33,095 nucleotides of DNA. Source: Lachnospiraceae bacterium (GTDB lineage: Bacteria; Bacillota; Clostridia; Lachnospirales; Lachnospiraceae). The notes under the pieces are model-generated. The model worked only from the letters and a program-made list of their open reading frames with translations, did no database searches and had not been told where the DNA came from. The stretch is from the NCBI GenBank assembly GCA_017544835.1, contig JAFYDI010000039.1:1-33095 (forward strand). The letters are read 5' to 3'. Numbering within the stretch: position 1 is the stretch's first letter; each line of letters opens with the position of its first letter. Below, piece after piece: positions 1 to 33,095 of this stretch. A program made the position numbers and the translations under genes.

Positions 1-22
1 AGTATAATGCGTTACGCAAGAA

Positions 23-865
23 TTATTTCTCGTAGAACAGTACTCCCAAAGTGTTGGGGCCGCAGTGGCTGGAAATAACGCCGCCCGCTCTGGTCTCCAA
101 AACTTCGTCAAATACGCCGAGTCCCTCAAGGTAGTCTCGTACCTCTTTAACAAGCTCGCGACTGCAACCCGAGTGAGTGATGAAAACCCTTGCCGGATGG
201 GCATTCTTAAGGTCTTCTTCAAGCCCCGTGGCATAAGTCATGATAGCGTGCTCCACGTGGCCGCGAAGCTTTCTTGCAACTCCCATGGCACCGTCTTTAA
301 CCTCGATAATCGGGTGAATTCTCAAGGTATTGGCAAGAAGCGCCGTAACCGCGCTGCAACGACCGCCGCGCGCCAGATATGTAAGCGTGTCGATTACAAA
401 GCTTGCGCGTACCTTCGCCCTGTCCTCATTTATTCTTTCTGCAATAGATGCTGCATCCATTCCGCCGGCCGCAAGTTCGGCTGCACGAATAACCTGAAGG
501 CCGATACCCGTCGACAAATTGTAAGAATCGATGACGTGAAGCTTCTCATATCCGCCGCCCACCATCGCAACCACGTTGCAAGTTGAGCTCATCTTACTTG
601 AGATGCAAAAGAAAATGATATCATCCCCCGCATCGATAAGCGGTCTTAACACAGCTTCCGCGCGTTCCTGGGACACTGCCGCAGTCTTGGGCGTAGTTTT
701 GTTTAAATCCGCCCACTCAAAAATCTTGTCGGGAGTAATGTCTTCGCCGTCATAGTAAGACTTCTCCCCCATAATAATACTTAACGGAACAATCGTAATA
801 CCATATCTTTTAACCAGTTCCTCCGACAAATCGCAGGTACTGTCCGCCAATATTCTGATAGCCAT
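23..865 (-). CDS. DegV family fatty-acid-binding protein
   Basis: A 280-residue protein of the usual DegV length. The N-terminal ADSTCDL segment and the SSKMSSTCN segment near residue 90 match the two serine/threonine-rich loops that hold a fatty-acid carboxylate in this family. The FIDTLTYLARGGR-like segment near residue 160 is also typical. Members bind a single fatty acid and several act as FakB-type subunits of fatty acid kinase. Which role this copy has cannot be told, because no fakA is in view. The ATG at 865 overlaps the stop of the upstream C_GCAxxG gene as TAATG, and the GGGAG of that gene's last codons serves as its ribosome binding site, so translation is probably coupled. Family is secure; the exact ligand is not. 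Confidence 0.92.
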   Translation of the reverse strand: MAIRILADSTCDLSEELVKRYGITIVPLSIIMGEKSYYDGEDITPDKIFEWADLNKTTPKTAAVSQERAEAVLRPLIDAGDDIIFFCISSKMSSTCNVVAMVGGGYEKLHVIDSYNLSTGIGLQVIRAAELAAGGMDAASIAERINEDRAKVRASFVIDTLTYLARGGRCSAVTALLANTLRIHPIIEVKDGAMGVARKLRGHVEHAIMTYATGLEEDLKNAHPARVFITHSGCSRELVKEVRDYLEGLGVFDEVLETRAGGVISSHCGPNTLGVLFYEK

Positions 866-1257
866 TATTGTTCTCCCATAACCTTCGCATACGACATAAC
901 TGCGTTCTTAACACACTGATCGCAGGGGCAGATTACCACGCCTGTATCAATACCCTTTAAATCCTTACAGGTAAGGGCTCCCGATACTGCCTCGAAATCC
1001 TCACAGATTGACTTGGCATACTTAACGGTTCCGTTACCTTCAAGCTTCATGCCTGCCACCATTACCGCGCCGATTAACGCGCCGCAGGTAGCCTTCATGG
1101 TTCCCATACCCACGCAAAAGCCCGATGCAATCTTCTTCATCGTATCTTCGCTTAAGCCGGTCTCCTCCGCAAGCGCTACTGCCACCGCCTGACAACAGTT
1201 GCACTGTCCGGTTGTCTTAAGTTCTACCGCTCTTTTAGCAGCTTCTTCAAAATTCAT
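865..1257 (-). CDS. C_GCAxxG_C_C family redox-active protein
   Basis: A small Cys-rich protein (about 130 residues from the ATG at 1257). It has a CNCCQA motif near the N-terminus, a CGALIG segment matching the C-GCAxxG signature, and a CPCDQCV motif near the C-terminus. This is the recognisable pattern of the putative redox or metal-binding C_GCAxxG_C_C family. The frame is open to a GTG at 1287, but the ATG at 1257 is preceded by AGGGAG at a good spacing, so I use it. It overlaps degV by one base and shares its operon. The biochemical function of the family is not established. Confidence 0.88.
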   Translation of the reverse strand: MNFEEAAKRAVELKTTGQCNCCQAVAVALAEETGLSEDTMKKIASGFCVGMGTMKATCGALIGAVMVAGMKLEGNGTVKYAKSICEDFEAVSGALTCKDLKGIDTGVVICPCDQCVKNAVMSYAKVMGEQ

Positions 1258-1312
1258 ATTGTAATTCTCCCTGACATATTTCCCCACAAAAGGTAGTTTT
1301 TACTCCGTATTC

Positions 1313-1340
1313 ATTGTACACCAAGTTGACTTTTAGTAAA
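1313..1340 (-). promoter_or_regulatory. Putative sigma-A promoter for the C_GCAxxG-degV operon
   Basis: On the minus strand TTTACT (1335-1340) and TACAAT (1313-1318) are separated by 16 bp and lie about 55 bp upstream of the ATG at 1257. The -10 matches the consensus at five of six positions; the -35 is weaker. Inferred from sequence only. Confidence 0.5.
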
Positions 1341-1403
1341 AGAAAAAAAGCATTAACTTTTCTTTTGCGAAAAAGTGTTGAAAAACAATAACATAGTTCA
1401 AGG

Positions 1404-2021
1404 CTATAACAGCGATAAATCTATGTAGGGCTCGTTCTTTTGCCGCTTGCCGTAAATGGTTTCAAGCTCGGTTATCAGTTCGTCTTTGGTATAGAGAGTG
1501 TCGTCATGGCTCTTGATGGCGGCAGTAAACTCTATATTCTTAAGAATCTTAATCATATCAAACATGACAGAGACGTTATAACCCTTGACATTGGAATAAC
1601 ACCCGTCACCTAAAAAGATGAGGTTTTTGTTGACTGTTATGGTCAAGCTTCCCTTTGCGTGACTGCTCGGAAGTGGAAAAATGTCGATAACTACGCCATC
1701 TTCGAGGTGTACGGGGTTCTTAACGACAGTACCGCCACCGTAGTACTTAAAGGTGTAATCTCCCACATAAAGGTCGTTATCTATCGGTGCCAGGGCTTTA
1801 AGGTTACCCATGTGATCCGCGTGAAAATGGGTGATAATTATCTTCTTATTCGGTATCGATTTAAGGGTTTCAAGCGCCTCTTCATTGCTGCCCACGTCCA
1901 CTATATAGGTGTGCTTGTCACCTTTTATGATGTAGACGTCGGCAGAAAGAGGATTGTCGCTGCATTCAATTTTGGAAATGTAATCGTTGATTTTAACCAT
2001 ATTCGTATATGTTTCCGTCAC
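1404..2021 (-). CDS. MBL-fold metallo-hydrolase
   Basis: A 205-residue metallo-beta-lactamase-fold protein. It has the zinc-binding motif THFHADH (HxHxDH) near residue 65, a downstream LPSSHAKGS histidine and an FLGDGC aspartate, which together form the usual dinuclear metal site. Length suits the small glyoxalase-II-like or lactonase-like members. Substrate cannot be predicted. Two starts are possible: the GTG at 2021, or the ATG at 2000 beginning MVKINDYI. Neither has a strong ribosome binding site. The gene starts five bases after the end of the ABC transporter gene, so it is probably cotranscribed with it. Confidence 0.85.
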   Translation of the reverse strand: MTETYTNMVKINDYISKIECSDNPLSADVYIIKGDKHTYIVDVGSNEEALETLKSIPNKKIIITHFHADHMGNLKALAPIDNDLYVGDYTFKYYGGGTVVKNPVHLEDGVVIDIFPLPSSHAKGSLTITVNKNLIFLGDGCYSNVKGYNVSVMFDMIKILKNIEFTAAIKSHDDTLYTKDELITELETIYGKRQKNEPYIDLSLL

Positions 2022-2025
2022 CGGT

Positions 2026-3867
2026 TTAGTCGCCGTCTTCGCTGTCGGGAATGCGTTTAAACTGAGTGTTGTAAAGTTCGGTGTATACGCCGCCGGCTTT
2101 TACCAGGTCTTTGTGCTGTCCGCGTTCTGCAATTTTTCCGTCTTTGATTACAAGAATCTCATCGGCAGCCAAGATTGTCGATAATCTGTGGGCTATAAGA
2201 ATGCTGGTACGAGATTCGATGATGGGGTCGATAGCTTCCTGAATCTTGCTTTCCGAAATAGAGTCAAGGGCTGAGGTTGCCTCGTCAAATATAAGCAGTG
2301 CAGGGTCTTTGAGAAGGACTCTGGCAATGGATATTCTTTGTTTTTCACCGCCGGAAAGCTTAAGGCCGCGGTTACCGACCATAGTGTCAAAGCCTGTCTC
2401 CTGCGAGGATATGAAATCATAGATATTGGCTTTCTTGCAGGCATCGATGAGTTCTGCCTCGGTGGCATCGGGCTTGGCATAGAGCAAGTTGTCTCTGATG
2501 GTACCGTTAAAGAGGTAGGTCTCCTGAGATACCACGCCCACGTTCTTACGAAGGTAGTCAAGGTCGATTGTGCGAACGTCTTCGCCGTCAAAGAGGACTC
2601 TGCCGTCGCATACGTCGTAGAGTCGCGGGATAAGGTTGATAATCGTGCTCTTGCCGGAGCCGGAGGGCCCTACAATGGCTATGCTTTTGCCACTTTCAAG
2701 CGTGAAGCTTATATCATGCAAGATTTCTCGCTCGGGGTCGTAGCTGAAGAATACGTGGTCGAACTCAACCTGTCCTGTGGTCTTTGCAGGAATAACGGGT
2801 GTTTCTGAATTTTTAATTTCAACGGGCATGTCGAAGTAATCAAAGATTCTTGTAAACAGCGCCATTGAACGCATCCAGTCTACCTGAATGTTAAGAAGCG
2901 AATTGACAGGCATGTAAGTTCTGCCAAGAAGGGCCACAAGAACAGTAACGTCACCGATGGTAAGTGAGCTGTTGTACTTAATCATCAGGATACCGCCTGC
3001 AAGATACAGGAGCATAGGTCCGATGTTGGTAACGGTTGTAAGTACCACGAAGAACCAGCGGCCTGCCATGCGTTCTTTGATGTTAAGCTTGACCATGCGG
3101 GAATTGGCTTCTTTGTAGCGGTCGTATTCGTGTTTTTCTTTGCCAAAGAGCTTAACTAAGAGCTGACCGCTTACGGAAAGGGTCTCGTTAAGTATGCCGT
3201 TAATCTCATCGTTGCAAGCCTGGGCCTCATTGGTAAGCGCCCAACGGGTCTTGCCGGCTCTTCTCGTAGGAATTACGAAGAGCGGGATAACAGCTATTCC
3301 GATAAGCGCCATAATCCAGTTCTTGCTAAACATCGCGATGATGGCAAAAACAAGCGTAATGGAGTTCGATAATATGCTTCTGAAAGTATTGGTAATGACA
3401 TTCTCGACGCCGTCGATGTCGCTTGTCATACGAGTGATGATATCGCCCTGATTGTTGGTGGTGAAAAATCGCTGGGACATCTTCTGAAGATGGCTGTACA
3501 TCTGATTGCGCATGTCAAAGGTGATATGCTGGGCAATCCAGGTGTTGATGTAGCTTTCAAGTACGCCTATCAGATTGGCTCCGAGGTTGGTAAGAAGGGA
3601 TGCCACGATAAAGAATACGAGCATCTTAAGGTTTCTTTTGCCCAGACCTTCGTCGATAATCTTACCCGTTAAAATCGAGGGCATCAGGTTTAAAACCGAT
3701 GACAGAGAAATTGCAACGAGTACCAGTAACAGCTGTTTCCAATAGGGCGTAAGATAGGAAATGACGCGTTTTACCAGTGCTCCGGTAATCTTCGGCGCGT
3801 TTTTCTTCTCCTCTTCGTCCATAAAGCCCCGCATGATGGGGCCTCCCATTCTTCCTCCGGGTGGCAT
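2026..3867 (-). CDS. ABC exporter, fused permease and ATPase (multidrug/lipid type)
   Basis: A half-transporter of about 613 residues. Six transmembrane helices fall in the first 300 residues, followed by a nucleotide-binding domain with Walker A GPSGSGKST, the Q-loop VVSQETYLF, signature LSGGEKQR, Walker B LLIFDEATSALD and the H-loop IAHRLS. This is the MsbA/LmrA-like type IV exporter layout. It would act in the membrane as a homodimer, or as a heterodimer with a partner that is not in this window. The frame is open upstream to 3966, but the ATG at 3867 has GGAGG eight bases ahead and begins a Met/Gly-rich cytosolic tail (MPPGGRMGGP) common in clostridial members. The substrate is unknown. 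Confidence 0.95.
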   Translation of the reverse strand: MPPGGRMGGPIMRGFMDEEEKKNAPKITGALVKRVISYLTPYWKQLLLVLVAISLSSVLNLMPSILTGKIIDEGLGKRNLKMLVFFIVASLLTNLGANLIGVLESYINTWIAQHITFDMRNQMYSHLQKMSQRFFTTNNQGDIITRMTSDIDGVENVITNTFRSILSNSITLVFAIIAMFSKNWIMALIGIAVIPLFVIPTRRAGKTRWALTNEAQACNDEINGILNETLSVSGQLLVKLFGKEKHEYDRYKEANSRMVKLNIKERMAGRWFFVVLTTVTNIGPMLLYLAGGILMIKYNSSLTIGDVTVLVALLGRTYMPVNSLLNIQVDWMRSMALFTRIFDYFDMPVEIKNSETPVIPAKTTGQVEFDHVFFSYDPEREILHDISFTLESGKSIAIVGPSGSGKSTIINLIPRLYDVCDGRVLFDGEDVRTIDLDYLRKNVGVVSQETYLFNGTIRDNLLYAKPDATEAELIDACKKANIYDFISSQETGFDTMVGNRGLKLSGGEKQRISIARVLLKDPALLIFDEATSALDSISESKIQEAIDPIIESRTSILIAHRLSTILAADEILVIKDGKIAERGQHKDLVKAGGVYTELYNTQFKRIPDSEDGD

Positions 3868-3901
3868 AGTGTAATCCTCCAATGTGTTTTCTTTGTAATC
3901 A

Positions 3902-3927
3902 TCGGATTTCTTAATGATGAAATCCGA
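3902..3927 (-). promoter_or_regulatory. Inverted repeat just downstream of a candidate -10, upstream of the ABC exporter
   Basis: TCGGATTTC (3902-3910) and GAAATCCGA (3919-3927) are perfect 9-bp arms around an 8-nt centre. On the minus strand it begins immediately after a TACAAT (3929-3934), so it would cover the transcription start like an operator. There is no T-tract, so it is not a simple terminator. No good -35 was found, so the promoter is uncertain. Confidence 0.45.
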
Positions 3928-3992
3928 GATTGTATGCGGTCGCCGAATGTCTGCTTGTGCGAGCACAGCAGCCGCTTGGCTCGTCGCCTACC

Positions 3993-4026
3993 AAAAAGGG
4001 TTTTGAAAGATACTTCAAAACCCTTT
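3993..4026 (-). terminator. Rho-independent terminator of the 4047-5402 gene
   Basis: On the minus strand AAAGGGTTTTGAA pairs perfectly with TTCAAAACCCTTT (13 bp, 6-nt loop) and runs into a short T-tract. It lies about 20 bp after the stop of the upstream gene and before the leader of the ABC exporter. Confidence 0.85.
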
Positions 4027-4046
4027 AATGTTACTTATTTCTTCAA

Positions 4047-5402
4047 TTAATTGAGATCTGAGATGTCGCCGGCGAGGTCGCTTACGCGGTCTTCAAGTGT
4101 ACTGACGGTATCACTGAAGGACGAAACCTTGGAGTGGAGCTCGTTAAGCGCTTCTCTGACGGTTTTAGGCTGACCGTTAACCATCTGCTCGTCAAGAGCC
4201 TTTAAGTCTTTCCTAAAATCGTCTATGGCTTCGGTATAGCCGTCAATATCGGTATCAATCGCCTTTAACTCATTGGCAAAAGTGTCAATCTCCGCTTGGA
4301 ACCCGGAAGCGTCAAAATCCTCATCGGATTTAATATCTTCAAGGTCATCTCTTGCAGCTTCAAGATCGTCTGCCGCATCATCAACCATTCCTTCGATATC
4401 ATCAAGCATGTCGCTGATTTCGTCCTGAAGTTCTTCAAGTTCTTCCGCTAATTCATCTTCATCGTCGTTATCGCCGTCGGAAGAAAAGCTGAAATGGAAG
4501 TTCTTATTGAATTTCTTGTTGAATTTTTCGTTAAATTCTTTGTTGAATTTCTCGTTAAACTCTTTGTTGAATTTTTCGTTGAACTCTTCTACGTTAAAAG
4601 GAAATTCTTTCCTGAATCCTTCTTTTACCGATTCTTTGGCTACTTTCTTGCGGATAGCTTCTGTGGAGTACTTGTCTCCGCCGTACTGCGTGATGCTCGG
4701 CCAACCGTCCTGGAAGACAATGTTGTGGCGTTGCGGTCTGTATGCCGCGAACTCATCGGGTTCGTCTTTCATATCGCTATACGCTGCGGGTTCTCTCGCC
4801 GGCATGACTGCCATGGGTGCCTTAGCTGCAGTAAAGGAAAATGTTACGCTTACGTCGCCTTCGATATTCGGCGTTGTAAAGGGAATCTCGTAGAGCTCCC
4901 AGCCTTTCTGATGAAGGAGGGGCTTGATATAGCCTCTGTTAAGTCTGTATACGTTACAATTCTCCCAGTCGTTAAAGAATGCAATTTTGAAGTTGCATAC
5001 TTCATTGGCTGATTCATTCTCACCGCCGTTAAGCCAGAATACGTAGCTGTATGAGGTGTTTGGGGTAAGCATGTAAGGTCTGGAAATCGCTACGGTCTCG
5101 CCGCTGTTCCAGCTGCCAAGCATAAGTGTCTCAGAAAGTGAACCGTCTAAGCCGGTCATAAAAGAAATATCAGTGTTGCGGCGAATCCACTCGTCGCCTT
5201 TGAATGTTATATAGATCATTGATTGTGTCTCCTCCGAAATAATCGATTTATGTTCGGGCGGAGCCTTGCCTGCAGACATTCGAATGGTTCCTTCGTCTAC
5301 GAAGCTTGCTCGCCCACTCTTAATGAGGCCCTTCGCCCGTTTGGGAAAAGTGGTCCCGATAATGTCTCCATTGGCATCTGTAACTATAATGTTTTTTGTC
5401 AT
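4047..5402 (-). CDS. Unknown 451-residue protein with octapeptide repeats and acidic coiled coil
   Basis: I do not recognise a function. Three parts are visible. Residues 1-50 form a compact segment containing TFPKRAKGLIKSGRASFVDE, which from memory resembles a recurrent N-terminal tag on clostridial hypothetical proteins (not verified). Residues 64-230 look like a beta-rich, aromatic-rich domain, possibly jelly-roll or carbohydrate-binding-like. Residues 265-451 hold the octapeptide repeat EFNEKFNK, then a very acidic helical stretch with heptad-like spacing, probably a coiled coil. There is no signal peptide or TM segment, so the protein is predicted cytosolic. ATG at 5402 has GGGGAGG six bases ahead. 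It has its own promoter and terminator, so it is a single-gene unit. Its leader is duplicated (see 5391-5537). Confidence 0.8.
   Translation of the reverse strand: MTKNIIVTDANGDIIGTTFPKRAKGLIKSGRASFVDEGTIRMSAGKAPPEHKSIISEETQSMIYITFKGDEWIRRNTDISFMTGLDGSLSETLMLGSWNSGETVAISRPYMLTPNTSYSYVFWLNGGENESANEVCNFKIAFFNDWENCNVYRLNRGYIKPLLHQKGWELYEIPFTTPNIEGDVSVTFSFTAAKAPMAVMPAREPAAYSDMKDEPDEFAAYRPQRHNIVFQDGWPSITQYGGDKYSTEAIRKKVAKESVKEGFRKEFPFNVEEFNEKFNKEFNEKFNKEFNEKFNKKFNKNFHFSFSSDGDNDDEDELAEELEELQDEISDMLDDIEGMVDDAADDLEAARDDLEDIKSDEDFDASGFQAEIDTFANELKAIDTDIDGYTEAIDDFRKDLKALDEQMVNGQPKTVREALNELHSKVSSFSDTVSTLEDRVSDLAGDISDLN
4517..4590 (-). repeat. Three tandem 24-bp repeats encoding EFNEKFNK octapeptides
   Basis: Three imperfect 24-bp units sit head to tail inside the 4047-5402 gene. 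They encode about three EFNEKFNK octapeptides followed by a degenerate KKFNKNF. Substitutions are mostly at third codon positions, so the peptide is conserved better than the DNA. Unit number may vary between strains through slippage. Confidence 0.85.
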
Positions 5403-5537
5403 GGGTGTCCTCCCCTGATACAGATAGTGTTATGAAGTTTAATGGTCTACGTTTTTTGTTATGGGTGTCGTGCCCCGACCTGTGTGTTTGCTTTAGTCGC
5501 TGTTTTTTGTTATGGGTGCCTCCCCCGACCTGCGCGT
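5391..5537 (-). repeat. Three tandem copies of a translation-start leader
   Basis: A segment of about 25-36 bp covering the ribosome binding site, start and first codons of the 4047-5402 gene occurs three times, beginning at 5391, 5451 and 5502 on the plus strand. All share GTTTTTTGTYATGGGTG (plus strand). Only the copy nearest the gene has ATG. The other two read ATA ACA AAA AAC and hit stop codons within about eight codons. The outermost copy keeps a GGGGGAGG site; the middle one has lost it. Confidence 0.85.
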
Positions 5538-5550
5538 TTACACTATATAT

Positions 5551-5579
5551 AGGCTATCATTTGCGTGGGGCTGTGTCAA
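5551..5579 (-). promoter_or_regulatory. Promoter of the 4047-5402 gene
   Basis: On the minus strand a perfect TTGACA (5574-5579) is followed after 17 bp by TAGCCT (5551-5556), preceded by TG at the extended -10 position. It lies upstream of all three leader copies, so the transcript would carry them as an untranslated leader of about 140 nt. Confidence 0.6.
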
Positions 5580-5693
5580 TTTGATTTGTTGCGATTTTTC
5601 CTTAATTTTCTCGCATTTTTTGAGAAGTTGATGGGCTATTGTTCCGCGATTTGTGTTATCATTCTTAATAACATATGTTTTCGAGGTTAAATC

Positions 5694-6512
5694 ATGAATG
5701 TCATAAATGTAACTGATTGTCACGACGAGCGGCTGAGTATGTATACCGAATGTAACGAGACTCAGCTTTTTCATTACTATGAGCCGCAAGGAGGAGTTTT
5801 TGTGGCTGAGACACCTATGGTGATTGAGCGGGCGCTTGATAAGGGATATGAGCCGATTTCTTTTTTCTTTGAAGATAAGGTGTGGGAAGCGGGCGAAGTG
5901 TGTGCTTTGGTCGAGTCGTGCGATGTACCCGATGTGCCGGTGTATGTGGCACCTTGGAAGGAAATGCGCGAGATTATAGGGTATAACCTGACGCGCGGGG
6001 CGCTTTGCGCCTTTAAGCGGAAGGCCCACGTTCCCGCTGCCGAATTGCTTGCTACGGTTAAGAAAGTTGTGGTGTTGGAAGAAGTGTTAAATCCTACGAA
6101 TGTCGGTGCGATTTATCGCTCCGCCGCGGCGCTTGGAGCCGAGGCCATTCTCATCACGACCGTCTCCGCGGACCCTCTTTACCGCCGCGCCGCAAGAGTC
6201 TCTGTCGGCACCGTCTTCTCACTGCCCTTTACATACTTTGAGAAAGGTTCTGACTATATGGCTCTTCTTAAGTCTCAGGGCTTCACTACGGTTTCTCTCG
6301 CCCTGCGCGACGACGCCGTGCCCGTCTATGACCCTGCAATCAAGGCCCACGACAAGCTCGCCGTAATCTTCGGCAACGAAGCCAACGGCATCAAGCCAGA
6401 AACCCTCGCCGCCTCCGACTACACCGCCATCATCCCCATGTCTCTCGGCGTAGACTCCCTCAATGTGGCCGCCGCCTCCGCCGTAACGTTCTATGAACTG
6501 TTTTCGAAATAA
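5694..6512 (+). CDS. TrmH/SpoU family RNA 2'-O-methyltransferase
   Basis: A 272-residue SPOUT methyltransferase. The three SpoU motifs are clear in the C-terminal half: NPTNVGAIYRSAAALG, VIFGNEANGI, and IPMSLGVDSLNVAAASAV. These form the trefoil-knot SAM site and supply the catalytic Arg/Asn/Glu/Ser set. The N-terminal 100 residues are the substrate-binding region seen in rRNA-type members. Probably methylates a ribose in rRNA or tRNA; the target cannot be assigned. ATG at 5694 has GAGG seven bases upstream. Codon choice changes along the gene: G/T-ending codons up to about 6115, then strongly C-ending codons. Downstream lies inverted-repeat array 1. Confidence 0.93.
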   Translation: MNVINVTDCHDERLSMYTECNETQLFHYYEPQGGVFVAETPMVIERALDKGYEPISFFFEDKVWEAGEVCALVESCDVPDVPVYVAPWKEMREIIGYNLTRGALCAFKRKAHVPAAELLATVKKVVVLEEVLNPTNVGAIYRSAAALGAEAILITTVSADPLYRRAARVSVGTVFSLPFTYFEKGSDYMALLKSQGFTTVSLALRDDAVPVYDPAIKAHDKLAVIFGNEANGIKPETLAASDYTAIIPMSLGVDSLNVAAASAVTFYELFSK

Positions 6513-6587
6513 TAGTCAAAGCTTATTGTTCTTTTACTATCGCGTTCAGTGTACCAAATAGATCCTGATTAGCTTTTTTCGTGCTGA

Positions 6588-7008
6588 TTCCCACCTTCTT
6601 TATTTATTTGGACTCGAGGTGGGAATTTCTTTTGACCCGCATAAGACAAATTTCCCACCTTTGATGAATTATCCTTGGCAAGGTGGGAATTATTTTTTAC
6701 TCTCAGTACACGTTATTCCCACCTTTCATGCTTCTTCGTTAACAAGGTGGGAATTATTTTTTCTGTAGATAACCATTTTTCCCACCTTCTACAAATTTCT
6801 CGCTATAAGGTGGGAACTCCTTGATTCTTTTGTCCGAAAAAATTCCCACCTTACTTGCTTTTTAAGTTAGAAGGTGGGAATCATTAAATCATTGTGCGTC
6901 TAGCTTTTCCAACCTTTTAGGGAAATATGCCTTCAAGGTGGGATTTTGCAAAAACTTATAAGACTTTTCATTCCCACCTTACCAGTCAAATATGTTAGAT
7001 GGTGGGAA
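6588..7008. repeat. Array 1: seven units of 10-nt arm / 18-nt loop / 10-nt arm, 26-nt linkers
   Basis: Left arms (TTCCCACCTT) start at 6588, 6652, 6716, 6779, 6843, 6907 and 6971. Right arms (AAGGTGGGAA) start at 6616, 6680, 6744, 6807, 6871, 6935 and 6999. Every loop is exactly 18 nt and every linker is 26 nt except one of 25, giving a 64-bp period. Arms carry only four substitutions in 14 copies (first right arm, both arms of unit 6, last right arm). Loops and linkers are all different, though loop centres are AT-rich and several linkers start with T-runs. The array fills the space between the convergent trmH-type and RNHCP genes. Individual units could terminate transcription, but that does not explain the regular spacing. 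Not a canonical CRISPR, and no cas gene is present. Confidence 0.95.
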
Positions 7009-7014
7009 AAAGTG

Positions 7015-7443
7015 TCACCACCTAAGCTCGCCGTCGCCACCCATGAGGCGGGTCATTTCTTCGATACGCTCGAGGGGGAAGGGCGGGCAGGATACGGGCT
7101 TCATGGCAAGAGACATAAGTTTCATGGGATTGTCGTCCGCCGCGATACGGTTAGAGCTTAATGCCCCGCATATCTTACAGCGGTGGACAATGGCCCATTC
7201 GCCGTTCTTGCGTACCCATACGGAGATGGGCTCCATTACGCCGCCGCAGTCTGCGGAGCGGTCGCCGGGCTCGTTGTCTAAGTGCTGACTTGAAAGGCAG
7301 TACGGGCAATGATTGCGATGGTCGCTGCCGGCGCCGGCAGGCACTACGAGCCTGCCACAGACTTTGCAGGTAAAGGATTCGTTGCAAGGGTGTGTCTTAT
7401 AGTAATTCTTTTCGTATTGTTTTCTTTTATTTTCTCTGTTCAA
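7015..7443 (-). CDS. RNHCP domain protein (zinc ribbon)
   Basis: About 142 residues. The eponymous motif is present as HRNHCPYCL, with an upstream CKVCG pair and a downstream HRCKICG pair, giving zinc-ribbon-like metal sites. The SNRIAADDNP segment near the end is also typical of the family. Function of RNHCP proteins is unknown. The open frame runs from 7458, but the TTG at 7443 has GGAGG eight bases upstream and gives the better start. The stop codon lies seven bases from the last arm of array 1. Confidence 0.9.
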   Translation of the reverse strand: MNRENKRKQYEKNYYKTHPCNESFTCKVCGRLVVPAGAGSDHRNHCPYCLSSQHLDNEPGDRSADCGGVMEPISVWVRKNGEWAIVHRCKICGALSSNRIAADDNPMKLMSLAMKPVSCPPFPLERIEEMTRLMGGDGELRW

Positions 7444-7482
7444 TTTTCTGTCCTCCAAAAAAGTTTATTTGTTCAAACCTTT

Positions 7483-7514
7483 GGGAGGCCTGCGAGACGT
7501 TTAGCAAACCTCCC
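7483..7514 (-). other. Hairpin between rsgA fusion and RNHCP gene
   Basis: GGGAGG (7483-7488) pairs with CCTCCC (7509-7514), with a further three-base pair inside a small internal loop. There is no T-tract on either side. It could be a weak terminator, a processing site or chance; no clear role. Confidence 0.35.
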
Positions 7515-7620
7515 GGTTATGCTGCAGTCTCCGATGTCTTATTACTAGATTTCAAGAAATCCTCCTTATTATTCAGGTACTGTGGCCTATTAGTTGTAAA
7601 AAGAACCTGTTACGCTAAAT

Positions 7621-9204
7621 TCAGAAATCTTCTAAAGTTTTGCCTTTCGCTCTTCTGCGCTGGTAGACCCACTTGGAAATTTCTTTCTTCTTTGCGTAGT
7701 TTTTGGTGTTCTCGGCGTTGAAGTTGCGATAGAGCTCGAGGCGCTTGGGGTCGAGGCGGCCATCGCGGAGAGCCGCCTTGATGGCGCATCCGGGCTCGGT
7801 TTCGTGCCGACAGTTGCCAAACTTACATTGAGCTTCGAGCTCAATGATGTCGGCGAAGGTCTCTTCGAGCCCGTCTGCCACGTCGGCAAGGCCGATTTCG
7901 CGCATGCCGGGCGTGTCGATTATCGTCACGCCCCCGCCGAGGTCTATAAGCTGCCTGTGCGTGGTAGTATGGCGACCTTCGCCATCATCCTCACGAATTG
8001 CGGCAGTCTTCATGACCTCGCGCCCCGCCAGCGCATTAATCAGCGTAGACTTGCCGGCACCCGACGAGCCAAGCAGGCAAATCGACACTCCCGGAACCAG
8101 ATACTCGCGAAGTTCGTCGAGCCCCCATCCCATGGTCGCAGACACCGCATGTACCTTGACCCCGGGCGAAACCGTCTCAGCCTCGGCAACATATGAATAC
8201 GCGTCCTCCACCAAGTCCATCTTCGTAAGAATCACCACAGGTGTCACGCCACCCTCAAGCGCCACGCTCACATACCTTGCAATTCTGTTATAACTGTAAT
8301 CTTCATTGAGCGAAGTCACTATAAACGCCAAATCCGCATTGCTCACCATATACTGGTCCGTCGCCGTCTTCGCCTGGTCCGGTCGCTTCAGCATGCTCAC
8401 CCGCGCGCACACCGACGTAATCACCGACTCGCCCCACGGATTAAGTTCAAAGGTCACATAGTCTCCCACAATCGGAAGCTCATCCGGCCTCTTCTCGTAA
8501 AAGAAGCCCTTAAGCTTTGCCGGAATCTCCGACTCCCAGAACTTAATCGTATAAATATTCTTCTTAACCGACGCAATTCTTCCGAGTCTAAACTCATGAA
8601 GCGGCTGACATTCAAGCTCCAAAGGCTTCATAAAAGGGAACCTCTTACTAAACTCCGCTACCGACTCCTCATTCTCACACTCAGCAAAAAAAGACGCCTC
8701 TTCAAACCTTCCATGCACCTCAGAAAAGCCCGTATTTAAAGGGAATGCCATGAACGGATCGCTATTTTGACCATTGGAGTCAAAAATACCATAACACGCG
8801 CAATTTTTAAACCCGAACTTGGGATAATACCCCGGCTCGCCAAATATTACCACCCCAAGGTACCCGGCCTCACGCGCAAGTTCAAGCGTCTCTTCAAGCA
8901 ATCTCTTGCCTACTCCTCTGTCATACCACAAAGGGTCCACGCAAAGTGGTCCGAAGGTCAGCACTTCATGCTCCGTATCCCCGTCTACAACTTTGGCACG
9001 CGTATAATAGATGGCTCCGACAATCTCTCCATCCACCTCAGCCACGCGACTGATTTCCGGTACATACTCAGAAGCCCCCCTTATCATATGCACGAGATAA
9101 TGCTCGAAGCACCCGGGCCTGTACACGTTCCAAAAGGCCCGCATAGTCATAAGTTCTGTCTTGTAATAATCTTCTGTTTGTTCCTGTCTGATAATAATGT
9201 TCAC
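7621..9204 (-). CDS. rsgA: GNAT acetyltransferase fused to RsgA ribosome-assembly GTPase
   Basis: One uninterrupted 527-residue frame. Residues 1-190 form a GNAT domain with acetyl-CoA loop DRGVGKRLLEE and the GYLGVVIFGEPGYYPKFGF segment. Residues from about 205 onward are a complete RsgA: OB-like region, then circularly permuted G motifs in the order TKMD (G4), SAT (G5), GSSGAGKST (G1), HTTTHRQ (G2) and DTPGM (G3). The zinc knuckle CKFGNCRHETEPGC follows. RsgA matures the 30S subunit. The GNAT substrate is unknown. Start is GTG at 9204 with GGAG nine bases upstream. RsgA is normally about 300-350 residues, so the N-terminal domain is a true addition. Confidence 0.93.
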   Translation of the reverse strand: MNIIIRQEQTEDYYKTELMTMRAFWNVYRPGCFEHYLVHMIRGASEYVPEISRVAEVDGEIVGAIYYTRAKVVDGDTEHEVLTFGPLCVDPLWYDRGVGKRLLEETLELAREAGYLGVVIFGEPGYYPKFGFKNCACYGIFDSNGQNSDPFMAFPLNTGFSEVHGRFEEASFFAECENEESVAEFSKRFPFMKPLELECQPLHEFRLGRIASVKKNIYTIKFWESEIPAKLKGFFYEKRPDELPIVGDYVTFELNPWGESVITSVCARVSMLKRPDQAKTATDQYMVSNADLAFIVTSLNEDYSYNRIARYVSVALEGGVTPVVILTKMDLVEDAYSYVAEAETVSPGVKVHAVSATMGWGLDELREYLVPGVSICLLGSSGAGKSTLINALAGREVMKTAAIREDDGEGRHTTTHRQLIDLGGGVTIIDTPGMREIGLADVADGLEETFADIIELEAQCKFGNCRHETEPGCAIKAALRDGRLDPKRLELYRNFNAENTKNYAKKKEISKWVYQRRRAKGKTLEDF

Positions 9205-9382
9205 TGTCTTAGTCTCCGTTTCTATTAATACAAATTCATTGGTTGAAATCTTGCGATTTCGATAAATAAACCCTGTGAATCAATGCGAAGACTCTCACAG
9301 CCAAGAAGCCGCCGTCGGCCAAGATACATATAGAACGCCCATCAAGCGAAGCACACACCTCACCCGCCTATAGACATAAAAA

Positions 9383-9406
9383 TGCCGTGGCTACAAAACC
9401 ACGGCA
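9383..9406 (-). terminator. Rho-independent terminator after the 21-residue ORF
   Basis: TGCCGTGG and CCACGGCA form a perfect 8-bp stem with an 8-nt loop. On the minus strand it is followed by TTTTTAT. It lies 33 bp after the stop of the small ORF at 9440-9505. Confidence 0.85.
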
Positions 9407-9439
9407 CACAAAATCAAATTCAAAAATCAGTCACACCAA

Positions 9440-9505
9440 CTAAAATCTGAAAGCCGAGGTCTTCACATTGTTCACTACATTTTCAATTGTCTCAATCGCA
9501 AACAT
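9440..9505 (-). CDS. 21-residue peptide gene with its own promoter and terminator
   Basis: A tiny frame beginning MFAIETIENVVNN and ending KTSAFRF. The ATG at 9505 has GAGG eight bases upstream, a promoter 40-70 bp upstream and a strong terminator downstream, making a transcript of only about 160 nt. The peptide is amphipathic in its first half and ends with aromatic and basic residues. It has no cysteine, no obvious signal peptide and no maturation enzyme next door. It could be a signalling peptide, a small toxin, or the visible part of a dual-function RNA. I do not recognise it. Confidence rests on the regulatory setting, not on homology. Confidence 0.6.
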   Translation of the reverse strand: MFAIETIENVVNNVKTSAFRF

Positions 9506-9536
9506 TAAAAATACCTCGCTTTCCTAATTGATACCT

Positions 9537-9578
9537 ACATACTACCAAGGCCCGCCCGCCTTGTCAACACCGCGCGAC
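9537..9578 (-). promoter_or_regulatory. Promoter of the 21-residue peptide gene
   Basis: On the minus strand a perfect TTGACA is followed by a 17-bp G-rich spacer and TAGTAT, just before the leader TCAATTAGGAAAGCGAGG of the small ORF. It overlaps the end of the preceding lipoprotein gene region, so the peptide gene can be expressed independently of it. Confidence 0.6.
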
Positions 9579-11224
9579 TAATAAACAATAGTTTTCTCGA
9601 CACAGAGGCTTAAGTTATCATACGTAATCATGCCCTCTTTATAATGCAACTCTCCCCGCAGCACAAACGTATTCTCATATTCATACCACGCGCCTTCATC
9701 GGAACGCATTCCGCATTCGGCCTCAAAGAACAACTTGTCCCCCACGGCATAAATTCTGAATATGTCTCCAAAGTATATTTCCTTGACCCCGGCCTTATCC
9801 TCAAGCGAAATCTCCGAATACCGCGCTCCGTCCTTCTCAATCCAAGCCGTCATAACGCCCGACTCACCGTCAATCTCATACTTTACCAAATCATACGGGC
9901 ACTCATTATGAAGGTGCATATCAAAGCATTCATCAAACTGCGTAAGCAATCTTCCGTCGCCCGGATCGACCACAAACAATTCCTCGGTCCAGAACCCCGT
10001 TCCTCTGCCGTCATTTATGGAAAAAGCATATTCCTTCTCCCCATCCCCATCATAATCATGAGCATCGAAGAACAGCACATAATCCATTCCCAAATCGGTA
10101 TACAACGGGTACGTCTTACCACTTAGCAAAAGCAGGTACCCATTATAATTTACAAGTCCGTACAACTTCGCTTTTCCGCCATCGGCCTCCCCTGCCAGGA
10201 AGAACTCCGTATTCTTTGAAGGCTGCCCCGCCGCACTGTTATAGTCGTTTTGAGCATTCTCAAAACTTGAATACGCCTCCGCCAGAATCTCGGGCGTCGC
10301 CGTCTCCAAAAGCTCGTACGTCTTTAGCGCATTCTCGTACTCATACTCATATGACACACTTCCGCCGATTGAGTACAGATAATCTCCGGCTTCTGTTTTA
10401 TCCACGGCTTTCATGGAAATCATTCTTTCGCCGGTATCGTCCTTTATGAGCAGCGCTCCATACCTCTCATAAAACGGCACATAATAAATATCCGCATCCT
10501 CAAGAAACGGCAAAAGAACCTTGGCCGCAAGATTCGGATACATGAAAGCATCGGGATACTCAGCTTTAAGTCTGATATAATCGTATACCCTCGAGTCCCT
10601 CGTAAGCCCGTAATCCGCGCCCATCTTGTCTATAAAAGCCCTAAGCTCATCCAAGGAGCCGGTCCTTAATTTGCATAAGCTTGCTTCTATTGTGTTTCCG
10701 TAGTCGTAAGGGACCACATCCGCGTACTCATCGCCCTTGTGCGCCACCTCATATTCCTTCAAACCGATAGTTCGAACATACTCTGCGGTAATTCCCTTAT
10801 CCTTGTGCATTCGGTAAATGTACTCAGTTACAAAAGTCTTATCTATCCCGCTTTCACCAAAGGTAAAGAATACTATCGAGTCGTCTTCCTCACGGTCATC
10901 ATCGTAGTATGCCTCATAAGGCTCTTCCTTGTAATCCTGTCCCATGGAGTAAAACAGCTGCTCATCGGCGCCTAAACTTCCCTCCGCCACAAGCACCTCT
11001 CTTGTCTTTTGAAACAGTTCCTCATACATATCCGAAAACCGATGATAATACTCCCCTTCAGCAGGCTCTTCCTCCGGTACTTCCACGCTCGCGGACAAAG
11101 AAACCGTCGACTCAGATACCGACGATACCACCTCTGCCGAAATGCTCTCCGTCTTCTTGCCGCAGCCTGCCATCACCGCAATACTCATTGTGACCGCAGC
11201 CACCATTAACCCAAATTTTCTCAT
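9578..11224 (-). CDS. Predicted secreted lipoprotein of unknown function
   Basis: About 548 residues. It starts with a short basic tail, a hydrophobic stretch and the lipobox VMAGC, so it should be lipid-anchored on the outer face of the membrane. A Ser/Glu-rich linker follows. The rest has no motif I recognise. It is acidic and rich in Tyr and Asp, and a FFDAHDYDGDGEKEYAF segment near residue 400 looks like a calcium-binding or FG-GAP/VCBS-like loop. ATG at 11224 has GAGGAG seven bases upstream, 20 bp after the stop of the upstream GNAT gene; the longer frame to 11257 would overlap that gene. Confidence 0.75.
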   Translation of the reverse strand: MRKFGLMVAAVTMSIAVMAGCGKKTESISAEVVSSVSESTVSLSASVEVPEEEPAEGEYYHRFSDMYEELFQKTREVLVAEGSLGADEQLFYSMGQDYKEEPYEAYYDDDREEDDSIVFFTFGESGIDKTFVTEYIYRMHKDKGITAEYVRTIGLKEYEVAHKGDEYADVVPYDYGNTIEASLCKLRTGSLDELRAFIDKMGADYGLTRDSRVYDYIRLKAEYPDAFMYPNLAAKVLLPFLEDADIYYVPFYERYGALLIKDDTGERMISMKAVDKTEAGDYLYSIGGSVSYEYEYENALKTYELLETATPEILAEAYSSFENAQNDYNSAAGQPSKNTEFFLAGEADGGKAKLYGLVNYNGYLLLLSGKTYPLYTDLGMDYVLFFDAHDYDGDGEKEYAFSINDGRGTGFWTEELFVVDPGDGRLLTQFDECFDMHLHNECPYDLVKYEIDGESGVMTAWIEKDGARYSEISLEDKAGVKEIYFGDIFRIYAVGDKLFFEAECGMRSDEGAWYEYENTFVLRGELHYKEGMITYDNLSLCVEKTIVY

Positions 11225-11244
11225 ATACCCACTCCTCATTCTCT

Positions 11245-11733
11245 CTATTCGCACCACTGGTACGCTATTCTCGGCGATCCGTTCTTAAGGTAGATAATCC
11301 CGCACCGCTTAAATCCATTTTGTTCCATAATGCTTTGCATCACATGATTATCGTGATGCGTATCCGCACGCACACTTGTCACAAACTGCTTGCAATACTC
11401 AAAAGCACACTTAAAAATCCCCTTGACCTTCCCGTCACCGGCCAGTCTGTGGATTGTCACATAAGGCTCGTCATTAAGCCACTCTCCGTCCTCAATATAA
11501 GCATAAGTCGAATCTTCCCCGGGGCACAAAGCAAAGACACCGTGAATTACGCCGTCTTCGCATATCACATGGCAGATTCCACGCTCAATATCTTCTTTAA
11601 TCTGTTCCTCTCTTGGGTTAAAATGCCCCCACTGATTGGGATTGCCGGTACTGATCATAAAGTCCTGAGCAATCCTGTATATCGGCATGATTACCTCAAA
11701 ATCCGCCGGCAAAGCTTTGCGTACGCTTAGCAT
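11245..11733 (-). CDS. GNAT family N-acetyltransferase
   Basis: About 162 residues from the ATG at 11733, which has GGAG six bases upstream (the frame is open from a TTG at 11745). The LSVRKALPADFEVIMPIY start, the VTIHRLAGDGKVKGIFKCAFEYC core and the RADTHHDNHVMQSIMEQNGFKRCG ending fit a GNAT fold whose acetyl-CoA loop is less conserved than usual. Substrate unknown. It lies between the OTC-like fusion and the lipoprotein gene on the same strand. Confidence 0.85.
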   Translation of the reverse strand: MLSVRKALPADFEVIMPIYRIAQDFMISTGNPNQWGHFNPREEQIKEDIERGICHVICEDGVIHGVFALCPGEDSTYAYIEDGEWLNDEPYVTIHRLAGDGKVKGIFKCAFEYCKQFVTSVRADTHHDNHVMQSIMEQNGFKRCGIIYLKNGSPRIAYQWCE

Positions 11734-11751
11734 GTTATTCTCCAATTGTGT

Positions 11752-13125
11752 CTATAAATATTTCACGTTATTCTCAATAAAATATTTTTCCCCTGTTCGC
11801 GGGTCCTGCTTCTCCTCCGAAAGGCTTTCGAATACAAATCCGCAGGCTTTCTGAAGTTCGCGTGATGCCACATTCATAGCTCTGTTGCCGGAAATCAATT
11901 TAACAGCGCCTTCACTGCGGGCAGCCTCCTCAAAAGCCTTAAGAATCTCACGCCCATAGCCCTTTCGCACAAAGTCAGGGCCGAGCGCCACACCCGTAAT
12001 TTCGAACGCATCAGGACCGCAGGGGCACATAACCGCCCAGCCCACAGCCTCGCCGATATCCTTCGGATACACGCAGAAAGCATACTTGTTATTATACTGC
12101 CAGTTGACGGAACGTTTCATACGCTCTTCCGCTTCCTCCTCGGATTTGGTCGTCTCCCAGAGCATATACTTAGCCGACTCGTCCCTGCTCCATATATTCT
12201 TATAAAGAGCCTTCCAGTCATCAAGTACCGGCTTCTTAAGAACCAGATGCTCCGTTTCAAGCCTAAAGCCCGAGTAATCGTTTATGGCTTCGCCCTCGCT
12301 TGTAAGGCAGAAAATCATTATCGCCTGCTGAACAGGAAGAAGCGATTTCTTAAACTCGTAACCTACAAAATAAGGCGAATCTATCGCATCTTCAGACACT
12401 TCCTCGCCGATATAAAAAGGCGGGCACGGATTAAGTAACGCGTCGGGATTGGCCTTATCCATCACCGCTTTGGTAATCTGCAAGCCCTCAAAATCCTTAA
12501 GCGCCTCAGCCGGAAGCGAATCGGTGCAGACAACATCCTTACCGCGTACCGCCTCTTCGATATCATAATTCACAGTCAGCCCATCTATCTCATATCCCTT
12601 CGCGCAGCACTGCTCGAGACTGAACTCAAAGGCCTCCGAAGCTTCTTTCCAAGCAAGCCCGATATTACCCTTTGCTCCCATAAAAAGAAAACGACACTTC
12701 TTAATATCGTCCCGCTTCTTTGACAGCGCATACATATCAGACATCATCTCGCAAGGATGATTGACACTTGTAAGCGCATTAATAACGGGAACCTTTGCAT
12801 ACTTAGCTATCTCTTCAAGTACGCTCATATCCTTATGGCGCACCACAATTAGGTCTGCCCAGTTATTTAAATAGCCTACAACATCCTTGATGCGTTCCTT
12901 TTTATCAAGTGCTTCAGGCGGGAACAAAACCGTCTGCCCACCCAACAGATGTACACCTTTCTCAAAGGATACGCGCGTCCTTATGCTTGTCTCCGGAAAG
13001 AACATAACAGCTGTTTTTTTATCCAGAATCCGTTCAAATCCGCCTTGAGCCACAGCGTCAGCCGTCTCAAATATCTTTTCAATATCGGAATATGCCAGAT
13101 CCGTCAGGCGTAAAAAGTGCTTCAT
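11752..13125 (-). CDS. Ornithine/knotted carbamoyltransferase-like protein fused to GNAT
   Basis: A 457-residue two-domain protein. Residues 1-285 follow the carbamoyltransferase fold. The carbamoyl-phosphate motif is SIRTR at 47-51 (usually STRTR). The second is HPCE at 123-126 (usually HPxQ), and the Cys loop reads LNPCPPFYIGEEV where OTCs have HCLPxx. Residues 290-457 are a GNAT domain with acetyl-CoA loop VRKGYGREILK. Because Gln is replaced by Glu and the Cys loop is altered, the N-terminal domain may act on another substrate or be non-catalytic. ATG at 13125 has AGGAG six bases upstream. The ASCH gene ends 10 bp upstream. Confidence 0.85.
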   Translation of the reverse strand: MKHFLRLTDLAYSDIEKIFETADAVAQGGFERILDKKTAVMFFPETSIRTRVSFEKGVHLLGGQTVLFPPEALDKKERIKDVVGYLNNWADLIVVRHKDMSVLEEIAKYAKVPVINALTSVNHPCEMMSDMYALSKKRDDIKKCRFLFMGAKGNIGLAWKEASEAFEFSLEQCCAKGYEIDGLTVNYDIEEAVRGKDVVCTDSLPAEALKDFEGLQITKAVMDKANPDALLNPCPPFYIGEEVSEDAIDSPYFVGYEFKKSLLPVQQAIMIFCLTSEGEAINDYSGFRLETEHLVLKKPVLDDWKALYKNIWSRDESAKYMLWETTKSEEEAEERMKRSVNWQYNNKYAFCVYPKDIGEAVGWAVMCPCGPDAFEITGVALGPDFVRKGYGREILKAFEEAARSEGAVKLISGNRAMNVASRELQKACGFVFESLSEEKQDPRTGEKYFIENNVKYL

Positions 13126-13134
13126 AATATTCTC

Positions 13135-13611
13135 CTATTGGGGCTCATAATCGCTCGCAACATATTCAAGCGAAAAAGTCTCGCATACTACCTTGGAATC
13201 CTCTGTGAAAGGAATTCCGCTCTCCTCGGCGCACTCATTAAAAAACTCGATATGCACCTTTCTCCAGTAGGCCAAAGAACGGTCGCCCTCACCCTCCGCA
13301 TAAGCGTGAGAAGCCGGTACCTCTTTAAAAGGATACACTTGCACATCGCTATTCCTGATAACGCAAACCGCTTCTTCTTTGGCATTAAGGATTACGCTGA
13401 AATCGCCGGGCTTGGGTAGCTCGTCAAGTGCGTCCTCCGCCACATATTCATCATAAGAGCTTGCGGTAGCAAATTTAACTCCTTTAGCCACAAGCTCCGC
13501 AAGTTCATCCGCCATCTCGTCGCTGTCGCCGAAGCCGTATGCTTCGTATGGCGTATTAATATCTACATTCTTCTTAAGGCAAAATTCTGCCCATAATTGT
13601 TCTGCCGTCAT
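13135..13611 (-). CDS. ASCH domain protein
   Basis: 158 residues, the normal length for a stand-alone ASCH protein. The AEGEGDRSLAYWRKVHIEFF segment near residue 110 and the KPGDFSVILNAKEEAVCVIRNSDVQVYPF core are characteristic. ASCH domains have a beta-barrel related to PUA and are thought to bind RNA or modified nucleosides; some are amidohydrolases. It sits between GNAT genes in the minus-strand row. Confidence 0.88.
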   Translation of the reverse strand: MTAEQLWAEFCLKKNVDINTPYEAYGFGDSDEMADELAELVAKGVKFATASSYDEYVAEDALDELPKPGDFSVILNAKEEAVCVIRNSDVQVYPFKEVPASHAYAEGEGDRSLAYWRKVHIEFFNECAEESGIPFTEDSKVVCETFSLEYVASDYEPQ

Positions 13612-13656
13612 AATCCATTCTCTCTTTCAATTCTTATTCTGTCGTAAACCCCTGCA

Positions 13657-14178
13657 TCAGTTCTGCAAATTTAAAATCTTCCCCATATAGTATTCGTCGA
13701 CGTATTTCCCGTTAACATACATGGACTTGGGACGTACGCCTTCAACCTTGAACCCGCTCTTTTCGTAAAGGTTTCTGGCACCCACATTCTCGCATTCGAC
13801 CGTAAGCTCAAGTCTCACAATGCCGCCTGCTTCAGCCCAGTTGTCGAGGTGCTTAAAGAAATCGGTTCCAATGCCCTTTCCTCTGTAGGCCTTCCTGATA
13901 CCCGTCACGATATAAGCTGTATGGCGCACCCTTTGTAGTGTACCCCTTTCAGCCCATATAAAGCCTACTATATCATCACCGTCGGCCGCAACCATAAGTA
14001 AATCTTCTCCTGAAGCCGCCGCCTCAATGCGCGCTCTTAACCTGCTTAAGTCCTTGGTATTCTCTATACGCTCGCCGGGCTCGTACAACATATAATCTGT
14101 TTCTTCATCCAGACGACACATCATTTCAAAAAACTTTTCCGTATCGTCGGGCGTAATCGGTCTGATATTAATGTCCAT
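13657..14178 (-). CDS. GNAT family N-acetyltransferase
   Basis: 173 residues with a clear acetyl-CoA loop RKAYRGKGIGTDFFKHL and the LELTVECENVGARNLYEKSGFKVEG motif that closes the fold. The overall pattern resembles ribosomal-protein or antibiotic-type GNATs, but the substrate cannot be assigned. It follows the SDR gene by about 10 bp and is likely cotranscribed. Confidence 0.92.
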   Translation of the reverse strand: MDINIRPITPDDTEKFFEMMCRLDEETDYMLYEPGERIENTKDLSRLRARIEAAASGEDLLMVAADGDDIVGFIWAERGTLQRVRHTAYIVTGIRKAYRGKGIGTDFFKHLDNWAEAGGIVRLELTVECENVGARNLYEKSGFKVEGVRPKSMYVNGKYVDEYYMGKILNLQN

Positions 14179-14187
14179 GTACCCTCC

Positions 14188-15051
14188 TTAACCTATCAAT
14201 CTCCTGTCAATCAATTGATACAGCCATTCTTCGTAAGGTGCGAATCTGTATCCTGTTGCCTCTGCCTTGTCGATATTATAGCTGTCGATATCGGTGACTC
14301 CGTTGTAAGGCGCCTCATCACCGTCATCCGCCATAACGGCCTTCAAACCGGTTTTCTTTTCAATGTATTCAATAATATCGCCTATCCTAACCGCTCCCTT
14401 TGAGCATCCGTTCACAGGGCCGCTTACGAAGTGATCCGCAAGGTAGGCAATGAACTCACCCGCATTCTTTTCCCATATGAAGGCCATGCTTCCGTCGCAG
14501 TCATCAACCCGCATCGGCTTCTGCTCCTTGATATGTTTGATATAGAAATCAAGCCTTCCGGTATAGTCGTTGTCGCCCATTACAATCGGGTATCTGACAA
14601 AAGAAACCTTCTCGGGCGCCATAAACTCAAGCACAGCCCTCTCAGCATTACGTTTGGTCTCGCTGTAGTCAGGGAGTCTTCCTTCCCACTTAAGCTTAAA
14701 CTCTTCAGGCTTAAACTCTTCTTCCTTAATCCCTTCATGCTCATCATAATATACCGAGCAAGTAGACATCTGAATATATCTGTCGCAGCTTACATTCTCA
14801 AGAAGCGCCTTCACATCGAGGGAGCCGTAAGCAACCTTATCGATTATGACGTCAAAATGTCTTCCGCCGATTGCTTTCTTAACACTCTCGGAATTCATTC
14901 TGTCCATTGTCACATTTTTGACGTTTCCGCCAAACTCAGGATGCGAATTGCCCCTCGTAGCTATCGTCACATCATGCCCCGCTTTAAGCAAAGCATTTAC
15001 CATAGGAATTCCAAAGAATCTTGTCCCGCCTACCACCAATATTTCCATCAT
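14188..15051 (-). CDS. NAD-dependent epimerase/dehydratase (extended SDR)
   Basis: 287 residues. The dinucleotide-binding loop is VGGTRFFG at the N-terminus. The active-site region has Ser/Thr in STCSVYYD but the usual YxxxK lysine-tyrosine pair is read as YSETKRNAE near residue 130. It resembles the isoflavone-reductase-like or NAD-dependent epimerases that act on sugars. Two adjacent Met codons (15051 and 15048) are possible starts. First in a block with the 13657 GNAT. Confidence 0.85.
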   Translation of the reverse strand: MMEILVVGGTRFFGIPMVNALLKAGHDVTIATRGNSHPEFGGNVKNVTMDRMNSESVKKAIGGRHFDVIIDKVAYGSLDVKALLENVSCDRYIQMSTCSVYYDEHEGIKEEEFKPEEFKLKWEGRLPDYSETKRNAERAVLEFMAPEKVSFVRYPIVMGDNDYTGRLDFYIKHIKEQKPMRVDDCDGSMAFIWEKNAGEFIAYLADHFVSGPVNGCSKGAVRIGDIIEYIEKKTGLKAVMADDGDEAPYNGVTDIDSYNIDKAEATGYRFAPYEEWLYQLIDRRLIG

Positions 15052-15140
15052 TTATACTCCCGTTTTCACTTCTTGTATAGTACAGCAAGAATGGCTTAGA
15101 TACAGTGTTTCTTCGTGCTATATCATATGTTATTTTATGT

Positions 15141-15166
15141 AAAAGGAACCGCTTACCCGGTTCGGC
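15141..15166 (-). terminator. Terminator at the end of the row ending with the 15340 GNAT gene
   Basis: GAACCG and CGGTTC form a 6-bp GC-rich stem with a 6-nt loop. On the minus strand it runs into CTTTTAC. It lies in the 288-bp gap between 15052 and 15339, which shows no convincing gene, and would separate the 15340-20971 row from the SDR gene. Confidence 0.55.
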
Positions 15167-15339
15167 TGTACCATCATATTTCAGAGCGTTCGACAACCGC
15201 TTTTTCATCTGTTGACGATACAAAATCCCAGGTTAAAACGCGCAATTGTTTAATCTTGATTTAATTATTAGCCATGATAATCTGCCCTAGCCGCATCCTT
15301 CACCCGATAATCGCCCAAACATTTTGAGTCACAACCTCA

Positions 15340-15807
15340 TTACAGGTCTTTTACAAAAAAACGGTTCATGGTACTGTGCCCCACTTCTCTCGGTCTCTCT
15401 ATCTCATGGTACCCGCTCTTCTCGTAAATATGAATCGCAGCCTGCAAGTTATCATGAGTCTCAAGATACGACTTCTTAAATCCGGCCTGCTTCATAGCCG
15501 ATTCCACATGCTCAATAAGCTTATATCCAAGTCCGGAACCCTTAACCGAATCGTCTAAATACAGCTTCTGAAGCTCCGCAGTGTCGTCAGACGATAGAAA
15601 TCTTGCAAACCCGATTCCGCCTACAACTTTTCCTTCTATTGTGTACACATAATAACGCGCGTCATCTTTCCCGTAAATATCACTAAAACGGTCAAGTGCC
15701 TCGTCAAAGTACGCCGTCCCCGGAATGGCAAGGTCCGCCGCTTCAAGATTCTTACGTATTATGGCTGCTATAGCCGCATTGTCATCCGATGTAATCTCTC
15801 TAATCAT
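15340..15807 (-). CDS. GNAT family N-acetyltransferase
   Basis: About 155 residues from the ATG at 15807, which has GAGAGG seven bases upstream (the frame is open from 15822). The QKLYLDDSVKGSGLGYKLIEHVE acetyl-CoA region and the LETHDNLQAAIHIYEKSGYHEI ending are typical of GNATs. It follows another GNAT gene (15829) by about 20 bp. Substrate unknown. Confidence 0.92.
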   Translation of the reverse strand: MIREITSDDNAAIAAIIRKNLEAADLAIPGTAYFDEALDRFSDIYGKDDARYYVYTIEGKVVGGIGFARFLSSDDTAELQKLYLDDSVKGSGLGYKLIEHVESAMKQAGFKKSYLETHDNLQAAIHIYEKSGYHEIERPREVGHSTMNRFFVKDL

Positions 15808-15828
15808 AGCCGAGCCTCTCACTCTGCA

Positions 15829-16590
15829 TTAATGTGTCCTGTGAGTTCTGTTCAGTTCATAGGCCACGTACTCATGGGCAAACTCATACCCAAACTTTTC
15901 CGACAATCGCACCGAGCCCATATTCTGAGCATCCCAACTGGGATAAAGTCCATCCCTCAGGCAATCAAGTATCAACGCCGCACAAGCCACACTCGCAAGC
16001 CCCTTGCGTCGTTCTTCTTTGACCGTATCAACCTCAATCTCAATACCTTCACGATAACTTGTATAAGACGATGCCCCCGAAACGATTCGACCGTCTTTCA
16101 TGATGACCATACCGCGACCGAACTCCAGATATTTTTCTTTGGACTCAAAAGAAGACACAAAGTCAGCCGTAACAGGATCGCTAAGGCACATATCATAAAT
16201 TTCGGAATCAATCTTGCGAAGTTCGTAACCCGCGGGAAGTTCACCGACTATCTCCTGCAAGCGGGCTTTATCAAATTTCGTATCCTTCTTAATTGCGTAA
16301 CGCGTAACCTTATTAGCCTTGGGATAGCATTCTTCTATAAGTCGTGCCCATGCATCATTTTGCGGAGTCATTATCGTAAATCCATCCGGCGTGCCCATCA
16401 CCAACTCGCGGTCAAGCTCACCAGCCACAAACGCGAAGCACCCTACATAGGCCATAGCCGCCTTAGGCGCCACAGTATCGGTTACATAGATTTTACCCAT
16501 AACTTTCTGCAGACACGAATATATCAAAGTCTCCTGCCAGCCTTCGAAAATCGGTTCTGCAAGTTTCGTATCATTTAATTCGTATATCAT
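15829..16590 (-). CDS. GNAT acetyltransferase of the larger two-lobed type
   Basis: 253 residues, longer than a simple GNAT. The N-terminal 140 residues form a distinct lobe, and the acetyl-CoA site is in the C-terminal lobe (EVDTVKEERRKGLASVACAALI, then SWDAQNMGSVRLSEKFGYEF). This matches the Pfam GNAT_acetyltran group as I remember it. The start codon at 16590 lies one base after the stop of the 16592 gene, so the two are translationally linked. Confidence 0.87.
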   Translation of the reverse strand: MIYELNDTKLAEPIFEGWQETLIYSCLQKVMGKIYVTDTVAPKAAMAYVGCFAFVAGELDRELVMGTPDGFTIMTPQNDAWARLIEECYPKANKVTRYAIKKDTKFDKARLQEIVGELPAGYELRKIDSEIYDMCLSDPVTADFVSSFESKEKYLEFGRGMVIMKDGRIVSGASSYTSYREGIEIEVDTVKEERRKGLASVACAALILDCLRDGLYPSWDAQNMGSVRLSEKFGYEFAHEYVAYELNRTHRTH

Positions 16591-16591
16591 G

Positions 16592-18556
16592 TTATTTATC
16601 CTTCAAATTTTCAAGACTGTTAAGTCCTTCAAGTATCGACCCGCATGCCCACGGCATCAATGCGAACCACGTAGATGCCACGCTGCCGTCCGGATAGTGC
16701 TCGGTAAGGAGTCCCTCGCTGTGGCAGAATCGTTCCGACATCCAGCCGGTCTTACCGTAGTCAAATTCACCATCATACGAGTTATGACACTGGCAGCTCC
16801 ACAGCACAGTATCATTAAAACGCTCTGCTACATACGCATCATCGCGCTGTCCCAGATAATACTCCATCTCGCCTATTACAGAGGATGACATCGGGTGAAT
16901 ATGCGGATTGGTAACAGATGTTATGCTTCCTCCGCAGCTGGACCACTCCACCTTGCTAAGAGGCGGAACCTTGATAGGCGAGTTATAGCAGAACTTAAAC
17001 GTAAACTCGTAGTAAAGCGCATCCCGCATATGGTCGAGAAATACATCTTCACCCGTCAACGCATGGAGATATCTTACCGCTCTTATATAGCTTAAGATTC
17101 CCTCGGAATCGATATTTTTGTCTATATCCAAAGGTCCGCCGTAACATTCTTCGCGGCAGATATATGCCTCGTGATACCATTTCTCGCTCACACGAAGCCC
17201 CTCGAGATACTTTTTCTCCCCTGTGATGTAGCTATAGTAAGCCGCAGCCGCCATACACCATGCACCGGAGAAAGAATCATACGCAAGACCCGCAGCCGTC
17301 TTATCGGAGAAGATATACGGATACTCTCCGTCAGCATTGCGGCTCTGCTCAGTTATCGCAATCACTTTGCCGGCATATTCAAGCCAGTTATCATGTGTAG
17401 TGCCCGCTTTTCTTTCCCACTCGTAAGCCCGCAAAAGAAGATAAGTCGACTGGCCCACAAGATACGCCGCATGGCCGGGAGTCGGCTGCTTGTCATACCA
17501 CCAGCCCTTATTACTCCAGACTCCGTCCTGCTCAGCGGTGTAAGGAAGGCCATTAGCGGGATTGATGCACGTTGCCACGATGTGCTCTATGCTATCAAGC
17601 GCCTGCGCCCGCATCACCTCATCTCCGAGGCTGTGAGCCGACATAAGCATAGGCACCGTTGCCGAAAGTCCGTTGGTCCATGAAATCGACGGAAGCACCC
17701 TGTATTCAAAGCCCTTTCCGTAGTCAAACACGAATCCCGAATACGTATGAAGATTAGCAAGCCAGGCATCCTGCTTGATTGCCGTAGCCATATCCTTTAT
17801 AGTGCCTAAAGGCGTGCACTTCTCGCGAGGCTGCTCGTGGAAAAGATTGTACACCTCCACCAAAGCCTCATGAATTCCGCGCTCATCCTCCGCCTCATAA
17901 TCATAGCAATGAAGCGTCACCGAAACCTTCTCGCCCTTCTTAAGGCTGAAGCAGTTATCCCCAAGCGCCGCACGCTCCCTCTGCTTGTGCGAATCTATAA
18001 AGAGAAAGGGCGCATTCTCATATCCGATTGTGTACCACACTTCACGCTCCTCAAGCGAACAGCCAAAGCCCGCGTACTGCAGGAACTTCCCTACCTTCCC
18101 GGGATACCACTCTGTCGCCTTGTCGCCCTCGCCCCTAAGGAAATACGGTGATGCCGCAAAGCCTATCACACGCCCATCCGCATAAGCCAACGCACAAGGA
18201 TGCGACAATCTGTCGCCTCTCACCATCCACCATGGACTTGCGGGGAACTCTCCGTTAAGCCTTAATCTTGGGGTAAGGCTGTCAGTCTTAAGCGGTGACT
18301 CGCCCCTGTTTGTTCCATACATTACGCCCGGCAGATAAAACCTCGGCGAGTAGCTCCCCACCGGCAATCCGACGCGAATCACTCCTTCGAAATCTTCATC
18401 GGCCGCAAACGTTACCGAAAGTTTCCTGCAAATATCATTGCTCTCTGCCTTGACGACGTTGACCCTAAGTCCTGCCTTTACGCAATCATCGTAATTTTCT
18501 GTTCCGCCTTTTCTTCTTGCTTTGAAGATTAATCGGGAAGTAACCTCATCGCACAT
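16592..18556 (-). CDS. Putative intracellular six-hairpin glycosidase-like protein
   Basis: 654 residues with no signal peptide. The N-terminal 230 residues look beta-rich. The remainder has the repeated aromatic, alpha-helical hairpin pattern of an (alpha/alpha)6 barrel, for example WTNGLSATVPMLMSAHSLG, QSTYLLLRAYEW and YDSFSGAWCMAAAAYYSYI. This is the scaffold of many glycoside hydrolases and of some lyases and epimerases. I cannot name the family or catalytic acids. ATG at 18556 has GGTGGA eight bases upstream. It is followed by a GNAT after one base. It is the only likely carbohydrate enzyme in the row. Confidence 0.65.
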   Translation of the reverse strand: MCDEVTSRLIFKARRKGGTENYDDCVKAGLRVNVVKAESNDICRKLSVTFAADEDFEGVIRVGLPVGSYSPRFYLPGVMYGTNRGESPLKTDSLTPRLRLNGEFPASPWWMVRGDRLSHPCALAYADGRVIGFAASPYFLRGEGDKATEWYPGKVGKFLQYAGFGCSLEEREVWYTIGYENAPFLFIDSHKQRERAALGDNCFSLKKGEKVSVTLHCYDYEAEDERGIHEALVEVYNLFHEQPREKCTPLGTIKDMATAIKQDAWLANLHTYSGFVFDYGKGFEYRVLPSISWTNGLSATVPMLMSAHSLGDEVMRAQALDSIEHIVATCINPANGLPYTAEQDGVWSNKGWWYDKQPTPGHAAYLVGQSTYLLLRAYEWERKAGTTHDNWLEYAGKVIAITEQSRNADGEYPYIFSDKTAAGLAYDSFSGAWCMAAAAYYSYITGEKKYLEGLRVSEKWYHEAYICREECYGGPLDIDKNIDSEGILSYIRAVRYLHALTGEDVFLDHMRDALYYEFTFKFCYNSPIKVPPLSKVEWSSCGGSITSVTNPHIHPMSSSVIGEMEYYLGQRDDAYVAERFNDTVLWSCQCHNSYDGEFDYGKTGWMSERFCHSEGLLTEHYPDGSVASTWFALMPWACGSILEGLNSLENLKDK

Positions 18557-18570
18557 ATATAGTTTCCACC

Positions 18571-18903
18571 TTATTTTTTAAGATTATGAAGAGCCTCTTC
18601 ATTATTTTTAATTATAGCCCCGAGTTTTCCGCAAGTCATCATTTCCGCGCAACTTCCACAAGTTTCGCATTCTTTTGCCATAGCGCACTGTCTTATGTCG
18701 CAAATCTTGTCGCAAAAAGGCGTCTTAGGACCCGGTATTCGGCAGCCCGAGCAGTTAATCATCTCGGGTGTAATTGTCACTCCGTTAAGCGCCGACCACT
18801 TTTTTGCCACCTCCGTACGCATGCTGTCATCATCGTTGACTGTGGCGATTCGTGCCTCACAGGCTTCACAGTCAAGTCCGCAGTATCCAATGTAATCGTT
18901 CAT
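18571..18903 (-). CDS. DUF3795 Cys-rich protein
   Basis: About 110 residues from the ATG at 18903, with AAGGAG seven bases upstream (the frame is open from 18942). It begins YIGYCGLDCEACEA and has further Cys pairs (CSGCRIPGPKTPFC, CETCGSC), the pattern of DUF3795. Probably binds a metal; function unknown. It lies between the DUF998 gene and the glycosidase-like gene. Confidence 0.9.
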   Translation of the reverse strand: MNDYIGYCGLDCEACEARIATVNDDDSMRTEVAKKWSALNGVTITPEMINCSGCRIPGPKTPFCDKICDIRQCAMAKECETCGSCAEMMTCGKLGAIIKNNEEALHNLKK

Positions 18904-18922
18904 CCGTTTTCTCCTTAAACAT

Positions 18923-18950
18923 ATGTTGCTATATTGCGGCATAGCAACAT
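18923..18950 (-). other. Ten-bp hairpin between DUF998 and DUF3795 genes
   Basis: ATGTTGCTAT (18923-18932) and ATAGCAACAT (18941-18950) are perfectly complementary around an 8-nt loop. No T-tract follows. It may be a processing site, a weak attenuator or an operator within the row. Confidence 0.5.
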
Positions 18951-18963
18951 TTCATGTTCTCAC

Positions 18964-19617
18964 TTAATTGTTCTTTTCCCCTGCCCGGTCCTTGAAATTG
19001 GTATACAAATACCATCCAAGCACCGCATTAAAGCCTGTCGCCGAGAATACGCTGAACCTTTCCGCAATGCCCATGTACTCCGCAGGTACAGCATTGATGC
19101 CGATAGCACCTATAAACATCATGACAAGCGCTGCAGCCGCCCACACTCCGATGCCTGCGGGCGCCTTTCTTTTGCATCCCGCAACGATTATTACGGCCAA
19201 AGAAACAATCGAGAGAAGCACCACCAATGCAGTGACTACGATATGCATAACTTCCTGAAATGAGGCAATTTCTTTGCCCGCATCGTTAAGCGGGAACATG
19301 GCATAGCCCACACCCGATACCCAGTTCATTATGGTGAAAAGGTAGACTCCCACGCGGAATATCTTGGATCCGGCCTTACTGTCCGCAAGATATATGCAGG
19401 CGCAGGTGGAGCTTACAATACCGCACTTACCATAAAGAGCCGCAAGTTGTCCCCACAGCTGTTTGGACGGAGCCGTCTCTGCCGAAAGGTCGCTTACCGC
19501 CTGGGCCATCCAATTGTAACCTGGGTAAGCAAGCGGCGAGAATATCACTGCCGCAGTATAAGAAATAAGGGAAATGATTCCCAAAAGTCCCATATAATTG
19601 ATAAGTTTCTTATTCAC
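18964..19617 (-). CDS. DUF998 family membrane protein
   Basis: About 217 residues from the GTG at 19617, which has GGGAGG eight bases upstream (the longer frame to 19668 would overlap the flavodoxin gene). About six hydrophobic helices are visible. The AYPGYNWMAQAVSDLSAETAPS segment after the first helix is the DUF998 hallmark. Integral membrane protein of unknown function, 20 bp after the flavodoxin-like gene. Confidence 0.85.
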   Translation of the reverse strand: MNKKLINYMGLLGIISLISYTAAVIFSPLAYPGYNWMAQAVSDLSAETAPSKQLWGQLAALYGKCGIVSSTCACIYLADSKAGSKIFRVGVYLFTIMNWVSGVGYAMFPLNDAGKEIASFQEVMHIVVTALVVLLSIVSLAVIIVAGCKRKAPAGIGVWAAAALVMMFIGAIGINAVPAEYMGIAERFSVFSATGFNAVLGWYLYTNFKDRAGEKNN

Positions 19618-19637
19618 GATAAATTCCTCCCATATCT

Positions 19638-20354
19638 TTATTTCCAAGGTCTGACTGTGTCCAGCCACCCGTTTGCTTTCCAGTATTTGAAATCCGTATA
19701 CTCAGGATTCTCCTTACCAAGTGCGGTCTGGAGCATGCGAACCGCGTAGAACTTTCCTTTGGCTATAAGTCCGGCGTGCGCAGGCTTGCTGTAATCTATG
19801 TGCAGGAGCTTCCGCGCAAGAGCATTGACCGATTTGGTCATTTCTGTTTTCTTTTTATCAGGAAGCTTATCCCATTCTATCTCGCTCATAAGCTTGAAAC
19901 TGCGAGTCTTGATGTAACTCACACCCCACCAGGAAAGACTGTCCTTAATGTCCTTAACTGTAGATTTTGCACCACCGCCCAGGCACTGCGTAAGAATGAC
20001 TGCGCGCTTTCCAAACATTTCTGCGGCCGGTTTGTGGGGCATCCATCGGTATGCGAAGTGGTCAAGAAGCGCTTTCATCGCTCCGGTCGTATGGTATACG
20101 TAAGCAGGCGAGCTAAACACCAGCAGGTCCGCCTCACGCATCGCCTTGTCAATCTTCTGTATATACTCTGCTTCCCTGCACAGATTCGGATCCTTCCTTA
20201 TACACACCGTGCACCCTCTGCAAAACGCAGGGCAGTCCTTCGGAAAATAAAACTCCGTTATCTCCGCACTGTCCCCGAATTCCTCCAGAAACGCTTCCTG
20301 AAGCCTGTATGTAACGCCTTTTTTCTCCGTGGCGCATAAACTTACGATTTTCAC
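19638..20354 (-). CDS. Flavodoxin-fold NAD(P)H-dependent oxidoreductase
   Basis: 238 residues. The first 150 form a flavodoxin-like FMN domain: KIVSLCATEKKGVTYRL, a CRGCTVCIRKDPNLC cluster typical of iron-sulfur-flavoprotein-like reductases, and FSSPAYVYHTTGAMKALLDHF. The C-terminal part is less conserved. It starts four bases before the end of the TetR gene (ATGA overlap), so it is probably the enzyme whose expression the TetR protein controls. Confidence 0.88.
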   Translation of the reverse strand: MKIVSLCATEKKGVTYRLQEAFLEEFGDSAEITEFYFPKDCPAFCRGCTVCIRKDPNLCREAEYIQKIDKAMREADLLVFSSPAYVYHTTGAMKALLDHFAYRWMPHKPAAEMFGKRAVILTQCLGGGAKSTVKDIKDSLSWWGVSYIKTRSFKLMSEIEWDKLPDKKKTEMTKSVNALARKLLHIDYSKPAHAGLIAKGKFYAVRMLQTALGKENPEYTDFKYWKANGWLDTVRPWK

Positions 20355-20971
20355 TCTATTGTCCTCCCATAAATCTTGTCAAACTGCCTTAAATGCGCGT
20401 CGAGCAACTTCAAGCACTCCTCTTCCCTCGAGGGGTCCCTGTCGCACACCGTAAGAAGCGTGTATATCGGCGCATAGAAATGAAGCGTCATCACCTGCAC
20501 ATTGTCGGCACTTAAGATTCCGCCTTCCACCATCAGGTTAAACAGCATTCCCTGATACGACAGCGGATCGTCGAAATACTGTTTCATATAAACCGCCGCA
20601 AGCTCCTTGTCGTGGAACTGCTCAATCGTTAGCATCTTCCTGAATCTTTTCGTATAATCATCATGCAGATAGTACAAAAAAAGATTCCTGCCAAGCTCAA
20701 TTAATTGTTCCTCGTTGATTTTCTTGTATATACCCGCATCTGTCGTCGGGTCCGTACCCGATATATTGAGTGCGCTCGCCTGTTTTAAAAATCGCTCGCT
20801 CATTTCCTCAATAATCGCATCAAAAATCGCCTGCTTGCTCTTATAATGCTTATAAAGCGACGGTGCCTTAATCCCCACTCGCTCTGCTATATCACCCACA
20901 AATACATTGGCATAGCCCTTTTCGGAGAATAGTGTTAAAGCTTCATCCAGAATTCGGTGTTTAGTGTCCAT
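20351..20971 (-). CDS. TetR/AcrR family transcriptional regulator
   Basis: About 206 residues from the ATG at 20971. The N-terminal HTH is clear (RILDEALTLFSEKGYANVFVGDIAERVGIKAPSLYKHYKSKQAIFDAI). The rest is the usual helical ligand-binding domain. The gene is first in a row with the flavodoxin-like gene (4-bp overlap), DUF998, DUF3795, a glycosidase-like gene and two GNATs. Two 18-bp palindromes overlap its promoter (21028-21071), which strongly suggests autorepression. The inducer is unknown. Confidence 0.93.
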   Translation of the reverse strand: MDTKHRILDEALTLFSEKGYANVFVGDIAERVGIKAPSLYKHYKSKQAIFDAIIEEMSERFLKQASALNISGTDPTTDAGIYKKINEEQLIELGRNLFLYYLHDDYTKRFRKMLTIEQFHDKELAAVYMKQYFDDPLSYQGMLFNLMVEGGILSADNVQVMTLHFYAPIYTLLTVCDRDPSREEECLKLLDAHLRQFDKIYGRTIE

Positions 20972-21027
20972 AGAAGTCCTTTCTTTACACAAGCGCCCGC
21001 CTATTACGGCAAGACGCCTCTACTATC

Positions 21028-21076
21028 GGCTAATTTGGATTAGCCTCATTATAGGCTAATTGCAATTAGCCGTCAA
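21028..21076 (-). promoter_or_regulatory. TetR promoter with two palindromic operators
   Basis: On the minus strand TTGACG (21071-21076), a 17-bp spacer and a perfect TATAAT (21048-21053) form a strong promoter. Operator 2, GGCTAATTGCAATTAGCC (21054-21071), is a perfect 18-bp palindrome that fills the spacer. Operator 1, GGCTAATTTGGATTAGCC (21028-21045), matches it except in the centre and covers the start of transcription. Centres are 26 bp apart. Confidence 0.88.
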
Positions 21077-21093
21077 GTGATTTTTTGCACAAA

Positions 21094-21128
21094 AAAAGAA
21101 ACCCACAACCTCCCGGTCATGGGTTCCC
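21094..21128 (-). terminator. Rho-independent terminator downstream of the 21329 MBL gene
   Basis: On the minus strand AACCCA pairs with TGGGTT and runs into TCTTTTTTTG. It lies just after the small frame ending at 21136 and stops transcription coming from the MBL side before the TetR promoter. Confidence 0.7.
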
Positions 21129-21135
21129 GCTTAAA

Positions 21136-21291
21136 TTACGCATATTGTTTGAACTCAATCTTGCCGCTTCTCTTGGCACAGTTAAGCACATCCGCAAAAT
21201 CACTGCACAGCGTCGAATATCTTAAATGCTCGCCTATCATAATCACCCCTGCATTGAGAGAAACCTCAACCTCTCCGCCGGAATACGGCAC
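21136..21291 (-). pseudogene. Small ORF or remnant of a larger gene
   Basis: A 51-codon frame (GTG at 21291, or ATG at 21240 with AGGGG nearby) reads smoothly through GVIMIGEHLRYSTLCSDFAD and ends KIEFKQYA just before a terminator. The protein-like ending and adjoining terminator suggest the C-terminal piece of a lost gene. Two stop codons lie just upstream in the same frame. I do not recognise the family. Confidence 0.4.
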
Positions 21292-21328
21292 CTTTCGCCG
21301 TTCTTATTAACAACCTCGCTAGCAAGCC

Positions 21329-22114
21329 TCACACATTGGCGGGATTGTAGCATATCACGCTGTCTTCCTGCTGATAATGCCTGCCCGCAATCTTGGCAAA
21401 AGAATGCGCCCTGCCAACCCCTCCAAACCACTCATAAGGCTTATCGTCCGCCGTCTTTCCCGCCGCAATCTCAGCGCAGCCCTCGCGCAAGCAACGCATA
21501 AGGGAAATATCATCATAATCATGCGCATGCCCATGCAAGATAATGTCTGCCCTATCCTCCAAGAACATCACCTTATCAAGTTCCTTCACATACTGAGAAA
21601 TCGGCAGGCACCCGTCCAACTGCATCCACAAATGATGGTTGATAGAGTCTCCCACAAAAAGAACTCGGTCCTCCTTAAGAAGCAGTACTATTCCTCCCGG
21701 CGTATGTCCCGGCAAATCAAAAACTTCCAGCGTCCTGCCCCCAAGGTCCACCACATCACCGCCGTGAATATCCTTAAAAGGTGGCATCGACACACCATCA
21801 GCCTTAGTCCCCTCTATAAACTCCGGCGACTCCGTAAAAAGCTTGGAAACCGGTATATCTTTAAGATTCATAAACGCTTCGTCAAAGAAAACATTTCCGC
21901 AGATATGATCCCCATGCCCATGCGTATTTATTACCACCAAAGGCTTATCCGTAAGCCCGCGCACGATATCGTGAAGATTATTCTCTCCGCACATCGTATC
22001 AATCACAGCCGCCTTCTCACTTCCGACTACCAGATAACCCGTTGCCGAATGCCCCTCATCAAGAAGATAAATTCCCGGCTTGATTTCTTTAACATAAGTT
22101 TCTACCTGTCCCAT
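21329..22114 (-). CDS. MBL-fold metallo-hydrolase
   Basis: About 261 residues from the ATG at 22114, which has GGGAGG nine bases upstream (frame open from 22216). Metal ligands are visible in NTHGHGDH, DLPGHTPGG, LFVGDSI and LHGHAHDYD, the complete dinuclear set in order. It resembles glyoxalase-II-like hydrolases; the substrate is not predictable. It is unrelated in detail to the shorter MBL gene at 1404-2021. Confidence 0.9.
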   Translation of the reverse strand: MGQVETYVKEIKPGIYLLDEGHSATGYLVVGSEKAAVIDTMCGENNLHDIVRGLTDKPLVVINTHGHGDHICGNVFFDEAFMNLKDIPVSKLFTESPEFIEGTKADGVSMPPFKDIHGGDVVDLGGRTLEVFDLPGHTPGGIVLLLKEDRVLFVGDSINHHLWMQLDGCLPISQYVKELDKVMFLEDRADIILHGHAHDYDDISLMRCLREGCAEIAAGKTADDKPYEWFGGVGRAHSFAKIAGRHYQQEDSVICYNPANV

Positions 22115-22216
22115 AATGCCTAACCTCCCAAATAGTTTTATTTCTTTCTGCAAATATAAAGCAAATGTGAGGACGCCCCAAGCAGTTCCCGCTTCTTTGC
22201 AAGCGCCGTAACCCAC

Positions 22217-22249
22217 AAGACCTTATCAACACGCGCTTGATAAGGTCTT
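22217..22249 (+). terminator. Strong stem-loop oriented as a plus-strand terminator
   Basis: AAGACCTTATCAA (22217-22229) and TTGATAAGGTCTT (22237-22249) are a perfect 13-bp stem with a 7-nt loop. On the plus strand it is followed by TGTTTTTAT; on the minus strand almost no T-tract follows. All neighbouring genes are on the minus strand. Confidence 0.6.
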
Positions 22250-22303
22250 TGTTTTTATATGAGTATATGTGTCACCGGAATCGCTGTCAACTGTCCTTAC
22301 AGT

Positions 22304-23038
22304 TTAATCTTCTGTATCCGTAAGAATCTCTTTGAGGCGCTCCCAGTCATAAATCTTTATTACGTCGTCGCAATCGGGCTGAGGAAAGTCGTTGGCTCCC
22401 CTGTACCAGATAGGATACAGCCCCGCACTTCTTGCCCCGTATACGTCGCAAAGCAGATTGTCGCCGATATACCAGACTTCTTCGGGCTTAAGTCCTGCCT
22501 TTTCGAGCGCAAGCTTAAATATATGCGGGCTCGGCTTTCTGAACAGGTAGTCGCTGGTAGGTAAGATAAATTCAAAGTGATTGTCGGGGAAAAGCCTGTT
22601 GATTCTTTCTTTGACCACGCTTCCCGCATAGGTGATGTTACTAAGAACCGCCGTCCTGATGCCTTGCTGCCAAAGAAACTCCAGCAACTCCGGCATACCC
22701 TTCGTAGGCTCGCCCGGTGAGGCCGCGTCCCAGAAGATTCGGTCAATCTCTTCGGCCGTAATATCAAGCTTAATGCCCATGAATTCGTAGAGGTACCCCG
22801 TAAACATGTGGTTCGGAATCTCTATCGTCATCTTAGACCTCGAAATCGGGTCCTTCCTGCCAATCTCGCCGTTCAACTCGTCTGCTTTGGCCTGCACCTC
22901 TTCAGGGGTGCGGTTATAGCGGTTCTCAACCGCATGCTCCATCACCGCCTTAGTACCCGCAAGCCCGCTAAACAACCGCTCCGCCACAAGCGTCTGCCCG
23001 TAGTCAAAAAGAATCATTTTAGGTTTGTTCATGTGCAT
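22304..23038 (-). CDS. HAD superfamily hydrolase
   Basis: About 244 residues. The HAD motifs are DYGQTL (motif I, with Gly replacing the usual Asp/second acidic spacing), SNITY (II), a KPSPHIF lysine (III) and IGDNLLCD (IV). A helical cap lies between motifs I and II. Motif I reads DxGQT rather than DxDxT, so catalysis by the second acidic residue is uncertain. ATG at 23038 follows GGGGGG; the frame is open from a TTG at 23053. Inverted-repeat array 2 lies directly upstream. Confidence 0.87.
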   Translation of the reverse strand: MHMNKPKMILFDYGQTLVAERLFSGLAGTKAVMEHAVENRYNRTPEEVQAKADELNGEIGRKDPISRSKMTIEIPNHMFTGYLYEFMGIKLDITAEEIDRIFWDAASPGEPTKGMPELLEFLWQQGIRTAVLSNITYAGSVVKERINRLFPDNHFEFILPTSDYLFRKPSPHIFKLALEKAGLKPEEVWYIGDNLLCDVYGARSAGLYPIWYRGANDFPQPDCDDVIKIYDWERLKEILTDTED

Positions 23039-23092
23039 AACATTCCCCCCCAATGCCTTTTATCTCATTTTTCAGCCCAAAAAACAGTACCG

Positions 23093-23267
23093 CATGACCC
23101 CACAGTACATTATTCCCGCACAGGGTCATGTAAAATCGCTATTTCCCATAGCATTTTCATAATGCCACTGACCCTACGGACACTTTCTGCTCATAGGGTC
23201 AACAAAATGCGCTGAAATTCTTTAAACAGCATGACCCTGATTACTAATTTCTCAATTTAGGGTCATT
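23093..23267. repeat. Array 2: three units of arm / loop / arm with a different palindrome
   Basis: Unit A spans 23093-23130, unit B 23167-23203 and unit C 23230-23267. The core is TGACCC in left arms and GGGTCA in right arms, usually extended to CATGACCC or TAGGGTCA. Taking 10-nt arms, loops are 18, 17 and 18 nt and the B-C linker is 26 nt. The A-B linker is 36 nt. Loops and linkers differ in sequence. It starts 10 bp after the stop of the HExxH gene and ends about 50 bp before the HAD start, in a minus-strand row. Confidence 0.9.
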
Positions 23268-23277
23268 ACACACTTTT

Positions 23278-24144
23278 TTAGCGCTTCTCCGAAGGTCGTC
23301 GCATGAAGTATTCGAATTCCACGCAGACATCTTCAATCCCGTATCCGATGATATTGTCCCAAGAATCCGTTTCCATCAGAAATCTCACAAACTGCGTTCC
23401 CAAATAGTACCCGGTATCGCCGTGCCCTTCGAATTTCACCCAGTCGCCGAAATATCGTTGATTATCAGCCGTCATCGTATCTAAGTCCGCGGCAAAAGAA
23501 GCCTTTATGCGTCCCTCATGACTGTCGCACCAAGCCAACCATCCATTCACATCCTGATGAAAATACTTGGAGTCCCCCAGCACTTCCTGCTCAAAGACCA
23601 TCGCAACCCCTTCCGTGAACAGTTGCCACAAGAATCGCTCGCGTGACGATGCGGTATCTATATAAAGCTTGCCATATTGCCCCTGGTACACATGCCCAAG
23701 CTCATGCACTATGAGTCCGTTCATTGAATCGATATCGCACCAGTCAAGCTCGATAATCTTCTCTATTCCAAGGAGTACCATAGTCCTCCCGTTTATTTCG
23801 GTTACCCATCCTGCCCCGTTACAAAGCCCCAGATAAAGCACTAAGTCAGCATCAAGAGTTCTTCCGAAGCGCTCTCGCACGCGCTCATCCAAGTGCTCGG
23901 TAACTCTTTTAAACGATGCTACGGCTGTCTCTAGCCTTTCTTTTGCCGTTTGCACGGCATTCAGGACCGGCAGGTAATCATTCTCCCAAGTGAAGCCCGC
24001 CCGCAGGCATTCCTGCATATCTTGTACGCAGAGCTCCCGAGCGCCCGGAATCCACTTGTCAATGTAAGCTTCCCACGCAGCCATATCAAATATGCCCGCC
24101 TCAAAGACTCTCGATATATCCCCCAATGTATCAATAATGTTCAT
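23278..24144 (-). CDS. Putative zinc metalloprotease-like protein (HExxH)
   Basis: About 288 residues from the ATG at 24144, with AAGGGG nine bases upstream. A single HELGH motif within LIVHELGHVYQ lies near residue 150. A downstream LFTEGVAMVFEQE glutamate about 30 residues later could be the third metal ligand, as in gluzincins. No signal peptide, so probably cytosolic. It resembles DUF2268-like predicted peptidases, but I am not sure of the family. Proteolysis is inferred from motif only. Confidence 0.75.
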   Translation of the reverse strand: MNIIDTLGDISRVFEAGIFDMAAWEAYIDKWIPGARELCVQDMQECLRAGFTWENDYLPVLNAVQTAKERLETAVASFKRVTEHLDERVRERFGRTLDADLVLYLGLCNGAGWVTEINGRTMVLLGIEKIIELDWCDIDSMNGLIVHELGHVYQGQYGKLYIDTASSRERFLWQLFTEGVAMVFEQEVLGDSKYFHQDVNGWLAWCDSHEGRIKASFAADLDTMTADNQRYFGDWVKFEGHGDTGYYLGTQFVRFLMETDSWDNIIGYGIEDVCVEFEYFMRRPSEKR

Positions 24145-24165
24145 ACCCATATACCCCTTAACCAA

Positions 24166-24246
24166 CTACCGCCTCACGGTCATCTTGCCCTTCTTAACGG
24201 CCGACAAAGTGCCGCCTGTATTGATAATAAGTATCTTCTTACTCAC
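24166..24246 (-). pseudogene. Truncated L-asparaginase N-terminus
   Basis: A 26-codon frame starting at a GTG with GGAG six bases upstream. It reads KKILIINTGGTLSAVKKG, which matches the first strand and the TGGT nucleophile loop that open type I/II L-asparaginases. It then stops. No remainder of the enzyme is present before the HExxH gene. Best read as the 5' stub left by a deletion. A new functional peptide is less likely. Confidence 0.6.
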
Positions 24247-24262
24247 AAATTACTCCAATCTC

Positions 24263-24814
24263 TCAGTCAAAATCTTCGCCAAGCGCCTCGGCAAGAGCGG
24301 TTTGGTATTCTTTTTCCTCGGCGATAAGTTGCTCTTTGTATCGTGCCAGTTCGCTCTCCGACAAAGTGTATGAACCAAGCCACTTTAAGCTTCCTGCCGC
24401 CTTCTCAGTCTTAATAACAATCTGCATATATTCCGGTCCTGTCAAAAGAAGCCGCATCGCCTCCTCCGGCTCCAATATTCCCCCGGTAGTGATGCCGAGC
24501 GTATTAAATATCGTATCGTTGGCTATCGGCCCTATAACCACATCAGCCGCAAGTTCATCAGGCTCAAGCCGCCGATTCCCGAAGATATATTTAAACCATT
24601 CTTCATCGCGCTTAAATTGCTTTACAAGGAGGCCTGCCGTGTCCAATTCGTATCTGTTGACTATGGAGTCGGCGCCTTTCTTGTGCCGCGCCCAGCGCCT
24701 AGCAAATTCCTCGTCGGAAGTCACATAAAACCCCTGCCCGAAGTCCGCATTCTTGCGCCCGTGGTGAATATCGGGCTCTCTGATAACGTCAAATCCTGCA
24801 TGATAAAGAATCAT
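24263..24814 (-). CDS. DUF3990 family protein
   Basis: 183 residues. The start ILYHAGFDVIREPDIHHGRKNADFGQGFYVTSDEEFARRWA is the DUF3990 signature. Members have been related to ADP-ribosyltransferase-type folds; activity of this one is not known. Its start overlaps the MFS stop by four bases, so the two are translationally coupled. Confidence 0.87.
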   Translation of the reverse strand: MILYHAGFDVIREPDIHHGRKNADFGQGFYVTSDEEFARRWARHKKGADSIVNRYELDTAGLLVKQFKRDEEWFKYIFGNRRLEPDELAADVVIGPIANDTIFNTLGITTGGILEPEEAMRLLLTGPEYMQIVIKTEKAAGSLKWLGSYTLSESELARYKEQLIAEEKEYQTALAEALGEDFD

Positions 24815-26016
24815 ACTTTATTCCCCATTCGGCTCGAACCTGTATCAGCCGTTGCCTTGCCGATTATAAAAAGCATTATTATAAGCACCACGGGGAAAAC
24901 AAGCCCCACTCCCATACCGGCGCGGATATCATCACCCGCGTACTGGGTAACCTTTCCGACAATTGCCGGTCCGATGCTTCCGCCCAGGTCGCCCGCCATG
25001 GCAAGAAGCGCGAACATCGCCGTGCCGCCCGTAGGAAACTTACGCGACGATATGCTGATGGTTCCGGGCCACATGATGCCCACCGAGAAACCGCAGAATA
25101 TGCAACCGACAAGGCCCATAATCGGGCTTGCGGAAAGAGATGCCAGCAGATAGCATATGACGCACAAAGCACCGGAGCCCAGCATAAACTTCTTAAGGTC
25201 CAGCTTGTCTCCGTACTTACCGAATATGATTCGGCTGATTCCCATGGTAACAGCAAACATGCAAGGTCCCATAAGGTCTCCGATTGCCTTCGTAAGGCCA
25301 AGCGCCGCTTCCGCGTAGGCCGATGCCCACTGAGCCATAGACAGCTCCGATGCGCCCGCGCATACCATAAGGATTATGGCCACCCAGAAAAGCGGCTTTT
25401 TCCCCAACTGCCTGATGCCCATACCTTGTCCGTCTTCCACAATCGGAACTATCGGGCAAGTGGCGAAATTATATATGTTAAAGGCCGGCACTAACGCCCA
25501 CAACAGCGCAAGCCACCTCCAACTATCCATCCCAAACAATTTAAAAAACAGCGTCGATATCACAATCGTGCCCACGCAGCCCCAGCAGTAAAAAGAATGA
25601 AGCAGGCTCATAGTCGCTTCTTTGTGCTCGAAAGGACACGCCTCAATAATCGGGCTTACCAACACCTCTATAAGCCCACAGCCCATCGCATATACCGTTA
25701 CACTGATAAGTATTCCCGCAAAAGCATTCGGTATCAAATCCGGCAGAAACGCAAGCCCCATAAGCCCTGCTGCCGAGCACACCTCCGATACCACAATCGC
25801 AACCCTGTACCCAATCCTGTCCACAAACTTAGCGCAGAATAAGTCAATCAATAACTGCGTAAAAAAATAAACCGTTGATATCAGCGCTATATTTCCAAGC
25901 GAAATTCCATAATCCGCATGAAACTTAAGGAATAATAACGGCGCAAAATTTGCGGCTATCGCCTGCGTAATAAATCCCAGATAGCAGGCCAGTTTTGTCT
26001 TGTTGTAATTGGGCAT
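24811..26016 (-). CDS. MFS transporter
   Basis: 401 residues with about 12 hydrophobic helices in two halves. The DRIGYR segment after helix 2 is the usual MFS loop motif. The sequence resembles FucP/GGP-like sugar or small-molecule porters rather than drug exporters. ATG at 26016 has GAGG eight bases upstream, under a clear promoter at 26052-26081. The last bases overlap the DUF3990 start. Confidence 0.92.
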   Translation of the reverse strand: MPNYNKTKLACYLGFITQAIAANFAPLLFLKFHADYGISLGNIALISTVYFFTQLLIDLFCAKFVDRIGYRVAIVVSEVCSAAGLMGLAFLPDLIPNAFAGILISVTVYAMGCGLIEVLVSPIIEACPFEHKEATMSLLHSFYCWGCVGTIVISTLFFKLFGMDSWRWLALLWALVPAFNIYNFATCPIVPIVEDGQGMGIRQLGKKPLFWVAIILMVCAGASELSMAQWASAYAEAALGLTKAIGDLMGPCMFAVTMGISRIIFGKYGDKLDLKKFMLGSGALCVICYLLASLSASPIMGLVGCIFCGFSVGIMWPGTISISSRKFPTGGTAMFALLAMAGDLGGSIGPAIVGKVTQYAGDDIRAGMGVGLVFPVVLIIMLFIIGKATADTGSSRMGNKV

Positions 26017-26051
26017 GGCGGGGTCCTCTCCCTTAAGGATGATTCTTTTTT

Positions 26052-26081
26052 ATTATATATTGGGATTTCGCTTAATAGCAA
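26052..26081 (-). promoter_or_regulatory. Promoter of the MFS-DUF3990 row
   Basis: On the minus strand TTGCTA (26076-26081), an 18-bp spacer and a perfect TATAAT (26052-26057) lie about 40 bp upstream of the MFS start and after the terminator of the preceding gene. Confidence 0.7.
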
Positions 26082-26094
26082 CATAAAGGAGGCA

Positions 26095-26130
26095 ATAAAA
26101 AGTCGGGTCTTCCATAAAGGTCGACCCGGC
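26095..26130 (-). terminator. Terminator of the 26223 methyltransferase gene
   Basis: On the minus strand GCCGGGTC pairs with GACCCGAC (one mismatch) and runs into TTTTTATT, about 90 bp after the stop. Confidence 0.75.
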
Positions 26131-26222
26131 AATATTCTTCTCAGGCATAATCAATATAGCAGCTGATATAACAACCATGATTGCCGGCATTATCTCAAAT
26201 ATAGAATCCTTATAAACTGCAA

Positions 26223-27041
26223 TTATATTTTCCTAAGTACCTGCACGATATGATCCGAGAAGCCCATCAAATCCGCCCGCTCTGCAGTTGCAATAAGGTA
26301 CTGAATCCATTCAGCATAAGATTTTTCAGACATAGAATTCACATTTTTGCTTATTATCTGTGAAAGTCCATCCTGTGCAAACCTGCATACTTTCTCGGCG
26401 CCATTTTCTTGGCATACTGCATCTGTCAGTTCGTCCACTGTACCGATTGTATCAAGAATTCTGGAAGACCCTGTATTATCTGTCACCAGAGCCGTTTCTC
26501 TGTCATAGCCGATACCGGTTATTTCGCTTGCGGGGTCTTCTGACATGAAAATTTCATGGATTAAAGGTCCATCCTGAAGGCAAAAAGCAATAAACACAGG
26601 TGCTCCGGGCTTAGCTATCCTAAGAGCTTCTATACATGCTCTTTTTCGGTCATCAAAATCCTTTATACTGTAAATCGGACCCATTGCCAAAACAAGATCG
26701 TATTCATTATCATTTAAGAAGTGTAAATCTTTCGCATTCCCTTCAAAAACCCTGATATGTTCATTCCCGGCAAATTCTTCTTTCATGTGTTTCACATATT
26801 CGGGTGTAAATTCTACGGCATCAACACTGTACCCTTCATCTGCCAAGGCCTTTGTATACACCCCTCCTCCGGCACCCACATCGGCAATCCTTGCCTCAGG
26901 AGCCAGGAATTTGTGCATATAATGCATCGTAATTATGAATTCTGTTTCATGAGCCTTGGTATAGGTCAGTCTTTTCCACTCAGGGAACCCGGTATATTGC
27001 TCTATTACTTTCTTTTCCTGCTCATTTAATCTATCGCTCAT
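26223..27041 (-). CDS. Class I SAM-dependent methyltransferase
   Basis: About 272 residues from the ATG at 27041, with AGGAG seven bases upstream (frame open from 27125). SAM motif I is IADVGAGGGVYTKAL, followed by the acidic VDAVEFTPEY loop and the LVLAMGPIYS motif. The C-terminal part is a typical variable substrate domain. Substrate unknown. The neighbouring flavodoxin gene ends 61 bp upstream, and a terminator follows at 26095. Confidence 0.9.
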   Translation of the reverse strand: MSDRLNEQEKKVIEQYTGFPEWKRLTYTKAHETEFIITMHYMHKFLAPEARIADVGAGGGVYTKALADEGYSVDAVEFTPEYVKHMKEEFAGNEHIRVFEGNAKDLHFLNDNEYDLVLAMGPIYSIKDFDDRKRACIEALRIAKPGAPVFIAFCLQDGPLIHEIFMSEDPASEITGIGYDRETALVTDNTGSSRILDTIGTVDELTDAVCQENGAEKVCRFAQDGLSQIISKNVNSMSEKSYAEWIQYLIATAERADLMGFSDHIVQVLRKI

Positions 27042-27102
27042 CGCTTTTCTCCTGCTAAATACTCGCCAAATCCCGATGTATCGTAGTCTGCTTAACCGGA
27101 AT

Positions 27103-27642
27103 TTAAATATTCTTGCAAAATGCAATTATTTCTTGCTTCCTCGGCTCAACATTCTCCCTATACTCAATCGAAGTAAGTCCAAGGTGCCCCAAACATTCAA
27201 TATGTAAATGTCCATAGAAATGCTCAATACTCTGAATTATTCTGTCGCACTCATGCATACCCGGACCTGTTCTGAGAGCAACCGTATATCCCTTTTTGCC
27301 TTCCTTTATCGAAGCATGCGGTTCATGAGTATCACACCATGGCGTGCATCTGTCTATGAATGCCTTATACTGCCCCGGAATATCTGCCCAGTAAGACGGT
27401 GATACAGAAACAATGATATCTGCATCATCAAACTCGCCCATAATCTTGAGGATGTCGTCATCCATAACACACTTCGCCGTGCTGTGACAAGACCTGCAGC
27501 CTTTGCAAAACTTGAAATCATAGTCATCTATGCATATACATTTTGTATCATATCGAGCGGAAATTTCCTTCTCGATGATATCGGCAATTTCGGCTGTAGC
27601 GCCCGTTTTCACGGGACTGCAGTTAATAATCAATGCATTCAT
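27103..27642 (-). CDS. Flavodoxin-fold NADPH-dependent reductase
   Basis: About 179 residues from the ATG at 27642, preceded by GGGGGG and a promoter at 27695-27723. FMN-binding loop INCSPVKTGATAEI, Cys motif CKGCRSCHSTAKC and SVSPSYWADIPGQYKAFIDR match the iron-sulfur-flavoprotein-like branch. It is a shorter relative of the 19638 protein. The methyltransferase follows in the same direction. Confidence 0.9.
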   Translation of the reverse strand: MNALIINCSPVKTGATAEIADIIEKEISARYDTKCICIDDYDFKFCKGCRSCHSTAKCVMDDDILKIMGEFDDADIIVSVSPSYWADIPGQYKAFIDRCTPWCDTHEPHASIKEGKKGYTVALRTGPGMHECDRIIQSIEHFYGHLHIECLGHLGLTSIEYRENVEPRKQEIIAFCKNI

Positions 27643-27694
27643 CGATTCCCCCCCAATGTAGGTTATGCTTAAATACAATATCATCACTCCCGTA

Positions 27695-27723
27695 ATTATA
27701 ACATATTTATTTGGGCAATATAA
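27695..27723 (-). promoter_or_regulatory. Promoter of the 27642 flavodoxin gene
   Basis: Perfect TATAAT (27695-27700) with an extended TG ahead, on the minus strand. A weak TTATAT lies 17 bp upstream. It lies between the terminator of the GGDEF gene and the start at 27642. Confidence 0.55.
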
Positions 27724-27752
27724 AACCCCCGGCGATTACCGTCGAGGGTTTA
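27722..27752 (-). terminator. Terminator of the GGDEF gene
   Basis: A GC-rich stem pairs AAACCCTCGACG with CGCCGGGGGTTT (some mismatches) and ends in TTTTATATT on the minus strand, about 10 bp after the stop at 27760. A T-run on the other side could make it bidirectional. Confidence 0.6.
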
Positions 27753-27759
27753 AAAAAAA

Positions 27760-29775
27760 CTATTCTGTTTCACTCTTAAGCATGCGCTTGTTTTCGTACA
27801 TTTCTTTGTCTGCACGGTCGAATACGTCATCGGCCAGATTGTCTTTATCCGGGATGTAATCGGACATACCGGAGGCCAGCACTATTCCCGTGCCCGCTCT
27901 TTGGTTCTTAAGGCTGTTGGTTCGCAATTTACCCATCAATTCATGCCTTGATGCGTAATCGTTTCCCCGCAGGAAAACCACAAATTCGTCGCCGCCTACT
28001 CTGAATACAGGGCTGTGAACAAAGATATCGCACAAGGTGCGGGCGGAAGCCTTAATATATTCGTCGCCGGCCGCATGACCCTGAGTATCGTTTATCTGCT
28101 TTAAGTTGTTGGCATCACATACGATAATGGCAAAGGGCAGATAATCCATACCGTTGTCAATATTTCTTTGTACGGATTCCATCAGTTCCTTGTACGCAGT
28201 CTTGTTCTTGACTCCGGTCATTTCATCGCGCCTTGCCAGTTCTTTCTCGTTGTTTAACTCTTTAAGACGCTGTTTTTCTTTCTTAACCTCGGCATCCACG
28301 TTCTCCACACCTATAATAAAATGAGTGCCATCACTGGTTTTATTTGCCGTCATCCTTACATAGCGTGTCTTTCCCGATACAACTATACGGTAATCCAGGC
28401 ATACGTTCTTATGCTGTTCCAAAGCGGAAATCAGGTGATCTTTGTTTAAAAACTCTTCTACTTTGTCACAGTCCTGCTTGTGAACGATTTGCGGCATGGT
28501 TTCTATGGATTCGCCAAAGAAATCGTCTCCCGATTTGCTGGTCTCAAGCTGACCGAAAATGTTGTTGACCTCGTATCTTACGAAGGATTCATCTTCTATA
28601 TTTACGTAGTAAATTTCATCGTAGTTGGACGCTAAGCTTTCGGCTATCTGACCGAAGGTAACGGTCTTCTTTTGATTCTCTTTCTGTTTCTTTTTCGCCT
28701 TAAGTTCGTCTTCTATATCCTTTTCATAGAAGATAAGGTACTGTCCGTCATTATCGGGCATTACGGTAAAAAGAAAATATCTGGGCACATTCTTAACCAG
28801 AACCCTGTATTTAAAGGAGAACGAACGTCTTCCCTCAAGATTCTTTAACATTGTCTCTTTGCTGTAAAAGCCTCTTGCGTATTCTCTGTCATCCGGATAA
28901 ACGTAAGTTTCAATGCTTTCAATCGTCTCGGCAAAAAAATCCGTACCCTTTACAGGCACATTCATGTCACTGTACTGACGGCTTTTTGAAAACTCCAAAA
29001 AGGCACCCGTATTAATGTCTATATAGAATATGGCCTCATAATCTTCCGCCATTACGGAAGCTATATGGTCATGAATTTCTTTTTCCTTCTTTTCAGCGAC
29101 TTCCACAAAACTGTGCACCAGACTTATGCTGATTATGAGTCCTGCGGCACATATGGGCAAATATGCGTGGAAAATCTGGCCGGTAAGGGCAAATTCCATA
29201 ACAACGCTCGTCCATGCAACTGCGCTGTATCTTACACGTTGCTGCCCCGTAGTTTTGTGCGCAACGTACAGCATATAGATGGATATAATCGTATAAAAAA
29301 CAATCTGAAGTGCAACAAGTATGTATCTGCCCGGCAGTTCAATGTATTCATGAGCCTCGTTATAAATAAAAATGAAAGGCTTAAACCGGTTTATCATTAA
29401 GCTAATAACGCCTAACACGAACATAATCCATACCGCCAGCTGCAGGATGAAGCTGCGTGGCCCGGTCTTGTCAATGTATACCACTACAAATCGCGTCCAC
29501 ATTAACATGGTCAGAAGCATCAGCAGAAAGTAGAAAACGGTGCACGTGTATATATAGGGAAACAACGCCTGAACATCTTTGCGCTCGTACATAATTCCCC
29601 ATGCGGTATCCACCAGGAAATACAAGTTAGCAGACATAAGAAAATGACCGTAATGAAAGTCTAACGACTGTCTCTTATTTTCTTTGGAATTGCCGCGTCT
29701 GACGTTCTTAATGGTGTCTATGTTCAGTATTAAATTAAGTATAAGGGCTAATGCAGGAAGTACAGAGTATAACAT
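27760..29775 (-). CDS. Membrane-bound GGDEF diguanylate cyclase
   Basis: 671 residues. About seven TM helices occupy residues 1-225. Two related PAS-like sensor repeats follow (about 245-370 and 385-500), each starting with a DYEAIFYIDI / NYDEIYYVNI strand. The GGDEF domain is residues 515-671 with active-site RVGGDEFVVFL and DANNLKQINDTQGHAAGD. No RxxD inhibitory site sits five residues before GGDEF, so product inhibition is doubtful. It probably makes c-di-GMP in response to a membrane or extracellular signal. The only visible ribosome binding site (AAAGGAG) is 14 bases from ATG, longer than usual. Confidence 0.92.
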   Translation of the reverse strand: MLYSVLPALALILNLILNIDTIKNVRRGNSKENKRQSLDFHYGHFLMSANLYFLVDTAWGIMYERKDVQALFPYIYTCTVFYFLLMLLTMLMWTRFVVVYIDKTGPRSFILQLAVWIMFVLGVISLMINRFKPFIFIYNEAHEYIELPGRYILVALQIVFYTIISIYMLYVAHKTTGQQRVRYSAVAWTSVVMEFALTGQIFHAYLPICAAGLIISISLVHSFVEVAEKKEKEIHDHIASVMAEDYEAIFYIDINTGAFLEFSKSRQYSDMNVPVKGTDFFAETIESIETYVYPDDREYARGFYSKETMLKNLEGRRSFSFKYRVLVKNVPRYFLFTVMPDNDGQYLIFYEKDIEDELKAKKKQKENQKKTVTFGQIAESLASNYDEIYYVNIEDESFVRYEVNNIFGQLETSKSGDDFFGESIETMPQIVHKQDCDKVEEFLNKDHLISALEQHKNVCLDYRIVVSGKTRYVRMTANKTSDGTHFIIGVENVDAEVKKEKQRLKELNNEKELARRDEMTGVKNKTAYKELMESVQRNIDNGMDYLPFAIIVCDANNLKQINDTQGHAAGDEYIKASARTLCDIFVHSPVFRVGGDEFVVFLRGNDYASRHELMGKLRTNSLKNQRAGTGIVLASGMSDYIPDKDNLADDVFDRADKEMYENKRMLKSETE

Positions 29776-29800
29776 CCGAACTGTTTAAACTCCTTTGATA

Positions 29801-29826
29801 TGACTTGATTAGATTTAATCTAGTCA
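29801..29826 (-). promoter_or_regulatory. Operator-like inverted repeat upstream of the GGDEF gene
   Basis: TGACTTGATTA and TAATCTAGTCA are 11-bp arms with one mismatch around GATT. It lies between the start codon and the probable promoter, where a repressor could act. Confidence 0.5.
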
Positions 29827-29934
29827 TAATGTACTATGGTGCAATTAACGCGATATTGTATCAATTTGATGTGCAATATTATTCCGCCCCAAGGTCCTCT
29901 CGGTTTTGCTAATTATTATAATTTTATAAATTGA

Positions 29935-29963
29935 TTGCACGCAATTTATTTTCGTGTTATAGT
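29935..29963 (+). promoter_or_regulatory. Promoter of the SDR gene
   Basis: TTGCAC (29935-29940), 17-bp spacer, TATAGT (29958-29963) on the plus strand, about 60 bp before ATG. The 247-bp divergent region also serves the GGDEF gene. Confidence 0.65.
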
Positions 29964-30022
29964 ATGTACACAAAACAAATAAACGTGTTATATTAAATAA
30001 AAAGAGAAAGGAAACTTTAGAC

Positions 30023-30796
30023 ATGAATAGAATGTTTGATTTATCAGGAAAAGTTGCACTTGTAACGGGCTGCTCCACCGGCCTCGGCGTTCAGATGGCC
30101 AAAGCACTTGCGCGTCAGGGCGCATCCATCATCGCTCTTGCCAGAAGACAGGAACTTATTGATGAAGTAGCCAGAGATATTCGTGACACCTACGGTGTTG
30201 ATGCCCTTGCCATCAGATGTGACATTACAGATACAGAAAACGTTGAAAAGGCAGTGGACGAAGCCCTCAGTCATTTCGGCAGAATAGATATACTCATCAA
30301 TAATGCAGGCACAGGCGCAGTTGCTCCCGCAGAGGACATTACAGACGAACAGTTCAAAAACGAATTGGAAATCGACCTTTTCGGCACCTTCAAGGTTGCC
30401 AGAGCAGTTGCCAAAAAAGCCATGATTCCCGCCAAGTACGGCCGTGTAATTAACATCGCATCCATGTACGGACTTGTAGGTAACAAGATTGCTCCCTCTT
30501 CTCCTTACCATGCAGCAAAGGGTGGTGTCGTAAACCTTACCAAGGCCCTCGCCGGTGAATGGGGCAAATACAATATCACCGTTAACTCCATCTGCCCCGG
30601 TTACTTCTACACTCCTTTGACCAAAGAAACCCTTGACTCAGATTACTTCCAGGAATATGCAAAAACCGTAATTCCCATGGAAAGATACGGCATGGAAGGC
30701 GAGCTTGACGCAGCCGCAGTATTCCTTGCATCCTCCGAATCCAGTTACGTAACAGGCATTGCACTTCCTGTTGACGGCGGTTATACATCCATGTAA
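30023..30796 (+). CDS. Short-chain dehydrogenase/reductase (gluconate 5-dehydrogenase-like)
   Basis: 257 residues, the classical SDR length. NAD(P) loop TGCSTGLG near residue 16, NNAGTG at about 90, catalytic Ser in NIASMYG, YHAAK (YxxxK) and C-terminal VDGGYTS. It resembles gluconate 5-dehydrogenase and 3-oxoacyl-ACP reductase equally; the substrate is inferred loosely. AGGA lies 11 bases from the ATG. Codons end in C far more than in the AT-rich genes downstream. It is a single-gene unit with its own promoter and terminator. Confidence 0.93.
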   Translation: MNRMFDLSGKVALVTGCSTGLGVQMAKALARQGASIIALARRQELIDEVARDIRDTYGVDALAIRCDITDTENVEKAVDEALSHFGRIDILINNAGTGAVAPAEDITDEQFKNELEIDLFGTFKVARAVAKKAMIPAKYGRVINIASMYGLVGNKIAPSSPYHAAKGGVVNLTKALAGEWGKYNITVNSICPGYFYTPLTKETLDSDYFQEYAKTVIPMERYGMEGELDAAAVFLASSESSYVTGIALPVDGGYTSM

Positions 30797-30819
30797 CTTA
30801 AGTTTATATGCATGATAAA

Positions 30820-30850
30820 GGCAGGTTCATTGAACCTGCCTTTTGTGTTT
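30820..30850 (+). terminator. Terminator of the SDR gene
   Basis: GGCAGGTTCA and TGAACCTGCC form a nearly perfect hairpin followed by TTTTGTGTTTT on the plus strand, 24 bp after the stop. Confidence 0.9.
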
Positions 30851-30901
30851 TACAAAGGTCTGAGAACTTTTTCACTGCCTTAAATGCCTTGTTTTGGACA
30901 T

Positions 30902-30985
30902 TTGTATGGCGAGTTGCTGTTTACCTGCTGCGTACGGTAGAAAGCTCAGGGCTACTGTATGCTGCTGGTGGCAACTGCCTTACAA
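30902..30985 (+). ncRNA. Candidate 84-nt structured RNA or hairpin element
   Basis: The stem builds outward from loop AAAGCTCAGGG (30941-30951). GCGTACGGTAG pairs with CTACTGTATGC (11 bp, two G-U), then two 2-bp blocks separated by U-U mismatches. A 6/2 internal loop follows, then AGTTGC/GCAACT, GGC/GCC with a bulged G, a U-U mismatch, and TTGTA/TACAA. The G-U pairs favour a plus-strand RNA. No T-tract follows, so it is not a simple terminator. It lies between the SDR terminator and the 31018 gene. Confidence 0.6.
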
Positions 30986-31017
30986 CATATTCAAATATCT
31001 ATAATCACACTCTCTAT

Positions 31018-31455
31018 TTATCCTTTATCTGGCATATTCTTTTTTGCCAAAACAGCTGGTAATATTAATGGCTGTTGTCCAAATGAAGAAGTTATTTCAC
31101 CTATGATAAGTGATATTCTACTAATTAACTGAGACGTAACAAAATCCCCATTCTCCATAAATTCTTCTGCTAGATTTATATTTTTCCAATCATGTTCTGA
31201 TTTGCGATCATTAAATCTCAAATCAGCACCAAACGATACACTCATGGTAAATATATTTTCCGGATCGAATGTTACCGATCTAGTAATCAAAATACGTACA
31301 CCTTCATCGCTTAAGGAAGCATTCACATTATCTTGGCATAATATAGCGATTTGTTGGTTATTATCAGTATTTGATTCCTCAATTCTTTTATAATTAACCG
31401 CATCTAAAAAAATCCCTATTTCAGTTCTAAAATACTCTTGTAAATTTGCTATCAT
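31018..31455 (-). CDS. SecB-like chaperone linked to HicAB (putative)
   Basis: 145 residues. The middle and end follow the SecB fold pattern: VRILITRSVTFDPENIFTMSV with a following SFGADLRFN, then LISRISLIIGEITSSFGQQPLILP, which matches the helix and proline-rich ending of SecB-like chaperones. It overlaps the HicB stop by four bases and is the third gene of the unit. Such proteins act as TA-linked chaperones that stabilise an antitoxin. The similarity is recognised by eye only; it could be an unknown small protein. AT-rich like its neighbours. Confidence 0.6.
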   Translation of the reverse strand: MIANLQEYFRTEIGIFLDAVNYKRIEESNTDNNQQIAILCQDNVNASLSDEGVRILITRSVTFDPENIFTMSVSFGADLRFNDRKSEHDWKNINLAEEFMENGDFVTSQLISRISLIIGEITSSFGQQPLILPAVLAKKNMPDKG

Positions 31456-31952
31456 AATGTTTTCACCTCATCTTGATAAGTGTGCTCTACCTTAAATTGA
31501 ATTATATTTTTACCGCTATTGACTGTAGTTTCATTTTCATAACTTGGCCTATCCATTCTGATAGTTTCAGTCAAATCTCTAACACTCTCAGCTAATGCTT
31601 TTGTTTCATCTTGATCATTATCGATGAATGATGCAATAGCATTTTCTACCTCTGAATTCAATGACTGTCCATCAACAAATGCTCTTAACGCTAATTTACG
31701 ATGCAAATCAGGTGAAATTCGAACATTAAAAGTACCTTTATACTCTTTTTCTGGTTCTTTCCCAACCTCAGAACAAAATTCTATATAATCATCAACAGCT
31801 GCATGAAATTCCTCTTCTATACTTGCAATATTAGCCGATTCAAAATCAATATAATCATTAATTCCTTCTATTTTCCCTCGCAAAGTCATTGATTCTGAAT
31901 CAAATTCAACTTTAGTATGATATCCCTTGTATTCCATAATATTATTCATCAT
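31452..31952 (-). CDS. hicB: HicB family antitoxin with extended C-terminus
   Basis: 166 residues. The N-terminal 70 residues are the HicB domain (YHTKVEFDSESMTLRGKIEGINDYIDFESANIASIEEEFHAAVDDYIE). Residues about 75-112 form a ribbon-helix-helix (FNVRISPDLHRKLALRAFVDGQSLNSEVENAIASFI). A tail of about 50 residues follows, longer than in most HicB proteins, ending in an IIQFKVEHTY segment. It overlaps HicA by ATGA and the SecB-like gene by four bases. Predicted to neutralise HicA and to bind the operator near 32220. Confidence 0.88.
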   Translation of the reverse strand: MMNNIMEYKGYHTKVEFDSESMTLRGKIEGINDYIDFESANIASIEEEFHAAVDDYIEFCSEVGKEPEKEYKGTFNVRISPDLHRKLALRAFVDGQSLNSEVENAIASFIDNDQDETKALAESVRDLTETIRMDRPSYENETTVNSGKNIIQFKVEHTYQDEVKTL

Positions 31953-32206
31953 AGCTCACCCATTTCCTCTAAACGATCTGCTAAATCCCTAATAGCTCCT
32001 ACACTCATCACATCACCTGGATGTGGCTTATGCAACAAAATAATGCGCTGATCACTGCTTCTGAAAAATTTAACTCTTGAACCTGACGTTTTTCCCTTAT
32101 TGTACTCTTCAAATCCCATCTGTGATAATAAGAACTTTGCTTCAGAATATGTATAATCTTTAGGGCGTGAACGCAACCTTTCTTTAGCCTTATCTATTTT
32201 ACTCAT
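31949..32206 (-). CDS. hicA: HicA family mRNA interferase toxin
   Basis: 85 residues, a normal HicA size. The dsRBD-like fold is visible, with SEAKFLLSQMGFEEYNKGKTSGSRVKFF and the catalytic-histidine region ILLHKPHPGD. Predicted to cut mRNA and arrest growth when HicB is lost. AGAGGA lies seven bases upstream of the ATG at 32206. First gene of the three-gene unit. Confidence 0.92.
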   Translation of the reverse strand: MSKIDKAKERLRSRPKDYTYSEAKFLLSQMGFEEYNKGKTSGSRVKFFRSSDQRIILLHKPHPGDVMSVGAIRDLADRLEEMGEL

Positions 32207-32219
32207 CTAGAATTCCTCT

Positions 32220-32268
32220 TGCAACTATTTTCTAGTTGCATTTTAACATTCTCTTATTATATTTTCAA
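32220..32268 (-). promoter_or_regulatory. hicA promoter and palindromic operator
   Basis: On the minus strand TTGAAA (32263-32268), 17 bp, TAAAAT (32240-32245). The palindrome TGCAACTA-ttttc-TAGTTGCA (plus strand, 32220-32240) begins at the -10 and covers the transcription start. This fits autorepression by HicB or HicAB. Confidence 0.75.
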
Positions 32269-32414
32269 TCTACAATAAAAAAATATAGAAAAATTTTACT
32301 TTTTTACAGCTTTGCTTGGACATGTTCACATATACTGCTTCTCATTAATTTAGTAATCACAACAAGATGTCTTTGCTTGAAAGGTACATACATACAAACT
32401 CGTGATATTTTTAG

Positions 32415-32452
32415 CCAAACAAAAACACCCCAAGACAGTTGTCCTGAGGTGT
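32415..32452 (-). terminator. Terminator of the rplM-rpsI operon
   Basis: On the minus strand ACACCTCAGGACA pairs with TGTCTTGGGGTGT (two mismatches) and continues into TTTTTGTTTG. It lies about 50 bp after the rpsI stop. Confidence 0.88.
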
Positions 32453-32499
32453 AATAAGTCGTATTTGATTGTCCAAAGACGTAATACGTTGTGAAACGA

Positions 32500-32907
32500 T
32501 TATCTCTTGCTGAACTGAGGTGCACGACGAGCTGCCTTTAAGCCGTACTTCTTTCTTTCCTTCATACGAGGGTCTCTTGTTAAGAAGCCTGCTTTCTTAA
32601 GTACAGGTCTGAAGTCTGCATCTACAGTAAGTAATGCACGAGCGATACCATGTCTGATAGCGCCTGCCTGGCCGGTGAATCCGCCACCCTTAACGGTAAC
32701 GATTACATCGTACTTATCAACGTTCTCTGTAGCTACAAGGGGCTGACGAACGATAACCTTAAGGGTCTCAAGACCGAAGTATTCATCGATGTCTCTCTTG
32801 TTAACTGTGATTGTGCCCTTACCGGGTACTAAATATACTCTTGCAACGGAAGACTTTCTTCTGCCGGTTCCGTAGAATTTAGCTGCTTTAGTAGCTTTCT
32901 TAGCCAT
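32500..32907 (-). CDS. rpsI: 30S ribosomal protein S9
   Basis: 135 residues, standard S9. [12 protein letters not shown] at the N-terminus, [19 protein letters not shown] in the middle, and the basic C-terminal tail [24 protein letters not shown] whose last Arg reaches the ribosomal P site. GGAG nine bases before ATG. It follows rplM in the usual L13-S9 operon. Confidence 0.98.
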
Positions 32908-32931
32908 TATGGTAATCTCCTTTCAGTCCTC

Positions 32932-33095
32932 TTAGAATGTTAATACTTCAGGTTTCTGAGCTTCGTGCTTGTGATCGGGTCCTGCGTAAACAAAAAGCTT
33001 CTTGCCCATCTGACGTCCAAGAGGTCCCTTGGGAAGCATACCCTTAACTGCGATTTCGATAACTTCTTCAGGCTTGGTAGCGAGCTTCTCTGATA
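32932..33095 (-). CDS. rplM: 50S ribosomal protein L13, C-terminal part
   Basis: About 54 codons of the 3' end are inside the window; the start lies beyond the right edge. The segment [21 protein letters not shown] is the conserved L13 motif, and it ends PEVLTF. It precedes rpsI by about 25 bp, the usual arrangement. Confidence 0.95.

Follow-up and report, generated by a model that had tools for sequence, protein, structure and literature searches.

Helically spaced arrays of symmetric half-sites between genes of Lachnospiraceae: candidate binding sites for a dimeric protein

The genes for a SpoU/TrmH-type rRNA methylase and an RNHCP-domain protein converge on an intergenic array of seven repeat units in the genome of a Lachnospiraceae bacterium (G000; assembly GCA_017544835.1). 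The array lies in the window, that is, the whole stretch of DNA analyzed (positions 1-33,095 of contig JAFYDI010000039.1; 33,095 nucleotides), and its features are listed in Table 1 together with other frames of the window. Each unit consists of a 10-nt arm, an 18-nt loop, and a second, inverted 10-nt arm, and the linkers are 26 nt long, except for one of 25 nt. Only four substitutions were found in the 14 arms (right arm of unit 1, both arms of unit 6, and right arm of unit 7), and none of the loops and linkers repeats another by eye. This arrangement, described in the initial annotation, was borne out by a rescan, confirming that the array is real: a two-unit pattern (up to 2 mismatches) gave 5 matches in the window versus 0 in 100 dinucleotide-preserving shuffles. 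When periods of 45-89 and gaps of 4-39 were scored as a grid over 13 loci (146 kb), 12 of which had been chosen through array or flank matches, the best 60 scores listed all had a period of 64.

Table 1. Coordinates of the seven-unit array, its two neighbors, and other frames in the window
Feature	Position	Strand	Remarks
Array	6588..7008	.	7 units, period of 64 bp; intergenic, neighbors convergent
Unit 1	6588..6625	.	arms TTCCCACCTT / GAGGTGGGAA, loop of 18 nt
Unit 2	6652..6689	.	arms perfect
Unit 3	6716..6753	.	arms perfect
Sole 25-nt linker	6754..6778	.	26 nt at the same place in sister G013 (1-nt difference)
Unit 4	6779..6816	.	arms perfect
Unit 5	6843..6880	.	arms perfect
Unit 6	6907..6944	.	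one change in each arm
Unit 7	6971..7008	.	one change in right arm; RNHCP stop codon 6 bp beyond
SpoU/TrmH-type rRNA methylase	5694..6512	+	left neighbor; PF00588, E 8.2e-34; ends 75 bp before array
RNHCP-domain protein	7015..7458	-	right neighbor, convergent to methylase; PF12647, E 8.2e-40
451-aa protein	4047..5402	-	NEKFNKEF repeats and coiled-coil-like tail; Pfam matches all below curated cut-off
527-aa frame	7621..9204	-	domain fusion: GNAT acetyltransferase (residues 25-133) and RsgA ribosome GTPase (266-439)
457-aa frame	11752..13125	-	ornithine/aspartate carbamoyltransferase domains, then GNAT acetyltransferase; second GNAT fusion in window
Toxin-antitoxin pair	31452..32206	-	HicA/HicB-like by Pfam

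When the whole G000 genome was scanned with a single-unit pattern (up to 3 mismatches), 15 sites were found, all inside four arrays (contigs C9, which carries the window array, C59, C77, and C82), and the reversed control gave 0. The C59 array has nine units with arms TTCACACCTN, and consecutive units of the C77 array are near-identical, indicating a recent tandem duplication. A two-unit covariance model detected arrays in 3 of the 18 genomes of the genus, namely G000 and its sisters G013 (five arrays) and G001 (six arrays), with the best E value below 1e-16. Nine of the 18 gave no match at E 1, and the other six one weak match each (E 0.0247-0.72); the locus in G008 was inspected and contained no unit, as was the case for two further matches of this model (G000 C19 and G013 C12). 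The half-sites of these arrays fall into class A, approximately TTC[CA][CT]ACCT[TC], and class B, approximately [AC]CC[CA]nnCC[AT]T with loops of 17-18, which was found only in G001. G001 is not purely class B: class-A units occur in C13 and C18, and the two units that end its array at the methylase locus carry an ACC core and were initially sorted as class A. A family-wide scan with the arm core of the window array matched 1 of 397 genomes, G000 itself. The reversed control pattern gave three matches in G273 and one in G177 among the same number of genomes, and the G273 trio may represent another kind of regular array. Two candidates elsewhere were set aside: a locus of Prevotella sp. ne3005 (L077) is a single chance pair and no array, and a locus of RGIG4309 (L070, 5866-6160), with inverted pairs, CATACCTACCT-type arms and, by eye, some 64-bp steps, reached only E = 0.42 with model R1, is doubtful and was left uncounted.

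A second form of the array has a period of 53 bp. Model R2, built for class B, matched 8 genomes among 144 relatives at E 0.01: G000, G001, G013, G105, and four weak single matches (G028, G086, G443, and G059) in which no array was seen on inspection. The arrays of G105 showed the 53-bp period, and model R3, derived from them, matched six of 397 family genomes at E 1e-3 (G105, G241, G261, G337, G328, and G166), all of which carry 53-bp arrays that follow the same plan but differ in their arm letters; both model searches also ran the stricter filters, those for more than 40 genomes. The half-sites of these six genomes, in the same order, are CCCCTACT, CCCGACT, CCGACTAAAT, TTACGTACT, CCCAACAAA, and CCTACTA, some of which are alike, and some half-sites (GTACTAAA in G337) may resemble Bacillus replication-terminator sites. 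The G166 array has three units only; the R3 matches on C2, C32, and C26 of G241 are arrays, and that on C2 of G337 was no array on inspection. A 400-kb sample of G241 contained two more arrays, and 9 of 10 palindromes scoring 11 or 12 of 12 letters in it were located inside arrays; the G241 arrays consist of five units each, except for one of the six, which has five or six. Arrays were thus found in nine genomes of the family (G000, G001, G013, G105, G241, G261, G337, G328, and G166), with 1-6 detected per genome and mostly different half-sites. These counts are lower bounds because each search mainly recovers arrays of its own class: at its threshold, R3 had no match in G000, and the arm pattern of the window finds G000 only.

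The distances between dyads were quantized. Among 78 dyad spacings below 80 bp in the window group, 72 were 62.5-65 bp, five were 54-54.5 bp, and one, at a junction between the two classes, was 60.5 bp; the scan for 64-bp arrays retained only units with a neighbor at 50-70 or 115-132 bp, so that other steps would escape it. Each of the five class-B arrays with at least six units has exactly one step of 54-55 bp, followed by three units, when one low-scoring unit is filled in for C13 and one two-period step is counted in C11. The six 53-bp genomes gave 62 spacings of 51.5-54 bp and one of 84 bp, approximately eight turns. The spacings near 64, 54, and 84 bp therefore correspond to steps near six, five, and once eight helical turns, the two main classes (62.5-65 and 51.5-54 bp) being approximately one turn apart, and with the exception of the 60.5-bp step, the dyads are spaced in whole turns, as in a helically phased array of protein sites. 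The proposal in the initial annotation that the period was close to six helical turns is supported.

The center of the unit has a base composition of its own. The four dyad bases in the window group were 88% A/T versus 51.5% for the other loop bases, which was equaled in 0 of 5000 permutations, and this feature had not been used in picking units; the difference was weaker in 53-bp arrays (87% versus 73%). In a profile that covered the unit, the four bases preceding it, and a few following it, A/T periodicity peaked at 10-10.5 bp, a signal that comes in part from the fixed arm letters, and the middle of the linker was nearly featureless.

The arms are conserved as letters rather than as pairs. 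After the orthologous array and near-duplicates had been dropped from 78 hand-picked, in-register units (off-register units were excluded from the profile), the letters C3, C7, G31, and G36 were invariant in the remaining 65, and C8 and G32 were present at 97-98%; this invariance is partly built in, since the units were picked by hand from scans scoring those same letters. Pairing between the two arms of a unit was no better than with right arms shuffled within the same array: 8.09 of 10 versus 8.21 in 55 units of class-A blocks, 7.10 versus 7.11 in 31 units of class-B blocks, and 6.33 of 9 versus 6.60 in 21 units of G241, with the orthologous array G013_C14 and near-identical units of C77 and C18 left out of the test. 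When class-A units were pooled over arrays, the pairs 4/35 (p = 0.011) and 5/34 (p < 0.001) exceeded shuffles; this excess vanished under within-array shuffling and therefore reflects arm variants common to an array. In the G001 arrays, two of which mix class-A and class-B blocks, the test gave p = 0.004 with the blocks unseparated. The lack of covariation between the arms of a unit in all three groups suggests that symmetric half-sites, and not hairpins, are selected, and a protein with two-fold symmetry would impose just such symmetry without pairing at the level of the unit. Between the window arrays of G000 and G013, 5 of 140 arm positions differed, versus 11 of 126 in loops and 15 of 155 in linkers. 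The initial annotation had proposed that selection or a copying process acts on arm letters and geometry and not on filler; selection of this kind is supported, and the comparison of arms with loops and linkers together (26 of 281) agrees with it (Fisher p = 0.046; p = 0.12 against loops alone).

Comparison of the three sister genomes revealed that arrays are replaced as blocks. At the window locus, G000 and G013 have all seven units in common. G001 is closer to G013 (100-bp flank windows mostly 92-100% identical, a few lower), but its array at this locus is non-homologous to that of G013 and mainly class B. Unrelated arrays of different classes also occupy the same slot at C59/C37/C5, C82/C6/C22, and C51/C11, making four loci in all, at which G001 is class B where G013 is class A, and G000 is class A at three of them. 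The flanks are mostly approximately 90-100% identical, and identity falls to noise near the array edges; for C51/C11, windows within approximately 400 bp of the array were 88-100% identical, and those further out were lower. Within one class, the C59/C37 pair of G000 and G013 has an arm class in common and most units cannot be aligned, and the C82/C6 pair differs in unit number (three versus six). The sister species retain regular spacing even where the arms change, whereas a loss of this regularity among relatives had been named at the outset as the outcome that would speak against the array. Three of the six G241 arrays are copies of a whole element, 78-84% identical, including a terminator-like hairpin and in both orientations, and the other three have only the plan in common. 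Non-homologous arrays between matching flanks, together with the whole-element copies of G241, indicate that arrays spread and are replaced as blocks.

The genes near arrays encode an rRNA methylase, RNHCP, GH39, shikimate kinase, amino acid kinase, PadR, HTH, DHH, flavodoxin, GH130, melibiase, and other proteins, and Pfam analysis of 21 proteins at or near arrays (4 in the window and 17 elsewhere) revealed no functional theme in common. Several arrays, including that of the window, are flanked by convergent genes, and at three or more loci the flanking genes are divergent; three of the six G241 arrays (loci L168-L171, L183, and L184) are between convergent genes, and the contexts in the window clade are mixed. 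An HTH protein beside one array was considered as the determinant of class and rejected: its versions in a class-A and a class-B genome differ at one of 120 residues, which lies outside the HTH. No protein binding the half-sites was found by this comparison of one array-adjacent HTH gene between classes.

We consider it probable that the arrays are helically phased rows of sites for a putative dimeric DNA-binding protein, and that these rows both disperse and undergo replacement as entire intergenic elements. Each unit would be one two-fold symmetric site for a sequence-specific dimer (or larger assembly), which would read one half-site per side (TTCnnACCTT in the window) and span or bend the central A/T tract. 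Since units are placed at whole helical turns (64 bp being approximately six and 53 bp approximately five), bound dimers would face the same way and could cooperate along the array, and the result would be a phased nucleoprotein patch between genes. Arrays would form a family of dispersed intergenic elements, growing by tandem duplication and diverging outside the half-sites, and the specificity of the protein may drift between lineages with the arrays following it. Such a patch may structure the chromosome, insulate genes, or serve the spread of the element; we infer a role in chromosome structure or insulation rather than in the control of one neighboring gene. A protein-binding scaffold was among the roles offered in the initial annotation, and it is supported as one option, the role itself being an inference.

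An origin as a selfish or transposase-spread element of the REP/BIME/REPIN sort, whose arms would be kept for recognition by an endonuclease and which would have no host role, is unlikely. The dispersed whole-element copies of G241, the unit sequences that two G337 arrays have in common (by eye), and a regular alternation of inverted elements that recalls BIMEs (PMC2817692) are in its favor. However, the Y1 transposase family of RAYTs (PF01797) is absent from 6 of the 9 array genomes, including G000 (96.6% complete), and present in three, one of these nine assemblies, G105, being only 61% complete; the family is also present in 6 of 9 genomes in which no array was found. Arms without hairpin-like covariation, the small number of arrays detected per genome, and the helical steps, which a hairpin endonuclease does not need, also argue against this origin. 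G013 carries four full-length copies of a 160-aa Y1 transposase (C9, C17, C24, and C47), three of which lie 184 bases inside the start of a contig and the fourth at the same distance from the end of one, a placement expected if IS200-type elements had broken the assembly. A low probability is also given to clusters of operators, each bound by a cooperative repressor or activator that controls the gene next to it. Operators typically consist of symmetric, phased sites, and some arrays lie upstream of genes, e.g. an amino acid kinase (read as proB) and a G105 frame (rubrerythrin by eye), but the neighbor genes are unrelated, several arrays stand between convergent genes, and the genes remain in place when a whole array is replaced.

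The two remaining readings, both raised in the initial annotation, fared worse. Stacked RNA hairpins or bidirectional terminators are very improbable: unit 3 of the window folds well alone (z = -5.07; 1 of 200 shuffles as good), T-rich stretches follow several units, and both arms of a unit are of the same class, as pairing would likewise need; however, no compensatory change was found within arrays of the three groups, mismatched arm pairs are common, a terminator scan of 6400-7500 with a loop limit of 8 detected nothing within the array, neither the window nor eight other array loci gave an Rfam match at the gathering score, and the flanking genes are divergent at three or more loci. It is very unlikely that the arrays capture foreign inserts of 18 and 26 nt in the manner of CRISPR. 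The loops and linkers of the window array are unique and nearly fixed in length, and one phage match was obtained with the whole array as the query (Bacillus phage Chedec 11, two records; 93% over approximately 28 bp, E = 0.5, chance level), covering the loop of unit 7 and part of an arm. On the other side, loops have a positional A/T profile, the fillers of G105 and G261 are tandem copies, the same query had no plasmid match, and none of three types of exact two-unit pattern was found in viral contigs; a G105 array matched neither plasmid nor phage. Pfam scans covered the 4 window proteins and 17 genes near other arrays, none of which is a cas gene.

Our preferred explanation is thus still a row of sites for a dimeric protein. 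Searches of open-access PMC papers listed no description of comparable arrays, although one may exist elsewhere, and the arrays look like a hitherto undescribed type of docking strip for proteins on the chromosomes of bacteria. Protein binding, DNA bending, cooperativity, and a joint change of specificity and sites would all be properties of this putative system. A wider and more speculative version, which we hold to be possible though doubtful, is that the arrays correspond in bacteria to satellite or centromere DNA: a dimeric protein would build phased patches on dispersed arrays in several genera, the geometry (palindromes of 33-39 bp at steps of five or six turns) would be inherited, the half-site code would be rewritten across loci between close species, and intact arrays would be swapped into fixed intergenic slots. 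From one genus to another, the letters change, but step length, symmetry, and array size appear to be retained, suggesting that selection on DNA geometry is separable from selection on sequence. The sisters, which differ in class at the same four loci, offer a natural experiment through which the protein might be found and the joint change of specificity and sites followed. If the arrays organize the chromosome, one group of bacteria from gut and rumen possesses a previously undescribed architectural element.

The arrays may be compared with several known systems. REPINs are paired, inverted REPs, and REP ends form hairpins and are linked to RAYTs. The arrays resemble REPINs in their conserved ends and variable middle, but differ in their 10-nt arms, tandem order, and helical phasing, and the lack of PF01797 in the window genome led us to reject REPIN/RAYT membership there. 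The MIRU-type minisatellites of mycobacteria are likewise interspersed intergenic tandem repeats of approximately 50-80 bp, although they are not known to form dyad-symmetric, helically phased arrays. Repeats with unique inserts of fixed length recall CRISPR arrays; the present arrays differ in that the arms are only 10 nt long and inverted and that the inserts show a positional base profile and, in some relatives, tandem copying. With neither a described family nor covariation found, the arrays do not behave as a structured RNA family. BIMEs are alternating inverted elements at regular spacing (PMC2817692), and the arrays are similar to BIME/REP in being short, intergenic, and inverted, with alternating orientation, regular spacing, variable length, dispersal, and lineage-specific letters. 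The half-sites here are paired without arm covariation, the spacing is in whole turns, fillers are mostly unique, arrays are few per genome, and G000 has no Y1 transposase, unlike in BIME/REP. Kinship with REP/BIME is a resemblance: among three traits tested, alternating regular intergenic spacing was found, while a RAYT in the window genome and covarying hairpins were not. As for function, plasmid iterons and parC of R1 are regular, helix-phased rows of protein sites on which a nucleoprotein complex assembles. The present arrays are like these in being regular, helix-phased rows of putative protein sites, and differ from them in being chromosomal, with several loci per genome, palindromic sites of 33-39 bp, and half-site letters that vary among genera.
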